Positions 1-57,061 of a stretch of 57,061 bases of DNA are shown in pieces. The translations under genes were made by a program, and so were the position numbers. The notes below the pieces were generated by a model. That model made no database searches and had not been told where the DNA came from. It saw only the letters and a list, made by a program, of their open reading frames with translations. Position 1 is the first letter of the stretch; every line of letters begins with the position of its first letter. The DNA lies in the NCBI GenBank assembly GCA_016180645.1, contig JACPAV010000034.1, forward strand, positions 1-57,061, given 5' to 3'. The stretch is from Nitrospirota bacterium. Its GTDB lineage: Bacteria; JACPQY01.

Positions 1-1
1 C

Positions 2-328
2 AGGTTCTATTCCGATATCGAACGGGTCAAACAGATATTCAGCAAACCCGAAATGAACGTAGGCTGGTTCAGCGCGGGCGAGCGGTTCGCCGATTTCCTG
101 AAGAAGATACCCGCTCTCCTGCTGCTCGGGTTCTACATGCTCTGCAAGTTCATACAGGTGTTCTCCTTAAGCGTGATCCAGAAACGCACACGCATCTCTT
201 TCGGATTCTTTCTTGGCATGTTCGACGGCTTTTTCCCCGCAAGAAAGAAACCGGCAACCTTTGGACGATCCGAAGGGCTGCCGGATGGAGAGAGTCCGGT
301 GTCTCCGGAACCGGCGTCGAATCCATAA
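2..328 (+). CDS. C-terminal end of a glycosyltransferase-like membrane-associated protein (5' end outside window)
   Basis: The frame is open from the first complete codon at base 2 to a TAA at 326-328, so about 108 residues of a larger protein are visible. They contain one hydrophobic segment (IPALLLLGFYMLCKF) followed by a basic, phenylalanine-rich tail (RISFGFFLGMFDGFF). This resembles the C-terminus of GT2 glycosyltransferases from O-antigen clusters, where a membrane helix follows the catalytic domain. No catalytic motif is visible because the N-terminal part is missing, so the family assignment rests on tail character and on the downstream polysaccharide genes. The next gene starts 19 bases after the stop. 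Confidence 0.5.
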   Translation, partial: RFYSDIERVKQIFSKPEMNVGWFSAGERFADFLKKIPALLLLGFYMLCKFIQVFSLSVIQKRTRISFGFFLGMFDGFFPARKKPATFGRSEGLPDGESPVSPEPASNP

Positions 329-347
329 GGAACCAGGCGGGCTCGCC

Positions 348-1400
348 GTGAGTGTCATCCTTGAAGCGGATGTGCGTCAGGTGGTTGAGAGAGTCGGGAA
401 CGCCTTCCGTCGACTCAGCGGCAGGAGCCTGCTGCTTGCGGGTGGAACAGGATTTGTGGGGACCCATCTCTTGGAAACTCTGGCCTACCTAAACGACCGA
501 GTCCTGGATCGGCCCTGCCGTGTGGTTGCCGTTGCCCGCCATCCGGAGTCCTTCTCTCGGAAATGCCCACGATTGGCCCATCGTAGGGACATCCAGTGGG
601 TCAAGGGAGACATCCGATCCTTTCATCCCCCGCGAGGCCCGTGGTCGTTTATCGTCCACGCGGGCGCCCCATCCGATCCCAAGAAGCTGAAAGGTAATCC
701 ACAGGAGGTGATGGACGTGATCGCGGCGGGGACCCGAAGACTTCTCGAATTCGCCTCGGAGAAGGAGACGGAGGCGTTTCTGTTCCTGAGTTCGGGCGCC
801 GTCTATGGTCCTCAGCCTCCTCAACTGGACTCACTCCCCGAAACTTACCAGGGCGGACCCGACACCCGAAACGGCCGCTCCGGATACGGTGAAGCCAAGC
901 GTTATGCGGAAGTGCTCTGCCAAGCGTGCCTGGAGAGCAAGGGGATCCCCATCGTGGTGGCCCGGTTATTCACGTTCGTGGGCCCGCACATGGATCTAGA
1001 CGCAGGCTTCGCCGTCACGGATTTCGTCCGTCAGGGCCTGAGGGACCGCGTCATCCGAATACAAGGAGATGGCCGCGCTATCCGCACGCTGTGCTACAGT
1101 GCGGACATGACCGTAGCGATATGGAAAATACTGTTGAGCGGGCGCAAAGGACAGGCCTATAATGTCGGGTCGGATCTGGAAAGGATCTCCATTGAAGAAT
1201 TGGCCGGAAAAGTTGCGGGCATCATAGGACTTCGATGCAGGATCAGAGTCGAGAGGAAAGGGGGCGGAGATTTTCTTCGGCCGCGGTACGTCCCCGACAT
1301 CACGAAGCTCAAGTCCGAACTGGGGTTTTCTCTCCATCACGATCTGGATCTCTCTCTTCGAAGAACGATCGAGCACGTGAGAGAGAAGGCCGCCACATAG
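348..1400 (+). CDS. NAD(P)-dependent sugar epimerase/dehydratase/reductase (extended SDR)
   Basis: A 350-residue extended short-chain dehydrogenase. The nucleotide-binding glycine motif GGTGFVG is at residues 32-38, SSGAVYG at 148-154 (the serine position of the catalytic triad) and the Tyr-x3-Lys pair in YGEAK at 180/184. I chose the GTG at 348 because it removes a basic N-terminal extension that overlaps the preceding coding end. An in-frame ATG at 213 would add 45 residues that do not look like SDR sequence. The family includes nucleotide-sugar 4-epimerases, 4,6-dehydratases and CDP-paratose/abequose-type 4-ketoreductases. Because it directly precedes an acetolactate-synthase-like enzyme, a role in reducing a CDP-4-keto-3,6-dideoxysugar or its branched product is attractive, but this is inference. 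Confidence 0.85.
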   Translation: MSVILEADVRQVVERVGNAFRRLSGRSLLLAGGTGFVGTHLLETLAYLNDRVLDRPCRVVAVARHPESFSRKCPRLAHRRDIQWVKGDIRSFHPPRGPWSFIVHAGAPSDPKKLKGNPQEVMDVIAAGTRRLLEFASEKETEAFLFLSSGAVYGPQPPQLDSLPETYQGGPDTRNGRSGYGEAKRYAEVLCQACLESKGIPIVVARLFTFVGPHMDLDAGFAVTDFVRQGLRDRVIRIQGDGRAIRTLCYSADMTVAIWKILLSGRKGQAYNVGSDLERISIEELAGKVAGIIGLRCRIRVERKGGGDFLRPRYVPDITKLKSELGFSLHHDLDLSLRRTIEHVREKAAT

Positions 1401-1443
1401 TCCTTACAGGGCGGGCCGCGCTGGAAAAGAAGAGAGCAAAACC

Positions 1444-3240
1444 GTGAGGGGCTGCGACTACGTGGCGGAGTTTCTGCATCAACACAAGAGCAGGCATGTG
1501 TTTGTTTTGACGGGCGGGGCGATCGCGTTTGTCGTGGATGCCGTGGCACGCCGGAGGGACATCGAACTGGTGGGATTCCAGCACGAGCAGGCTGCCGCCA
1601 TGGCCGCGGACGCCTATTCTCGTTTCGGCGAAGGGCTTGGGACAACCTTGGCCACGAGCGGGCCTGGAGCGACGAATCTGATCACCGGCATAGCCTGTTC
1701 ATTCTTTGATTCGATTCCCACGCTCCATATCACGGGCCAGGTTCCCGTGCAGGAATCCAATGTCGGAACCCGAATTCGGCAAGTCGGTTTCCAGGAAACC
1801 GACATCGTTTCGATGGTGAAGCCCATCACCAAGTATGCGGTTAGGGTGACGCGGATCGATGACCTGCGGTATGAAATGGAGAAGGCGGTTTACCTGGCCA
1901 CCTCTGGCCGAATGGGGCCGGCCCTGGTCGATGTTCCGATGGACATTCAGCAGCAGGACTTTGATTTTGGGTCCGCTCGTGAGTACGTGGCTCCAAGCGC
2001 CCGCGGATCGGGGGAAGGCGGCATGACCGGCGACTCGATGGAACTCCGTCGTCAAATCGATGAAGCGCTCCGCCTGATCGCCCAAGCACGGCGGCCTGTG
2101 GTGATCGGTGGATCCGGGGTGCGACGGGCAAAGGCGGAGGCCGAATTCATGGAGTTGGTGGAACGGCTCCAATTCCCGGTTCTGGTCCCCTGGGGCGCCT
2201 TGGACCTTGTCCCCCACGACCATCCTCTGCATGTCGCCCAGTTTGGCATCTATGGAAATCGCGGCGCCAACCTTGCCGTTCAGAACTGCGACCTCCTGTT
2301 GTCGATCGGTTCCCGACTCGATACACGGCAGACCGGTGGGGACCCGAAGACTTTTGCGCGTGAAGCAAAGAAGATTGTTGTTGATATTGATCGCGCAGAG
2401 TTGGGCAAGAGGTTGGAGGTGACCCACCCGATTGAGTGTGATGCCGGAACGTTTCTGCGAACGATGAACAGGGCCCTTTCCGAGTTCCGTGTGCCTGATG
2501 TCACCGAATGGAAATCACGCGTGGCGACGTACAAGGCAAGATATCCTGCCGTGGTGAGGGCGGACTTTGACGAGAAAGGATACGTCAATCCGTACGTTTT
2601 TTCGCAGCAGGTCGGAGGGCTGACGGAGCCGGGGGATATGCTGGTCATCGATACCGGTGGAACCCTGGTGTGGATGTATCAGGGGCTGTTTGTGAAAAAG
2701 GGCGTGAGAGTGTTTACGGCGGCCGGCCATTCCCCGATGGGATACGCGTTGCCGGCGGCCATGGGCGCTTGTCTCGCGCGTGGACATCAGCCTGTTCTTT
2801 GCTTTATCGGGGACGGCGGTTTGCAGCTTAATATCCAGGAGTTTCAAACCCTCAGGAACCTGTCTCTCCCGATCAAGGTTTTTGTTCTGAACAATAACTG
2901 CTACGGCATTATCAAGCAGTTCCAAGACTCCTGGTTGGGTTCCCGGTACTGGGCCAGCGACCCCCAGGGGGGGTACAGCTCGCCGGATTTCCGGGCCGTG
3001 GCGGCAGCGTACGGAATCGAATCCATCGCGATTTCCAGCAATGACGAGATCCGACCCAAGGTGATGGAAGCCTTGAAACACCCGGGGCCTGTCCTCGTTG
3101 ATGTTCTCATCCGGGGCGACCAAAAGCTTGTCCCCAAGACGGAGTTCGGGAATCCCATCGAAGATTGCTCCCCGATGCTTCCGGATGACGAATTCTATTC
3201 GAACATGCTCGTGAAACCGCTGCCGAGAAAGAGGGAATAG
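1444..3240 (+). CDS. Thiamine-diphosphate-dependent acetolactate-synthase-like enzyme (YerE-like candidate)
   Basis: A 598-residue ThDP enzyme with GTG start. The N-terminal PYR domain carries the catalytic glutamate in QHEQAAAMAADAY (E48). A central Rossmann-like domain follows at about 200-340. The C-terminal PP domain has the ThDP/Mg motif GDGG at 456-459 and NNN at 483-485. Length and order match acetohydroxyacid synthase large subunits, but no small regulatory subunit gene is nearby and the genes around it are for sugars. Known family: YerE of Yersinia is an acetolactate-synthase-like enzyme that adds a two-carbon acetyl unit from pyruvate to C4 of a CDP-3,6-dideoxy-4-ketohexose. With CDP-glucose 4,6-dehydratase and RfbH homologues in this window, a YerE-type role is plausible. 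Plain acetolactate synthesis or another C-C ligation cannot be excluded. Confidence 0.85.
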   Translation: MRGCDYVAEFLHQHKSRHVFVLTGGAIAFVVDAVARRRDIELVGFQHEQAAAMAADAYSRFGEGLGTTLATSGPGATNLITGIACSFFDSIPTLHITGQVPVQESNVGTRIRQVGFQETDIVSMVKPITKYAVRVTRIDDLRYEMEKAVYLATSGRMGPALVDVPMDIQQQDFDFGSAREYVAPSARGSGEGGMTGDSMELRRQIDEALRLIAQARRPVVIGGSGVRRAKAEAEFMELVERLQFPVLVPWGALDLVPHDHPLHVAQFGIYGNRGANLAVQNCDLLLSIGSRLDTRQTGGDPKTFAREAKKIVVDIDRAELGKRLEVTHPIECDAGTFLRTMNRALSEFRVPDVTEWKSRVATYKARYPAVVRADFDEKGYVNPYVFSQQVGGLTEPGDMLVIDTGGTLVWMYQGLFVKKGVRVFTAAGHSPMGYALPAAMGACLARGHQPVLCFIGDGGLQLNIQEFQTLRNLSLPIKVFVLNNNCYGIIKQFQDSWLGSRYWASDPQGGYSSPDFRAVAAAYGIESIAISSNDEIRPKVMEALKHPGPVLVDVLIRGDQKLVPKTEFGNPIEDCSPMLPDDEFYSNMLVKPLPRKRE

Positions 3241-3243
3241 GTT

Positions 3244-4224
3244 TTGCACGACGCGCAGAAAGAACGAGCCAGGGTGTCCATCGTAATCCCGGTGTTGAAT
3301 GAGGAGGATAACATTCCCCGTCTGGAGCAGGAACTGCTCGCCGCGATTGCACACCTGCCCTATCAATTTGAGTTTCTGGTTGTGGATAACCACAGCGCGG
3401 ATGGGACAAGGGAACGGGTTAAGGCCATCTGTCAACGCGATGATCGATGGAAGTACCTCCGCTTCAGCCGCAACTTCACGGTCGAAATGTCCATCACCGC
3501 CGGGTATCATTTCGCGTCCGGTGATGCGATCATCGTCCTCTATTCCGATCTTCAGGATCCCCCCGACGTTGTACCCCGGCTGATTGAAAAGTGGCGCGAG
3601 GGGTACGATGTGGTGTTCGGGGTGCGGGAGGTTCGGCCCGGGGATCCCGCATGGCGCAACTTCGCCGTCAAGGTTGCTTATCGACTGATCAACCGGCTTT
3701 CCGACGTTCCGATCCCCGAGAACACCGGTGACTTCCGACTGATCACGCGGCGGGTGAGGGATGCCTTGGAGCAATGCGGAGAGTACAACCGGTACCTGCG
3801 CGGGCTCATCGCGTGGCTCGGTTTTCGGCAGATCGGCATCCCCTATGAGCGACGGCCCCGAACCGCGGGTGCGAGCAAAGCCCCGCTCTGGGACCTCATT
3901 TTCTTCGTGTTCAATGCCATTACAAGTTTCTCCTTGAAGCCGTTGAGACTGTTTACGTTGATGGGATTCGTGCTGATTGGAATGTCCTTGATCGCCGCCT
4001 GCGTCTACTCCTTCCTCTATCTGATCGGGTCCCCTCCTCCGGGAATCACGACCTTGATCGTGCTCTCCTTTCTAGGCATCGGCCTGAACAGTCTGGGGAT
4101 CGGGGTGCTGGGCGAGTACCTCGGCCGGGCGTACGCCGAGACCAAGCATCGACCGCTCTACGTAGTCGAGGAATCCGTAAATGTCCCATGGCCGAACCGT
4201 GGGGCGGTGGAGACCCGCGGCTGA
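3244..4224 (+). CDS. GT2 polyprenyl-phosphate glycosyltransferase (GtrB/ArnC/DPM1-like) with two C-terminal TM helices
   Basis: A 326-residue protein. The GT-A domain opens with VSIVIPVLNEEDNIP near residue 11 and has the substrate/metal motif SDLQDPP at 101-107, typical of transferases that load a sugar onto undecaprenyl or dolichyl phosphate. Two hydrophobic segments at roughly 237-265 and 270-295 match the two-helix anchor of GtrB/ArnC-type proteins. The start is a TTG three bases after the previous stop, so translation is probably coupled. The likely job is to make a lipid-linked sugar donor on the cytoplasmic face of the inner membrane for a GT-C enzyme. The large membrane protein immediately downstream is a candidate user. 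Confidence 0.85.
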   Translation: MHDAQKERARVSIVIPVLNEEDNIPRLEQELLAAIAHLPYQFEFLVVDNHSADGTRERVKAICQRDDRWKYLRFSRNFTVEMSITAGYHFASGDAIIVLYSDLQDPPDVVPRLIEKWREGYDVVFGVREVRPGDPAWRNFAVKVAYRLINRLSDVPIPENTGDFRLITRRVRDALEQCGEYNRYLRGLIAWLGFRQIGIPYERRPRTAGASKAPLWDLIFFVFNAITSFSLKPLRLFTLMGFVLIGMSLIAACVYSFLYLIGSPPPGITTLIVLSFLGIGLNSLGIGVLGEYLGRAYAETKHRPLYVVEESVNVPWPNRGAVETRG

Positions 4225-4247
4225 CCGCCTGACGTCGGAGACGAAGG

Positions 4248-6386
4248 ATGACCCCGGCGAAGCGTCAGACACTCCTCCCCCAACTTCTTGCCCTCCTGGG
4301 CGGAACCTCCTATGTTGTCCTTGTTCTCTGGGGTTCGCCCATCCGGGGTCTCTCCATGGGGAGGCAACATCTCAGACACGATCATGTTTGGCTCTACAGT
4401 TTCTTCTACGATCACCTTCACTCCGTCAACCACTTCGGAGAGATCGCCTGGTGGCACCCCAATATTCAGTACGGGTTCCCTCTCTTTTTCCCGTCGATTC
4501 TCGGAACCAACACCACCACGCCGCTCTTTGCCGCGTTCACGCTCGTCGCCTGGCTCTTGGGACGTCTGGGCGTTCATCTTTCCTCATTCTTCGTCCCCTA
4601 CCTGCTCTATCACGCGCTCCTGGTTCCCCTTTTGTTCGGTCTTGGCCTCCTGCTGCTTGTCCGCCGCCTCCTGAGAGAACGAGCGCTCATCCTTTTCGTG
4701 ATCATGGCGGGCTGCGCATGTCCCGCCGTGGTCTTCCAGAACTCGGACGTCGGCTTTCTCGAACAGACGGGCTACGGCTTTCTCTATGCGGCGGCTTTCC
4801 TCCGATTCCTGAAGAACCCGGGGCCGCGGACTTTTTGGCCCGCCGTCGTGTGCTGCCTCGTATTGGGAGTTTCAACCAACCTCATGTTCTTTTGCTGGAA
4901 CGTCCTCTTCGTGCCGATTTGGACCTTCCTGTCGATGATGTGGCGGCCGGGAGGCATGGGAGGCCAGGTTCGCAAACTCGTGAGAAGTGTCCCCATCGTG
5001 CATGGGTGCGCCGCCCTGCTCATGGCAGGGATCTGCATCCTCCCGGGTCTCGTCACTCTGATCGACGGCGAAGGTATCCTGAGATCCAGGATGGGGGCTG
5101 AGACCTACAACTACACCGACCTGTTCCCCGGGAACCCGCTTGAGATCCTGAGCGCGGGGGTCCCGGGAGCGGGGTTTGAATGGAGCGACAACCACGAGTG
5201 GGAATTGGCGCCGATGCACAAGGAAGGGGCCCATCGCGGATATCATTATGTCGGGTCGCTTGTCCTGGCTCTGGCTTTTTTCTGCCTTGTTCTGGGCCGA
5301 CCTTTCTGGCGCCAAAGACTCCTTCTCTTCGTGGCCGCTTTCTCGATGATCGTGCTCCTTAGCGCGCACAGCCCGGTGTTCAGTCTGCTGCTATCCTGGC
5401 TGGGTCCGCTCAAACGCATCAATCACTACAGCGATGTGGTATTCCGGGCCGGGTTCTCGGCGATCCTCACCCTGATGGCCGGGATGGGTTTGGAGGGAAT
5501 CTTGCGGAGTAGCCAACGTTGGAGATGGGTGTTTTTGGGAGTATTCGTCTTGACCGCAACCGGGTCCATGCTTCTATTTGGGGTGATCTACCGCAACGAA
5601 ATATACTCGAACTGGCTGTTCGGGTTTGAGCTGGTGGCCATCATGCTGGAATTGGCCGTGGTGGTGTGGCTTGCTTTGGCCCGGGGACGGGTTCAAGTCC
5701 GCAGATCGGTTCACTTCCTTGCCTTTCTCGTTCTCTTGGACAACTCTACCGTGGCCTTCTGGTATATCCGGTCAATCGGTTTGCCTCATCGCGCCGAGAT
5801 CATCGAACCCTCCTTGGAATCGATCGGCATTACGGGTCAGCCGAGTTTTCACGCCAATACGTTGCTCTATTTGAAAAATGTCAAAGCATTGCAGGCAGCG
5901 GGCATCAATCCCGAATCACTGCCAAAACTGGGGTTGGCCGAAATGGGGGGAGAGGAAGGAAAGAGAAACGGGTCGGAAGTGAACCCAGGCATGCCCCTCC
6001 AAGGGTCAGCCATCCGCTCCAATCAGGGTCCCGCGATTCCCGATAACGCTCCGGTGGCCATCCGTCCACTGCTCGCCGGCGAAGAGATTGCCATCCTAGG
6101 ACAGACGTACAACCGGATTCAGTTGAGCGTATCCGCCGCCGAACCGTCGCAGCTTTTCTGGAGAGACGCCTACTTCGCCGGTTGGTCGGCCACGGTGAAC
6201 GGAAGAGCGGAATCGATCACAAAGCCTTTCGGGGCATTCAAGGCTGTCCCGGTGCCACGAGGCCGCTCCAGCGTGGAATTCCGCTTCTCACCCCCCGGCT
6301 CCGTGGGGCTTGCCTTGTTAGCAGCCTATGCGTGCATCGTGGGCGCCCTGCTTCTCTGCGTTTGGGTTCCGAGGAGACATCGCTAA
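4248..6386 (+). CDS. YfhO-like polytopic membrane protein, probable GT-C-type glycosyltransferase
   Basis: A 712-residue integral membrane protein with about a dozen hydrophobic segments from the N-terminus to about residue 520, then an extracytoplasmic region. That region contains the YfhO-like signature AYFAGWSATVNG at about 644-655, and a last hydrophobic helix precedes a basic C-terminus (VPRRHR). An acidic/aromatic first loop (HDHVWLYSFFYDH) could hold metal- or lipid-sugar-binding residues of a GT-C fold. YfhO of Gram-positive bacteria takes part in glycosylating teichoic acids with lipid-linked sugars. By analogy, this protein may use the product of the GT2 encoded 23 bases upstream. 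The specific substrate cannot be read from the sequence. Confidence 0.7.
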   Translation: MTPAKRQTLLPQLLALLGGTSYVVLVLWGSPIRGLSMGRQHLRHDHVWLYSFFYDHLHSVNHFGEIAWWHPNIQYGFPLFFPSILGTNTTTPLFAAFTLVAWLLGRLGVHLSSFFVPYLLYHALLVPLLFGLGLLLLVRRLLRERALILFVIMAGCACPAVVFQNSDVGFLEQTGYGFLYAAAFLRFLKNPGPRTFWPAVVCCLVLGVSTNLMFFCWNVLFVPIWTFLSMMWRPGGMGGQVRKLVRSVPIVHGCAALLMAGICILPGLVTLIDGEGILRSRMGAETYNYTDLFPGNPLEILSAGVPGAGFEWSDNHEWELAPMHKEGAHRGYHYVGSLVLALAFFCLVLGRPFWRQRLLLFVAAFSMIVLLSAHSPVFSLLLSWLGPLKRINHYSDVVFRAGFSAILTLMAGMGLEGILRSSQRWRWVFLGVFVLTATGSMLLFGVIYRNEIYSNWLFGFELVAIMLELAVVVWLALARGRVQVRRSVHFLAFLVLLDNSTVAFWYIRSIGLPHRAEIIEPSLESIGITGQPSFHANTLLYLKNVKALQAAGINPESLPKLGLAEMGGEEGKRNGSEVNPGMPLQGSAIRSNQGPAIPDNAPVAIRPLLAGEEIAILGQTYNRIQLSVSAAEPSQLFWRDAYFAGWSATVNGRAESITKPFGAFKAVPVPRGRSSVEFRFSPPGSVGLALLAAYACIVGALLLCVWVPRRHR

Positions 6387-6406
6387 AGCCGGTTGCGGGG
6401 GGTGGG

Positions 6407-7117
6407 GTGAATTCTCCATCGGAGCGGTCGGAGCTGACCGTTATCATTCCTGCGAAGGATGAGGCGGAGAACCTCTTGACCCTTCTCCCCAGCCTGAGAG
6501 ACACCCTTCGCGGCCTGCCCTGCCGGACGGATATTCTCGTCGCCGACGGTGGATCGAGCGACGATACCGCGGGTGTTCTCGGTCGGCTGGGCGTGGCGAT
6601 GTTCAGACAAGAGAGTGCCGGCTACGGGGGCGCGCTACGCGAGGCTTTCAAGAGAGTGATCGCCCCCTACGTGGTTACTATGGATGCCGATTACTCCCAT
6701 CCGCCGAGATTCATTCACCAACTCTGGGCCGCGCGCGGCACGGCGGATCTGGTCATCGCTTCGCGGTATGTTCCCGGCGGTCGGGCTCAAATGCCGGTCG
6801 TGCGGCTGGTCCTGAGCCGGGTCCTCAACCGGATCTACGCGCGTTTCCTGCGCCTTCCGTATCGCGACCTCTCCAGCGGCTTCCGCTTGTACCGCCGGGC
6901 CGCGCTCCAAGATATCGGCGAACTCACTTCATCGCATTTCGAGGTCTTGCAGGAAATCTCCATCAAGCTGCACGGCCGTGGTCGCCGGATCCGCGAGATT
7001 CCCTTTCACTACGCTCCGCGCAAGGAGGGGAAGTCGAAGGCGCGAATTTTCCGATTCGGCGCGGCGCACCTGCGATCGCTGAGGAAGATGTGGATCCTGA
7101 GAAATACTCGGAAATAA
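6407..7117 (+). CDS. GT2 family glycosyltransferase
   Basis: A 236-residue GT-A protein starting at a GTG preceded by a purine-rich stretch. An upstream in-frame ATG at 6182 lies deep in the previous gene and is unlikely. It starts with LTVIIPAKDEAENL, has the nucleotide-sugar site LVADGGSSDDT and the metal motif MDADYSHPP, and ends without transmembrane helices. The SHPP motif and the RYVPGGR/DLSSGFRLYRR segments are those of dolichol-phosphate-mannose-synthase-like transferases. It is the last rightward gene of the first block and faces a leftward methyltransferase across a 69-base gap that holds a perfect inverted repeat. Confidence 0.85.
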   Translation: MNSPSERSELTVIIPAKDEAENLLTLLPSLRDTLRGLPCRTDILVADGGSSDDTAGVLGRLGVAMFRQESAGYGGALREAFKRVIAPYVVTMDADYSHPPRFIHQLWAARGTADLVIASRYVPGGRAQMPVVRLVLSRVLNRIYARFLRLPYRDLSSGFRLYRRAALQDIGELTSSHFEVLQEISIKLHGRGRRIREIPFHYAPRKEGKSKARIFRFGAAHLRSLRKMWILRNTRK

Positions 7118-7129
7118 ACCGAATAAACC

Positions 7130-7172
7130 GTGACAGTATACTATTATTCTTCCAAATAGAGTATACTGTCAC
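7130..7172. repeat. Perfect 13-bp inverted repeat between convergent genes (GTGACAGTATACT)
   Basis: Arms at 7130-7142 and 7160-7172 are exact reverse complements separated by 17 bases. One more copy of the same 13-mer, as a single arm, occurs at 17009-17021, so this is a dispersed REP-like family and not only a terminator. There is no T-run after the stem. It lies between the stops of two converging genes and could still act as a bidirectional transcript end. Confidence 0.7.
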
Positions 7173-7186
7173 CGAGAATATCGATC

Positions 7187-8188
7187 CTAAGATCCATCAA
7201 AGCGGGCGATCGCATAGAGATTTTCACCGCCGAAGTTTCGGACCGCCAGGTAGGGAATCATGAAGGGGCCTCCGAGGTTCACCGCCGATCGAATCATCGC
7301 CCCTTTCGCGCGGCGGAGTGGCGTGATCCAGCTTCGTAGGAACGCGGATCGGCCCTTCGGTCCATTTTCCGTTCCCTGCATCCCCGGCGCCATCGTAGAA
7401 GAGAGGGCATTCACGCTCGTGGCGGAGAGCAGAAGATTTTCGAGGTAAGATCGCGCCGCGCGGAGATCGTGGGAAGGCTGGATCACCAATTTTTCAACGT
7501 GGAGCCCGGCTTTCTTCAAGGCCTTCTCGAAGGCGGAATGGGTCCACCGGGTCAGGTGGTGGGGAGGGAAATCCCAACTTTCCCGGCCGAACCGAAGGGT
7601 CCACCGCTCCGCATTCGGAGTCGACAGGACCAGACACCCTTGCCTCTCAACCAGCGGCCGGAGGTTCTGGAGAAATCCGACGGGGTCCGGGAGATGTTCG
7701 ATCACCTGAAAGCAGACCAGTACGTCGAACGACCGGACCCCCGCCATCGAGCGGGGTTCAAGAAAATTCGCCGTGCGCAGATCCGAGAGCCCGTAGTGTG
7801 CGCCGGCAAATTTCAAGGCCCGCTCGTTTACGTCAAACCCCGTGACTTGGTAGCCTGCATCGCGCGCCCGACTCAGGAAATGACCGGTATGACATCCCAA
7901 CTCGGCCAGTCTCCCTCCGCGACAGGGAAGATCTTTGAGGAGCCGGCCGAACTCCCACCTCCAGTAGAAATCCGGCGAGAAGTGAGTCTCATAGTACGCT
8001 TGATCGCCTGCTTTCATCGGTGAGCTGAAACACAGACCGCACGAGAGGCATTCCGCCACGGTGAATTCGCCGCAACGCTCCACCGCGCGGAACTTGCGTT
8101 CTTCGCGACAGACAGGGCACGGTCCCTTCACTTCTGTGGACTCCGCGCTCCGGCTTGACCCTGCCGGGTGGGACGACGGATCAGGCAT
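7187..8188 (-). CDS. Class I SAM methyltransferase with N-terminal zinc ribbon
   Basis: A 333-residue protein. Residues near 25-60 form a two-knuckle zinc ribbon (CPVC ... CLSCGLCF), followed by a methyltransferase fold with SAM motif LAELGCHTGHFL and a post-motif ELxH-like stretch (VIEHLPDP). Zinc-ribbon plus Methyltransf_23/11 proteins of this layout are common in O-antigen and nucleotide-sugar clusters, where they methylate sugars. I chose the ATG at 8188 because it overlaps the upstream stop (ATGCCTGA), a sign of coupling. A longer form from 8242 would add 18 unrelated residues. Target position on the glycan is unknown. Confidence 0.82.
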   Translation of the reverse strand: MPDPSSHPAGSSRSAESTEVKGPCPVCREERKFRAVERCGEFTVAECLSCGLCFSSPMKAGDQAYYETHFSPDFYWRWEFGRLLKDLPCRGGRLAELGCHTGHFLSRARDAGYQVTGFDVNERALKFAGAHYGLSDLRTANFLEPRSMAGVRSFDVLVCFQVIEHLPDPVGFLQNLRPLVERQGCLVLSTPNAERWTLRFGRESWDFPPHHLTRWTHSAFEKALKKAGLHVEKLVIQPSHDLRAARSYLENLLLSATSVNALSSTMAPGMQGTENGPKGRSAFLRSWITPLRRAKGAMIRSAVNLGGPFMIPYLAVRNFGGENLYAIARFDGS

Positions 8189-9110
8189 GATGGCGAAGTA
8201 TGCTTTTGTCCCGGTGGAAAGCCAAGTCGAACATCCCGGCACAAAGGGCGGCCGAGTAGATGGTGCAGGCGATGGGGAACAGGTACGGATGGGTCACATT
8301 TCGGCGGTTCAACACCCAAATCCGGAATAGGCCGGAGATGGCGGCAAGGCTGGCCGTTCCCTGCCAGTTCTTGAGATAGAAGTAGAGAAGCGATTTCAAC
8401 TCCTCGGCCAGCGGCAGGTGTGCGAATCGCCGCTTCGTGCGGGTCCCCCCGCTGGGCGCTTTTAGGTGGTAGATCCCCGCTGTGGGATCTTGAGCGATGC
8501 GGCCCCCGGCGAGGTGGAACTTTCGCCCGAAATCGAGGTCCCCGTGAAGGCTGGCGCGACCGAAACACTCGTCCAGCCCCCCCACCGCGATGGCTGCGGA
8601 GCGAAGCACAGAGCAGTTACACGTGCGGAGGATCGAGATTTCGGTGCGGAGGGTGAGGGTTGCCGGGATGTGTGTCCATCCGAAAGGGTGGGTGAGCATC
8701 CAATCGGGGATCTTGTCCAGCGGCTCAAGGTTGCTGCCGCGCTCCCACCAGATGGCGCCGTTGACCGCCACGAGGTCCTTTTCTCCGTAGTTCAGGAGAT
8801 GGCGCCGCACGAAATCGCGCTTGATGAGGATGTCATCATCCACAATCAGCACGATTTCGCCTTTCGCCTCCCGGATGCCCACGTTCCTGGCGCGGCACGG
8901 ATTGGGCTCCTCCTGCCGGATGAGCCGAATGGCACCCGAACGATTGAGGCGGTCCAAGTCTTCGCGGGTCTTTTCCAGATGCGAGACCGACTGGTCGATG
9001 ACGAGAATCTCGTCCGGCTTGCGGTCTTGGTCGAGGAACTGCTGAATCGTCATCCGGAGGACTTCCTCCCGGTTATACGTAGGGATGACGACGCTGATGG
9101 AGGGGTTCAC
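8181..9110 (-). CDS. GT2 glycosyltransferase whose start codon is supplied by an inserted repeat
   Basis: A 309-residue GT-A glycosyltransferase beginning SISVVIPTYNREEVL, with the metal motif IVDDDILIKRDF. It resembles rhamnosyl- and galactosyl-transferase-like O-antigen enzymes. The only start near the conserved N-terminus is a GTG at 9110-9108, which lies on the junction of a 95-bp inverted-repeat element (9110-9204). An ATG further out (9221) would make the whole repeat part of the protein and is improbable. The gene sits between two methyltransferase genes in a leftward operon and overlaps the downstream one by 8 bases. Confidence 0.85.
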   Translation of the reverse strand: MNPSISVVIPTYNREEVLRMTIQQFLDQDRKPDEILVIDQSVSHLEKTREDLDRLNRSGAIRLIRQEEPNPCRARNVGIREAKGEIVLIVDDDILIKRDFVRRHLLNYGEKDLVAVNGAIWWERGSNLEPLDKIPDWMLTHPFGWTHIPATLTLRTEISILRTCNCSVLRSAAIAVGGLDECFGRASLHGDLDFGRKFHLAGGRIAQDPTAGIYHLKAPSGGTRTKRRFAHLPLAEELKSLLYFYLKNWQGTASLAAISGLFRIWVLNRRNVTHPYLFPIACTIYSAALCAGMFDLAFHRDKSILRHHA

Positions 9111-9204
9111 CCCGCTAGAGGCCCAGCGGCCTGCCGCGGGGAGGGACTCGGATCCGCCTTCTCGTAGGCGGGGGTCTGAATGCCCGTGCGAGCCTCTAAC
9201 GGGG
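9110..9204. mobile_element. 95-bp MITE-like element with CCCCG(T/C)TAGA inverted ends, flanked by TTCA direct repeats
   Basis: The ends are CCCCGCTAGA (left) and TCTAACGGGG (right), inverted with one mismatch. TTCA is directly repeated outside both ends (9106-9109 and 9205-9208). Two internal hairpins are visible (CAGCGGCCTGCCGCGG and a stem of GATCCGCC with GGCGGGGGTC). A homologous 89-bp copy with the same TTCA flanks is at 54923-55011. The element fills the gap between a methyltransferase stop codon and a glycosyltransferase start. It has no coding capacity, so any movement would depend on an enzyme in trans. Confidence 0.75.
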
Positions 9205-9205
9205 T

Positions 9206-9919
9206 TCAAGTTTGGGCGCAAATCAGGATATTCGCGCCTCCGGGGAGCCTTTCATCGAGATCGATGAGGGCCTCCCAGAAGCCAGCCCGGCTCATCGGCA
9301 ATTGGATCCCGCTGCCATACCCGGACAGGAGGTAGAAGAGGGATCCCCACCGGCGATGGGTAACGACGCGAAATCCCGCATCGGAAAGCCAACCCAGAAC
9401 GCCCTCCGCCCGCGCTTCCAATCCCCGAATGTCCTCGGGTTTGGAAAGAAATGCCGCGGCGGCCTTCCTGGGCACGGCCCCCAGCCACGAGAAAACGGGC
9501 ATGAAGAGAACCAAGCGTCCACCGGGTTTGAGAATCCGTCGAATTTCTCCAATGGCCGACTGCGGCTGATCGAGATGCTGCAAGACGGCCCGGCACACGG
9601 CCGCGTCGAACTCCCCGGTTTTGAAGGGCAGTCGCTTGATGTCCGTGCGGACAAGATTCAGAAGGGGCGTGCGCTTGGCGGCATCGCCCAGCATCGCGGC
9701 GGAAACGTCCACGCCGACCCTTTGGACACCCTCCGGGAGGTGGGAGAGAAGAATCCCCGTTCCGCAGCCGACGTCCAATACGCGGGCACCGGGGGTGGGA
9801 CTCAGCCATTCGACGCACCGTCGGATGGAGCGCAAATAGACGCGCTGCGCGGAAACAGATCGGACGTAGTAGTTGCGCACGAAATCGTCGCCCAGCTTCA
9901 GGAAAGTATCTTCGGCCAT
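9206..9919 (-). CDS. Class I SAM-dependent methyltransferase
   Basis: A 237-residue Methyltransf_11/25-type protein. It has the SAM motif VLDVGCGTGILL near residue 44, an acidic end of strand 2 (VGVDVS), RTDIKRLPFKTGEFDAAVCR (motif II region) and a C-terminal cap. I chose the ATG at 9919. A longer frame to 10036 adds 39 proline- and glycine-rich residues lying across the end of the upstream gene. The stop codon TGA (9208-9206) lies in the TTGAA sequence at the edge of the 95-bp repeat element. It is probably a glycan or sugar methyltransferase because of its neighbours, with substrate unknown. Confidence 0.82.
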   Translation of the reverse strand: MAEDTFLKLGDDFVRNYYVRSVSAQRVYLRSIRRCVEWLSPTPGARVLDVGCGTGILLSHLPEGVQRVGVDVSAAMLGDAAKRTPLLNLVRTDIKRLPFKTGEFDAAVCRAVLQHLDQPQSAIGEIRRILKPGGRLVLFMPVFSWLGAVPRKAAAAFLSKPEDIRGLEARAEGVLGWLSDAGFRVVTHRRWGSLFYLLSGYGSGIQLPMSRAGFWEALIDLDERLPGGANILICAQT

Positions 9920-9945
9920 GAAAGGGGGGGGGCCTCGACTCCGGC

Positions 9946-11832
9946 CTAGGCGGCCTTCAACGCCATGGCAACCCGGTCCACCTGTGTCTCGGAAAGCGAG
10001 AGGGCGGAGGGCAGGCTGATCAGGTGCCGTGACCAATAGTAAGCGTTCGGGAATCGCTCGGCCAGTTCGGCCTCCCGCATGGCGCCGTAGGGCTTCAGGG
10101 CGGGAATGGGCACGAACGCCGACCGAAATTCAATTCGCGCCTGGGTGAGACTCTTCCTGATCCGATCGGCCGAATTTTCGTCCGCCGCCAGCAGACTGCA
10201 CAGCCAGGGCACCTCGTTTTGATCCATCTTCAGCATCCCGCCCAGCGGGGATCCCTTGAGGCGCTCTTCGTACCATCGTTGGATTTCCCTTTTTCGAGCG
10301 ACGATCTCCTCCAGGCGCCGGAACTGACCCACCAGCAGCGCGGCCTGGAGATTGGTCAATCTGTAGTTGTAACCGGTTTCGAGATGGTCGTAGGAGCCGG
10401 CGGTCAACACGCCCTGATTGGACAGCAGGTAAACCCGGTCGTGAACCTCGCGGTTGCGCGAGGCGACGGCGCCACCCTCGCCCGAGGTCACGTTCTTGTT
10501 GGCGAAGAAACTGAAGGCCGAAACAATCCCGGAGGCGCCGACCGGCCGCCCGTTGACGCGGCATCCCAGGGCTTGGGCGGCGTCTTCAGCCACCCAAAGG
10601 CCTCGCCGCGAAGTCTCTTCAACCAGCTCAGAGAGGTCGGCAACCACTTTGCCGTAGAGATGAACGGCCCAGAGTCCGACCGCACCCTGCCGGGCGAGTT
10701 CCGGGAGGCATGAGCCATCGAGAACGGGCCGGTCTCTGCGAACATCCACAAAAACCGGTTGGGCCTGTTGGTATCGGACGGCGTTGGCGGTGGCGACGTA
10801 GGTAAACGCGGGAACGCCCACCTTATCGCCCGGACGGACGTTCACGGCGAGCATGCAGAGATGACAGGCCGCCGTCCCGTTCGACACGAGACGGATGTGC
10901 GGCATTCCCGTAGCCAGGGCCAAGGCTGCTTCCGCTTCGGCGCTGAACGACCCCTTGGCAATCTCATTCCGTCGGACCGCCTCCGCGAGGCGGTCTGTAT
11001 CCTCCTGAGCGAAGGCCGGCCCGCTCACGCGGATGAACTCGGGCGCGTTGGCTGAGGAAGAGCTTCCGGCGGGCTCAAGGCCGGCGGTCGATGGGATTCG
11101 CCCTTGGACGGTGGGAAGCGTTCGATGGAGACCGATTCGGACGAGGTACTTGAACAGGGCGGCGGTATATCCCGAGAAAATACTGAGAAACTTCGTCTTG
11201 CTTTGGCCGGCGGGCCGCAGCTTGTAGAAGACCGGAATTTCGATCATGGAAAGGCCGAGCCCAACCGCCTGATGGAGCAGGCGAAAGAAGTAGTCCCCGT
11301 ATCCGAAAAAAATGGCATCGAGAGGGAGACGATCCATCCATGCGCGCCGCATCGCAAAGAACCCGCAGAGATTGTCCTGGATGCGGGTGCCCAGGACGAT
11401 CCGAATCGCCAGGTTGTAGAGGGAGCTGCAGTAGTAACGGAACCCGTCCTGCATCCCCCCCCCGAACACGAAACGGGAGCCGACCACAAGATCGTAGTAG
11501 CCCAGGAGGTCTCTCATGACCGGGATGACGCGCGGATCGTGGTTGAAATCGGTGTCCATGACCAGCAGATGGTGCCCCCGGGCCTCTTCGAGTCCCCTCC
11601 GAATGGATTTCGCCAGGCCCCGATCCGTTTCGCGGATGATCAGACGCACACGGCCGTCCGCGCCGAATTCCCGGCGCACGACGTCCGCCGTTCCGTCCGG
11701 ACTCGAATCGTCCACCACGATGACTTCAACCCCCGCTCCAGAGGCATCCAGGATGGCACGAATCAGTGGGGCGATGTTTTCTGCCTCGTTGAAGGTGGGA
11801 AGGATGACGGAGAGCAGCGTTGATGGACCCAT
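9946..11832 (-). CDS. Fusion: GT2 (DPM1-like) glycosyltransferase + DegT/DnrJ/EryC1/StrS PLP aminotransferase
   Basis: A single 628-codon frame encodes two full enzymes. Residues 1-240 are a GT-A domain (LSVILPTFNEAENI; metal motif MDTDFNHDP with D93/D95). A linker rich in Ser/Ala at about 241-265 follows. Residues about 268-628 are a sugar aminotransferase of the DegT family with the PLP-binding lysine in FFANKNVTSGEGG (K446), the cofactor-contacting Asp in EDAAQ (D417) and SNGT near 317. DegT enzymes transaminate nucleotide-bound keto sugars. Fusion to a glycosyltransferase suggests that the amino sugar is made and transferred by one polypeptide, or that two enzymes are co-localised. The frame is open throughout, so this is not an obvious sequencing join. 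It heads the leftward operon 7187-11832. Confidence 0.88.
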   Translation of the reverse strand: MGPSTLLSVILPTFNEAENIAPLIRAILDASGAGVEVIVVDDSSPDGTADVVRREFGADGRVRLIIRETDRGLAKSIRRGLEEARGHHLLVMDTDFNHDPRVIPVMRDLLGYYDLVVGSRFVFGGGMQDGFRYYCSSLYNLAIRIVLGTRIQDNLCGFFAMRRAWMDRLPLDAIFFGYGDYFFRLLHQAVGLGLSMIEIPVFYKLRPAGQSKTKFLSIFSGYTAALFKYLVRIGLHRTLPTVQGRIPSTAGLEPAGSSSSANAPEFIRVSGPAFAQEDTDRLAEAVRRNEIAKGSFSAEAEAALALATGMPHIRLVSNGTAACHLCMLAVNVRPGDKVGVPAFTYVATANAVRYQQAQPVFVDVRRDRPVLDGSCLPELARQGAVGLWAVHLYGKVVADLSELVEETSRRGLWVAEDAAQALGCRVNGRPVGASGIVSAFSFFANKNVTSGEGGAVASRNREVHDRVYLLSNQGVLTAGSYDHLETGYNYRLTNLQAALLVGQFRRLEEIVARKREIQRWYEERLKGSPLGGMLKMDQNEVPWLCSLLAADENSADRIRKSLTQARIEFRSAFVPIPALKPYGAMREAELAERFPNAYYWSRHLISLPSALSLSETQVDRVAMALKAA

Positions 11833-11964
11833 TCAGGAAAGCCTTGCCGCCCTATATAACAAAGCACAGTCGCGCGGGCAAACCCGTCCCAGCCGGCTCG
11901 ATTCAGGTGAAGTCCCACGTTCGGACTTGTGCAAACGGGACGGAAAACGTATGGTTCGCGGCGA

Positions 11965-13767
11965 ATGGGCCACCCCCGGCCGAGCCGCTTTCAGCGGGCC
12001 CCCTTGCGGGGACTCAGCGTCGTGCTTCTCTCGGCACGGCGGCTGTCCTGCCGCCGGACACGCCGCCTAGCCCACCTCGCCGCATTGGCCGTCTTGGTCA
12101 CAATCCTTTCAGCTCTGAAACCCATCACCCTCGACGAAACGGCCTACCACGCGGCCGCCGCGCAGATCGCCCGCGCCCCCTTGGACCCCTATGGATTCGT
12201 TCTGTTCTGGCTCCAGTCTCCCCTGCCCGCCAACCATTCGATCCTCCCGCCGGTGAGCAACGCGTGGTGGGCTCTCGGGCTCCGGATTCTCGGTGACCAT
12301 GTACCCGCGTGGAAGCTGTGGATGTTCCCATTCAACTTTCTTTTCGTCCTTGGACTTCACGGCCTGCTTCGCCGAACGTGCCGGGGCCTTGAAACGACGC
12401 TGTTGTGGATGACTTCTCTCTCCCCGGTCTTTCTCCCGGCTTTCGGCCTCATGTTGGATGTCCCGTCCATGGCTCTTGCGCTGACCGGGCTGAACCTTCT
12501 CATGACGCCGGGGCAGAGGGGGAGTGTCCGCCGCGCGTCCCTTGCAGGCTTGTTCTTCGGCCTTGCCGTCCAGACGAAGTACTCGGCGTTTGTCCTCCTT
12601 GGAGCTGGATGCCTGCACACGGTCCTGTTTGGAAGAATCCGGCGGGGAGTTGCGGCCGCGGTCATCGCTTCAACCCTGTTCCTGTCGTGGGAGGTGTTCA
12701 CGTACGTGAAGTACGGGGAATCTCATTTCCTGCATCCGATCCTCCACGGATACCCCATTCACGTTGAGCCATGGCCCCATTTCATCCGGCCGCTATTTGT
12801 TTTTACGGGAGGGCTGCTGGCCCTGCTCGCCCCGCTCGGATTTCTGGGTCTCGGTCTTCCCGGCTGGGTGTCCGTGGCCCTCATGGCGTCAACGGCGCTG
12901 GTCTATGCGGTTGTGGGCGTGTTCCCGGAGGCCGCGATGCCGTGGGCGACGCGGTTTCATATTGCCGAAACGCACTTCTCGCTGATTCGAAGGCTGTTTG
13001 CGGGGCTGGGCATGGTTCTGTGGGGAACGATTCTGGCCGGCGCCGTTCGCGGCATGGCATGGGATGCGGCGCATCGAGGGTGGAGGGCCTTTCGGCGGGC
13101 TTCGCGGAGATCCGAGATCTTTTTGTTCGCCTGGCTCGCGGCTGAAATCGTGGGGTACTTCGCCCTCTCGCCCTTCCCGGCGGCACGGCGGTTCATGGGA
13201 ATGGCGGTCGTGGTCACGATGATTCTGGGCAGGCTGGCGTGTGTCCGGCGGGGGCGAGGCGCAAGCGCCTTCCTCCTCCCTTGCGCCGCCGTTCTCCAGA
13301 TACTTCTGGGTCTCGCCTATGCCGGGGTCGATGAAATGGAAGCCCGGTCACACCAGCGGGGCGTGGCCTTGGCCAAGGATTGGATCGAGCAGCGCGACCC
13401 CGCGCCCTCGGTCTGGTACACGGGCCACTGGGGATTCCAGTTCTATGCGGAGCGCGCCGGGATGCAGCCGATCGTCCCGGAGCACTCGATGGAAAAATCC
13501 TATCTCGACCTTCCGCCGGCCTCCTTCATCCGGGCTGGGGACTGGTTGGTCATCCCGGATGGAAGCGTGTCCAAACAGCAGGTCAAGCTGGATGGAGAGT
13601 CAGGACCGCTGAGCCGGAGGACCACCCTTCGGATCGCGGATCGCAATCACTATCGCACGCTCTGGTGCTATCACGGCGGGTATGCGCCGCTGTGCCGCCT
13701 CGGAGGTCCGAGGCTGGAGGTGGACGTCTACCGGGTGGATCGGGACTTCACGGCCGGCCCGCCGTAG
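11965..13767 (+). CDS. GT39/ArnT-like polytopic membrane glycosyltransferase
   Basis: About 600 residues, with the first helix at LAHLAALAVLVTILSAL and an acidic first loop (PITLDETAYHAAA) in the position of the catalytic Asp/Glu of GT-C enzymes such as ArnT and PMT. Roughly ten to eleven further hydrophobic segments and a C-terminal soluble domain of about 130 residues follow. The start is uncertain: ATG 11965 is used, GTG 11929 and GTG 12019 are also in frame, and none has a convincing Shine-Dalgarno sequence. The gene is divergent from the fusion gene ending region 4 and is followed 11 bases later by another membrane protein gene. Confidence 0.7.
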   Translation: MGHPRPSRFQRAPLRGLSVVLLSARRLSCRRTRRLAHLAALAVLVTILSALKPITLDETAYHAAAAQIARAPLDPYGFVLFWLQSPLPANHSILPPVSNAWWALGLRILGDHVPAWKLWMFPFNFLFVLGLHGLLRRTCRGLETTLLWMTSLSPVFLPAFGLMLDVPSMALALTGLNLLMTPGQRGSVRRASLAGLFFGLAVQTKYSAFVLLGAGCLHTVLFGRIRRGVAAAVIASTLFLSWEVFTYVKYGESHFLHPILHGYPIHVEPWPHFIRPLFVFTGGLLALLAPLGFLGLGLPGWVSVALMASTALVYAVVGVFPEAAMPWATRFHIAETHFSLIRRLFAGLGMVLWGTILAGAVRGMAWDAAHRGWRAFRRASRRSEIFLFAWLAAEIVGYFALSPFPAARRFMGMAVVVTMILGRLACVRRGRGASAFLLPCAAVLQILLGLAYAGVDEMEARSHQRGVALAKDWIEQRDPAPSVWYTGHWGFQFYAERAGMQPIVPEHSMEKSYLDLPPASFIRAGDWLVIPDGSVSKQQVKLDGESGPLSRRTTLRIADRNHYRTLWCYHGGYAPLCRLGGPRLEVDVYRVDRDFTAGPP

Positions 13768-13778
13768 GATTGTTTTTC

Positions 13779-15545
13779 ATGACACCAATGCGCCGCCAAA
13801 TCTGTCTTGCTCTTTTCTGGAGCGGGCTGTTCGGCTTCTTCGTCGGCGCGTTCGGGCACGCCACATGGCAGATCGCCGTGGAAGATGCGCAGGTGCTCGC
13901 CGGGGTTGTCCAATATCCCTTCAAATCTCCCGAGTACCAGGCGCGTACGGCTCTCTGGGCCTTTGCAAATCAGATCAGCGCCGTCTTGCTCTGGCTGGGG
14001 ATCTCCGAGAGGGTCCTCTCGATTGCCTGGAGCGGATTTCTGAGCTGCCTCTCTTTTCAGGCGCTTTCGTTGCTGACCCTGGTCATCAGTCGGAACGTGC
14101 TGCCGGCCATCGCATGTCCATTCCTGGTCCACTACTCGCGCCTGCTGGAATCCGTGGGCGATGTGGTCTACCCCGTCTACCTGTCCGGCCTGCATACCCA
14201 CGGGATTCTGGGGCTGTCGTACATGGTCCTTACCGTGGGAATCCTCTCGTCGGGGCGCCGCCGCCTCGGGGCGTTCTTGCTCGGATTCGCCCCGGCCGTA
14301 CATGCGAGTTGGGCCGTTTGGACCTGGGGACTCGTGGGCATTGTTTGGCTGATTTCCGAACACCACAAAAAGTTTGCCATGCGAAAAAACGCCGGAGCAT
14401 TCCTGTTCGGGGTTCTGATCGCCGGGATAAGCTACTCGGTTCAGCGCTTCGGCTTCCGAGATGTTCCCGCGGTGCCGGGCGAGACGGCCGCGGCCTACTG
14501 GGATGCCTTCACGCGGCTCTGGGACTATCACCGAAGGCCGCTTTCATGGGCCGAGATCTCGTCGAGTCGCACGTTCTTTCTTTCGGTGATCGGTCTGGGC
14601 ATCGGAGGGTGGGGCCTGCTGAGGATGAGGCACTCGATCCCGGCCGGCGGCGTTGTGCTTCTGAGGATTTTTTTCCTGGCGACGGGCCTGGGCATCTTCG
14701 CGCTGCTCCTGCACGCGGTCCCGTTGGGCAAGTTGCCCTCCGCCGTCGCCCTCCTGATGCCCGGACGGTGGATCAACCTCGCGTCGTTCATGACGCTCCC
14801 GATCTTCCTGGGCTTGCTGGGAAGTCGAAGGGAGAATGGCGCCACGCAGGCGGTCTTGGCCGGATTCCTATTGGTGGTGGCGATCCAAGCGCCCTTCTGG
14901 GTGCTCAAGGGCCTGGCGTTGTTTCTCGTCCTGTTCGTTGCCTCGGAATTCTTCAGCGGTGTCTTGCGCACATCGAGCCGGGCGGGCAGGAGGGTTGCCG
15001 CCGCCGGGCGGGCGGCACAGGCGATCGTTCTGCCGGCGATGGCCTTGTCGGTCTTGATCCACTCATGGAAGGCCTGGCCCGACTCCTGGAGGCAAATGCG
15101 AGACCGGGAAAATGACCCGTTTTTCTCCTCGATGGCCGGCGGCCAAGGAATGGTGATCGCCTCGCCCGCCGCGAACATGCTGCAACTCCGGACGCGACGG
15201 CCGATGCTTTTTTCCGAATCCAAATTGGATCTTGTCTCGTACGTGCCGTCGATCGGTCCCGACCTCAACCGGCTTCTCAACGTTATTTCGAACCTGGATT
15301 TTCTCTCCCCGCCGATGCGTCCGGACGCGCACATCGACGGTTTGAGGTCGATGAACTTCGGTTGGCTGGGCGGTCGAGTGAAGCAGACGTGGGAGTCGCG
15401 CGACGCGGCGGGTTGGCAGGCGATTCGCAGGGAATTCGGCGCGACCGAGGTGGTGACGTTGGCCGACTGGCGACTCCAACTTCCGGAAGCCGCGCGCAAC
15501 GAAGAGTTCGCGCTCTACCGCATCCCGGCCGGCATGGAGGAATGA
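13779..15545 (+). CDS. Polytopic membrane protein of unknown function
   Basis: A 588-residue protein starting at the ATG at 13779. In-frame starts further upstream lie in the preceding gene. It has about eleven hydrophobic segments (first: ICLALFWSGLFGFFVGAF) up to about residue 430. A C-terminal region of about 150 residues, predicted extracytoplasmic, includes ASPAANMLQLRTRRPMLF, and the protein ends YRIPAGMEE. The overall plan of many helices plus a soluble tail matches GT-C glycosyltransferases and the DUF-type proteins often found in polysaccharide loci, but I do not recognise a specific family. Its gene is co-transcribed with the ArnT-like gene 11 bases upstream and converges with the epimerase gene at 15650. 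Confidence 0.65.
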   Translation: MTPMRRQICLALFWSGLFGFFVGAFGHATWQIAVEDAQVLAGVVQYPFKSPEYQARTALWAFANQISAVLLWLGISERVLSIAWSGFLSCLSFQALSLLTLVISRNVLPAIACPFLVHYSRLLESVGDVVYPVYLSGLHTHGILGLSYMVLTVGILSSGRRRLGAFLLGFAPAVHASWAVWTWGLVGIVWLISEHHKKFAMRKNAGAFLFGVLIAGISYSVQRFGFRDVPAVPGETAAAYWDAFTRLWDYHRRPLSWAEISSSRTFFLSVIGLGIGGWGLLRMRHSIPAGGVVLLRIFFLATGLGIFALLLHAVPLGKLPSAVALLMPGRWINLASFMTLPIFLGLLGSRRENGATQAVLAGFLLVVAIQAPFWVLKGLALFLVLFVASEFFSGVLRTSSRAGRRVAAAGRAAQAIVLPAMALSVLIHSWKAWPDSWRQMRDRENDPFFSSMAGGQGMVIASPAANMLQLRTRRPMLFSESKLDLVSYVPSIGPDLNRLLNVISNLDFLSPPMRPDAHIDGLRSMNFGWLGGRVKQTWESRDAAGWQAIRREFGATEVVTLADWRLQLPEAARNEEFALYRIPAGMEE

Positions 15546-15649
15546 CGGCGGCGAGTCGGACGGAAGAGACCCGGGTCACAGGCCGGCCGTGATGGCCGAT
15601 CACGAAAGGACAGGATCACGACTGCGCCCCCGCGGCCGAGCACCGCGGG

Positions 15650-16708
15650 CTATCGTTCCGTAAGCCTGACACGGAGGGCTTCCTCGACATCCTTGCCGGT
15701 CTTGGCGGCGAAGTACCAGTCCATGGTTTGCTTGAGCCCTTGATGGAAGGCGACTCTCGGTTTCCATCCCAGGAGCTTCTCGGCCAGTGAGTTGTCGGCC
15801 ACTCGATTGACGGGCCCCGTAGGCATCTCCGGCTTGGTCACGATTCGGGGCCGGAAGGAATCCCCGCGAAGTTCCGCCGCGTATTGGATGACGGAGTTCA
15901 CCGCATCCAAGACCCGGATTCGCTCCATCGTCCCGAGATTCACCGCCGTTCCGTCACTTATTTTCTCCGCGGCCAGGAGGGTCCCTTCCACGATGTCGTC
16001 CACGTACGTCCAGTTTCGGATCTGTTCGCCGGTTCCCCACACTTCGAAGGGATCCTGCTTGACAAAGGCGCGAGCGATCATCGCCATGACGGCATGGTTC
16101 TCCACGCCCCTCGGGCCGTATACGGTGAAGAACCTGCAACTGGCGCAGCCGACTCCGAACTGCTTGTGAAGCGCCACCAGGGTCATTTCCGCCATGAGTT
16201 TCGCCCAGCCGTACATATTGTCCGCGTCATAAGGCGGGCCGACGTCCGTTTCTCGGAGGTAACGCTTGGTCTGGGGATCCCGTTGCAGATGGTTTGGGTA
16301 GACGCATCCTGACGATGCAAAGACGATCTTCTTCACGCCCGCCGCGACGGCGGCGCGAAAGACCAGCCCGTCCAGAACCAGGTTTGATGCGCATTCGGCC
16401 TGATGGAGGTCCACGTACCCTCGTCCGCCATGGTCGGCGGCGAGGTGGAAGACCACCTCCACGCCCTCGGCGGCGCTCTTGGCCGCCCCCTGCTCGTTCA
16501 GATCCGCGCGCGTGAATTGAACTCCTCCACGGGAGATCAGCGGTTCCAGGTTTTCCAGCTTTCCGCTGCTCAGGTCATCCACGACGCTCACCTTCGCGCC
16601 GCGCCTCGCGAGTTCGCGGACAAGATTGGAGCCGATGAAAGATGTACCCCCCGTCACCAAGACAGGCTTGTCTTTCCACTCGTATTCGGAAACAACCCGT
16701 TGATTCAT
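15650..16708 (-). CDS. NAD-dependent nucleotide-sugar epimerase/dehydratase (extended SDR)
   Basis: 352 residues. It has a Rossmann motif GGTSFIG at 20-26, a catalytic serine region SSGCVYP at 132-138 and an active-site YGWAK with Y166 and K170. The FTVYGPRG and RNWTYVDDIV segments are typical of UDP-glucose 4-epimerase/GDP-mannose epimerase-like SDRs. The glycine motif has Ser in place of the usual Ala/Gly (GGTSFIG), which is tolerated in the family. It is the most downstream gene of the long leftward run, but is separated from it by a 309-base gap carrying REP sequences and so may have its own promoter. Exact sugar specificity is not deducible. Confidence 0.85.
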   Translation of the reverse strand: MNQRVVSEYEWKDKPVLVTGGTSFIGSNLVRELARRGAKVSVVDDLSSGKLENLEPLISRGGVQFTRADLNEQGAAKSAAEGVEVVFHLAADHGGRGYVDLHQAECASNLVLDGLVFRAAVAAGVKKIVFASSGCVYPNHLQRDPQTKRYLRETDVGPPYDADNMYGWAKLMAEMTLVALHKQFGVGCASCRFFTVYGPRGVENHAVMAMIARAFVKQDPFEVWGTGEQIRNWTYVDDIVEGTLLAAEKISDGTAVNLGTMERIRVLDAVNSVIQYAAELRGDSFRPRIVTKPEMPTGPVNRVADNSLAEKLLGWKPRVAFHQGLKQTMDWYFAAKTGKDVEEALRVRLTER

Positions 16709-17017
16709 TTCACGCCTTTCAAATCACTTTCCTGATTCCATCTCGACCCGCGGTCTTGCCCGCCTACCGGGGCCCGACGACAGCCACTGCGGGGCAGGAG
16801 TTAGGCCGCCGGAGCACTTCCGCGTCTCAGCCTTGCCCCGGAACCACTCGTGGATGATACTCCGAAATGTCGGCATTCGACTCTGGAAGGAAGAGGAAGG
16901 GGTCAAGTCTTGAATTGGCACAGGTGGGCAGGGATGGTGGTTCACAGATGTATCAATTCAAGACTTGACCCCAGGTCTGCCAAGACTTGACCCCAGGTCT
17001 GCTAATAAAGTATACTG
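16709..17017. other. Intergenic gap containing REP sequences, no gene
   Basis: A 309-base stretch between two leftward genes. I see no supportable coding frame. Its right half holds a REPIN (16899-16972), a duplicated REP end and a GTATACTGTCAC-type half-site. The left half (16709-16898) would be the promoter region of the epimerase gene starting at 16708. I could not pick out convincing -35/-10 boxes. Confidence 0.6.
16899..17002. repeat. REPIN: two inverted GGGGTCAAGTCTTGA REPs, with a 22-bp tandem duplication of one end
   Basis: GGGGTCAAGTCTTGAATTGG starts at 16899 and its reverse complement ends at 16972, giving a 74-base unit of two inverted REPs. The 22 bases 16959-16980 are then repeated exactly at 16981-17002. 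The REP sequence is the same as the terminal repeats of the RAYT transposase element at 52170-53176 and close to those of 53578-54622. This is therefore a non-autonomous copy that those Y1 transposases could have mobilised. Confidence 0.88.
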
Positions 17018-17021
17018 TCAC
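17009..17021. repeat. Single arm of the GTGACAGTATACT repeat family
   Basis: AGTATACTGTCAC here is identical to one arm of the inverted repeat at 7130-7172, and a similar CTATTATTC sequence follows in both places. Read on the minus strand, the embedded TGA (GGTGACAG) is the stop codon of the membrane protein gene 17018-18721, so the repeat defines that protein's C-terminus. Confidence 0.65.
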
Positions 17022-18721
17022 CTATTATTCCATAAATGGCGGAGCGCCAGGGCGAAGCAGATCGTCTGGATGGACGCGGCGATCGTGGAGACGGGCTCCG
17101 GAGGCAGAACGGCCCCGATGAACTCGTTCACTCGCCCCTGAAACGCGATCCATGGATCGGACGGAATGGATTCCAGCAGCGGGCGGATTTTCGCAAGGAG
17201 CGGTTGCGCGGGTGCCGTGTCCAGGTGGAAACTGGGGAGGAGTTGCGGGCGTCCGAAGCGGGCGTGGGAGAGAATCACCAGGAAGTGGGCGCCGCACATG
17301 GCGAGCCAGATGGGAAGCAAGGGACGGTGAACGGCCGCCCTTATCGCTCGTGGGCCTTGCTTGGCTTCGCGCAAGGTCCACGTCCAAGGACGGCGAAACG
17401 AGGGTGCATGGAGACCGGGCGCCGCCAGCAGGATCATCAGCACGAGGGCCGCGTAGGCGTGGTTCTCGTGGGCGCGGGTTCCGAGTTGCGGGACAGTCAG
17501 ACCCGTCACGATCATGAGGAGCAGGATGGCGGTATGCCGCTGAGATCCCTCCCGCATATCCGTGCCGGCCCTGAGGACTTGAGGGAGCCCGCGGAGAATC
17601 GCTTCGGTGAGCCGCAGGAGGGCGGGACCGGCAAGGATCAAGAGAAGCCCCGCGGCGAGGAGGACCAAGAGTGAAACGAAGTAGAACATTGAATACCGGC
17701 CGAGAACGAGACTTGGGTGCATTGCGGGATCGGAGGGGCGAAGCCATCCCAGTCCGCAGATCACCAGCAGGAGCCAGCCGCAGAGTCGCGCGAAGCGGCC
17801 GGGGTCGCCGGTCCACCGGCGGCCGGGGATCGCGGGAATCCGGAGCGTAAACGCGAGGATAATCAGAACGGCCAGGATGATGCCGGTCCGATCCAGCGCC
17901 GCGAACAACGAAGGGGGAAGTACCAGCGCATAGGTCGGCCCGGGCTGATCCAGAACGGCTTGGAAGAGTCGCGTGACCGGTCGCCAGACGCTCACGCAGT
18001 TGTTGCAGAGGGCCACCATGTACCCGGATACGAAAACGTACTGCCTTGGAAGGGCCGCCGCATCGCCGCCGCCGAGCACGAGAAAGACCGCGCCGGCCAG
18101 GAGAACCGAGGATGCCCCCGCTGCGTACCAGACCAAGGCCGCTCTTCTTTCCCGGAGGAATTGGAAGGTCAGGAGCAAGAGGACCGGAGCCCCGAAGAAC
18201 ATGAGGCCTTGCGGCTTGAACATGGCGCTTCCGAGGAGCGCGGCGCCCGTGGCCGCCCATGCCAAGCGATCGTCCCGGATACCACGGAGCAGCAATAGCG
18301 ACAGCAGAACCATGGAAGTATGGGCGCCGTCCCAGTAGCCCTGCCATGCGCCGTGAAGGATGAACCAGGGGTTCAACCAGAAAAGATAGTACGCCCATCG
18401 CTTGCGCTCCGCCCCCAGAAGACGCGCCAGCAGCCAGAGGATTCCGGCTTCAAAGCACAGTTCGAAAAACTTGTGCGGCGCCCACCAGAATCTCGGGATG
18501 GCATCGGCGATCCGGTATGCAGCGCCGGCAAACCAGAAGGAGAGGATTCCGTACCCGCCGTCTCCCGAGAAGGCGTGGGCCAGACCCTCGCTCGTGACCC
18601 GGGGGCCCCAGTCGAAAACCCAGGGGTCCGGGTCGGCCATCCCGTTGAAGAGAAGTCCCGGGGCCCTGAGTAGAAGGCCCAGAAGGAAAAGGAGGACTTC
18701 AGCCCGGCGATTCCTATCCAC
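17018..18721 (-). CDS. Polytopic membrane protein, probable GT-C glycosyltransferase
   Basis: 567 residues with about twelve hydrophobic segments. The first loop DPDPWVFDWGPRV contains Asp residues in the position expected for a GT-C catalytic site, and a second conserved-looking loop reads GAWQGYWDGAHTSMV. The overall layout recalls PIG-M/GT87-like mannosyltransferases that use polyprenyl-phosphate sugars on the periplasmic side. The start ATG overlaps the end of the upstream FkbM-like gene by 8 bases. The last residues (HLWNNR) and the TGA come from a dispersed repeat sequence. I cannot assign the donor or acceptor. Confidence 0.65.
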   Translation of the reverse strand: MDRNRRAEVLLFLLGLLLRAPGLLFNGMADPDPWVFDWGPRVTSEGLAHAFSGDGGYGILSFWFAGAAYRIADAIPRFWWAPHKFFELCFEAGILWLLARLLGAERKRWAYYLFWLNPWFILHGAWQGYWDGAHTSMVLLSLLLLRGIRDDRLAWAATGAALLGSAMFKPQGLMFFGAPVLLLLTFQFLRERRAALVWYAAGASSVLLAGAVFLVLGGGDAAALPRQYVFVSGYMVALCNNCVSVWRPVTRLFQAVLDQPGPTYALVLPPSLFAALDRTGIILAVLIILAFTLRIPAIPGRRWTGDPGRFARLCGWLLLVICGLGWLRPSDPAMHPSLVLGRYSMFYFVSLLVLLAAGLLLILAGPALLRLTEAILRGLPQVLRAGTDMREGSQRHTAILLLMIVTGLTVPQLGTRAHENHAYAALVLMILLAAPGLHAPSFRRPWTWTLREAKQGPRAIRAAVHRPLLPIWLAMCGAHFLVILSHARFGRPQLLPSFHLDTAPAQPLLAKIRPLLESIPSDPWIAFQGRVNEFIGAVLPPEPVSTIAASIQTICFALALRHLWNNR

Positions 18722-19718
18722 TTTTCTTTCCCATGGCGCGGAACCGCCGGGTTGCCCGACCGACGATGGGCGGAAGGAGGGCCTTTGCTCTCGCTTTCCA
18801 TTTTCCGGCCGCCGCGCGCTTGAAGAAGTTCACGCACTCGCATTTCATGAAGCGAGAAGCGTCGTCATGGCCAAATTGCGACTCGTAGGCGCGTGTGAGA
18901 TCCATGGCGAAGCCGGCCTGAGTGTCCAGGAGGGCGAACACCCACAGGAGGAGATAGTCGCGCCGATCCCGCTTCGATTGTTCCAGCCAGGCGATGGAGC
19001 GAAGATACCGGGCTTCCGCGTACGCGGGCGACGGCTTGCAGGCCCACGAGACGAGGGACTCGGTCAGAGGCGGGGCCTCACGGGAAAATTCTCCCACCGT
19101 TGCCTGCCTGAGACGCAGGGCGGCGCCGATTTTCAGATCCGAGATCCAGAAGCCCGTTTCCGCCAGTTCCCGGTGGGCATCGACGAACAGATCCTCCCCT
19201 TCGTAGGCGTGGATCAGGCCCGGTTCGATGTCCAGCGCCAAGACGCCGTTGCGGAGGGCGTTCGGGAGGCTGTTGAAGATCCGGAGATCCGCCCCCTGAG
19301 TGTCGCACTTGAGCCAGTCCACGCGATCCAGTCCGAGCGATCGAATCACGGTCTCCAGCGTGGCCGTGGGAACCCGCGTCTCTTTCACCACCCGGAAGGA
19401 ATCGACGAATTGGTAATCCGAGAGGGACTTCAGGTCGGGTCGCAGGAGGCTCGAACAGTAGGGGGAGCGCGTGAGGTAGAACGGCGCTTCCGCGATCGAA
19501 GCGTCCCACGTTACGGCCTTGTTGACGATACAGGTTCGGTGAAATCGCCCTTCCTTGATCTCGCGCATTTCCCGGAGATCCGGATCAAAGCCGATGTAGA
19601 TCGACTGGGGGGCGATTCGTTCCCAGATGGCGGGAGGATCACCGGAGGCCCCGACATCGACGAGAACCGGAGGCGTTCCCAACCGGGCCAGCGGGATTTC
19701 GAACGAGGAGGACTTCAT
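18714..19718 (-). CDS. FkbM-family SAM-dependent methyltransferase
   Basis: 334 residues from the ATG at 19718, which shares its A with the upstream stop (TGATG). An ATG 15 bases further out is also in frame. The SAM site begins VLVDVGASGDPPAIW near residue 18, and the FkbM hallmark TLETVIRSLG...DWLKCDTQGAD is centrally placed with the acidic residues intact. FkbM proteins O-methylate sugars and polyketides. A C-terminal region of about 130 residues, rich in aromatic and basic residues, exceeds the core family domain and may bind the glycan acceptor or the membrane. It sits among glycosyltransferases in the leftward operon. Confidence 0.85.
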   Translation of the reverse strand: MKSSSFEIPLARLGTPPVLVDVGASGDPPAIWERIAPQSIYIGFDPDLREMREIKEGRFHRTCIVNKAVTWDASIAEAPFYLTRSPYCSSLLRPDLKSLSDYQFVDSFRVVKETRVPTATLETVIRSLGLDRVDWLKCDTQGADLRIFNSLPNALRNGVLALDIEPGLIHAYEGEDLFVDAHRELAETGFWISDLKIGAALRLRQATVGEFSREAPPLTESLVSWACKPSPAYAEARYLRSIAWLEQSKRDRRDYLLLWVFALLDTQAGFAMDLTRAYESQFGHDDASRFMKCECVNFFKRAAAGKWKARAKALLPPIVGRATRRFRAMGKKSG

Positions 19719-20485
19719 CAAGCCACGCGGCACAGGTAGGTTCGCGCTTGGACGGGCTCGCCCAGGTGGCTGTCCAGATAGCTGTGTGGGACGCTTTCAT
19801 AGGTGCGCTCCAGATGGAGAGGGTCTTTCTCGAAGTGCGCGCACAGCTCGTTTTCGTTGAAGATGATTTCGACCACCGGGCTGTTGTAGGCCAGTTTGCG
19901 AAGCAGGGTCGTGGCTCGGCGCCGAACGACGGGAACGGTGTGAAAAATGCACCAGCGGCGCGAAACCCGCCCGGCCTCTTGGATGGCCTCGGCGTAGCCC
20001 AGGAGATGCATCAGCACGGTGCCGGAGATCAAGACATCGCAACCGTTCGTCTTCAGGGGCAGGGCCGTGGCATCGCCCACCAGAAACGGATGATCGGGTT
20101 GGCTCGACCGGGCCAGATGGATCATGGGCGTGGAGTAGTCCAGGCCGACGTAATCGATGGGTTGCTTGAGGAGGAAGCGGAGGACTTCCGCATTCCAGCC
20201 GTTCCCGCATCCCGCTTCGACCAAGCGGGAAGATGCGAGACCTGTGTCCGTCACGGCTTGGGAGAGGGCCAGAAAATCCTCTCGGGGCCGGCCGGCGTAC
20301 ATCTCCTGCAGGACCGGCTGGAACGCGTCCCGCTGGCGGGCGGGGACGTCCGGGGATTGCCAGCCCTTCGTCAATTCCGCCGGGGGGGGGGAGGTCAGGA
20401 TTTCGCATCGAAACGGGTCGTGAGCCGGCCGATCCCGTCGAAGGATTCGGCGAAGCCGTCTACGCAGTTCAGTCCGCATCCGCAA
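19718..20485 (-). CDS. Class I SAM-dependent methyltransferase
   Basis: 255 residues. A very basic N-terminus (MRMRTELRRRLRRILRR) precedes a methyltransferase domain with SAM motif LVEAGCGNGWNAEVL near residue 88, VGLDYS at the end of strand 2, and VGDATALPLKTNGCDVLIS. The Arg-rich leader could bind phospholipid or the inner membrane surface. It is translationally coupled to the FkbM-type gene downstream and lies 21 bases after the SqdB-like gene's stop. Product and acceptor are unknown. Sugar O-methylation is the natural guess. Confidence 0.82.
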   Translation of the reverse strand: MRMRTELRRRLRRILRRDRPAHDPFRCEILTSPPPAELTKGWQSPDVPARQRDAFQPVLQEMYAGRPREDFLALSQAVTDTGLASSRLVEAGCGNGWNAEVLRFLLKQPIDYVGLDYSTPMIHLARSSQPDHPFLVGDATALPLKTNGCDVLISGTVLMHLLGYAEAIQEAGRVSRRWCIFHTVPVVRRRATTLLRKLAYNSPVVEIIFNENELCAHFEKDPLHLERTYESVPHSYLDSHLGEPVQARTYLCRVA

Positions 20486-20506
20486 GGCCCGACGTGCTTT
20501 TCTCCC

Positions 20507-21736
20507 TCAGGCCTGCTGGAGCTGCGCGCCGCGGCCCGGCCCCGAGGAGGACGCAGGGAGAAACCCGACTTTACTCCGGGCGCCGGTCCAGCGCACATCC
20601 GGGATCAAGACGTGTTTCCGGGCCAGGATACGCGACTTGAACGGCCCGAGGTCCTGAAGCATCGTCCGCACTTCCGTTTCGACGTCCACGGAAGGCTTGT
20701 AGCCCAAATCGAAAAGCTTCCGGTGATCCGGGTTGTAGTAGTGATCTTCCGATTCGAGGCGGGGATTCTCCAGGGGCCGGATCTCCACTCTCAAGCCGAG
20801 CCCGCCGCCGACCTGTTGAACGATCTGCGCGAGTTGGGTGACGTTGTAGACCTCCTGAAACTGGTTCAGCACGCGGTATTCCCCCTTGGAAGCGGGATTC
20901 TCCAGGGCCAGCGTCAGGCACTGCATGGAGTCTCTCAGCGGGATGAATCCGCGCTTCTGCCCGCCTTTCCCATAGGGGGTGAGCGGATGGCCCATTACGG
21001 CCTGACAACAGAAGCGGTTGATGACGGTGCCGAAGGCTTGATCGAAATCCAGCCGCGTCATGAGGGCCGGAGCCGTTTCCGCCCCGCCGGCCCGCGTCCC
21101 GAAGACGACTCCCTGCATGACGTCCGTGGCTCGCAAGCCCCAGATCCGGCAGGCAAACATGATGTTGTTCGATCCGTGTACTTTGCTCCAGTGGTACCAG
21201 GATCCCCCTTGGCGCGGGAAAGGCAGCCGGTCCCGTCGTCCTCGGTACTCGATTTCGAAGAAGCCCTCCGGGATATCGAGGTTTGGGGTTCCATACTCCC
21301 CCATGGTGCCCAGTTTTACCAGGTGGGTATCGGGGCTCCGGTGGCGGATGGCGAAGAGGAGGTTGAAGGTGGTCGTGAGGTTATTCGTTTGGACGAATAC
21401 GGCGTGGTGCGCGTCGACCATCGAATAGGGTGCGGAGGGGCATTCTCCGAAGTGGACGACCGCGTCCGGCCTGAACTCGCGGACCAGTTTGTCCACGAAG
21501 GCATACCGTCTCAGGTCGCCCTTCCAGAATCGGAGCGGTTTTCCGAACCGTTTCTTGAACGCGCGCAGGCGTTCCGCGATGGGAGGGGTGGGGATGGCGC
21601 TCCACGAGCCCATTTCCTGAACCCACTTTCGGCGGAAAAAGATATCGGCCCCGGCCACGTCATGCCCGCGAGCCGCCAGGGCTTGGGCGAGCGGCCATCC
21701 CAGGTATCCATCCATGCCGGCGATCAGTATTCTCAT
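20507..21736 (-). CDS. sqdB: UDP-sulfoquinovose synthase (SqdB/SQD1/Agl3 family)
   Basis: 409 residues, typical length for the family. UDP-sulfoquinovose synthase converts UDP-glucose and sulfite to UDP-sulfoquinovose in an NAD-dependent reaction. Visible family signatures are GMDGYLG (7-13), FGECPSAPYSM (97-106), LGTMGEYGTPN (142-152, holding T144 and E147) and the catalytic pair in SWYHWSKVHGSNNI (Y181, K185), followed by MQGVVFGTR. These correspond to the Thr, Glu, Tyr and Lys described for plant SQD1. A good AGGAGG ribosome site precedes the ATG. There are no photosynthesis or SqdC/SqdD genes nearby. The next upstream gene is a GT4 transferase, so the sulfosugar may go into the exported glycan or, less likely here, into the lipid SQDG. 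Confidence 0.92.
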   Translation of the reverse strand: MRILIAGMDGYLGWPLAQALAARGHDVAGADIFFRRKWVQEMGSWSAIPTPPIAERLRAFKKRFGKPLRFWKGDLRRYAFVDKLVREFRPDAVVHFGECPSAPYSMVDAHHAVFVQTNNLTTTFNLLFAIRHRSPDTHLVKLGTMGEYGTPNLDIPEGFFEIEYRGRRDRLPFPRQGGSWYHWSKVHGSNNIMFACRIWGLRATDVMQGVVFGTRAGGAETAPALMTRLDFDQAFGTVINRFCCQAVMGHPLTPYGKGGQKRGFIPLRDSMQCLTLALENPASKGEYRVLNQFQEVYNVTQLAQIVQQVGGGLGLRVEIRPLENPRLESEDHYYNPDHRKLFDLGYKPSVDVETEVRTMLQDLGPFKSRILARKHVLIPDVRWTGARSKVGFLPASSSGPGRGAQLQQA

Positions 21737-21754
21737 TTCACGACCTCCTTCACT

Positions 21755-22912
21755 TCAAGCGCCATGTCCGGAAAACGAGGACTCATACAGTTGATGGAAT
21801 TTTCTTGCCATCGCCTCGGGGCTGAACTCCCGCGCCCATCGTTGGGCGCCTTCACGGCCTATTCTCTGCCGTTGCTCGGGGTCCGACAGCAGGGATTGCA
21901 GGGCGGAGTGAAGAGCTCGGAAGTCGCCCTCGGGAACGATGATCCCGGCTTCTCCGATCACTTCGGGGATGGCCCCCGAATCGGACCCCACCACGGGGAT
22001 CCCGCACGCCATGGCCTCGCCGATGACGCGGCCGAATTGCTCGCTCATGCCCGGGGTGGTGAGCGAGGGAACCGCCAGGATATCCATGGAGTGGAGATAG
22101 GCCGGAACCTCACGGGCGGAGACTCCACCGGCGAATCGGACCCGATGGGAGAGGCCGGTCGCCTGGGCGAGGAGGAACGCGTCGGAAAGGAAGGGGCCGT
22201 CACCGACGATCAGGGCGGCGGCGTCCGGCAAGCCGTGAAGCGCCGCCAGCAGAATGCTGATGCCCTTGTCCCAAATGATCCGGCCGATGAACCCCACCGT
22301 GGGTTTGCCGGCCGTGCCGTGGGTATCCCGCACGCGGCGCACGGCATCGGGGTCGGCCGTTTTCGCGATGCAAGGCCGGAAGGTGCGCTCAATCCGGAGC
22401 CGCCGGGGATAGCCGGCATTCCGCATGGCGCGGATGGCGATGGAGTTGACGGTGTTCCCGCCTGCGATCACCCTCCCGACCGTGGCCCACCAGAGTTTGG
22501 TGTGCCTTCCGAGCGGCGGCGCGGTGTTTGTGCTCTGCCAGAAGAAAACTCTCGAACAGAGCCGATGGTAGGCACAGAGACGGGCGATCTGTCGGAACTG
22601 GGGCGTCGAGGGCTCTTCATACACGTGAATCACGTCGGGATGGGCCTTTCGGAGCGCCTGTTTCAGAGGGGACTTGGCGAACTCCGATGCCCAATAGGAC
22701 GGATCTTTCAGTGGAAGATGGATGATCCGATAACCTTCGTGCGGCACGTCGGCCGACCATTTCAGGAGCTTCGCCCAGGGCGGGCCCGGGAAGGGGTAGA
22801 CTTCATCCGCCACGATCACCGTCAATTCGACGCCGGGAATGCGCGCCATCGCTTCGAACGTGGCCCGGTCGACGGGATCCAACCCATACGCACAGACGAT
22901 CGTGATCTTCAT
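21755..22912 (-). CDS. GT4 family glycosyltransferase (candidate sulfoquinovosyltransferase)
   Basis: 385 residues with a GT-B fold. The C-terminal donor domain starts around VGFIGRIIWDKGISIL and contains the retaining GT4 signature EQFGRVIGEAMACGIPVVGSD, with the E-x7-E pair intact. The N-terminal acceptor domain starts MKITIVCAYGLDP and has VIHVYEEPSTPQFRQ. It is adjacent to and upstream of sqdB in the same operon. The SQDG synthase SqdX is also a GT4 enzyme, so transfer of sulfoquinovose is a reasonable hypothesis, but family membership alone does not show it. The ATG overlaps the upstream stop by four bases (ATGA). Confidence 0.85.
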   Translation of the reverse strand: MKITIVCAYGLDPVDRATFEAMARIPGVELTVIVADEVYPFPGPPWAKLLKWSADVPHEGYRIIHLPLKDPSYWASEFAKSPLKQALRKAHPDVIHVYEEPSTPQFRQIARLCAYHRLCSRVFFWQSTNTAPPLGRHTKLWWATVGRVIAGGNTVNSIAIRAMRNAGYPRRLRIERTFRPCIAKTADPDAVRRVRDTHGTAGKPTVGFIGRIIWDKGISILLAALHGLPDAAALIVGDGPFLSDAFLLAQATGLSHRVRFAGGVSAREVPAYLHSMDILAVPSLTTPGMSEQFGRVIGEAMACGIPVVGSDSGAIPEVIGEAGIIVPEGDFRALHSALQSLLSDPEQRQRIGREGAQRWAREFSPEAMARKFHQLYESSFSGHGA

Positions 22913-23868
22913 GTGGGCTTCCCCACGGCCGCCCCGGCGCCTGGGCGGCCCCGTCGGAGCCGGTCGATCGCGCCCCGTTTGATCGCACGGGCCACGTTGG
23001 TCCAGAAGATGCCGGATTCCCGCATTTCCGGGATCCTCAGCAGGGCGGCGCAGAAGCCCAGAAATTCAGGAATGGAGTTTGCGGCGAGGTATTGGAGCGT
23101 GAACCAGGGGTCGCGCACGGTTTGATCGATGAGCGCCCGCTTGCAGGACTTGAATTCCTCTTCCGGCAGCACTTCTCGGATGATCCGGATGATGGAGGCG
23201 TAGCCGTGGTCGGGAGGCCGGTCGTAGTAGACCTTGTTGTTGACGCGGTGTTTGACGAGGGGAAACGCGGTGTAGTACGCGGGGGCCTTCTTGAGGGCGA
23301 TCCCCGTCACGTACATTTGGGCGAAGAGGCTGTCGATGTGCCGGAGGTGCCCTTCCCAATCGATGAGATCGCGGCGGAGGACCGTTCGGGAGAGCACGAA
23401 GCAAGGATGGAACAGGGACTCCAAGGCATCGGCGCCCGCGGAGAACCGTCTGGAGTTCGGGAAACCGGACCAAGACGACACCGGTGTCCCTTCATCGTTG
23501 AACCTCTCCAGGTGGCTCAGGATCAAACCGATCTCCGGATCTTCCCTCAGGATCCGGCGCACCTCCCGCAAGGCTCCGGGCAGAAGGAGATCGTCGTCCG
23601 TCAGAAAGAAGGCGTGCGATCCGCGGGCGAATTTCCAGACGTTGTGCACATTCATGGAAAGTCCCAGGTTCGACTCGTTCCGAACGTAGCGCAGCCGCGG
23701 GTCCCTGAACGAGGACACGACCTGCGGTGTGTCATCCGGCGAGGCGTTGTCGCTCACCACAATCTCCAGATCCGAATCGGACTCCTTGAGGACGCTTTGA
23801 AGACATTCGCGGAGGTTGGCGGCGCGCCGGTAGGTGGGGATGACGATGCTGATCCTCGGTGAAGGCAT
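22909..23868 (-). CDS. GT2 family glycosyltransferase
   Basis: 319 residues. The GT-A domain starts ISIVIPTYRRAANLRECL and contains VVSDNASPDDT and the metal motif LTDDDLLLPG. The C-terminal part has no clear membrane helix but carries a basic tail. It is similar in plan to abequosyl/rhamnosyl transferases of O-antigen clusters, which fits its position directly between the RfbH fusion and the GT4 gene. It overlaps the downstream gene by four bases, and 11 bases separate it from the fusion gene upstream. Confidence 0.87.
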   Translation of the reverse strand: MPSPRISIVIPTYRRAANLRECLQSVLKESDSDLEIVVSDNASPDDTPQVVSSFRDPRLRYVRNESNLGLSMNVHNVWKFARGSHAFFLTDDDLLLPGALREVRRILREDPEIGLILSHLERFNDEGTPVSSWSGFPNSRRFSAGADALESLFHPCFVLSRTVLRRDLIDWEGHLRHIDSLFAQMYVTGIALKKAPAYYTAFPLVKHRVNNKVYYDRPPDHGYASIIRIIREVLPEEEFKSCKRALIDQTVRDPWFTLQYLAANSIPEFLGFCAALLRIPEMRESGIFWTNVARAIKRGAIDRLRRGRPGAGAAVGKPT

Positions 23869-23879
23869 GGGATCCGGTT

Positions 23880-26114
23880 TCAGACCACCGCCCGGCGACC
23901 GGCCGTCTGACGGCGGAAAAAATCCCGGAAGCGTTCCAGGACGAAATCGATTTTCTCATCGGAAAGGCCCGGATACACGCCGATGAAGAAGGAATCGCGC
24001 ATGACGCGGTCGGAGTGGGCGAGGGATCCCGCGACGCGGGCCTTGATCTGGCGGTATGCGGGTTGGCGGAGGATGTTCCCCCCGAAAATCTCCCGCGTTT
24101 CGATGTTGGCCGTTTCAAGCCAATGAACCAGTTCGAAGCGTGACGCGCCTCCATGGACGGAGATGGGGAACCCGAACCACGAAGGATTCGCGCGCGAATC
24201 CCAACGAGGGAGGACGAGGCGATCCTGGTAGGACTGAAGGCCGTCGTAGAGTCGTGAGAAGTTTCGACGGCGCGCTTGAATGAATTCGTCCAGCCGGGCG
24301 AATTGCGCAAGGCCGATGGCCGCCTGCATGTCCGTGGGTTTGAAGTTGTAGCCGAGGTTCGAATAGGTGTATTTGTGGTCGTAGCCTTTGGGGAGGTCGC
24401 CCAGTTCCCAGCCGAACCGCTTTCCGCACGTGTTCGATTCGCCGGGGGCGCACCAACAGTCTCTTCCCCAATCCCGGACGGACCTGACCAGGCGGGAGAG
24501 GTGGGACCGGTTCACGACCACCCCCCCCCCTTCCCCCATCGTCAAGTGATGGGCCGGATAGAAGCTCAGCGTGGCCAGGTCGCCGAATGTGCCCACGCGG
24601 CGGTCGCCGAACGTCCCTCCCAACGCATCGCAGCAGTCCTCGATCAGGAACAAACGGAACTTTTCCGCCAGGCCGGTCAGGATCTCCATGTCGCAAGGGT
24701 TGCCCAGGGTGTGAGGGACCAGGATCGCCCGCGTGCGGGGCGAAAGGGCCGATTCGACGAGCGTCGGATCGATGTTGTAGGTGCCGATCTCGCAGTCGAC
24801 GAGAACGGGAACCAGCCCGCTGTGAACGAGGGGGGCCAGCGTGGTGGGGAAGGTCACCGCCGGGGTGATGACTTCATCTCCCGGCCGGAGGGGATGGTCC
24901 AGTTGGGCGGACATGAGGGTCAGGACGGCCGTCAGGTTGGCACTCGAGCCGGAATTGACGAGCACGAAGTCCCGTGATCCGAAGAATCTTTTCATCTCCC
25001 GCTCGAATCGGTCTCCATAGCGGCCCAGGGTGAGCCAGAACTCCAGCGCGCTGTCGACCAGGTTCGTCATTTCATTCTCTCCGTAAACCCGGCCCGAGTA
25101 TTGGATGCGCGACTTGAACGGGACGAAGGGCTCCGGTCGGTGGGCCACCCGATAGTATTCCCCGACCTTCTCGAGAATGTCCCGTCTCAGCGATTCGGCG
25201 CTTCCCGTTTGGGGCCGCGATTCGTGAGCGGACTGGGTATCGGAAAGCCAGTGTCGGCGGAAGCGTTTCAGGGCTTCCTGGAGATTCATGGCGTCCGTCC
25301 CGAGGAGCGTTTCCAGTTTGCCGGTGGTCAGGCCTCCTTGAAGAGGGCGGGTGGCACGCGGGCCCATGGCGGCCGTGGGCGTGGGGAGGACACGATCGGG
25401 ATCCAGAGACATGGACTTGGCGAGCTGCTTTCCAAGATCGCTGCGGGTCATACGATCTTTTCCAACGACGTTGAAGATCCCACCGGCGCCCCGCTGAACG
25501 AGTCGAACCGTGACCTCGGCCAGATACTCCGCAAGGGTGGGATTGCACCATTCGTCCGATGGAACCCGCATCGGCTTCCCGGTCGGGAGGACCTCCCAAA
25601 TCTGCATGGCGAAGTTTCGAGAAAGCCGGTTCCATCCGAAGACCGCCGTGGTTCTCACAATGATCGGATCGGACGTTTCGGATCGGATGCGTTCCTCCGC
25701 CTCGAGTTTAAGCCGGCCGTAGACGTTGACGGGGTGTGGAAGATCGTCTTCACTGTAGGGACCGCGCGTGCCGTCAAAGATGTAGTCCGTCGAATAGTAG
25801 ACGAGCCGCGCCCCTTGAGTCCGGGCGGCTTGGCACACATGGTCGATTCCGTCCACCAGAACCTCCCGGGCCTCCGCGGGGTGTTCCTCGCAGGCGTTCA
25901 CTCCGCCGGGTATGTTGACGGCCAGGAAAATCCATTCCGGTCGGGTCTCCTCCAGAGTTCGCTCGATGGCTCGTGCGTCCCGGATGTCCAGACGAATCGC
26001 GAACTCGGTGACGTGGCGAAAGGCTCCCCGGATGACTTGGACCCCGGAGTTTTCCAACGCGTCCGACAAGGCGGTCCCGACCAATCCCGAAGCTCCCAGC
26101 ACCAAGGCTTTCAT
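23880..26114 (-). CDS. Fusion: RmlD-like 4-ketosugar reductase + RfbH/E1-type CDP-4-keto-6-deoxyglucose-3-dehydrase
   Basis: One 744-codon frame. Residues 1-295 are an RmlD-type reductase (GASGLVG 8-14; STDYIFDG 108-115; YGRLK with Y132/K136). Residues about 305-744 are the PMP- and [2Fe-2S]-dependent 3-dehydrase RfbH/DdhC/AscC (E1). The usual PLP lysine is replaced by histidine in PAHHLTMGEGG (H522), as in E1 and ColD. The cluster cysteines C495, C553, C555 and C563 fit the E1 spacing C-X57-C-X1-C-X7-C exactly. E1 removes the C3 hydroxyl of CDP-4-keto-6-deoxyglucose, and the N-terminal domain would reduce C4. A separate E3 reductase (AscD/DdhD) is not in the window. Fusion of the first and last steps is unusual. 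Confidence 0.92.
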   Translation of the reverse strand: MKALVLGASGLVGTALSDALENSGVQVIRGAFRHVTEFAIRLDIRDARAIERTLEETRPEWIFLAVNIPGGVNACEEHPAEAREVLVDGIDHVCQAARTQGARLVYYSTDYIFDGTRGPYSEDDLPHPVNVYGRLKLEAEERIRSETSDPIIVRTTAVFGWNRLSRNFAMQIWEVLPTGKPMRVPSDEWCNPTLAEYLAEVTVRLVQRGAGGIFNVVGKDRMTRSDLGKQLAKSMSLDPDRVLPTPTAAMGPRATRPLQGGLTTGKLETLLGTDAMNLQEALKRFRRHWLSDTQSAHESRPQTGSAESLRRDILEKVGEYYRVAHRPEPFVPFKSRIQYSGRVYGENEMTNLVDSALEFWLTLGRYGDRFEREMKRFFGSRDFVLVNSGSSANLTAVLTLMSAQLDHPLRPGDEVITPAVTFPTTLAPLVHSGLVPVLVDCEIGTYNIDPTLVESALSPRTRAILVPHTLGNPCDMEILTGLAEKFRLFLIEDCCDALGGTFGDRRVGTFGDLATLSFYPAHHLTMGEGGGVVVNRSHLSRLVRSVRDWGRDCWCAPGESNTCGKRFGWELGDLPKGYDHKYTYSNLGYNFKPTDMQAAIGLAQFARLDEFIQARRRNFSRLYDGLQSYQDRLVLPRWDSRANPSWFGFPISVHGGASRFELVHWLETANIETREIFGGNILRQPAYRQIKARVAGSLAHSDRVMRDSFFIGVYPGLSDEKIDFVLERFRDFFRRQTAGRRAVV

Positions 26115-26134
26115 CTCAGGCCGATCCGCTCCCG

Positions 26135-26584
26135 TTATCGGTTTTGGAGTTCCCAGTCGTAAGGGATCTCGGTGGTGGAGGGGTCGAGCCGAACAATTTC
26201 AGCGGGGTCGTGGGGCTCCGTGGCGCAATTGGCCACGAAGGCGGGGGCCGAGCCGACGCCCTTGAAGCCGTTCCAGACGAGCGCCGGAACGCGAACGAGA
26301 ACATGATTCGCCTCCCCCAGGAATAGCTCCATGATTTCACCGCGGGTCGGAGAACCTTCGCGCCCGTCGTAAAGAACGAGCTTGATCGTTCCGGACACAA
26401 CGGCATAGTTCAGGACCATGCGCTTGTGCAAATGCCAGCCCTTGACCACGCCCGGGTAGACCATGGAGAAATAGATCTCGCCGAACTTCTCGAAATGCGG
26501 GGCGTCCGCCCGCAACATGTGCATGATTTTTCCCCGCTCGTCCTGAATCTGGCGCAACGGATGGATCTGCACGCCTTGGATCAT
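26135..26584 (-). CDS. RmlC-like cupin sugar 3,5/5-epimerase (dTDP-4-dehydrorhamnose 3,5-epimerase family)
   Basis: 149 residues, shorter than classical RmlC (about 180). Cupin motifs are FSMVYPGVVKGWHLHKRM (histidines in the active-site position) and ELFLGEANHVLVRVPALVW. The context is CDP-glucose 4,6-dehydratase upstream and an RmlD-RfbH fusion downstream. In the ascarylose pathway an RmlC-like enzyme epimerises C5 of CDP-3,6-dideoxy-4-keto-D-glucose before reduction, and this gene is a good candidate for that step. A dTDP-rhamnose role is less likely because rmlA and rmlB are absent here. Confidence 0.82.
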   Translation of the reverse strand: MIQGVQIHPLRQIQDERGKIMHMLRADAPHFEKFGEIYFSMVYPGVVKGWHLHKRMVLNYAVVSGTIKLVLYDGREGSPTRGEIMELFLGEANHVLVRVPALVWNGFKGVGSAPAFVANCATEPHDPAEIVRLDPSTTEIPYDWELQNR

Positions 26585-26594
26585 CGTTCGCCCC

Positions 26595-27599
26595 TCATAC
26601 AGTCTGCCCGAAGAAACCCCTGTACCATTCGATGGTTTCCCGAAGCCCCTCCTTGAGGCCTATCTTCGCCCTCCAGCCGAGGAGGCGCCGGGCTTTGGCG
26701 GTGCTGAGGTGCTGGGACAGGATTTCGCCAGAGGCGGTATCGAGGATCTTTGGATGAATGTTGTCGGCTCCCATCAAGCGCCCGATTCGGCGCACGAGGG
26801 TCAGCACGGTGACCGGCTCTTCGGAGCTGAAATTGAAGGCTTCGCCTCGAATCTTCGCCTCCGCCAACCCGTCGGCCAACCTCAGGTAGGCGCGCACGAC
26901 GTCCTTGACGTAGGTGTAGTCGCGCACGTACTTCCCGTTGCTTCGGATGACCGGTCTTTCGCCTCCAAGCAGAGATCGGATGGTTCCCGGCACGATGCGG
27001 GACCAGTTCAGGTCGGCCCCTCCATACACGTTGCCGCACCGGGCGATGCCGACGGGCAGCCCATACGTGCGGTGGTAGCACCGGGCGAGCAGGTCGGCGC
27101 AACTTTTCGAGACTTCGTAAGGGAAGAGGCCGTTGAGGGGCATGTCCTCCCGATAGGGCAGCCGGGGGGGGGTTCCGTAGGCCTTGTCACTGGAGGCGAT
27201 GACGATCCGCCGGACGAACCCGGATTGCCGCCGGCAGGCTTCCAGAAGATGGTAGGTGCCGCGGATGTTGGCCTCGAACGTCTGGAGGGGCGATCGGGCG
27301 GCCGTGGTCACAATGGTTTGCGCGGCGAGGTGGAACACCGTGTCCGCATCATGTTTGAGGATGGCCCGTTCGAGGGTTTCCGGGTCCTCCACCGCTCCAT
27401 GGATCACCGAGATCCTTCGGATGTCGCCGCTCCGGAGCAGCTCGGAGTTCGGATCGGCGTCCCGGATGAGCCCGATGACAAAGGATCCGCGGGCCAGCAG
27501 CTCTTTGACCAGCCAGGAGCCGACGATTCCCGTGGCCCCGGTTACCAGAACGCGGCGGGAACTCCACGAGGGCCCCACCCTCTTGCCGTTTGGCTTCAT
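26595..27599 (-). CDS. rfbG: CDP-glucose 4,6-dehydratase-like SDR (RfbG family)
   Basis: 334 residues. The NAD motif GATGIVG is at 21-27, SSDKAYG at 136-142 provides the Ser/Asp/Lys of a sugar 4,6-dehydratase, and YEVSK has Y161 and K165. LAAQTIV, RCGNVYGG and VRDYTYVKDVVRAYL closely match the CDP-glucose 4,6-dehydratase group. This enzyme forms CDP-4-keto-6-deoxyglucose, the substrate of the RfbH domain encoded two genes downstream. The cytidylyltransferase (RfbF) that makes CDP-glucose is not in this window. Short gaps (10 and 16 bases) link it to its neighbours. Confidence 0.88.
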   Translation of the reverse strand: MKPNGKRVGPSWSSRRVLVTGATGIVGSWLVKELLARGSFVIGLIRDADPNSELLRSGDIRRISVIHGAVEDPETLERAILKHDADTVFHLAAQTIVTTAARSPLQTFEANIRGTYHLLEACRRQSGFVRRIVIASSDKAYGTPPRLPYREDMPLNGLFPYEVSKSCADLLARCYHRTYGLPVGIARCGNVYGGADLNWSRIVPGTIRSLLGGERPVIRSNGKYVRDYTYVKDVVRAYLRLADGLAEAKIRGEAFNFSSEEPVTVLTLVRRIGRLMGADNIHPKILDTASGEILSQHLSTAKARRLLGWRAKIGLKEGLRETIEWYRGFFGQTV

Positions 27600-27615
27600 G
27601 TCAATCCTTCCACTT

Positions 27616-28929
27616 TCACGAAAGCGCCGAGGAGATCCTGAACGTGACCGATGCCCATGCCCGGCGGCAGACGTGTTCGACGGTCCACCCGGCCCGCTTC
27701 AGCCATCCCCGGAGCGCTTCGGGGTCCCCCCACCTCTCGGCCTTCCGGAGCAGGGTTGCAGGCCCCTTCAATTCGGGATCGTGTTCGAGGGCCATCGCGG
27801 CATACTCCTTCCATCGGGTCCGACGGGTATCGACCCGCCTGAGTTCCGCTCGGGCCCAGGCGAAATAGTGTTCGGCCATCGACCGGCGAAGGGGGTTCGG
27901 TTGCTCCACCGCGGCCACGGGCGCCGGCCGGCCGTTTTGATGCAGGTCCGCTTCGAGGTGCTCGAACAGCGCGCGGAGTGTCTCGTGCGCTTCGTATTGC
28001 CTCAGCGCCCTCTGGTGGGCCCGGTTCGCCATCTCTTCCCTTTCCTTTTCGTGGGCCAGATAATACCTGATTTTGTCGGCGGCTTCCGCCGGCGATTGGA
28101 ACACGTCCACCTCGCGGCCGACGTCGAAATACTTTCCCAGGAGCGGCATGTCCTCGGTCAGGAGGAATCCGCCGCACATCGGAATCTCAAAGAGGCGGCC
28201 TTTCAGTTGGTGGGGCGCATTCGGATCATTGGGGTTCGACGTGAAGCTGAGATTCACCCGCGTGCGATTGACCGCCCTCACGAACTCCGCCGTGGAGAGA
28301 CCGGGATCCCGGTAGCCCCTCCCGTAGACGAAAACGTCCGCGCCTGCCTTGGCGATGTCCGCCATTGCCCGCTCCCGTTCGCCGTGCAAGGTGCCGACGA
28401 AGCCGGCGTCGTGTTCCTTCGGAACCCCGGGAAGCTTGGAAAAGACGGATCCATTGACGGGAATGATCGGCACCATCAGACGGGCGCGCGCGCCCATCCG
28501 GCGATAGGGTTCGACGACCGACGGCGTATTGGTGACGGCATAGTCGAGGTTGGGCAGCATCCATCGAGATCGGGTTTCGAACAAGACCTCGTCGTCGAAG
28601 AAAAAGCCCAGCACATGGGTCCCGCTCCGTCGGGCGGCCTGGAGGGTGGTGTCCGTCACCAGTCCCGTGAAATCGCACATATGGAGGAGATAGCGGGGCC
28701 GAAAGGTTTCCACCAGATCGAGAATCTCGCGGTTGGCTTGCGAGATTCCCCGTGCATTGGCGCCGGCGTAGATGTCGTACCGGAGGGCGCGGCGGAAGGT
28801 GCGGCACAACGGCTCGTACCAGGTGGCGTCTATGTCCCGGTTGCACGTGAGCTGGATCCCCGGTTCGCCGGCCAGGCCGAGCCCGCGCTGGCTCGTCAGG
28901 GTCACGAGGAGGACCGTGGCGTCAACCAT
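27616..28929 (-). CDS. CgeB-like glycosyltransferase (Glyco_trans_1_2)
   Basis: 437 residues from the ATG at 28929. A longer frame upstream reads through the Wzt gene in another phase and is not credible. The centre and C-terminus match CgeB-type GT-B proteins: AGFVGTLHGERERAM, then VNRTRVNLSF, LKGRLFEIPMCGGFLLTED and REVDVFQSPAEAADKIRYYL. These proteins are common in capsule and O-antigen clusters and presumably transfer a sugar in the cytoplasm before export. The ATG overlaps the end of wzt by 8 bases (ATGGTTGA), so translation is coupled. Donor is unknown. Confidence 0.82.
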   Translation of the reverse strand: MVDATVLLVTLTSQRGLGLAGEPGIQLTCNRDIDATWYEPLCRTFRRALRYDIYAGANARGISQANREILDLVETFRPRYLLHMCDFTGLVTDTTLQAARRSGTHVLGFFFDDEVLFETRSRWMLPNLDYAVTNTPSVVEPYRRMGARARLMVPIIPVNGSVFSKLPGVPKEHDAGFVGTLHGERERAMADIAKAGADVFVYGRGYRDPGLSTAEFVRAVNRTRVNLSFTSNPNDPNAPHQLKGRLFEIPMCGGFLLTEDMPLLGKYFDVGREVDVFQSPAEAADKIRYYLAHEKEREEMANRAHQRALRQYEAHETLRALFEHLEADLHQNGRPAPVAAVEQPNPLRRSMAEHYFAWARAELRRVDTRRTRWKEYAAMALEHDPELKGPATLLRKAERWGDPEALRGWLKRAGWTVEHVCRRAWASVTFRISSALS

Positions 28930-30208
28930 GGTGCGCCAGCTTCCACGTCGATCGTCCGTCCACGATGCCCGTGTTCGTGACCTCCGGGACCCCGCCGTTT
29001 TCCGCGTGGTCCAGCACTTCCAGAGTAATGGCGTCGAGACCGACGATGTTCTGGAGCCAGGAGTGGGCGACATCCGCCCCGATGTGGAGTCCGTACAGCC
29101 CCGGGCGCAGAAAATTGTCCAGGGTGAATTCGATCGTGTAGCGGCCCGGATCCAAGTTCCACAGCTTCCGATCGCCGTCATCGTCCTGGTGGACGGTGAA
29201 AACGTGGGACCCATCCACGGCGCGAATCCCCGCGCCGAAGGCGACATCCTTCAGGGGTTCCAGGGCTTCGATGTCCAGGCCGACCGCGATGGGCTGTTTC
29301 CAGAACAGGCTGAAGCTTCCATTCGCGCTGTTCAGCAACCGGATGCGCCGGATCCTCAATTTACGGACGCCGCGGTGGTGGTCCTCGTCACGGATGGTTT
29401 TTTCGGCCGCGTCCACTTGGTGCATGCTGAGGTACCGGGCCACCACGTCGTTGGCGGGCCCGTCGGCTTTCCGTTCGCCCTGCTCCAGAAGGATCGCCCG
29501 GGGGCAGAGCGCCTTGACGGTGCTCATGCTGTGGCTGACGATCAGGACCGTGCGGCCCTCCGAGGCGACCTGCTCCATCTTGCCCATGCATTTCTTCTGG
29601 AAGACCACGTCTCCCACGGCCAGGACCTCGTCCACCAGCATGATTTCCGGACGGAGGTGCGCGGCCACGGCGAAGGCGAGCCGCACGTACATCCCGCTGG
29701 AGTAGAACTTTACAGGCGTGTCGATGAATTTCTCCACCTCGGCGAACGCCACCATTTCGTCGAACCGCGCGTCAATTTCGGACTTCCTCATGCCGAGGAT
29801 GGCGCCGTTGAGATATACATTTTCACGGCCCGTCAGTTCCGGGTGGAAGCCGGTTCCGACTTCGAGAAGGCTGCCCACCCGGCCCGTGATCCGGGCACGG
29901 CCTTCGGTCGGTTCGGTGATGCGGGAGAGAATCTTGAGGAGGGTGCTCTTGCCGGCGCCGTTTCGCCCGATCACGCCGACCACCTCGCCGGGCTTCACCT
30001 CGAAGGAAACGTTCTTGAGGGCCCAAATTATTTCGTGGCTCGTGGCTCGTGGCTCGTGGCTCGTTGAAGATCGGAGAAGGCGGAAGGGGGATTTTATCTT
30101 GTCCATGAGGACGTCCCGCAGAGCGGTGTAGCCGTACAGGTTCCCCTGGCCGCTCCCGATCCGGTAGAGCTTGCTCAAGCCTTCGACTTGGATGACGGTT
30201 TCGGGCAT
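28922..30208 (-). CDS. wzt: ABC transporter ATP-binding protein Wzt with C-terminal glycan-binding domain
   Basis: 428 residues. Walker A GRNGAGKS is at 81-88, the signature SSGMYVRLAFAVA starts at 170, and Walker B IMLVDEVLAVGD is at 189-200. Residues from about 255 form a Wzt_C-type beta domain (FWKQPIAVGLDIEAL...GLYGLHIGADV) that in O9a/O8-type systems recognises the modified end of the O-polysaccharide. It pairs with the permease encoded 4 bases upstream to export undecaprenyl-linked glycan. Residues about 48-59 (SSTSHEPRATSHE) come from four copies of a 7-bp repeat inside the gene, an insertion relative to the usual Wzt N-terminus. The methyltransferases in the locus would fit end-capping of the chain. 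Confidence 0.92.
   Translation of the reverse strand: MPETVIQVEGLSKLYRIGSGQGNLYGYTALRDVLMDKIKSPFRLLRSSTSHEPRATSHEIIWALKNVSFEVKPGEVVGVIGRNGAGKSTLLKILSRITEPTEGRARITGRVGSLLEVGTGFHPELTGRENVYLNGAILGMRKSEIDARFDEMVAFAEVEKFIDTPVKFYSSGMYVRLAFAVAAHLRPEIMLVDEVLAVGDVVFQKKCMGKMEQVASEGRTVLIVSHSMSTVKALCPRAILLEQGERKADGPANDVVARYLSMHQVDAAEKTIRDEDHHRGVRKLRIRRIRLLNSANGSFSLFWKQPIAVGLDIEALEPLKDVAFGAGIRAVDGSHVFTVHQDDDGDRKLWNLDPGRYTIEFTLDNFLRPGLYGLHIGADVAHSWLQNIVGLDAITLEVLDHAENGGVPEVTNTGIVDGRSTWKLAHHG
30035..30062. repeat. Four tandem copies of a 7-bp repeat (GTGGCTC) inside wzt
   Basis: GTGGCTC is repeated four times without interruption (30035-30062) within the N-terminal coding part of wzt. Because the unit is 7 bases, gain or loss of one copy would shift the reading frame ahead of the Walker A motif and abolish the transporter, so it has the form of a phase-variation tract. 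The present copy number keeps the frame open. Confidence 0.85.
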
Positions 30209-30212
30209 GGCG

Positions 30213-31052
30213 TCAAATCACGTCCGCGAAGGTTCGTTCCATGCGGCGGAAGTACAGCAGACCCCCTGCAAGAACGGCGAGGACGACCGCCGTCGAAACG
30301 GCGATCAATCCGCCCGCCGGATGAGGCGTGCCCAGCAGGGCCCATCGGAAGCCTTCCACCACGCCGGCCATCGGATTGAGGCCGTAAAGCGTTCGCCATT
30401 TTTCCGGCACCAAACTGGCCGGATACACCACGGGCGTGGCGAACATCCAGAACTGGACCAGGAACCCGAGGACGTACCTCACGTCGCGGTACTTCACGTT
30501 CAAGGCGCACAGCCACAGGCCCACGCCCAGCGCGGTCATCATCGCGAGGAGGATGAAGAGAGGCAAGGTCCATACCGCGGCCGTGGGCGCCACCCTGAAA
30601 TAGACCATGAGGAGCAGAAGCATGCCGAAGGCGATGGCCAGATCGACGAGGCCCGACACCACGGACGAAAGGGGAAGGATCAGCCTCGGCACGTAGATCT
30701 TGGTGATGAGATTTTGGTGGCTGACGATGCTCTGGGTGGACTGGCTCAGGGCGTTGGAAAAATAGGTCCAGGGCAGCAGCGCAACGTAGCTGAACACGGG
30801 GTACGGTTGGCCGTCCGAAGGGATTCGCGCGAGCTTGCCGAAGAAGAGACTGAACACCACCATCGTGAAAAAGGGTTGGATGATCGCCCAGGCGGCGCCG
30901 ATCGCGGTCTGCTTGTATCGGACCTTGATGTCCCTCCAGATCAGGAAGTAGAGGAGTTCGCGGTAGTTCCAGATCTCGGCCCAATCCGGAAGCCGCCACC
31001 GGCTCGTCGGGTGGATGTCGATGACGGATCCTGATTCAATCGTTGCGTTCAT
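30213..31052 (-). CDS. wzm: ABC-2 type polysaccharide export permease Wzm
   Basis: 279 residues from the ATG at 31052, which overlaps the regulator's 3' end by 17 bases. An in-frame extension to 31187 is Arg-rich and unlikely. It has six hydrophobic segments in the ABC2_membrane pattern. ELLYFLIWRDIKVRYKQTAI precedes TM1, and LCALNVKYRDVRYVLGF and GLNPMAGVVEGFRWALLG are family hallmarks of Wzm/TagG permeases. It acts in the inner membrane with Wzt to move lipid-linked O-polysaccharide or another surface glycan to the periplasm. Confidence 0.92.
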   Translation of the reverse strand: MNATIESGSVIDIHPTSRWRLPDWAEIWNYRELLYFLIWRDIKVRYKQTAIGAAWAIIQPFFTMVVFSLFFGKLARIPSDGQPYPVFSYVALLPWTYFSNALSQSTQSIVSHQNLITKIYVPRLILPLSSVVSGLVDLAIAFGMLLLLMVYFRVAPTAAVWTLPLFILLAMMTALGVGLWLCALNVKYRDVRYVLGFLVQFWMFATPVVYPASLVPEKWRTLYGLNPMAGVVEGFRWALLGTPHPAGGLIAVSTAVVLAVLAGGLLYFRRMERTFADVI

Positions 31053-31662
31053 GCCGGCTTTGCGCGCCTGCCTCCGGCGAATGCCCGGGTCCGGGCGCCG
31101 GGGGACTGAAAAGGATTTCATGGAGCACCGAGACGCCGATATCGCCGCCGTTCCAGCGACAGTCGAGAATCGCCACCGGAGACCCATCGACCGCCGCCCG
31201 CCGTCCGTTGCCCGTTCGGGCCGATTTCCTTCCGGCCACGCCGTTCCATGACCTCACGCTCTCAAAGGTCACGTCTCCTCGAGACTTGAGCGCATCCTCG
31301 ACGATGTGCACGATATCCCCCTCGCCGACCACGACAAAATGGGATTTCCCCTCGGCCTGCAATCGTTTCAGCAAGGACTCGATTCCCTGCCGCAGGGTCC
31401 GGTACGAGTCCAGGGTTTTCTGGACGTACTGCACGGAGCGCTGCATGACGTGGCGCAGCCCGCGGGGCGTGACGAAGTAGCGGAGCCGCCGTCCATCGAC
31501 GCTCTTGGCCTTGACGAGGCCGATCCGCATGCAACGGCGCAGGATGATGTTCGCGAGGCCGTGGGAAATCCCGCTTTGCCGGGCCAGGGCTCGTTGGGTG
31601 AGGTTGGGGTCCGCGGCCAGGAGTTCCAAAATCCCATAGGCCCTCTCCGGAAGATTGTCCAT
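31036..31662 (-). CDS. Winged-helix MarR-like transcriptional regulator (EPS-associated type)
   Basis: 208 residues. Residues 4-70 form a winged helix-turn-helix (ERAYGILELL, LTQRALARQSGISHGLANIILRR), matching the small MarR-like regulators that head exopolysaccharide clusters. The middle part continues YVQKTLDSYRTL and a region VVVGEGDIVHIVEDAL that could be a ligand or partner domain. The C-terminal 60 residues are poorly conserved-looking. It is the first gene of the roughly 16 kb leftward run. Its start codon lies in a TGTCCA/TGGACA palindrome, so autorepression is likely. Its C-terminal codons overlap the wzm start. Confidence 0.85.
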   Translation of the reverse strand: MDNLPERAYGILELLAADPNLTQRALARQSGISHGLANIILRRCMRIGLVKAKSVDGRRLRYFVTPRGLRHVMQRSVQYVQKTLDSYRTLRQGIESLLKRLQAEGKSHFVVVGEGDIVHIVEDALKSRGDVTFESVRSWNGVAGRKSARTGNGRRAAVDGSPVAILDCRWNGGDIGVSVLHEILFSPPAPGPGHSPEAGAQSRHERND

Positions 31663-31672
31663 TTATTGGACA
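31656..31672. promoter_or_regulatory. Palindrome TGTCCA-N5-TGGACA over the regulator start codon, candidate operator
   Basis: Perfect 6-bp arms at 31656-31661 and 31667-31672 with a 5-base AT spacer. The ATG of the MarR-like gene (minus strand, 31662-31660) is inside it. Winged-helix regulators usually bind such short palindromes, so self-regulation of the operon and perhaps of the divergent gene at 31812 is a reasonable inference. No binding data can be derived from sequence alone. Confidence 0.55.
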
Positions 31673-31811
31673 TTATGGCCGTCGGTGGTCGGCGAGTCAA
31701 GGCCAGGCAGGGACGGTGCGGCCCTTGTCCTACTGCCGGCCAAGGAGGGTCGGCGTTGGAGCACAAGGGGCGTTTGCGACTGTCGAAATGGGGGTGTAAA
31801 TATCATGCGCC

Positions 31812-32735
31812 TTGGAAGCCGTCCGATCCACCGTATCCGTCGTCATTCCCACGCGCTTCCGTCCCGAGGCGCTTCGGAAATGTCTGCTCTCCCTGCTCGG
31901 GCAGACGCAGCGGAAGCGATTGACGGACGTGATGGTGGTGGACGACGGGAGTTCGCCCGCCACGCGCGCTTGCGTGTCCGGCCTCGAGAAAGAATTTGCG
32001 AAGACCGTTCCGGAGTGCCGATTGACATATCTTGCGCAAGATTCTCTCGGGGCGAACGCGGCGCGAAACCTCGGGATTCGGGAGAGCCGGGGCTCCATCG
32101 TTGCGCTCATGGATGACGACGCCGTGGCGCCTGAGACGTGGCTGGAGGAACTGGCCGGCGGATTGGAGAGGGCGGGCGTTGACGCGGCCGGAGGAGCCAT
32201 CCGGTTGCGGGTGGAGGGACCGCTCATCGGAAAGCACCGGGAGGAGGTCAAATCCCTTTTTGCGGAAGTGCTGGAGCCGGCCCGCACGGACGACGGGCGC
32301 GTGGTCCCGGTCACGTGCAACATGGCGGCCCGCCGAAATGTTTTCGACCGCGCGATGTTCGACGAAACCGTGCGCCCGCCCGTAGAGGAAATCGACTGGC
32401 TTGTCCGCGCGCGGGCCGCGTCGGTTTTCCTTCCCGACGCCTGGCTTTGGCACGAGAAATCCCCGGAGGAACTGCGTTTGGCTGCGGCCCTCCGACTGGC
32501 TTGGAAACGGGGAAGCGAGACAGGTTGGTGGAGTCGAGTTCGTCTTCGTCGCCCGCTCTCCCGCCGCTTACGCGAGGCCGGGATGTCCGCGTGGACCGTG
32601 CTGTTCTCGGTGGGTCACGTCGCGCGGCGCCGCTGCGTGGGCGGGCTCCTCACGGCCGCGGGCGAAGCGGCGAGGCTCTTGGCCGTTCTCGGTCTCATCA
32701 ACCGCGGCGTTCGTTCTCCGAGGAGCTGGCGTTGA
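31812..32735 (+). CDS. GT2 family glycosyltransferase
   Basis: 307 residues with TTG start. The GT-A domain begins VSVVIPTRFRPEALRKCL and contains VVDDGSSPATR and the metal motif LMDDDAVAP. A C-terminal hydrophobic stretch after residue 255 (MSAWTVLFSVGHVARRRCVG) may associate with the membrane. It diverges from the regulator gene and is the first of three rightward genes. The stop is followed by 101 bases before the next gene. No better start is present: the only nearby ATG, at 31804, is in another frame. Confidence 0.83.
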   Translation: MEAVRSTVSVVIPTRFRPEALRKCLLSLLGQTQRKRLTDVMVVDDGSSPATRACVSGLEKEFAKTVPECRLTYLAQDSLGANAARNLGIRESRGSIVALMDDDAVAPETWLEELAGGLERAGVDAAGGAIRLRVEGPLIGKHREEVKSLFAEVLEPARTDDGRVVPVTCNMAARRNVFDRAMFDETVRPPVEEIDWLVRARAASVFLPDAWLWHEKSPEELRLAAALRLAWKRGSETGWWSRVRLRRPLSRRLREAGMSAWTVLFSVGHVARRRCVGGLLTAAGEAARLLAVLGLINRGVRSPRSWR

Positions 32736-32836
32736 AGGCGGCGGCGCATCGAGCAGGCCGACCGCAGGGCGCCACGGGGACCGGGCAACCGCGGCTTTAT
32801 CGAATGCCCCGCCGGGAATAGAATCGCGCGCTTGGC

Positions 32837-34012
32837 ATGAATCGCATGGCCACCCCGAAGAAGGGCCGCCGCCTGCTGTTCGTCATCGATCAGCTTTCCG
32901 GCGGCACGGGACGGGTGTTCGTGGATCTTGCCCGGGGACTGGATCGAGCGCGATTCGAACCGCGGCTGGCCGTTGTCCACGGGGACTCGACGCTGCTGGG
33001 TCAGTGGCCGGGCGACCTTCCCGTGCATGCCCTCCGCCGGCCCGGCGAATCCTGGAGGCTCGGGCGATTCCTTGCTTATCGACGGCTTCAAAAGGTTGTG
33101 GAGGAGAATCGGATCGACCTGGTGGTGTCGGCCTTGGAGGTCTCCAACATTTATGCGGCCTTGTTGAGGAGGAGCGGGCGGCGCGCGCGGACCCTTCTTT
33201 CCTACCACACCAATTTGACGGCCTTCCGGCGCTACACGCGCGAGCGATTCAGTTTTTGCGGGCTGCCCATGGAATGGTACATTCGTCACCTGTACGCGTG
33301 GGCGGATGCCGTGGTTTCACCTTCTCGGGGCGGAGCGGAGGATCTGGTCAAGACCTACGGGCTGCCCGCTGGAAAATCGCGCTGGATCCCGAACCCCGTG
33401 GATCTCGGCCGGGTGCGGGAAATGTCCCATGAGCGGATCGAATGGCCGTGGCGGAGGGGGACGACGCCCGTCGTTTCGGTGGCCTCCGTGGGACAGCGGT
33501 GCGTGGACACCAAGGGATACGACGTGCTGGTTCGAGCGTTGGCCGAGTTCCGGGGAATCCGGGCGCCCCGGCTCGCCGTTCTGGGGTCGGGACCGCAGGA
33601 AAAGGCCGTGCGCGCGCTGGCCGCATCGCTCGGCCTGTCCGACCGCGTCTGGTTTGCGGGTAACCTGGAGAATCCCTGGAAATACGCGGCGCAAACGGAT
33701 CTCTTTGTTCTGCCCAGCCGGTGGGAGACCTTCAGCCTCGTCCTGGTGGAGGCCATGGCCTCCGGGTTGCCGGTCCTGGCGGCGGACTGCGACTTCGGTC
33801 CGCGGGAAATCATCGAGCACGGCAAGTCAGGCTGGTTGGTGCCGCCCGATGATCCGCATGCGATGGCGGAGGCGCTTCGCCGGCTCCTGCCGCGGAAGGA
33901 CGTGCTGAGACGGCTCGCCGGAAACGGCAGAAGGAGAGCCGAAGATTTTTCTCTCTCGCGCCGTGTGCCGGAGTATGAGAAACTTTTCCACGAGGTGCTT
34001 TCCACAAGATGA
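32837..34012 (+). CDS. GT4 family glycosyltransferase
   Basis: 391 residues, GT-B fold. The N-terminal domain starts RRLLFVIDQLSGGTGRVFVD with an acceptor-side glycine loop. The donor domain has VSVASVGQRCVDTKGYDVL and the GT4 E-x7-E signature ETFSLVLVEAMASGLPVLAAD. The stop overlaps the start of the membrane protein gene downstream (ATGA), so the two are probably co-translated. It is likely a cytoplasmic transferase acting on undecaprenyl-linked intermediates. The sugar is unknown. Confidence 0.87.
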   Translation: MNRMATPKKGRRLLFVIDQLSGGTGRVFVDLARGLDRARFEPRLAVVHGDSTLLGQWPGDLPVHALRRPGESWRLGRFLAYRRLQKVVEENRIDLVVSALEVSNIYAALLRRSGRRARTLLSYHTNLTAFRRYTRERFSFCGLPMEWYIRHLYAWADAVVSPSRGGAEDLVKTYGLPAGKSRWIPNPVDLGRVREMSHERIEWPWRRGTTPVVSVASVGQRCVDTKGYDVLVRALAEFRGIRAPRLAVLGSGPQEKAVRALAASLGLSDRVWFAGNLENPWKYAAQTDLFVLPSRWETFSLVLVEAMASGLPVLAADCDFGPREIIEHGKSGWLVPPDDPHAMAEALRRLLPRKDVLRRLAGNGRRRAEDFSLSRRVPEYEKLFHEVLSTR

Positions 34013-35577
34013 AACGATTGGGACTCCATGTTCGCGCCGCCGCGGAGAAGGTGGCGGGGAACGAGCGCCTCCTCAAAGTGGGCATGGCCGTGCTCCTGGT
34101 TTACCTCGGTTGGCGGGCCGGGGCCTATCAGCTGGGCCAAGGGGGAGGTCTGTGGGCCAACCTGGCCATGGGGGTGGTTGCCCTCGTTGCTCTGGCGGCC
34201 CTCCCGTGGCGCTTTGCGCTGACGATAGCGACGCTGGTGGTGGTGGGGGAGGGCGCCCTCCGGAAGTGGGTTTTTCCGGATCGGCAGCCGGCGGTGTACG
34301 CCTTGAAGTATCTCCTGCTGGCCGCCGTTTATCTCCGGTTCATGGTGGAATGGGGTACGGGGAAGGTGAAGATGATTGTTCCCAGCCGGCTCTCGCTTCT
34401 GCTCCTTCTCTATGTCGGCTGGGTGCTTGTTCAGGCCTTCAATCCGGCGTTGCCGGACGCGTGGATCGGGGGGGTCGGCGTTTTTCAGCGGCTTTTCATG
34501 ATGCCGCTTTTTCTGGTCGTCCCTCAAGTGTGCCGGGATGAAAAGGACTGGATCCGGTATTTCCAGTTCCAGGTCATTGTGGCGGCGGCCCCTCTCGTTT
34601 TGGGCGTCGTCCAGTTCTTTCACGAGCCTTGGGACCTGATCAACCTCGATCCTTACGGTGGAGAGGGGATCGGTTCCGCTTTCGGCCACTTCTTCGGACT
34701 CATGATCACACGTCCCACCGGCAGCTTTCCGTCCATCTCCCAGTTTAACGCCTACATCACCCTCGTGGCTGCGATGGCGCTGATTCTTCTGACCGCGCGT
34801 GAGCATGAGGTTCGCTTCCTGAGATGGCTCCCCTATCCGACCATCCTCCTGGTCCTCTTCGGAGTCCTGGCGTCCCAATCGCGGGGCGCGGCGGTCATGT
34901 TCGCCGTCATCCTGGCCCTGATCTTCGGCTCCAGGAGGAACCTCCGTCTTCCGCGGCGGGGTCCGGTTCTGTGGGCGGGCGCGATGGTCCTCCTGGGGCT
35001 TGGGGCCGCGGTCATGAATAAGGAAATCCGCAACCATGCCTTTGGACGATTCACGGGAACGGAAGCGGGACAGGCCAACGAATCGCGCGAGTTTTTCACC
35101 CGAATGGGGATCATCGCAAGCGGACCGCTCAAAGCGGTGGAGGATCTCAGGGGGGGATTTCTTGGAGTTGGGGCCGGATTCCGAACCAACCTGGCCGGCC
35201 GGATCGGCGCCCGGTACGCGACCTCCAGCGTCCGTTCCGCGCTGGGAGCGGAGCAGGGCGTGGGCGATGAGATCGTCACGGAACTCGGCGTGCCCGGCCT
35301 CGTCCTCTACTATCTTCTGAAGGTGACATTTCTTTTGCTCATTCTTCGGGAAGCTCGGTCCCATCCGTCGACCGGCTGGAGGAGGCTGCTGATCTTCCCG
35401 CTCTTCGTTCATTTGATCGACTTGGGGCTCGGCCTGGAGCAGCGGGACCCGGTGTTCGCTTTCTATTATTGGTCGGGGACGGGGATCCTTCTTGCCGCGA
35501 TGGCGAAGAGGGCCGAGAACGAATCCGCCGCGAGTTTGGAGGCGGCCGAGAGCGGAAGGTCAGAGCTTGACTTGTGA
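34009..35577 (+). CDS. O-antigen ligase/polymerase-like membrane protein (WaaL/Wzy superfamily)
   Basis: 522 residues with about twelve hydrophobic segments and one large periplasmic loop between about residues 330 and 420 (AGQANESREFFTRMG, FLGVGAGFRTNLAGR). The loop placement, the SQSRGA motif just before it (residues about 288-293) and VGDEIVTELGVPGLVLYY after it are typical of the Wzy_C/O-antigen ligase superfamily. It could polymerise or attach the glycan made by this locus. In a Wzm/Wzt system the ligase role is more natural than polymerase. It is coupled to the GT4 gene by an ATGA overlap. Its TGA directly abuts a repeat module. Confidence 0.78.
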   Translation: MKRLGLHVRAAAEKVAGNERLLKVGMAVLLVYLGWRAGAYQLGQGGGLWANLAMGVVALVALAALPWRFALTIATLVVVGEGALRKWVFPDRQPAVYALKYLLLAAVYLRFMVEWGTGKVKMIVPSRLSLLLLLYVGWVLVQAFNPALPDAWIGGVGVFQRLFMMPLFLVVPQVCRDEKDWIRYFQFQVIVAAAPLVLGVVQFFHEPWDLINLDPYGGEGIGSAFGHFFGLMITRPTGSFPSISQFNAYITLVAAMALILLTAREHEVRFLRWLPYPTILLVLFGVLASQSRGAAVMFAVILALIFGSRRNLRLPRRGPVLWAGAMVLLGLGAAVMNKEIRNHAFGRFTGTEAGQANESREFFTRMGIIASGPLKAVEDLRGGFLGVGAGFRTNLAGRIGARYATSSVRSALGAEQGVGDEIVTELGVPGLVLYYLLKVTFLLLILREARSHPSTGWRRLLIFPLFVHLIDLGLGLEQRDPVFAFYYWSGTGILLAAMAKRAENESAASLEAAESGRSELDL

Positions 35578-35774
35578 CTTAGAGCCTCTAACAGAATGCC
35601 GATTCGTAGGGGAGCATCTTCAGATGCTCCCAATACGGGCGGATCTAAAGATCCGCCCCTACGACTTGCTATCCTCCCGTGTTCGGGCTCCTCGTAGGGG
35701 AGCATCTTCAGATGCTCCCTCTTGTCGGGAGGGCCTGAAGGCCCTCCCCTACGCATTCTGTTAGACGCTCTTAG
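35578..35774. repeat. MITE-like module 1: TCTAACAGAATGC inverted ends enclosing GTAG palindromes
   Basis: The module starts at the stop codon of the ligase-like gene. Ends TCTAACAGAATGC (left) and GCATTCTGTTAGA (right) are inverted. Inside are four palindromes of the form GTAGGGGAGCATC-TTCA-GATGCTCCC, arranged as two head-to-head pairs, including a GGGCGGATC-TAAA-GATCCGCCC variant. GTAG followed by a hairpin is the classical REP layout. Modules 2 (39075-39176) and 3 (45722-45826) share the same ends and hairpins. Confidence 0.85.
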
Positions 35775-35798
35775 AATGCATCCGGAAACTCACCTGCC

Positions 35799-35921
35799 GT
35801 AGGGGAGGACCTTCAGGTCCTCCCTGCTTGGGAGCAGCTAAAGCTGCTCCCCTACACGCTGCTTGCTCCCAGGCAACGACTAAAGCTGCTCCCCTACACG
35901 CTGCTTGCTCCCAGGCAACGA
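35799..35921. repeat. Pair of GTAG palindromes followed by an exact 42-bp tandem duplication
   Basis: An inverted pair of GTAG hairpins (35799-35855; GGGGAGGACC-TTCA-GGTCCTCCC and GGGAGCAGC-TAAA-GCTGCTCCC) is followed by a duplication: 35838-35879 and 35880-35921 are identical. The second copy starts within the right hairpin, so half a REP was duplicated, as also seen at 16959-17002. A short open frame across it encodes only the repeat and is not a gene. Confidence 0.8.
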
Positions 35922-35988
35922 ACCGGCTCATTTGGCATTTCTGGACATTTCCGGACGCATTCTTGCCGGTGCAGAACAGTCGAGTCAG

Positions 35989-37512
35989 TCAAGAATCAAG
36001 TTCAGACCCCCATTCCTGTGGCTTCCCTTGCGGCATGCCTGTGGGTGCTGTCGCGCATGCGGAAAAAGGGATGGGTGGCTTTGCCCGTGCCCGCCTGAAG
36101 ATTCCATCGACGAAGAGACCCACACCCACGGCAAGGAAGGGATCGATTGGAATTCGGTAGAAGCAATTCTCCTTCAACTCCAGCAGGCTGGAGATCCCAA
36201 AAGCATACAGGATATTGAACAGGGCGAATGCGGACAGGGCGGTTCCCGCGCGGGTTGATGGATCGTCGAACGAACGCAGGCCGGAGATCAACCGGCGTGT
36301 CCATGCGTAGAGTGCAGTCACGAAGACCGCCAACCCGATCAACGGCACGAGATAAATCACGGAGACATCCGCCATCGAGCGGAGGATGGAATCGGTCCGA
36401 AGGGTTCCCCAGTCGTCAAATTCCCAGAAGAAACGGTCGTTCTTGTTGCCGAAAAAAATATAGAGGGCGTTCAGGACCGCCAGCGCGTATTTGGCGGGGT
36501 ATTCTTTTACGAGGGTGACGGCATTCCGCTGGTACTCCTGCGAGGCCCGCGGATAGATGAGGTTGTTCCAATTCCCGTAGCCGTTTCGTTTCCACGGCGC
36601 ATCGAGCACTTCGATCCCCGTGTGGGGGGCCGTGCCGTAGTAGTCGATGAACGCCTGAGGCGGCGCCCAGCGATAGATGCCCACCAGGGGGGTGATTTTC
36701 CCCTCGGCCAGAAGCCTCTCCTTCTCGTCCGCCGCAACGTAGGCGGTCATCCCGAACAGATTCCCGCCCTGCCAGGTACTGGACGTGAACATGCCCAGCC
36801 AAACGTAATTTCGAACATAGAGGCTGCCCGCCGCCAGGACGAAGATGAGGGTCAGTGCGGTGTGGAGCCGCACACGGTCCGGCGCGCGCCGGGTGGTCAG
36901 ATAGAGTAGGAAAACGGCGATGGGCCCCATCCAGACGATGAGGTGATAGAAACTTCTCGTGAGAACGACGACGGCGGCCAGCAGGAGCGAAATCGCAAAC
37001 CATTTCGACTTTCCGGTCTGCGCGAAACGGTGGACCGTCACGGCCATGGCGCAAAGGAGCGCGGCGAGGGGCAATCCGTAGTACAGCCACCGTTCCGCTT
37101 TGAGCATGAGCGGGGAATGGACGAGGGCGAGGGTCAGGATCAGCGAGACCGCCCTTGAAACGCCGAACGACCTCATCAGGCCGAAGGTGAGCACGGCCAC
37201 CATCGCTCCCAGGATGAAGTACATCGAAGCGAAGACGATGAGATCGTACCCTTGCGGCGCTCCTTTCAGAACCAGACCCAAAAGCAAGTTGAACAAGGGA
37301 GGCTGACTGTGCATATGCAGGAGCCCTTGCAGGAGATCGGAGCGGAGAATTTCCGGATCGAGAAACTGCATGAACGACTGGAGAGGTTCGTCATAGAAGA
37401 AGGGACGAACGTGGTAGAGGACCGCGCGCGAGGCCGCGAAAAGGAGGAGAAGGAGAAGGAGACTCTTGACGTCTTTGCGGTCCACTCCGTGCCCGCCTAT
37501 TGACGCCAGCAT
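35989..37512 (-). CDS. Polytopic membrane protein, probable GT-C family
   Basis: 507 residues. A basic N-terminus leads into helix LLLLLLLFAASRAVLYHV. The following loop YHVRPFFYDEPLQSF has the acidic residues expected after TM1 in GT39/GT83-like enzymes, and about nine further helices follow. A periplasmic stretch WAPPQAFIDYYGTAPHT lies in the middle. The C-terminal about 30 residues are hydrophilic and unremarkable. The ATG at 37512 has no clear ribosome site, and a GTG at 37485 is possible. It is isolated on the minus strand, converging with the ligase-like gene across the repeat cluster. Donor and acceptor unknown. Confidence 0.65.
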   Translation of the reverse strand: MLASIGGHGVDRKDVKSLLLLLLLFAASRAVLYHVRPFFYDEPLQSFMQFLDPEILRSDLLQGLLHMHSQPPLFNLLLGLVLKGAPQGYDLIVFASMYFILGAMVAVLTFGLMRSFGVSRAVSLILTLALVHSPLMLKAERWLYYGLPLAALLCAMAVTVHRFAQTGKSKWFAISLLLAAVVVLTRSFYHLIVWMGPIAVFLLYLTTRRAPDRVRLHTALTLIFVLAAGSLYVRNYVWLGMFTSSTWQGGNLFGMTAYVAADEKERLLAEGKITPLVGIYRWAPPQAFIDYYGTAPHTGIEVLDAPWKRNGYGNWNNLIYPRASQEYQRNAVTLVKEYPAKYALAVLNALYIFFGNKNDRFFWEFDDWGTLRTDSILRSMADVSVIYLVPLIGLAVFVTALYAWTRRLISGLRSFDDPSTRAGTALSAFALFNILYAFGISSLLELKENCFYRIPIDPFLAVGVGLFVDGIFRRARAKPPIPFSACATAPTGMPQGKPQEWGSELDS

Positions 37513-37712
37513 ATTAGGTGGGATTAACGGGGATTCTGATCGAGAGTTTCGTGTGAGGGATAGAGGAGGCCGGCAAGTCCGGGCGTCGCTGGAGGCAGAG
37601 CAACTCGTAGTGGAACTTCCGGCAGAGATGATCGATGTTCATTGGGGCGAAGGAGGGCCAGGGGGTGGAAATCGGCATCCGGTGTCGCATCTCCGGACCC
37701 TCTTTCATGCGG
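37513..37712. other. Short non-coding gap
   Basis: 200 bases between the start of a leftward membrane protein gene and the stop of the next leftward gene. No supportable ORF, hairpin or promoter is visible. It must contain the promoter of the membrane protein gene at 37512 if that gene is not co-transcribed. Confidence 0.4.
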
Positions 37713-38435
37713 TCAGTAGTCTCCGCGCAGCAAATGTTTTTCCAGCCACACGTATAGGAGGGTAAACAAGTAGCGGCTTCCCATCTCCCTGATCGCGAAC
37801 TTGGACCGGTCCGCTTCCCGTCCATACCAGTGAGTCGGCACGGTGCCCACTTTGAAGCCCCGAATAAGCGCCTTGAGGGGAATCTCCACGGTGATGTTGA
37901 ATCGCTTGGAAATGAGGGGCTGAACCGCCTCAATCACTTCGCGGCGATACGCCTTGAATGCGTTGGTAAGGTCGTTGTGGGCCGACCAGAACATGATCTG
38001 CATCATCTTGTTTCCGATGCGGTTAAGAACCAGTTTGTGGAAAGGGTAGTTCTCTACTACCGCTCCTGGAACAAATCGGGATCCGAAAACACAATCGTAA
38101 CCTGCCTCCAGTTCGCGCACATAGGCCACGGCATCTTCCGGATCATCGGAGGCATCGGCCATGCAGATGACCACCGCGTCTCCGATCATGCGGGCAAACC
38201 CTTCGCGCAGGGCCATCCCCAGGCCAGGTTCCGAGTGGCGATGCACGGTGCTGACGTTGGGATAGCGCCTGCCCAGTTCATTTGCGATCAACCCCGTGTC
38301 GTCGGTGCTGTTGTCGTTGACGATCAGAACATGATGCGAGATGCCGTGCCCGTTGAACGTGCGGGTGAGGTTCTCCACGGTTTGCGACAGGAGAGCCGAC
38401 TCATTGTGGGCAGGCACCAACAGGCACGGTTTCAT
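37713..38435 (-). CDS. GT2 glycosyltransferase, dolichol-phosphate-mannose-synthase-like
   Basis: 240 residues. The GT-A domain begins MKPCLLVPAHNESALLSQTV with VIVNDNST-like donor site (LIVNDNSTDDT) and the metal/substrate motif CMADASDDPEDAV. GSRFVPGAVVENYP, NAFKAYRREV and TVEIPLKALIRGFKV are characteristic of polyprenyl-phosphate sugar synthases without a membrane tail. The likely role is making a lipid-phosphate sugar donor for the GT-C-like proteins encoded on both sides. Its ATG overlaps the upstream methyltransferase stop by four bases. Confidence 0.86.
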   Translation of the reverse strand: MKPCLLVPAHNESALLSQTVENLTRTFNGHGISHHVLIVNDNSTDDTGLIANELGRRYPNVSTVHRHSEPGLGMALREGFARMIGDAVVICMADASDDPEDAVAYVRELEAGYDCVFGSRFVPGAVVENYPFHKLVLNRIGNKMMQIMFWSAHNDLTNAFKAYRREVIEAVQPLISKRFNITVEIPLKALIRGFKVGTVPTHWYGREADRSKFAIREMGSRYLFTLLYVWLEKHLLRGDY

Positions 38436-39067
38436 GGGAGGACGGTCGACGCCGGCGGGTTGGGGCTCGCTTTCTTGGCGGCCACGAGCAGCGATTGCTT
38501 GACAAAGGCAAGCGGATGCGTGTGGAGAGGCCTGATCCGGACAACATCCAGATCAAGCGAGGCTAGGCTGGACTGCCATCCGGCCAGGGATTTGAACCGA
38601 TACGGACGCGGAATCCCTTCCTGGGTCAGATTGTTTGCGAGGTAGTCGTGAACCTTGGCCAACGCGATCTCCATGCGGCCCTCGGGGATATCTTCCACCA
38701 TCAACAACCTCGAGCTGGACACGCGCACGCACTCCCGCAAGATCGCGTCAGGGTCTTCACAGTGGTGGAGGACAAATGAAAGAAGAACAGTTGAAAAGTG
38801 GTTTGGGGGAAAGGGGAGAGTTCGACCATCGTACCTATGAAACGGCAGACCGGTTCGGTGGTATTCGAGTATGTCCACGCCCGTCCACTGGACTTTCAAG
38901 AGATGCGTGATCTGCTGCCCGACCAGAAGATCCCCGCACCCGACATCGAGCACATGGTCTCCCGGCGAAAGCTCAGCCGCCAACAAACGGGCGAGCCGGG
39001 CTGTGCGGGAAGATACCAGCGGCTGGAGAATCGACCGAAAGGTTGCACGTAACATGGCCTTGGACAT
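38432..39067 (-). CDS. Class I SAM-dependent methyltransferase
   Basis: 211 residues. The N-terminal helix is followed by VLDVGCGDLLVGQQI (SAM motif I), the acidic strand-2 end VDILEY, and FSTVLLSFVLHHCEDPD (motif II/III). It belongs to the Methyltransf_11 type. It is coupled by ATGA overlap to the GT2 gene downstream, so it could act on the same lipid-linked sugar. Its promoter region contains repeat module 2, whose edge lies only 8 bases from the start codon, so the module probably sits between promoter and gene or carries regulatory effects. Confidence 0.82.
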   Translation of the reverse strand: MSKAMLRATFRSILQPLVSSRTARLARLLAAELSPGDHVLDVGCGDLLVGQQITHLLKVQWTGVDILEYHRTGLPFHRYDGRTLPFPPNHFSTVLLSFVLHHCEDPDAILRECVRVSSSRLLMVEDIPEGRMEIALAKVHDYLANNLTQEGIPRPYRFKSLAGWQSSLASLDLDVVRIRPLHTHPLAFVKQSLLVAAKKASPNPPASTVLP

Positions 39068-39074
39068 CCGTTCT

Positions 39075-39176
39075 TAGAGCCTCTGACAGAATGCCGATTC
39101 GTAGGGGAGCATCTTCAGATGCTCCCTCTTGTCGGGAGGGTCTGAAGACCCTACGCATTCTGTTAGACGCTCTTAG
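39075..39176. repeat. MITE-like module 2 (TCTGACAGAATGC ends, two GTAG hairpins)
   Basis: It has the same orientation and composition as module 1: left end TCTGACAGAATGC, hairpin GTAGGGGAGCATC-TTCA-GATGCTCCC, then an inverted GGGAGGGTC-TGAA-GACCC hairpin, right end GCATTCTGTTAGA. The second hairpin has lost 5 bases compared with module 3. It lies immediately upstream of the methyltransferase start codon at 39067. Confidence 0.85.
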
Positions 39177-39237
39177 TCAATTACGCGAGCCGGGGGCGAA
39201 AAGTAACAGGCCGCTATCGCCTTGTCAATCGCGCGGC

Positions 39238-40968
39238 TTACTCGGATCGCGTGTCCCGGCGGGGAATGTAGACGTCCCATCCACTGATCGGTTGATCCTT
39301 CAACTTGTACTTCTCGATGAACAAGCGAACGAAATCCGGGGGAAAAGCCGAGAAGTGGTATGCTTCCCGGTTGAATCCACCGAACATTGGACCCTGCCGA
39401 GTTTGGACGGGTCTTCGCCCCTCACTCAAGAACACCGCGTCGAATGTCTGGCTCGAGATCAACCGGTAGAGGCGATTCGGTAGCGGGAATCGATCCCTTC
39501 TATAGTCATTCAGGTAGGCCGCAGTGTCGAAGGCCGCTTTCCCCGCAAGAAGGGCGAATTCAGGGGATTCTGGTACCCAAACATCGCGTGGGTAGGACGC
39601 GATCGATTCGACTAAGCGGTCGACTGTCGAATCCTGGCGATATGGTTTCAGAACCGCTGCCACGGGCATCAGGTGGTCCAGCCGACAGGGGAACCATGCC
39701 ACGCCCAGCAGCACGATCAGCAGGAGGATGCCAGACGATTGCCAGAGTGCAAATCGGCTCGGCTGAATGCGTGCCGTGCCGGCGAAGGCATGCCCAACAC
39801 CAAGGCACAAGAAAGCCTCGAGGGGTATGAGCGAATTAACCCATCCACCGACATGCCAAATGCCGCTCAGCCCCATGATCAGCGCGCATGCCGTCATCAA
39901 CCACCATGAGCGGATGAAGAGCCGGTCGGGAGGGGTGCGTGGGCGCACCAGCGAGGCGACCAAGAGCCAGAGGGGGGCTTGTCTGACCCAAAAGAAGAAT
40001 GATGCTCGGAGCGGCGAGAAGCCGTGGTAAAGCCCGTCGGAGGCGACCACGATGTCAAGGGTCCAGAACTTGAACCAGCCTGAGGTGCTCCAGTTGAGAA
40101 ACATCCAAGGTACGGTGATCTCAAGGGCGACTAGAATCGCGGCAAGGAGCCAATGCGTGGCCCTTCGAGTGCCCAATACCCACATGCAAGCGAACCCACC
40201 GGCCACCGCAGCGAGGGCATTTTGCTTTGTCCAGTACGCCAGCACAAGAAAGGTGACGCCCAAGAGTCGCGAAGCCCTTCCCCTGTGCATAAGGACAAAT
40301 CCGGCCATCCAGCAAAACGTGAGAAGTGGATCCACACGGGGCAAGTCGTACCAGCGACCGGTGACCTCGAAAGCGGCCAACCAAGCCAAACCACCTAGCC
40401 ATGCCGCCATGCGGCTGCGCTCAGTTGCAATCAGGTGCCAAAAAATCAGTAGGGCCGTCCCGATGATCGAAACGGCCGAAATCGCCTTTGGAACCCAAAG
40501 GGCCGGCCCTGTGACTCGAAGGAGCAGTCCCGTCAACACCATGTACAATGGGTTATAGCCGCCCACAACAGGGCATTCCTCGGGATTGCAGTAGATTGGC
40601 AAACCGACCGCGTAGCGCCAAGCGTGCGTAAAGAGCGTCGAACCGAAATCACTTCCCAAGAAAGGGGAGCGAAGTCGTGCGATTTGGGCGGCGAGATAGT
40701 TCAGACTGCACGCGCCAAGCAGAACGACCGCCGCGATTTTCAGGAGTCGTGGACGGGGATCAGATCCCAGGCACGCCCAAAGTCTGGGCTTCTGCCCGGC
40801 CGTCCACACCATGCCGGCCGATATCAGGCAGACAAGAGCCGTGATGTACAACTCGACGGCCGTTCCCGGAGAGTGGTGCGCAGCGTAGAGCCGCGTCATG
40901 ACAGGAGGGAATGTGCATATTCCCGCCGCCGCCAACAGAACAACAGTGAGCGATTCGATCCGCTTCAA
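39238..40968 (-). CDS. Polytopic membrane protein, GT39/GT83-like glycosyltransferase candidate
   Basis: 576 residues from a TTG at 40968 with an AGGAGG ribosome site at good spacing. An ATG at 41010 overlaps a repeat arm and lacks a site. About eleven hydrophobic segments are visible. The loop LGSDFGSTLFTHAWRYAVG has acidic residues near TM2, and the C-terminal part from about 450 is soluble (YPRDVWVPESPEFALLAG). Large GT-C proteins of this plan use lipid-linked sugars on the periplasmic face. It stands alone between repeat module 2 and the inverted repeat at 40997. Function beyond membrane transferase is not recognisable. Confidence 0.66.
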   Translation of the reverse strand: MKRIESLTVVLLAAAGICTFPPVMTRLYAAHHSPGTAVELYITALVCLISAGMVWTAGQKPRLWACLGSDPRPRLLKIAAVVLLGACSLNYLAAQIARLRSPFLGSDFGSTLFTHAWRYAVGLPIYCNPEECPVVGGYNPLYMVLTGLLLRVTGPALWVPKAISAVSIIGTALLIFWHLIATERSRMAAWLGGLAWLAAFEVTGRWYDLPRVDPLLTFCWMAGFVLMHRGRASRLLGVTFLVLAYWTKQNALAAVAGGFACMWVLGTRRATHWLLAAILVALEITVPWMFLNWSTSGWFKFWTLDIVVASDGLYHGFSPLRASFFFWVRQAPLWLLVASLVRPRTPPDRLFIRSWWLMTACALIMGLSGIWHVGGWVNSLIPLEAFLCLGVGHAFAGTARIQPSRFALWQSSGILLLIVLLGVAWFPCRLDHLMPVAAVLKPYRQDSTVDRLVESIASYPRDVWVPESPEFALLAGKAAFDTAAYLNDYRRDRFPLPNRLYRLISSQTFDAVFLSEGRRPVQTRQGPMFGGFNREAYHFSAFPPDFVRLFIEKYKLKDQPISGWDVYIPRRDTRSE

Positions 40969-40996
40969 CTCGCCTCCTGAGGTCCTTCGCGGCGGG

Positions 40997-41078
40997 GGAA
41001 AAGGGGCCATTCTACTTTTTCGCTCCCGGTTCGGCGGGTCACAAGGTGCAAACGAAAAAGCAGAATGTCCCCTTTTCC
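40997..41078. repeat. 82-bp inverted-repeat element with 26-bp arms (GGACATTCTGCTTTTTCG type)
   Basis: Arms at 40997-41022 and 41053-41078 are inverted with two mismatches in 26 bases and enclose 30 bases. It resembles a REPIN of a different family from the GGGGTCAAGTCTTGA one. No related transposase gene is in the window. It lies between the ribosome site of the membrane protein gene (start 40968) and the stop of the GT4 gene (41089), so it separates these two genes of the same direction. Confidence 0.8.
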
Positions 41079-41088
41079 ATTTTCCGGG

Positions 41089-42231
41089 CTACACCAACTC
41101 GTCATAGGCATTTTCGAATTCGCGCGCCATCCGTTCGGCGGAAAAACGGGAGAAGGCCTCCTTCTTCCCCCGCTCGCCGAGAGTTCGCCGCAAATGGGAA
41201 TCGGAAAGCAGTTGGACGACGCGGTCGGCTAGAGCCGCGTGGTCGCCGACCGGGAAAAGGAAACCGGTCTCACCGTCGCGCACGATTTCCTCCGGCGCGC
41301 CGATCCGGCTGGCGAGCACGGGTTTGCCCGCCGCGGAACCCTCGATCATCACAATGCCGAATCCCTCCGCCTGCACGGAGGTGTTGACGACGATGTCCGC
41401 CGCCGCATAGAAGCGCGGCACGTCGGTCCGGAACCCGGTGAACAGGAGGGACGATGTGATTCCGAGGTCGCGCCCGAGTTGATGCAAACTCTCCTCGTAA
41501 GGAAAATCCTCTTTGAAGGTGGTCCCCCCCACGAAGAGAAACCGCGCCTGGGGGAAGCGGCGGAGGACTTCGGGCGCGGCCTTGATCAGGACGTGCTGGC
41601 CCTTCCAGGGAGTCACCCTCCCGGAAAGGAGAACGACGGGGGCCTCCAAGGGAATCCCGAGTTCCCGCCGCGCGGAGACCCGCGCTTCGTCCGCTCGACG
41701 GAACGGTTCGAGGTCGATGCCGTAATAGATAATCTTGATGTTCCTTCGGCCCTTGAAAAAATCATCCAGGCGATCGCGATTGCGCCGTGAAGTCGCTACA
41801 ACAAGGTCCGCGGGAAGGCGGGACGACCCTTTCACCCACCGGCCCGACAGCTCGTGACCGCCGATGGCCGCATGAGGATGGAGAACGGTTCTCGCGCCGG
41901 CAGACTTCCCCGCGAGGGAGGCGTATGCGAAAGGATGCACGCCGTTGGCGACCACAACCTTGATGCCGTGGGCGAGGATATGCCGTCGCAGCAAGAGAAC
42001 GGTCTTGGCCCCTTTGATCGGGTCCCGGAGGCGCCCGGCCCGGCAATCGACGACGGTGATGCCCGGTCGAAGGTTGCGCATGCGGTCGACCACGAACCCC
42101 GGTGTGAGGAAGGCGACGTGCGGTTCGATGGCCTTGGAGTGAAATCGGATGAGCGTTTCGAGGCTGGTCTCGACGCCGCCCATGCAATATCCATTCGACG
42201 TGACATAGAGAACAGGGAGCGGCTTGCTCAT
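41089..42231 (-). CDS. GT4 family glycosyltransferase
   Basis: 380 residues from the ATG at 42231, which overlaps the upstream stop (ATGA). An extension to 42270 adds 13 residues that repeat the upstream gene's end. The N-terminal domain starts LPVLYVTSNGYCMGGVETSL, with the glycine-rich GGVE loop seen in GT4 enzymes. The donor domain has VVLLSGRVTPWKGQHVLIKA and the E-x7-E motif EGFGIVMIEGSAAGKPVLAS. Probable cytoplasmic glycan assembly enzyme, with sugar unknown. Confidence 0.88.
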   Translation of the reverse strand: MSKPLPVLYVTSNGYCMGGVETSLETLIRFHSKAIEPHVAFLTPGFVVDRMRNLRPGITVVDCRAGRLRDPIKGAKTVLLLRRHILAHGIKVVVANGVHPFAYASLAGKSAGARTVLHPHAAIGGHELSGRWVKGSSRLPADLVVATSRRNRDRLDDFFKGRRNIKIIYYGIDLEPFRRADEARVSARRELGIPLEAPVVLLSGRVTPWKGQHVLIKAAPEVLRRFPQARFLFVGGTTFKEDFPYEESLHQLGRDLGITSSLLFTGFRTDVPRFYAAADIVVNTSVQAEGFGIVMIEGSAAGKPVLASRIGAPEEIVRDGETGFLFPVGDHAALADRVVQLLSDSHLRRTLGERGKKEAFSRFSAERMAREFENAYDELV

Positions 42232-43364
42232 GACAGCAGTTTCATGAACCGCCCGCCGATCACCGGCCAATCGAATTCCTTCTCGTATAGTGCGCGGCCC
42301 TCGCGGGCGAGCTTGCCGCGGAGATCGGAGTCCTTCAGCACGCGTTCGAGGGTGTCCGCCAGAGCCAGGGCATCGGGCGGGCCCGCAATCACGATGTTCT
42401 CGCCGTGAACAAACGGGGCCGGGAGGGCGTCGTCGTGGAAGGCCACCACGGGCAGGCCGTGTTCGAGGGCCGCCATGACCGTTCCACTCTTGGTCATGAG
42501 GCGGTGGTCCAGGTACGCGTACACGTCAAGGCACTGAAGTCGCTTGGACACTTCCTTCGGATCCAGGAAACCGGTTTGTCCGATGACGAGGCCCGAATCG
42601 GGCCGGGAAGCCTCGCGCGTCAACAGGGCCCAGTCGGCTGCGTGCAATCGTTGCGCATCGCCGATCAGGACGTAAGCCACGGACAGGCCGCGCTCTCGAA
42701 GCGTTTTCAGGGCGTCGATCAGAATCGGCGAGGCACAGAGGTTGCTGAAGGTTCCGACCAGGTACGTAGCGGAGACGGCCAGGCGGGTTCGAAGACTCTC
42801 GCGTTCGCCCTCGCCCATCGAGACCGGCGGGATATTTCCCCCGACGGGAATCACCTGAACCGTCCCGTTTCGCCCCAGCCATTCCCGCAGGATATCGCCG
42901 TACTGCGCGTGGGAGGCGACGCTCGAATCGGCTGCATGCGCCAGGATCCGGGCCTGGGTCTTCTGAAGGAAACTGATCGGACGATGTTTGAGCCGGGCCG
43001 GCTCGGCGTACAACTCGATGAAATTGACGATCAATCGGCCCCGCATCGCGTATTTCCAGATCAGCATCCAGCAAACGAGGTAGAAGCAGATGCCGTGGCG
43101 TCCGAACATGTACAAATTGAGGTTCAGAATCACCGTGTCGGGCCCGATCCGTCCAAGAAGCCGCAGGAAAGCCGCCGTCCCTCCCCAGTTCCAGCGAGTG
43201 AAAGGATGAAAAGCAAACGGCTCGCGCCGATGGTCGCCGCCCGCAGGCTGGGCAATCACGTCCACCGAGACATGGTCCGAGAGCGTCTTCGCCAGCCAGT
43301 ACGTGCAGTCGGCCAGGCCTCCGAGTTTCGGGGGGAAGTCGCGACCGATCACGGCTGCTTTCAT
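42228..43364 (-). CDS. GT4-like glycosyltransferase
   Basis: 378 residues from the ATG at 43364. A longer frame to 43589 overlaps the divergent methyltransferase gene. The N-terminus MKAAVIGRDFPPKLGGLADC has the Gly-Gly acceptor loop. The donor domain includes LVGTFSNLCASPILIDAL, VIGQTGFLDPKEVSKRL and KSGTVMAALEHGLPVVAFH. In the last, Lys and Glu take the positions normally held by the two glutamates of the GT4 signature, so the first glutamate is replaced. The enzyme probably still belongs to the GT-B clan but may use an unusual donor. It is divergent from the gene at 43462. Confidence 0.8.
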   Translation of the reverse strand: MKAAVIGRDFPPKLGGLADCTYWLAKTLSDHVSVDVIAQPAGGDHRREPFAFHPFTRWNWGGTAAFLRLLGRIGPDTVILNLNLYMFGRHGICFYLVCWMLIWKYAMRGRLIVNFIELYAEPARLKHRPISFLQKTQARILAHAADSSVASHAQYGDILREWLGRNGTVQVIPVGGNIPPVSMGEGERESLRTRLAVSATYLVGTFSNLCASPILIDALKTLRERGLSVAYVLIGDAQRLHAADWALLTREASRPDSGLVIGQTGFLDPKEVSKRLQCLDVYAYLDHRLMTKSGTVMAALEHGLPVVAFHDDALPAPFVHGENIVIAGPPDALALADTLERVLKDSDLRGKLAREGRALYEKEFDWPVIGGRFMKLLS

Positions 43365-43461
43365 GCCCGCGAAAATAGCCCATGTGGTTTTTCCTTGCAA
43401 AGCCGGTCCAGGCCCTACTTTGCATCGAAGAGTGCGGTGAGGTAAGTTTCCAAGCGCGTCG

Positions 43462-44511
43462 ATGAGCGATTCACTCAGATGTCCCGGTTGTGACGAGACC
43501 TCGACCTCTCGGAAAATCGGGAGGCATGCCTCGTACCGTCTGTTCCGATGCGGCGCCTGCGGGCTGGTGTTCTCCCAACCGATGGCCATCCCCGAAGGGT
43601 TTTACGACGAGTTCGAGCAGCCGTACGGTTGGAAATGGGAATTCGATGCCTTTCTCGCGCAGGAGAGCGCGAAGAATCGTACGCTGCTGGATGTGGGCTG
43701 CGGAGACGGGACCTTCTTGGAGATGGCGAAGAAATCGGGCTACCGCGTCCATGGAGTGGATTCCAGCCGGGCCGGGATCAAAGCCGCCCGCGAACGGGGA
43801 CTCCGCCACGTCCTCGCCGGCTCGTTGGATCATGCCCTCCGAGCTTTCGGCGGCAGGTTCGATGTGGTCACCTGCTTCCACACGTTGGAGCATGTCGAGA
43901 ATCCCTCGGCCTTCCTTCGCAAGGTGTGCGATTTTGTTCGCCGGGGCGGAACCCTTGCCATCGGTGTCCCGAATGCGCGCCGGTTCGTGGTCCGGCTTCG
44001 GAGGGAGGTGGGCGATTTTCCCCCGAATCATCTCACCCGCTGGACGGATGGGGCTCTGAAAACGTTTCTGGCGCGGCACAGGTTGAACGTCCGCGATGTC
44101 CTGCCGGAAACGATTCACATCACCGAAGCGAAAGACGCGGGATACGTGATCTGGCTTGCGGTCAACGCGCTCACGCAGACGGGGCTGATCCACCGGCAGA
44201 GGATGCGTGCTCGTTCGAGTTCATCCGGCGCGGGGAACGACGGTGGAATGCCGGGGCACGGCTCCGCCGCGGATACCGGCACGGCGCAGGCGTCGAAGAC
44301 CGCCGCCACCGGCGCGCGCGCGCCTCACCCGTCCCCGGGCGCCGTGATGCCCGTTCTCCTGAACGTGGCCCGAACCGCCGCGAGCCGGATCCGACCGATG
44401 ATGCATCATGCCGCTCGATCGGCCCTCGGTGGGCTCGTGCTGCGTGGGGGACGCGGTCGTACACTCCAAGGTCCGGGCCTCCTGGCTATCGCCGAAAAGC
44501 CCGGGCGATAG
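43462..44511 (+). CDS. Class I SAM methyltransferase with N-terminal zinc ribbon
   Basis: 349 residues. The N-terminal ribbon CPGC ... CGACGLVF is followed by the methyltransferase domain with LLDVGCGDGTFLEMA near residue 75, VHGVDSS, and VVTCFHTLEHVENP. It has the same architecture as the methyltransferase at 7187-8188. A central-to-C-terminal stretch (about 253-290) is a low-complexity Ser/Gly/Ala region and may be a linker to a C-terminal tail. It diverges from the GT4-like gene, and 97 bases of shared upstream DNA hold both promoters. The stop is 4 bases before the next start. Confidence 0.83.
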   Translation: MSDSLRCPGCDETSTSRKIGRHASYRLFRCGACGLVFSQPMAIPEGFYDEFEQPYGWKWEFDAFLAQESAKNRTLLDVGCGDGTFLEMAKKSGYRVHGVDSSRAGIKAARERGLRHVLAGSLDHALRAFGGRFDVVTCFHTLEHVENPSAFLRKVCDFVRRGGTLAIGVPNARRFVVRLRREVGDFPPNHLTRWTDGALKTFLARHRLNVRDVLPETIHITEAKDAGYVIWLAVNALTQTGLIHRQRMRARSSSSGAGNDGGMPGHGSAADTGTAQASKTAATGARAPHPSPGAVMPVLLNVARTAASRIRPMMHHAARSALGGLVLRGGRGRTLQGPGLLAIAEKPGR

Positions 44512-44515
44512 GGCG

Positions 44516-45703
44516 GTGAGAGTCCTTCACGTCATCGCCTCGCTCTCACCGGTCTACGGAGGGCCGAGCGTGGCCGTGGTGGAAATGTGCCGCGCGCTGA
44601 GGGAGGCGGGCGTGGACGCGGAAATTGCGGCGACGAATGCCGATGGCCATCGCAACTCGACTTTGGAGGAAGCGCGCAAAAGGGCCGGAGAAGGAATTCC
44701 GGCGCAGATCTTCCGCCGACTCCCTCCCTATGCTTACATGACGAGCCCCTCCATGGCCGTCTGGCTCGCGCTGCACACACGCGAATACGACATCGTCCAC
44801 GTCCACGCCCTGTTTTCTCATCCGACGACGCTGGGCTGTCTCTGGTCACGGGTCCACGGCGTGCCCTACATCATCCGGCCGCTCGGGCTGCTGGACCCGT
44901 GGTGTCTGAATCAGAACCGGATGAGGAAGCAGGCGTACTGGGCGCTGGCCGATCGCGTGAATCTCCGCCATGCCGCGGCCCTCCACTTCACATCCGACGC
45001 GGAGGCGAAGGAGGCGCAGTGGGTGCCCCCCTCCGTACGCCACGCCGTGATCCCGCTGGGAGCGCCGGCGCGGAAAACGCTCCGCCTTCCTACACGCGAA
45101 GCATTCTTGAAAAAACATTCCATCCCGCCGGGCCACTCGATCCTCCTTTTTCTTTCCCGCATCAACCCCAAGAAAGGGCTGGACCTGCTCGCCCCGGCGC
45201 TGGGCGATCTCAAGAAGAGGGGCGACCGGTTCGTGCTGCTCGTCGCCGGCCCGGACGAAGACGGCTATCGGGCGCGGGTCGAGGAGATGTTTGCCAGGGC
45301 GGGCGTGGCCGGAGAGGTCCGCTTCCTGGGACTCGTGGCGGGCGAGGACAAGGAGTCACTTCTCCTGCATTCCGATCTGTTCGTGCTGCCTTCCTATCAG
45401 GAGAATTTCGCCATTTCGGCCGTCGAGGCGATGCAGCGGGGGCTTCCCGTCGTGATCTCCGACCGGGTGGGCATCCACTCGTACGTCACCCAATGGAAGG
45501 CCGGCGCGGTTGTGCGATGTTCGAGCGAGGAACTCGCTGCAACGCTCCACCGCCTTCTTGCCGATCGGGATGGCCTCAAGAAAATGGGCCGGAACGGAAT
45601 TCACCTTGTCGAGGCTGAATTTTCATGGCACGATGCCACCCGGCGTTTGGAGAGGCTTTACCGCGAAATTCGGAATCCAACTCGAAAAGCCTGCGTCCGG
45701 TGA
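44516..45703 (+). CDS. GT4 family glycosyltransferase
   Basis: 395 residues from a GTG 4 bases after the previous stop. An in-frame ATG at 44408 lies within the preceding gene. The N-terminal domain starts VRVLHVIASLSPVYGGPSVA with a GGPS loop. The donor domain contains LLFLSRINPKKGLDLLAPAL and the E-x7-E signature ENFAISAVEAMQRGLPVVIS. It is typical of the WcaI/WbdB-like transferases of O-antigen clusters. It appears co-transcribed with the zinc-ribbon methyltransferase. Confidence 0.88.
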   Translation: MRVLHVIASLSPVYGGPSVAVVEMCRALREAGVDAEIAATNADGHRNSTLEEARKRAGEGIPAQIFRRLPPYAYMTSPSMAVWLALHTREYDIVHVHALFSHPTTLGCLWSRVHGVPYIIRPLGLLDPWCLNQNRMRKQAYWALADRVNLRHAAALHFTSDAEAKEAQWVPPSVRHAVIPLGAPARKTLRLPTREAFLKKHSIPPGHSILLFLSRINPKKGLDLLAPALGDLKKRGDRFVLLVAGPDEDGYRARVEEMFARAGVAGEVRFLGLVAGEDKESLLLHSDLFVLPSYQENFAISAVEAMQRGLPVVISDRVGIHSYVTQWKAGAVVRCSSEELAATLHRLLADRDGLKKMGRNGIHLVEAEFSWHDATRRLERLYREIRNPTRKACVR

Positions 45704-45721
45704 GTCTCCGAACACACACTA

Positions 45722-45826
45722 AGTACGTCTAACAGAATGCGTAGGGGAGGGTCTTCAGACCCTCCCGACAAGAGGGAGCATCTGAAGATGCTCCCCTACG
45801 AATCGGCATTCTGCTAGAGGCTCTAA
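45722..45826. repeat. MITE-like module 3, inverted orientation (TCTAACAGAATGC ends, two GTAG hairpins)
   Basis: A full module with both hairpins intact: GTAGGGGAGGGTC-TTCA-GACCCTCCC, then GGGAGCATC-TGAA-GATGCTCCCCTAC, right end GCATTCTGCTAGA. Compared with modules 1 and 2 it is reversed. It lies 18 bases after the GT4 stop and 18 bases before the start of the epimerase gene, so it fills the space between two rightward genes. Confidence 0.86.
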
Positions 45827-45844
45827 GCTGAAAGGGAGCAGCGC

Positions 45845-46993
45845 ATGACCTCGGGAATTAAGCGAGTCCTCGTCACGGGAGGCGCCGGTTTTATCGGCTC
45901 CTACATCGTGGACGAGCTTTTGGCGCGGAAATTCAAAGTCCGCATCCTCGATGCGCTCGATCCCCAGGTCCACGGCAAGACGCGGAAGGTTCCCGACTGG
46001 ACCAGGCAACAGCTCAAATCCGGCCGCGCGGAATTCCTCCGTGGCGACGTGAACAACCCGCGCACGGTGGAGTCCGCTTTGAAGGGCGTGGATGTGATTT
46101 TCCACGAGGCTGCCGTCGTCGGCGTCGGCCAAAGCATGTATCAAATCGAATACTACAGCCGGCACAATATGCAGGGCACGTCCGTCCTGCTGGATGTTTT
46201 GGCGAACAAGAAGCACAAGGTGCGGAAGCTGCTCGTGGCCTCCTCCATGTCGATCTATGGCGAAGGAGCTTATCGCTGCGGGACATGCGGCGAGGTACAT
46301 CCCGAGCTCCGGTCGAACGAACAACTCGCGCGGCGCGAGTGGGAGATGGCCTGCACAAAATGCGGGAAGCAGGCGGAAGCGGTACCGACGCCCGAATCGA
46401 AGCCCTGCTTCTCCACCTCCGTCTACGCCATATCGAAAAAAGTTCAGGAGGAAATGTGTCTGTGCGTGGGGCGCGCGTATGGAATCCCCACCGTGGCGCT
46501 CCGGTACTTCAACGCCATCGGGCCCCGGCAGGCCCTCTCGAATCCCTACACCGGAGTCGCCGCCATCTTTTCGTCGCGACTGCTTAATAATCATCGGCCA
46601 CTCGTGTACGAGGACGGCCTCCAGAGCCGCGATTTTGTGAGCGTCAAAGACATCGCGCGGGCGAATCTCATGGCCATGGAGAGCGACGAAGCGAACTTCG
46701 AGGCGATTAACATCGGCACCGGCCGGCCCACCTCCGTTGCGGAAGTGGCCCGCCTGCTGGCCCACGCCTTGGGCAAACCGATCGAGCCGGAGGTGCTGAA
46801 CTCTTTCCGGCAGGGCGATATCCGCCACTGCTATGCCGATATCGGCAAGGCGCGGACCCTCTTGGGGTATGAACCCTCGGTAAGGGTTGAAGAGTGGATC
46901 CCGCGCCTCATCGAGTGGGTTCGGACCCAGCAACCGAAGGATCGCGTGGAACAGGCCAAAAAGGAGTTGGAGAAACGGGGCCTGACCAGCTAG
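45845..46993 (+). CDS. NAD-dependent epimerase with internal zinc ribbon, dTDP-L-rhamnose 4-epimerase-like
   Basis: 382 residues. Rossmann motif GGAGFIG is at 12-18. SSMSIYGEG at 133-141 is followed by an insertion with four cysteines, CGTC (145/148) and CTKC (170/173), then the catalytic pair in SVYAISKK (Y194, K198). This four-cysteine insertion between the serine and tyrosine of the active site is characteristic of the WbiB/dTDP-L-rhamnose 4-epimerase group, which makes dTDP-6-deoxy-L-talose. No rml genes are in the window, so dTDP-rhamnose would be supplied from elsewhere. It is a candidate, not a demonstrated, enzyme of that type. It is followed 19 bases later by a methyltransferase gene. 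Confidence 0.82.
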   Translation: MTSGIKRVLVTGGAGFIGSYIVDELLARKFKVRILDALDPQVHGKTRKVPDWTRQQLKSGRAEFLRGDVNNPRTVESALKGVDVIFHEAAVVGVGQSMYQIEYYSRHNMQGTSVLLDVLANKKHKVRKLLVASSMSIYGEGAYRCGTCGEVHPELRSNEQLARREWEMACTKCGKQAEAVPTPESKPCFSTSVYAISKKVQEEMCLCVGRAYGIPTVALRYFNAIGPRQALSNPYTGVAAIFSSRLLNNHRPLVYEDGLQSRDFVSVKDIARANLMAMESDEANFEAINIGTGRPTSVAEVARLLAHALGKPIEPEVLNSFRQGDIRHCYADIGKARTLLGYEPSVRVEEWIPRLIEWVRTQQPKDRVEQAKKELEKRGLTS

Positions 46994-47012
46994 GAAGGCG
47001 CGGTACTCGCCC

Positions 47013-47552
47013 GTGCAACCCGACTTAGGAAGAGGAAGGACCTCCAGGGCGAGTGCGCTCGTCGAACTCGGCCCTGGCAGGAACAAAGCGTTTCCCGCGG
47101 CCTTCGGGGTCGACCGAAAGGCGCTCCCCGGTATTCACGTGGTCGCCGATTTCCGCGGCGGACTCCCGTTCCGGTCCGACACCATCGAACGGATCATCGC
47201 CTTCAGCGTTGTGGAGCACGTGCCGGACGCACCGCGGCTCATCGGCGAATGCCACCGTGTTCTCAATCGCGGGGGTGAGCTCTGGATCAAGGCTCCTTCC
47301 CCCGATTCGCCCAACGCGTGGGACGATCCAACCCACGTCCGCCCGTTCACCCGCGGGTCGTTCCTATATTTTGTCGAAGGCCACGAAAAAAACTACTACT
47401 TCGATTTCTCTTTCAGCGGCTTCCGGGACGAAATGGATCCCATCGCGCGGCAGTCGTTCTGGAAATGGCGGTGGCTCAGCCGGTGCGTTGCGACCCTGCG
47501 CATTCCGATCCTTCGCCGCGCGTACCAGCCGATCTTCGTCCTGATCAAGTAG
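47013..47552 (+). CDS. Small class I SAM methyltransferase-like protein
   Basis: 179 residues from a GTG. Only the second half of a methyltransferase is typical: PFRSDTIERIIAFSVVEHVPDAP (motif II/III), then VLNRGGELWIKAPSPDSPNA and THVRPFT. The N-terminal SAM loop is reduced to LVELGPGRNKAFP. The THVRPFT and HEKNYYFDF stretches recall methyltransferases of fucosyl or 6-deoxy sugar pathways. It is the last gene of the polysaccharide part. The reduced glycine motif makes activity uncertain, but the frame is intact. Confidence 0.72.
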   Translation: MQPDLGRGRTSRASALVELGPGRNKAFPAAFGVDRKALPGIHVVADFRGGLPFRSDTIERIIAFSVVEHVPDAPRLIGECHRVLNRGGELWIKAPSPDSPNAWDDPTHVRPFTRGSFLYFVEGHEKNYYFDFSFSGFRDEMDPIARQSFWKWRWLSRCVATLRIPILRRAYQPIFVLIK

Positions 47553-48229
47553 ATTCCAGGCAAGCGATCAGCCATCAGCCGTCGGCTTTCAGCCTCTGGA
47601 CATAGATAGGCGCAGGACGCAAGACGCAGGCAGGAGCGATCCGTCCCGCGCAGGTGTCTTGCATCACGACCCGTCTCCCGCGTCTTGCGGCTCCTCTTGA
47701 TCCAAGGCTGACCGCTGAGAGCTGACCGCTGAACGCTTACAAGATGCTAGAAACGCTTGACATGCCATTTAGCTTTTCATTTCGGGGGTTGCTTGACATG
47801 CCGGCCCGGGTTTTGTAGCGTCGGCGGGCGAAGAAGGGGGAGCAGAGCGCCACTTTCTTCACCGAATCGCCCAGAGCGTGGGCTATGAGTCGTCGGGGGA
47901 GACAAGAGAGGATACGGGAATCCTTAGAGTCCATAAAGCCAGGTTGACCGCCAGTGCGGTCGTCATGCCGCCATCACTCCATTCTCCGAGTTCCGGAATC
48001 TCCCTGCCGGCAGGCCCAAGTGAAAGGGCCGTGTTGCTGAAGCGAGCCTTAGCACCTCCTTCGACGCCAAGACCGTATCGTGGTTCCACTCGTCGTCCCG
48101 ATGCCAGGACTTCATCATTCCACTCATCGTCCCCGCATGGGGGCCGAAGCGTAGCAGAGGGGGCGAGACAGGGCCCCGGCCTGCCGGCGCTGCTGCTCAT
48201 TGACCTCATGTCTCTGAAAGGAGCCTGAC
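47553..48229. other. 677-bp non-coding region with nested inverted repeats and tandem TTGACA boxes
   Basis: No credible gene is seen, although open frames exist on both strands with repeat-like composition. From about 47570 to 47735 there are imperfect inverted arms (CAGCCATCAGCC... with ...GGCTGACCGCTGA; GCAAGACGC with GCGTCTTGC). A repeated TTGACATGCC follows (see the promoter entry). The right half contains CCGAAGCGTAGCAGAGG, related to CCGAAGCGCAGCGGAGG in the right-end repeat region (about 55378-55394). Confidence 0.6.
47757..47821 (+). promoter_or_regulatory. Tandem CTTGACATGCC boxes, candidate promoter(s)
   Basis: CTTGACATGCC occurs twice, with TTGACA at 47757-47762 and 47793-47798, 36 bases apart. 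The second is followed after 17 bases by TAGCGT (47816-47821) as a weak -10. Two identical -35-like boxes so close together suggest either two sigma-70-type promoters or a repeated activator site. The first convincing downstream start is 400 bases away (48230), so an unseen short transcript or a long leader is implied. Confidence 0.4.
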
Positions 48230-49768
48230 ATAAAACGATTTTCGATCTCACACGGATCTCCACGCAGCTTGGGTTGGCTTGTCGTGTGCCTCTTTTCGTT
48301 GGCCGTCAGCCCGTGTGAGGAACAGGACAAAACGAAAGGCCCTACGCGGATCGGCCCCGAGGGCGGCGTGGAAAAAGGGCCGAACGGCTCGGAGGTGATC
48401 ATTCCGGCGGGATCGGTGGGCACGGATTACTCGGAGTGGCAAAAGTGCAAGCCCGAAGAATGCGGGGTGCCGACCGACGTTGAGATTACCAAGGAATCCG
48501 TCCCGAAAGATTTGGTCCCGCCGGAGGGGGCGGAGGTATTCAGCGACGTGTACATTGTGCGGGCGTCAAGACACGTCTTCGCGCCGAACCCCGTTTCCAA
48601 ATACATGTTCATCATTAAGATCCCGCTGAAGGACAGGGTGGCGCCAGGGGAGGAGGTGTGCTCGACGGATTTGGCGGAGTTGTGGTGGTGCACCGATTTT
48701 GAGGGGGAAGACTTGGATCCCTCGGGCCGGTTTGTGCTTGCGCGTTCGGCCGAACTCTACGGTCCCGACAGCCCGGCCGTCATCCGACTTCCGGGTACGC
48801 CTACGGAACTCAAACTCGTTGTATTCCGAAAGACCCCGGAGAAGCTTCCTCAGGTGGCGCCCCAGCGAGCCTCCGTGAGCGGCAGGTATTTCGAGGCATT
48901 TGCCCCCAAGGGGATTGCGCCTCAACAGGTTCAGGCCGTCTTGACTTCTCTCGACGCGTCGATCGAGACGTACCGACGCTTGGGTTTCCGAGAACCGAAG
49001 CTCGATGCCTTCTCGGGATCACAGGCTTTCCGGTTGCGGATACTGCGGAACACCACCCCGCCCTGCACGGATCCCAACCTCTTGGGTCAATACGAACCGC
49101 AACAAGTGGAACAGAATGGGGTTCGTGCCCCGAGCGGTTGGCGGCCCCACCTCATCATCTGCCAACGCAGCCTGTCGGAACCGGCCGTGCTCCAGACCAC
49201 CGCCGCGCACGAGCTTTTTCATGCGATCCAGTTTTCCTATTTCAACTGGCCGCGGTTCCGAGACGCCTGGGAGGAAGGGAAACCCCTTCTGTGGTTCACC
49301 GAGGGTTCCGCCGAGGCCCTCGCTGGAACCGTGGCTGCGGGCGGCACGCCGCAAGCCACGAGCGATTACGATCCACTCTCGCTCAAAGACTCCGTCTTGG
49401 CGGACCGTGTCTGTGAAAACCGGGGAGGCACGCTTTGCTACCAGGCGCAGGATTTCTTCGTCTTCCTCGCCCTGAGCCGGACCGACTCGATCTGGGGCTT
49501 CCTCAAGCAAGCGCTCCAGGCATTTGCCGTAGGCACAGACGCCGTTTCCGCCCTGGAAGCCGCACTCGCGCCGGGATCGATTCAGAAGAGCTACCTCGCG
49601 TTTGCCGAGGAACGCGCCTACCGGCATGCGCAAAAAATTCACGCCGCGGAAATTCCACTCAAACAAGCCGCGCCGCGGCCCCGACCGAGGAAAATCACGG
49701 AAACTTTTCTGCGTGGCGGGAGCAGCGCGATTATTTCGCGCCAGTCTTGTCTTCGCCTTACCGACTGA
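48230..49768 (+). CDS. Secreted zincin-like (HExxH) metallopeptidase-type protein, possible AUA start
   Basis: About 512 residues if started at the ATA at 48230, where a strong GAAAGGAG site lies 8 bases upstream. The N-terminus then reads KRFSISHGSPRSLGWLVVCL, a proper basic-plus-hydrophobic signal peptide. The first ordinary start, TTG at 48269, loses the basic part and ribosome site. After cleavage near SLAVSPC the protein has GPNGSEVIIPAGSVG (a ZU5-like VPAG pattern), then HELFHAIQF with H327, E328 and H331, and TEGSAEA about 27 residues later (E358/E362), the arrangement of gluzincins. The zinc site is thus plausible, but the family is not one I can name. It begins a set of three envelope-protein genes. 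Confidence 0.72.
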   Translation: MKRFSISHGSPRSLGWLVVCLFSLAVSPCEEQDKTKGPTRIGPEGGVEKGPNGSEVIIPAGSVGTDYSEWQKCKPEECGVPTDVEITKESVPKDLVPPEGAEVFSDVYIVRASRHVFAPNPVSKYMFIIKIPLKDRVAPGEEVCSTDLAELWWCTDFEGEDLDPSGRFVLARSAELYGPDSPAVIRLPGTPTELKLVVFRKTPEKLPQVAPQRASVSGRYFEAFAPKGIAPQQVQAVLTSLDASIETYRRLGFREPKLDAFSGSQAFRLRILRNTTPPCTDPNLLGQYEPQQVEQNGVRAPSGWRPHLIICQRSLSEPAVLQTTAAHELFHAIQFSYFNWPRFRDAWEEGKPLLWFTEGSAEALAGTVAAGGTPQATSDYDPLSLKDSVLADRVCENRGGTLCYQAQDFFVFLALSRTDSIWGFLKQALQAFAVGTDAVSALEAALAPGSIQKSYLAFAEERAYRHAQKIHAAEIPLKQAAPRPRPRKITETFLRGGSSAIISRQSCLRLTD

Positions 49769-49810
49769 AGGGGGAGAACGGATGGTACAAGGATATGAAA
49801 GGAGTTCTGA

Positions 49811-50536
49811 ATGAGAAACAAGATGGGAACGAGAAAACGCATCGCATGGGCATTCCTGCCCGCCGCCTTTGCGCCGGTGTTCATTGGGGGATGCGCCTCC
49901 ATGTCCGCACTCCAGACGGCCCGCACGTTGCCCCAAGGTCAGGTTGTGGTCGTTGGGGCCGCAGGGGTGACGGGGGTCCATGTCGAATCAAGTGACCCCG
50001 GTGCAGGGGACGAGGATTTTGTCCTACCGGTGGTTGAGTCCATGGCCCGCCTGGGTGTCTGGCCAGGCCTGGATGTCGGACTCAAGTACTTTGTAGGAGG
50101 CATCCTCGCGGACGCGAAATATCAATTCCATGGACGAGAGCCCGCATCGGACACGGGATTGGCTGCGGGTTTCGGTGTGGACTACTCGGGGCGGGACGTG
50201 AACTGGTGGGATCTCTATTTCCCGATCTATGCCAGCTACGATCCATCCGAGTGGTTCAGCGTGTATGGCTCGCCTCGATATGTCCTGCGCCTAGCCGACA
50301 CCCTGGGAAACCACCATCTCCTCGGGGCCGTAGGGGGGATTGCGATGGGCAAAGAGAAGCGAGTGTTTATTGAGGCCGGATACATGCTGGACACGGGGCT
50401 CGGCCTCGTAAAAGGACCTAGCTTCCAGGGAACCGTTGGACTGACGCTCGATTCAAAGCGGCTTTTCTCGCGCCGCGAATCCCCCCCAGACTCCCCGTCT
50501 TCAGCCGACGGACCGGCCGTGCCGGCTCCGAATTGA
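49811..50536 (+). CDS. Putative outer-membrane lipoprotein
   Basis: 241 residues. A basic start MRNKMGTRKRIAWAF leads into a hydrophobic segment ending in the lipobox-like FIGGC (Cys28), so the mature protein would be acylated. The rest is Gly- and aromatic-rich with alternating residues (LGVWPGLDVGLKYFVGG, GFGVDYSGRDVNWWDL, GGIAMGKEKRVFIEAGYML), suggesting a beta-barrel or beta-sheet protein of the outer membrane. AAAGGAG lies 7 bases before the ATG. I do not recognise a family. It sits between the zincin-like and TRL-like genes. Confidence 0.72.
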   Translation: MRNKMGTRKRIAWAFLPAAFAPVFIGGCASMSALQTARTLPQGQVVVVGAAGVTGVHVESSDPGAGDEDFVLPVVESMARLGVWPGLDVGLKYFVGGILADAKYQFHGREPASDTGLAAGFGVDYSGRDVNWWDLYFPIYASYDPSEWFSVYGSPRYVLRLADTLGNHHLLGAVGGIAMGKEKRVFIEAGYMLDTGLGLVKGPSFQGTVGLTLDSKRLFSRRESPPDSPSSADGPAVPAPN

Positions 50537-50629
50537 AAAGGCGAACCCATGAATGACCCAGTCACACTGTCGCGCATCTCGGCGAGTGAGAATACCTTGA
50601 ACGAATCACCCCAAAACAAAGGAGGACGA

Positions 50630-50944
50630 ATGAAAAGAACACCCTTCCTACTAGCATTGTCAACGGCCTTGGTGCTGGCCGCCTGCGCCGTTGCTCCGGC
50701 TCCCTTGGTCGGAACGCTCTACACGAATGTCTCCTACCCACGGCAGGTCTGGCACGGCCTGGAGACGTCGAAAAGAGGAGAAGCCTGCGCCTCAAGCATC
50801 TTGGGGCTCGTCGCCACCGGCGACGCCAGCATTGAGGCGGCGAAGAAGGATGCGGGGATTCACGAGGTGGCATCGGTGGACCACACCGGATCGAGCGTCC
50901 TCTTCTTCTATTCCACCTACTGCACGATTGTGACGGGCAAGTAG
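50630..50944 (+). CDS. TRL-like lipoprotein
   Basis: 104 residues from the ATG at 50630, with a perfect AAAGGAGG site. An extension to 50549 is not needed. Signal sequence MKRTPFLLALSTALVLAAC ends in lipobox LAAC. The mature part GEACASSILGLVATGDASIE and STYCTIVTGK match the TRL-like family of small outer-membrane lipoproteins (named after tRNA-associated loci in Leptospira). Function of the family is unknown. It is the third gene of the envelope set and is followed by about 230 bases before the WYL regulator. Confidence 0.85.
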   Translation: MKRTPFLLALSTALVLAACAVAPAPLVGTLYTNVSYPRQVWHGLETSKRGEACASSILGLVATGDASIEAAKKDAGIHEVASVDHTGSSVLFFYSTYCTIVTGK

Positions 50945-51018
50945 GTTCGCCTCGCCACGGGATGCGCGACAGAGTGGTTGGCCGTGGAGAAAGGATCGAC
51001 CTCGCGCTTGGTTGCGCC

Positions 51019-51099
51019 ATGTGTGCCTACTGCGAAGGGAAAGGAGGAGAAGAGAGACGTGCCATACTTGGAGATGGGCATATTTGGACTTTGACCTAA
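51019..51099 (+). CDS. Possible 26-residue cysteine-containing small ORF
   Basis: ATG at 51019 to TAA at 51097 encodes 26 residues starting MCAYCEGKGGEERRAILGDG. The CxxC pair and charged middle look protein-like. No ribosome site is close to the ATG, and no longer frame is available. It may be a relic or a small metal-binding peptide. Weakly supported. Confidence 0.2.
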   Translation: MCAYCEGKGGEERRAILGDGHIWTLT

Positions 51100-51173
51100 G
51101 CTGACCACCATATCCTGTAGGACAGCCGATGGGGGGGTGAGAGTGCTAGGCTCCGCGCTTTCTAGGGAGTAGG

Positions 51174-52184
51174 ATGACATTGAGTACGGGTGTAGTCACG
51201 CGGCCGCCGCTGGAACGGTTCTGGATCATTCATCGGAGCCTGCGCGCGGGTCGAACGGAGGACGGCGAACGGCCGAGCTGCACCTCGCTGGCGCGCCTCC
51301 TCGAGGTCTCCACGAAAACGGTCCAGCGGGACATCGATTTCATGCGGGACCGCCTCAAGGCGCCCATCGAATACCACCGCGAGTCGAAATCATGGCGGTA
51401 CATGCGCGATGACTACGCGTTTGCACTGAACAGCCTATCTGAAGAAGACCTCTTCGCCCTCATCTATGGGTGCCAGGTCCTCCAGAAAATCGGCGTGGGC
51501 GCTCTGGGTGACGAACTGCTGGCGCTGGCGAGGGAGACCAATCCTTCGAATCCGTCGGGAGAATCGTCCCTTGTGTCTTTCTCCGATGAACCGGGCGTCA
51601 TCCTCGATCCGGGCATCCTGCGCCCGGTCATCCAAGGCCTGCTCAGGCGAAGGCGGTTGGACATCACATACTTCACCATCTACCGGGAGGCCGTCACCCG
51701 GCGCCAGGTGGATCCCTACCACCTCGGGAGATACATGGGGCGCTGGTTCCTGATCGGGTACGACCACTTCCGGAAGGGCAGGCGCGTCTTCGCCGTCGCC
51801 CAGATCAAACAAGTGCGCGTTCTGCGGCAGACCTTCACGGTGCCTCCGGAATTCAACCCGAGAAAATACATCGGGGAGGATGGATTCAGCTTCGAGCGGC
51901 TGAGCGGCCCGGTGAAGGTGGAGCTGGCGTTCGAGAGGCAGGCCGGACTCGTAGCCCGTGAACTCATCTGGCACAAGACCCAGCGGTTCGAGGAAGGCGC
52001 CGACGGCCGCATCCATCTTATTTTCGAGACGAAAAACCTCCAGCAGGTGCTCCGATGGGTTCTGGCCCGAGGCGCGGACGTGGAGGTTGTGACCCCCGCG
52101 GAACTCCGGCGTGAAGCGTACAAGGTCTTGTCCAAGGCCGCAGGCTTCTACGCAGGCGACAACAACAATGGGGTCAAGTCTTGA
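51174..52184 (+). CDS. WYL-domain HTH transcriptional regulator; stop codon lies in a REP sequence
   Basis: 336 residues. An N-terminal HTH (SLARLLEVSTKTVQRDIDFM, about 37-56) and a linker precede a WYL domain with the variant WFL (PYHLGRYMGRWFLIGYDHF, about 180-198) and a WCX-like C-terminal part (VLRWVLARGADVEVVTP). Such proteins sense small ligands or nucleic acids and often control defence, mobile-element or metabolic genes. The ATG has a GGGAG site. The last residues NNNGVKS and the TGA are encoded by the left REP of the RAYT element (TGGGGTCAAGTCTTGA), so the C-terminus was defined by that element's insertion. It is not part of the polysaccharide operons. Confidence 0.85.
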   Translation: MTLSTGVVTRPPLERFWIIHRSLRAGRTEDGERPSCTSLARLLEVSTKTVQRDIDFMRDRLKAPIEYHRESKSWRYMRDDYAFALNSLSEEDLFALIYGCQVLQKIGVGALGDELLALARETNPSNPSGESSLVSFSDEPGVILDPGILRPVIQGLLRRRRLDITYFTIYREAVTRRQVDPYHLGRYMGRWFLIGYDHFRKGRRVFAVAQIKQVRVLRQTFTVPPEFNPRKYIGEDGFSFERLSGPVKVELAFERQAGLVARELIWHKTQRFEEGADGRIHLIFETKNLQQVLRWVLARGADVEVVTPAELRREAYKVLSKAAGFYAGDNNNGVKS

Positions 52185-53176
52185 ATTGGCATTGGTTGGG
52201 GGGCTGGACGGATGGCACGACCCCTTCGAACTCAGTTCCCCGGGGCCGATCACCATGTCATGAACCGGGGACTCGATCGCGCGCCTGTCTTCGAGACCCA
52301 CGCCGATCATCAGCGATTCACCGAGCTTTTTCAGGACATTTCTCAACGTTGGGGCGCGCGCATTCTCGCCTACTGTTGCATGACCACTCATTACCATCTC
52401 TTTCTACAACCCCCCGGCGGCAACCTTTCCCGCTTCATGCGCCATGTCGATGGAGTCTACACCCAACGACTCAACCGCAACCGGGGCCGCGACGGTCCCC
52501 TTTTTCGAGGGCGATACAAGGCTGTCCTGGTCGATGTCGATTCACACCTCCTTCAACTCGTCCGGTACATCCACCTCAACCCGGTCGAGGCGGGACTCGT
52601 CGAGACGGCTGGATCATACCCATGGAGCAGTCATGGTCTCTATCGCGCCCGGAGCAAGCCCACCTGGCTGGCTCATGAGGAAGTCCTGGGTCATTTTTCC
52701 GGGCTGAAGGCTTTTGAGGAGTTTGTGGCGCGGGGGAATGATATCGTCCTCAAGACGTTCTTGGATGGGCATCGGCGCAGCCCTTTCCTCGGCTCCGCGG
52801 ATTTCCTATCCCGGGCGCTTCGCAGAACCGCCTCGTCGCGGGAGCATCCGCGTAGGGAACGCGCGCCTCAGTTTCGGACGGTGGAGGACGTGAAGGACAC
52901 CGTCACCCGAGAATCGGGAGTGGGCCGGGAGGAGTTGGAGAGATGCCGGCCCGGACGGCGGAACGGGAGGGATCTGGCCATCTACTTGGCCGCCCGTTGC
53001 GCGGGCTTTAGCCATGGGGACATCAGGGGTGGTTTTAGTTTGACCGGCGGCAGTGCGATCACCCGTGCGTGTGCGCGGGTGGAACGGTCCCTCTCCCGAG
53101 ACCGGACTCTGCGCAAGCTCTATCGAGAGATCATGCAAAAGGTGGACTCACCTATGCCAATTCAAGACTTGACCCC
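52170..53176 (+). mobile_element. RAYT element 1: Y1 transposase gene framed by perfect 22-bp inverted REPs
   Basis: REP copies GGGGTCAAGTCTTGAATTGG (starting 52170) and its reverse complement (ending 53176) are perfect over 22 bases and enclose one transposase gene. The same REP makes the REPIN at 16899. RAYTs are usually single-copy genes that spread REP/REPIN sequences, here with an inverted REP on each side. AACAAT precedes the left REP and AAGGG follows the right one, as in element 2. Confidence 0.88.
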
Positions 53177-53294
53177 AAGGGTTTCCAAGCTGAACCTCCA
53201 TGGTGAAATCCCATGCAAGTGGGGGAGCGCCCACAGCGGTGGCGGGACCGAACGGGCTGCCCACGGCGAGCTCCCCGGGACCGAATTCACTTGA
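52212..53294 (+). CDS. RAYT (REP-associated tyrosine transposase, Y1 HUH family), read-through C-terminus
   Basis: 360 codons. Y1_Tnp domain: MNRGLDRAPVFE near the N-terminus, the HUH motif THYHLF (H60, H62), RGRYKAVLVDVD, and the catalytic Tyr in RYIHLNPVEAG (Y119). The core ends about residue 314. From residue 315 the frame runs through the right REP (PMPIQDLTPRV) and stops 118 bases later, so about 46 residues are read-through and the ancestral stop has been lost. Downstream parts after about 190 are similar to the second RAYT, with a C-terminal helix-rich region. RAYTs cleave single-stranded REP hairpins. No inactivating change is seen in the catalytic motifs. Confidence 0.88.
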   Translation: MARPLRTQFPGADHHVMNRGLDRAPVFETHADHQRFTELFQDISQRWGARILAYCCMTTHYHLFLQPPGGNLSRFMRHVDGVYTQRLNRNRGRDGPLFRGRYKAVLVDVDSHLLQLVRYIHLNPVEAGLVETAGSYPWSSHGLYRARSKPTWLAHEEVLGHFSGLKAFEEFVARGNDIVLKTFLDGHRRSPFLGSADFLSRALRRTASSREHPRRERAPQFRTVEDVKDTVTRESGVGREELERCRPGRRNGRDLAIYLAARCAGFSHGDIRGGFSLTGGSAITRACARVERSLSRDRTLRKLYREIMQKVDSPMPIQDLTPRVSKLNLHGEIPCKWGSAHSGGGTERAAHGELPGTEFT

Positions 53295-53577
53295 CGCGTC
53301 ACGTGTGGGCGAGTAGCGTGTCCAGCAGGATGCGAAGTACGGGGAGAGAAGGAGGGCCAGTGGTTTGAAAATCATCTCGGCCCCCCGGTCTACACGATTC
53401 CTCAACTCTCCTTGCGCATGCCGGAGAACAGATCCTGTTCGAATTCATGGTTCCATGGGATGGGCACTGACGAATGACCCCCGGGGGAGCGACGAGTTGC
53501 CGTTCGTGGTCCTTGAAGCAGATGCGTGGGGGGGCAGAGTTCAGTCAAGCGTTGCTAAACTTGACGGAGGGAACAAT
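53295..53577. other. Spacer between the two RAYT elements, no gene seen
   Basis: About 280 bases. A frame at 53365-53592 is open but begins without a ribosome site, has no recognisable protein features and ends in the left REP of element 2 (the same GVKS-stop as the WYL gene). I do not regard it as a gene, although a former gene truncated by insertion of the element is possible. Confidence 0.4.
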
Positions 53578-54622
53578 GGGGTCAAGTCTTGACTTGATAC
53601 TACTTGGAGCGATTTGATGGCGCGGCCGTTGCGAGTCGAATTTCCCGGGGCGTACTACCACGTGATGAACCGCGGCCTCGATCGGCAGCCGGTCTTCGAG
53701 CGGGAAGCCGATCATGGGCGATTCGTGGATCTGCTCGCGGATGTCGCGACGCGGTGGGACGTCAAAGTAATGGCCTATTGCTGTATGAAGACCCACTACC
53801 ATCTTTTCTTGCAGACCCCTCGCGGGAACGTGTCTCGGGTGATGAGACATGTGGACGGACTGTACACCCAGCGATTCAACCGGGCTCGCGGGCGTGACGG
53901 TCCGTTGTTCCGAGGCCGCTACAAGGCTCTTCTGGTGGATGCGGATGCCTACCTGTTGCAACTGGTCCGGTATATTCACCTCAACCCTGTTGAAGCCGGC
54001 GTGGCGAGGTCCGCGAGGGCCTACCCGTGGAGCAGTCACCCCTTGTACCTTGCCTCGAAGAAGCCGGGATGGTTGGCGTGGCAGGAGGTGCTGGGTCGAT
54101 TCTCGAACCTTGGCGCCTTCGAGCGGTTTGTGGCGGAGGGGAACGAGGCTGCGCTGAGGGACCATATGGAGAGTGGGCGTCGGAGCCCGTTTCTGGGGGA
54201 TGGGGGATTTCTTGCCGCGGCGATCAGGAGGGCCCGACCGTCTCGGGAGCATGCGCGGAAGGAACGGACCCCGCAGTTCCCCTCCTTGGGCGCCGTGGTG
54301 CAGGCGGTGATTCGGAAGACGGGTCGGACTTCACCGGAGATCGTGAAGGGGCGTCGGGGTCGGACGAACAACGCGCGGAACCTGGCGATCTACGTTTCCA
54401 GCCGGGTGGCGGGGTTTCCGAATGCGGAGATACGGCGGCATTTCGGCCTGGGGAGCGACAGCGCCGTGACGAAGGCGTGCGTTCGGGCCGACGGCTTGCT
54501 CCGTGCGGACGGGAGGGCCAAGAGGCTGTTGAAGGGGATCACCGCGCAGCAGGAGGCGCGTGAAGAACGTTCATGATCCGACGCAAGACGGGTCGAGAAG
54601 TATCAAATCAAGACTTGACCCC
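53578..54622 (+). mobile_element. RAYT element 2: Y1 transposase gene framed by near-perfect inverted REPs
   Basis: The left REP starts GGGGTCAAGTCTTGACTTGA at 53578. Its reverse complement ends at 54622 with one mismatch in 23 bases. The REP differs from that of element 1 after the first 15 bases (CTTGATAC compared with ATTGGCA), so the two transposases probably recognise different REP subtypes. A solo right end of this subtype, including the preceding CGAGAAG, occurs at 56448-56469. Confidence 0.87.
53617..54576 (+). CDS. RAYT (REP-associated tyrosine transposase, Y1 HUH family)
   Basis: 319 residues from the ATG at 53617 with GGAG 7 bases ahead. It is aligned end to end with the first RAYT: MNRGLDRQPVFE, HUH motif THYHLF (H60, H62), RGRYKALLVDAD and catalytic Y119 in RYIHLNPVEAG. 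The C-terminal region (residues about 215-310: VVQAVIRKTGR, NLAIYVSSRVAGF, HFGLGSDSAVTKA) resembles a DnaA-like or Chromosomal-replication-initiator-type HTH often found fused to this group. It ends 23 bases before the right REP, so this copy has kept its natural stop, unlike the first. Confidence 0.9.
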   Translation: MARPLRVEFPGAYYHVMNRGLDRQPVFEREADHGRFVDLLADVATRWDVKVMAYCCMKTHYHLFLQTPRGNVSRVMRHVDGLYTQRFNRARGRDGPLFRGRYKALLVDADAYLLQLVRYIHLNPVEAGVARSARAYPWSSHPLYLASKKPGWLAWQEVLGRFSNLGAFERFVAEGNEAALRDHMESGRRSPFLGDGGFLAAAIRRARPSREHARKERTPQFPSLGAVVQAVIRKTGRTSPEIVKGRRGRTNNARNLAIYVSSRVAGFPNAEIRRHFGLGSDSAVTKACVRADGLLRADGRAKRLLKGITAQQEAREERS

Positions 54623-54922
54623 AAGGGCACTTGATGTCATTTCCATGAACGTTGGAGTCAAGATTCCATGTTTCCCGGTCCAGGTTTTCCCCCGAGAAAC
54701 CGGAGAATCTGTTGACATCATGTGGAGATTCGATAGAGTACGCTCAAGGGAGACGGATACGGGGTCGTCTGAAGGGACCCCAAGGCACTTAAACGTTGTT
54801 AAAGTACGTTGCACTGCAAAGGGGAGGGAGCAGGATGACAGTGAGGGAGGGACCGCCAGTGGGTGGAGGATTGGGGAGCAAATGAATCTCGCCGGAGATT
54901 CCGTCTGCCTTTCGCCCGTTCA

Positions 54923-55011
54923 CCCCGTTAGAGGCCCCGTGGCTTGCCACGGGGTATCTTCGCTTCAGCACAAGCCCGGGGTCCGAAGCCCGGTGCGGGG
55001 ATCTAACGGGG
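54923..55011. mobile_element. 89-bp MITE-like element, second copy (CCCCGTTAGA ends, TTCA flanks)
   Basis: Ends CCCCGTTAGA and TCTAACGGGG are perfectly inverted and flanked by TTCA on both sides (54919-54922, 55012-55015), exactly as at 9110-9204. The first hairpin CCCCGTGGCTTGCCACGGGG is a perfect stem. The second is weaker (CCCGGGGTCC region). It is inserted in non-coding DNA. Confidence 0.8.
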
Positions 55012-55536
55012 TTCACCGGAATCTTTCATCGTTCAAGATTTTCCAAGTCAGTATATCCGTGGGGTCCCGATCCCCCATAGCCCTGCAAGATGGGCCCATA
55101 TTCGGGACCCCCGGTGCAAATTCTTCATGGCCTCACCTACTACGACGCAGAGACTTCATGGGATTTCGATTCGTCGTCCCCGAAACGGAGTGGAGGGGAC
55201 CGTACTTGGAGCTTTGCGGAGAGTGCGGTGAATTTTCTTCAACGAATTCCTCGCAACAATCCGCTGCCCGGCGATGCAAGGACTGAATGGTGTTTCCAAT
55301 CATCGTACCCCATGCCTAGGAGGGTATGGGGCCATGATATGTCGCCGCGCCCAGGATGGCGCGGCATGGACCATGGCCCGAAGCGCAGCGGAGGTGTGCT
55401 CCCAAACGTCTCCCGGGGGTCGGGCCAAGCGGTGCCGCGCTGTGTGGGTACCAGGGAGAATGGAGGGAGTCCGCCGCGTGGCGGATTCCCCCTTCTCAAG
55501 TTTCACGAAGTCCTGCGAAGGCAACGGGGAGCGAGT

Positions 55537-56152
55537 CCGTGGGGGCGTCCGCCAGCCGGCGGAGCCCCCCGGCAAATTTCTTTCGCCTTACGATTCACGA
55601 GTTCACTGGCTTACGGGTTCACGACTTGTGCGCGGAACGGGGAAAACCTTTTGTGTTCGTTCAACCCCCCCCATCCTGGCCTTCCCCCTCAAGGGGGGAA
55701 GGGGTGGTAGCCGCACTCCCTTGCCGAGGACGGTATGGGGCCATGACATGTCGCCGTGCCACGGACGGCGCGGCATGGAACATGGCCTTCATGGGTGCGT
55801 CTTCAGACGCAGGCGTAAAGCCTGCGCCTACCTCCTACCCCTTGAGGGTGAGGATTCAGGTGGGGGTGAACGCTTGCGTAAGCTCCATGCGAGTGGGGGG
55901 AGCGAACCGTCCGGAGTGCGTCTGTCCAGTGGCGGACGCCCCGGCAAATCAGAATACCCGCCGCCCGGTCCGCAAACGTCTCCCGCGGGCCGGGCCAAGC
56001 GGTGCCCTATCGATGCGAAGTCTCTATAGGAAAAATGCGAGTAAGGGGGAGCAGCCGGGGTTCGGGGCCGCAAAGCTCCGACCCCGGCAAATTTGCGTTC
56101 TCATGTGGGCACAAGGGAGTCCGAGGGCTGGACTGCACGGTCCGGCCCTCGG
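55537..56152. other. Four bulged hairpins of common architecture, possible structured RNA or REP variant
   Basis: Hairpins at 55537-55572, 55911-55944, 56055-56087 and 56121-56152. Each is preceded within 10 bases by GGGAG and followed directly by CAAAT or CAAGT. In at least three, a GC-rich lower stem of 6-8 bp is followed by a single unpaired base on the 5' side and an upper stem of 4-6 bp. Stem sequences differ (compensatory) while flanks stay fixed, the pattern expected of structure under constraint. Strand of any transcript is unknown. Confidence 0.5.
55634..55734. repeat. 99-bp-type direct repeat, copy 1 (101 bp)
   Basis: Starts GGAACGGGGAAAACCTTTTG and ends TTGCCGAGGACGGT. It contains the hairpin CCTTCCCCC-TCAAG-GGGGGAAGG. 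It differs from copies 2 and 3 by two extra C in a C-run and a few substitutions. Confidence 0.9.
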
Positions 56153-56220
56153 CAAGTCTCTTTCGCCCTACGATTCCCGGTTCACGGGATCACTGGCTCA
56201 CGGGTTCACGACTTGTGCGC

Positions 56221-56319
56221 GGAACGGGGAAAACCTTTTGTGCTCGTTCAACCCCCCATCCTGGCCTTCCCCCTCAAGGGGGGAAGGGGTGGTAGCCGCA
56301 CCCCCTTGCCGAGGACGGT
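56221..56319. repeat. 99-bp direct repeat, copy 2
   Basis: Identical to copy 3 over 99 bases as far as I can compare by eye. It is followed by AAAGCCTGCGCCTAC instead of the TATGGGG that follows copy 1. Confidence 0.9.
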
Positions 56320-56408
56320 AAAGCCTGCGCCTACCCCCTACCCCTTGAGGGTGAGGATTCATATGGGGCTGAACGCTGTTCTATCAACCCCAAAAGGAGG
56401 ACACCTCT

Positions 56409-56438
56409 ATGAAACGATTTTCGATGCACGGCACATGA
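56409..56438 (+). pseudogene. Truncated gene start with strong ribosome site (MKRFSMHGT)
   Basis: AAAGGAGG lies 8-9 bases before an ATG that begins MKRFS and stops after 9 residues, just before a solo REP end (56448). The bases ATGAAACGATTTTCGAT match the start region of the secreted protein at 48230 (ATAAAACGATTTTCGAT), suggesting that a related secreted-protein gene began here and was lost, probably through repeat insertion or deletion. Confidence 0.5.
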
Positions 56439-56447
56439 AACCGAGAA

Positions 56448-56469
56448 GTATCAAGTCAAGACTTGACCC
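56448..56469. repeat. Solo REP end related to RAYT element 2
   Basis: GTATCAAGTCAAGACTTGAC begins at 56448 and matches the right end of element 2, including the seven bases CGAGAAG before it. No inverted partner follows nearby, so it is a remnant or a single REP. Confidence 0.8.
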
Positions 56470-56526
56470 GTGCGCCGTTGACGATGCGGGGGGCGACCCC
56501 AAATGTGCAGGGATGGAAGGTTGGGC

Positions 56527-56613
56527 TTAGGCTTTGCGGAATAAGTACAAGGCAGTTCCCCCCACCACGATGGCTACGGTCAGCCCGAAAAGCGATGAAA
56601 GGATCAACTCCAT
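56527..56613 (-). CDS. 28-residue single-pass membrane peptide
   Basis: ATG at 56613 to TAA at 56527. The peptide starts MELILSSLFGLTVAIVVGGT and ends ALYLFRKA: one hydrophobic helix with a basic C-terminus. AAAGGG lies 7 bases ahead of the ATG, and the start is 3 bases after the stop of the 68-residue membrane protein, so the two form a mini-operon. Size and form are like small subunits that stabilise membrane complexes (for example CydX-type), but no sequence family is recognised. Confidence 0.5.
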   Translation of the reverse strand: MELILSSLFGLTVAIVVGGTALYLFRKA

Positions 56614-56616
56614 GCT

Positions 56617-56823
56617 CTACCCTTTCCAAATCTTATAAGCGATGAGAAGAAAAAGCAAGATCATGACCACGCCCATGCCCAGGGAAACCAGATATGTTCC
56701 GACACCGATTTCCGCCTTGAGAAAACGCAATCCCGTAGGCGTAGCAACCAGGATCAGGAATGAAATCTCGGCAAGCCTGAGAAAGAACTTCACGAAATCC
56801 GTCCGATCCCTTCCCGCTTCCAT
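56617..56823 (-). CDS. 68-residue two-helix small membrane protein
   Basis: The protein has a basic N-terminus (MEAGRDRTDFVKFFLRL), a first hydrophobic segment (EISFLILVATPTGLRFL) and a second (YLVSLGMGVVMILLFLLIAY), then KIWKG. ATG 56823 has only a weak ribosome site. A GTG at 56793 would give 58 residues without the charged leader. The gene lies in otherwise repeat-derived DNA and is followed immediately by the 28-residue membrane peptide. Function unknown. Confidence 0.5.
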   Translation of the reverse strand: MEAGRDRTDFVKFFLRLAEISFLILVATPTGLRFLKAEIGVGTYLVSLGMGVVMILLFLLIAYKIWKG

Positions 56824-56962
56824 CGAGTCCGGCTTCTATCAGGCTGGACATCGCGAGTCAAACGCTTTCATTAGGAGAGAGCCGAAAGCTGATAGCTGGA
56901 TGCTTGTGGGAATGCTCCTTGACGACTCACGCTTCACAATCCACCATTCACCCATGATGCGA

Positions 56963-57061
56963 GGAACGGGGAAAACCTTTTGTGCTCGTTCAACCCCCCA
57001 TCCTGGCCTTCCCCCTCAAGGGGGGAAGGGGTGGTAGCCGCACCCCCTTGCCGAGGACGGT
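56963..57061. repeat. 99-bp direct repeat, copy 3 (reaches the window edge)
   Basis: The same block as 56221-56319, ending with the last base of the window (GCCGAGGACGGT). It is preceded by different sequence, so only the 99-bp core is shared with the other copies. Further copies may lie beyond the window. Confidence 0.9.

Follow-up and report, generated by a model that had tools for sequence, protein, structure and literature searches.

The fused gene and its operon

The minus strand of the window (the whole 57,061-nucleotide stretch analyzed, from a Nitrospirota bacterium) carries an operon that is tightly packed around a fused gene, with gaps of -4 to 20 bases. The genes occur in the order Wzm, Wzt, glycosyltransferase, CDP-glucose-4,6-dehydratase-like SDR (GluDH), RmlC-like epimerase, fusion, and two glycosyltransferases, followed by a UDP-sulfoquinovose-synthase-like SDR and two methyltransferase-type genes (Table 1). 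The presence of the sulfoquinovose-synthase-like SDR hints that the glycan exported may include a sulfonated sugar.

Table 1. Positions in the window of the fused gene, its domains and key residues, and neighboring genes
Feature	Position	Strand	Basis
Wzm-type ABC exporter permease	30213..31187	(-)	ABC2_membrane 9.8e-22
Wzt-type ABC exporter ATPase	28922..30208	(-)	ABC_tran 2.8e-22, Wzt_C 6.2e-9
CDP-glucose 4,6-dehydratase-like SDR (GluDH)	26595..27599	(-)	TIGR02622 best model, relatives beside RfbH
RmlC-like sugar-nucleotide epimerase, 149 aa, probable C5-epimerase	26135..26584	(-)	PF00908, orthologues
Fused gene, RmlD-type SDR + RfbH/E1 3-dehydrase, 744 aa	23880..26114	(-)	single open frame, both domain matches
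N-terminal RmlD-type NAD(P)-dependent 4-ketoreductase domain (predicted), residues 1-285	25260..26114	(-)	PF04321
Linker, residues 286-304	25203..25259	(-)	AlphaFold2 pLDDT, low identity among fusions
C-terminal RfbH/E1 3-dehydrase domain, residues 305-735	23910..25202	(-)	NF011936, phmmer, Foldseek
C495, putative [2Fe-2S] ligand (E1 C193)	24630..24632	(-)	alignment to 3bcx
H522, at aminotransferase Lys position (E1 H220)	24549..24551	(-)	alignment to 3bcx
C553, putative [2Fe-2S] ligand (E1 C251)	24456..24458	(-)	alignment to 3bcx
C555, putative [2Fe-2S] ligand (E1 C253)	24450..24452	(-)	alignment to 3bcx
C563, putative [2Fe-2S] ligand (E1 C261)	24426..24428	(-)	alignment to 3bcx
Family 2 glycosyltransferase, next operon gene, 11-base gap	22909..23868	(-)	PF00535 2e-27
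Family 4 glycosyltransferase	21755..22912	(-)	PF00534 1.5e-33
UDP-sulfoquinovose-synthase-like SDR	20507-21736	(-)	NF041015 555 bits vs cut-off 575

The first-pass annotation had described an uninterrupted frame running through two enzyme domains, and this was borne out. The gene read through from its ATG to the terminal stop codon without interruption, and the window contained no N. The GC content by codon position was uniform along its length, with third-position values of 0.69 to 0.85 in each 100-codon block, which is the pattern of one real gene. Residues 1 to 285 matched RmlD_sub_bind in Pfam (PF04321; E value of 4.7e-55, 187 bits against a cut-off of 27), with a score under the NCBIfam RmlD equivalog cut-off (TIGR01214; 162 against 224 bits). 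The C-terminal half matched DegT_DnrJ_EryC1 of Pfam over residues 347 to 729 (E value of 7.1e-85) and the NCBIfam RfbH model NF011936 over residues 305 to 735 (631.5 bits against a cut-off of 423). The closest solved structures by sequence (phmmer) were the E1 dehydrase 3bcx (4e-148) and its H220K mutant 3bb8 (8e-147).

The AlphaFold2 model, built from a 17-sequence alignment, had a mean pLDDT of 84 and a pTM of 0.78, and both domains were modeled with confidence. The pLDDT fell below 50 in the linker (residues 295 to 303) and in the cluster loop (residues 550 to 589); the low confidence of the latter would fit a loop that may need its cofactor and dimer partner. When the model was searched with Foldseek, 3bcx ranked first (TM score of 0.90 by target), and, of the fifty matches listed, the first to the N-domain was the RmlD-fold protein 2ydx. 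MAT2 beta chains were found among both the sequence and the structural matches of the fusion.

Related fusions, conserved residues and history

A genome contig collection was scanned with the whole fusion protein, and the RfbH relatives were inspected for single-frame fusions. The scan gave five full-length examples, recorded under Acidobacteria gp13 (L009), Chloroflexi (L010), Elusimicrobia (L011), and Deltaproteobacteria (L012 and L020), and sampling of 295, 395, and 400 genomes from three of these phyla added L101 (from the phylum of L011) and L115 (from the phylum of L014). The search for this domain order elsewhere, proposed in the first-pass annotation, had therefore recovered the same two-domain frame in seven other genomes, all of them MAGs, at 53 to 63% identity. 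L014 has the fused arrangement with two frameshifts and was left out of the count of intact fusions, which stands at eight with that of the window. With the seeds and L014 counted, the fusion occurred in 2/295, 1/395, and 2/400 genomes of the three phyla and is thus rare. Linker length was constant across the fusions, with linker identity of 12 to 29%, and identity among the fusions other than L115 was 49 to 55% in the N-domain and 63 to 70% in the C-domain; the N-domain of L115 was 35.5% identical. A linker of constant length and variable sequence is expected of a selected two-domain protein and not of an assembly error. The gene at positions 23880 to 26114 is confirmed as a real RmlD-RfbH fusion.

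Four other loci were considered as fusions and rejected. L042, L048, and L055 had query coverage suggestive of a fusion, but at the N terminus they matched either a dehydratase (neighboring or cross-matching) or nothing, and their frames differed or were interrupted by a stop; in L057, RmlD and RfbH are separate genes. The phage and plasmid collections held RfbH relatives, with no record spanning 80% of the fusion. Cyanophages MK016663, PV261924, and MK799832 have genes that share 35% identity with the RfbH half, and one cyanophage RfbH-like gene is annotated as CDP-4-dehydro-6-deoxy-D-glucose 3-dehydratase.

In an alignment of the window protein, the seven fused relatives, and 3bcx, H522 and the four cysteines C495, C553, C555, and C563 were invariant in all eight intact fusions and in 3bcx; Cys494, adjoining C495, varied among the eight fusions. 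These are the residues named by the first-pass annotation, and they align with H220, C193, C251, C253, and C261 of E1. Its C-X57-C-X1-C-X7-C spacing also stood, with the correction that H522 falls inside the 57-residue gap and lies outside the cluster motif. We infer that the C-domain would catalyze a PMP- and [2Fe-2S]-dependent C3 deoxygenation. The N-domain has a GxxGxxG motif at residues 7 to 13 (G7/G10/G13), S108/T109, and Y132xxxK136, and this set of SDR glycine motif and S/T-Y-K residues was complete in seven of the eight fusions. The exception was L115 (G866), in which, within fusion residues of about 105 to 140, Y132 is replaced by His and D110 and Y111 are also lost, while the nucleotide-binding Gly motif is kept and the E1 half remains intact.

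A quick tree of RfbH with 40 rows and moderate support placed the nine fusions (L014 included) in a single clade of eleven members (SH-aLRT 87), the other two being the unfused L013 and L015. The L013 locus (positions 7565-9335) has the cassette RfbF-dehydratase-RmlC-RfbH, with RfbF directly upstream of the dehydratase and no RmlD-domain match left. Since L013 is nested beside the fusion L101 and its RfbH starts a few bases past the RmlC stop, the RmlD domain was probably lost there. Clade members recorded under distant phyla interleave in the tree, which points to transfer, and a single fusion event followed by spread through transfer is the likely history. Individual fusion MAGs may carry binning errors, and some of the contigs are short (7.2 kb for L009 and 4.4 kb for L010). 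The lineage of the window is very sparsely sampled: among 98 relatives, one genome is of the same family and the rest share only its taxonomic domain.

Predicted pathway, electron supply and alternative readings

The genes around the fusion suggest a CDP-sugar pathway. GluDH had TIGR02622 as its best-scoring model (202 bits against a cut-off of 278), and its relatives (47 to 66% identity) adjoin RfbH in many loci; the genome has one GluDH of this kind, with the next paralogue at 32%. The one glucose-1-phosphate cytidylyltransferase (RfbF) over the cut-off in the genome (317 against 300 bits) lies outside the window cluster, on contig C47 at 1432-2199, and RfbF is on the same contig as the fusion and close to it in the genomes of L011, L012, L014, and L020. 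The RmlC-like gene ends 20 bases upstream of the fusion start. Its product matched PF00908 (42 bits against a cut-off of 27), scored 23 bits against 156 for the rmlC equivalog, has 3ejk as its closest solved structure, and carries an HxH pair while lacking the Tyr-rich stretch of RmlC. Orthologues at 58 to 78% identity immediately precede the fusion in L011, L012, L014, L020, and L101 (six of the nine fusion loci with the window), and the order dehydratase, RmlC-like, fusion is also found in L011 and L014. The cassette RfbF / GluDH / RmlC / [RmlD-RfbH] thus recurs across loci. RmlC-like and RmlD-like genes are also paired in the unfused clusters L049, L052, and L057, the last with the same pathway parts as separate genes. 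From this context, CDP-glucose is likely to be the precursor, and the last reductase is likely to be the RmlD domain.

At three unrelated loci, pairs of E1_dh and transketolase-like TPP enzyme genes share a cluster with genes for the cytidylyltransferase, RfbH, or DegT: L098 (the window's own genome, C47; 1426-2199 and 9473-11471), L119 (11373-13126), and L015 (11374-13544, by translation only). They may perhaps carry out two-carbon branching on 4-keto deoxysugars, yersiniose-like.

We consider it probable that the fusion is a bifunctional CDP-4-keto-6-deoxyglucose 3-dehydrase/4-ketoreductase of a CDP-3,6-dideoxyhexose pathway making a 3,6-dideoxy-L-hexose, a rare kind of surface sugar. RfbF would make CDP-glucose, which the GluDH product would dehydrate to CDP-4-keto-6-deoxyglucose. 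The established mechanism of E1 and SpnQ is a PMP Schiff base with the 4-keto sugar, deprotonation by His, departure of the C3-OH, and reduction of the glucoseen by the [2Fe-2S] cluster (PMC8987622). By this chemistry, for which the residues are present here, the C-terminal domain would bind CDP-4-keto-6-deoxyglucose through PMP, H522 would take the proton, and, after loss of the C3-OH, the glucoseen intermediate would be reduced via the domain's own cluster to CDP-4-keto-3,6-dideoxyglucose. The RmlC-like product would invert C5, and the N-terminal domain would use NAD(P)H to reduce the ketone at C4; such a reduction is the plain reading of the retained SDR glycine motif, S108/T109, and Y132xxxK136. 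The last C4 reduction proposed by the first-pass annotation is thus the most likely role of this domain, given motifs intact in all fusions but L115. RmlC/RmlD-type chemistry on a 3-deoxy intermediate gives 3-deoxy-L-rhamnose, i.e., ascarylose, and with rhamnose-type stereochemistry this is probably the product, to be built into a polysaccharide for which the operon's Wzm/Wzt transporter is the exporter. The exact substrates of GluDH, the RmlC-like protein, and the RmlD domain are putative, all three scoring below equivalog cut-offs. In the ascarylose route the C5-epimerase acts between the 3-dehydrase and the C4-reductase, so the fused steps do not bracket the pathway as had been proposed, and the RmlC-like, cytidylyltransferase, and 4,6-dehydratase genes are separate. 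Fusion would hold the reductase near the dehydrase at equal dose.

The absence of the partner reductase E3, raised in the first-pass annotation, extended to the whole genome. No Fer2 domain was matched at an E value of 0.001 in this genome (97% complete, 4.7 Mb), which indicates that it has no E3 and makes an E3 hidden elsewhere in it unlikely. Two FNR-like proteins with FAD_binding_6 (234 and 333 aa), neither carrying Fer2, are encoded in it, and Fer4_7 was matched at some twenty places. The absence is not special to the fusion. A regular-expression scan, run with no positive control, gave no convincing plant-type ferredoxin ORF beside RfbH in the sampled RfbH loci, and no E3 was listed in three annotated alphaproteobacterial plasmid clusters with RfbH, for which the PLSDB gene tables are incomplete. 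Whereas E1 takes its electrons from E3, SpnQ takes them from ferredoxin/ferredoxin reductase or flavodoxin/flavodoxin reductase pairs (PMC8987622). Given these loci and the SpnQ precedent, the lack of E3 is unexceptional, and RfbH without E3 looks common. By analogy, generic donors of the SpnQ type would be the simplest solution for the fusion, with a 4Fe-4S ferredoxin or flavodoxin and an FNR-like flavoprotein in place of E3.

The fusion might instead be bifunctional and yield a D-configured 3,6-dideoxyhexose of the paratose or abequose type, with direct reduction of the E1 product by the N-domain and with the RmlC-like gene serving another sugar or step. The divergence of the RmlC-like protein from rmlC is in keeping with this, as is the absence of an RmlC-like gene from the genomes of L009, L010, and L115 (all MAGs), so that an ascarylose-type route would not hold for every fusion. 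We nevertheless consider a D-product unlikely for the window, since the RmlC-like gene directly precedes most of the fusions, is paired with RmlD-like genes in unfused clusters, and accompanies a reductase of the RmlD type, which fits L-sugar reduction. For the three fusions without RmlC, a D-configured product would be more likely, or the pathway may have changed or be incomplete in the MAG. The loss of both RmlC and the N-domain Tyr in L115 fits a shared branch for these two activities.

It is decidedly improbable that the N-domain is a non-catalytic or regulatory partner that stabilizes the E1 domain, like the RmlD-like MAT2 beta subunit. L115 has retained the fusion despite the loss of Y132, D110, and Y111, and MAT2 beta chains are among the matches, but the full SDR motif set is kept in the other seven fusions at an N-domain identity of about 50%, and L013 has lost the domain entirely. 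There is a slim chance that in some members, such as L115, the NAD(P)-binding domain has come to contribute to reduction of the E1 intermediate or to recruit the reductase for it, giving an E3-independent, partly self-sufficient C3-deoxygenase. That the N-domain stands in for E3 in general, using NAD(P)H to assist reduction of the E1 intermediate, is very doubtful: the genome lacks both E3 and Fer2 and the NAD(P)-binding motif persists even in L115, but SDRs lack a flavin with which a hydride could be divided into single electrons, the four cysteines still imply one-electron input, and unfused RfbH loci also have no E3 nearby, so that no substitute is needed in the fusion. An assembly join or frameshift near position 25,220 uniting two genes, to which a draft genome, the adjacent separate genes of L057, and the frameshifts of L014 might lend color, is excluded by the seven single-frame relatives with one linker length and scarcely deserves credence.

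Relation to known systems and significance

The C-terminal half resembles E1 (RfbH/DdhC), the CDP-6-deoxy-L-threo-D-glycero-4-hexulose-3-dehydrase of Yersinia pseudotuberculosis (3bcx), in fold, in His 220, in the four [2Fe-2S] cysteines, and in about 50% identity over 432 residues; it differs in the preceding 285-aa RmlD domain and in the lack of E3 in its genome. The Yersinia ascarylose pathway proceeds through E1/E3, a C5-epimerase, and a C4-reductase. The same activities (cytidylyltransferase, 4,6-dehydratase, 3-dehydrase, epimerase, and reductase) are predicted here, but with dehydrase and reductase fused, no E3, and RfbF unlinked. SpnQ, the dTDP-4-keto-2,6-dideoxyglucose 3-dehydrase of Saccharopolyspora spinosa, is by its description alike in its E1-like PMP/[2Fe-2S] mechanism and in having generic ferredoxin/flavodoxin reductases replace E3 (PMC8987622), whereas it is a separate enzyme acting on the dTDP trideoxysugar of an antibiotic. 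The cluster rfbF-rfbG-rfbH-rfbC-SDR on the Qipengyuania spongiae plasmid NZ_CP092472 has the same five functions, with no E3 in the stretch read, but all of its genes are separate. A precedent for an RmlD-type reductase joined to another deoxysugar enzyme is the RmlC/D fusion of Prymnesium parvum (PMC6556577), which in contrast joins two rhamnose enzymes in a microalga and includes no PLP-fold dehydrase. It was the one fusion returned by the literature search, and the open-access papers searched contained no description of an RmlD-RfbH fusion.

The RmlD-RfbH fusion is genuine, conserved, and apparently undescribed, combining two known enzyme families, normally encoded by separate genes, within a known type of pathway. 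It represents a two-domain version of the E1 dehydrase that is stable and conserved, recorded under four phylum-level names beyond the lineage of the window. As a single protein, it also offers a convenient handle on the electron donor of E1-type enzymes that operate without E3. Ascarylose-type sugars have been characterized mainly in Yersinia and are known in nematode ascarosides. The present data suggest that uncultured bacteria of soil and groundwater may also make ascarylose-type 3,6-dideoxy-L-hexoses.
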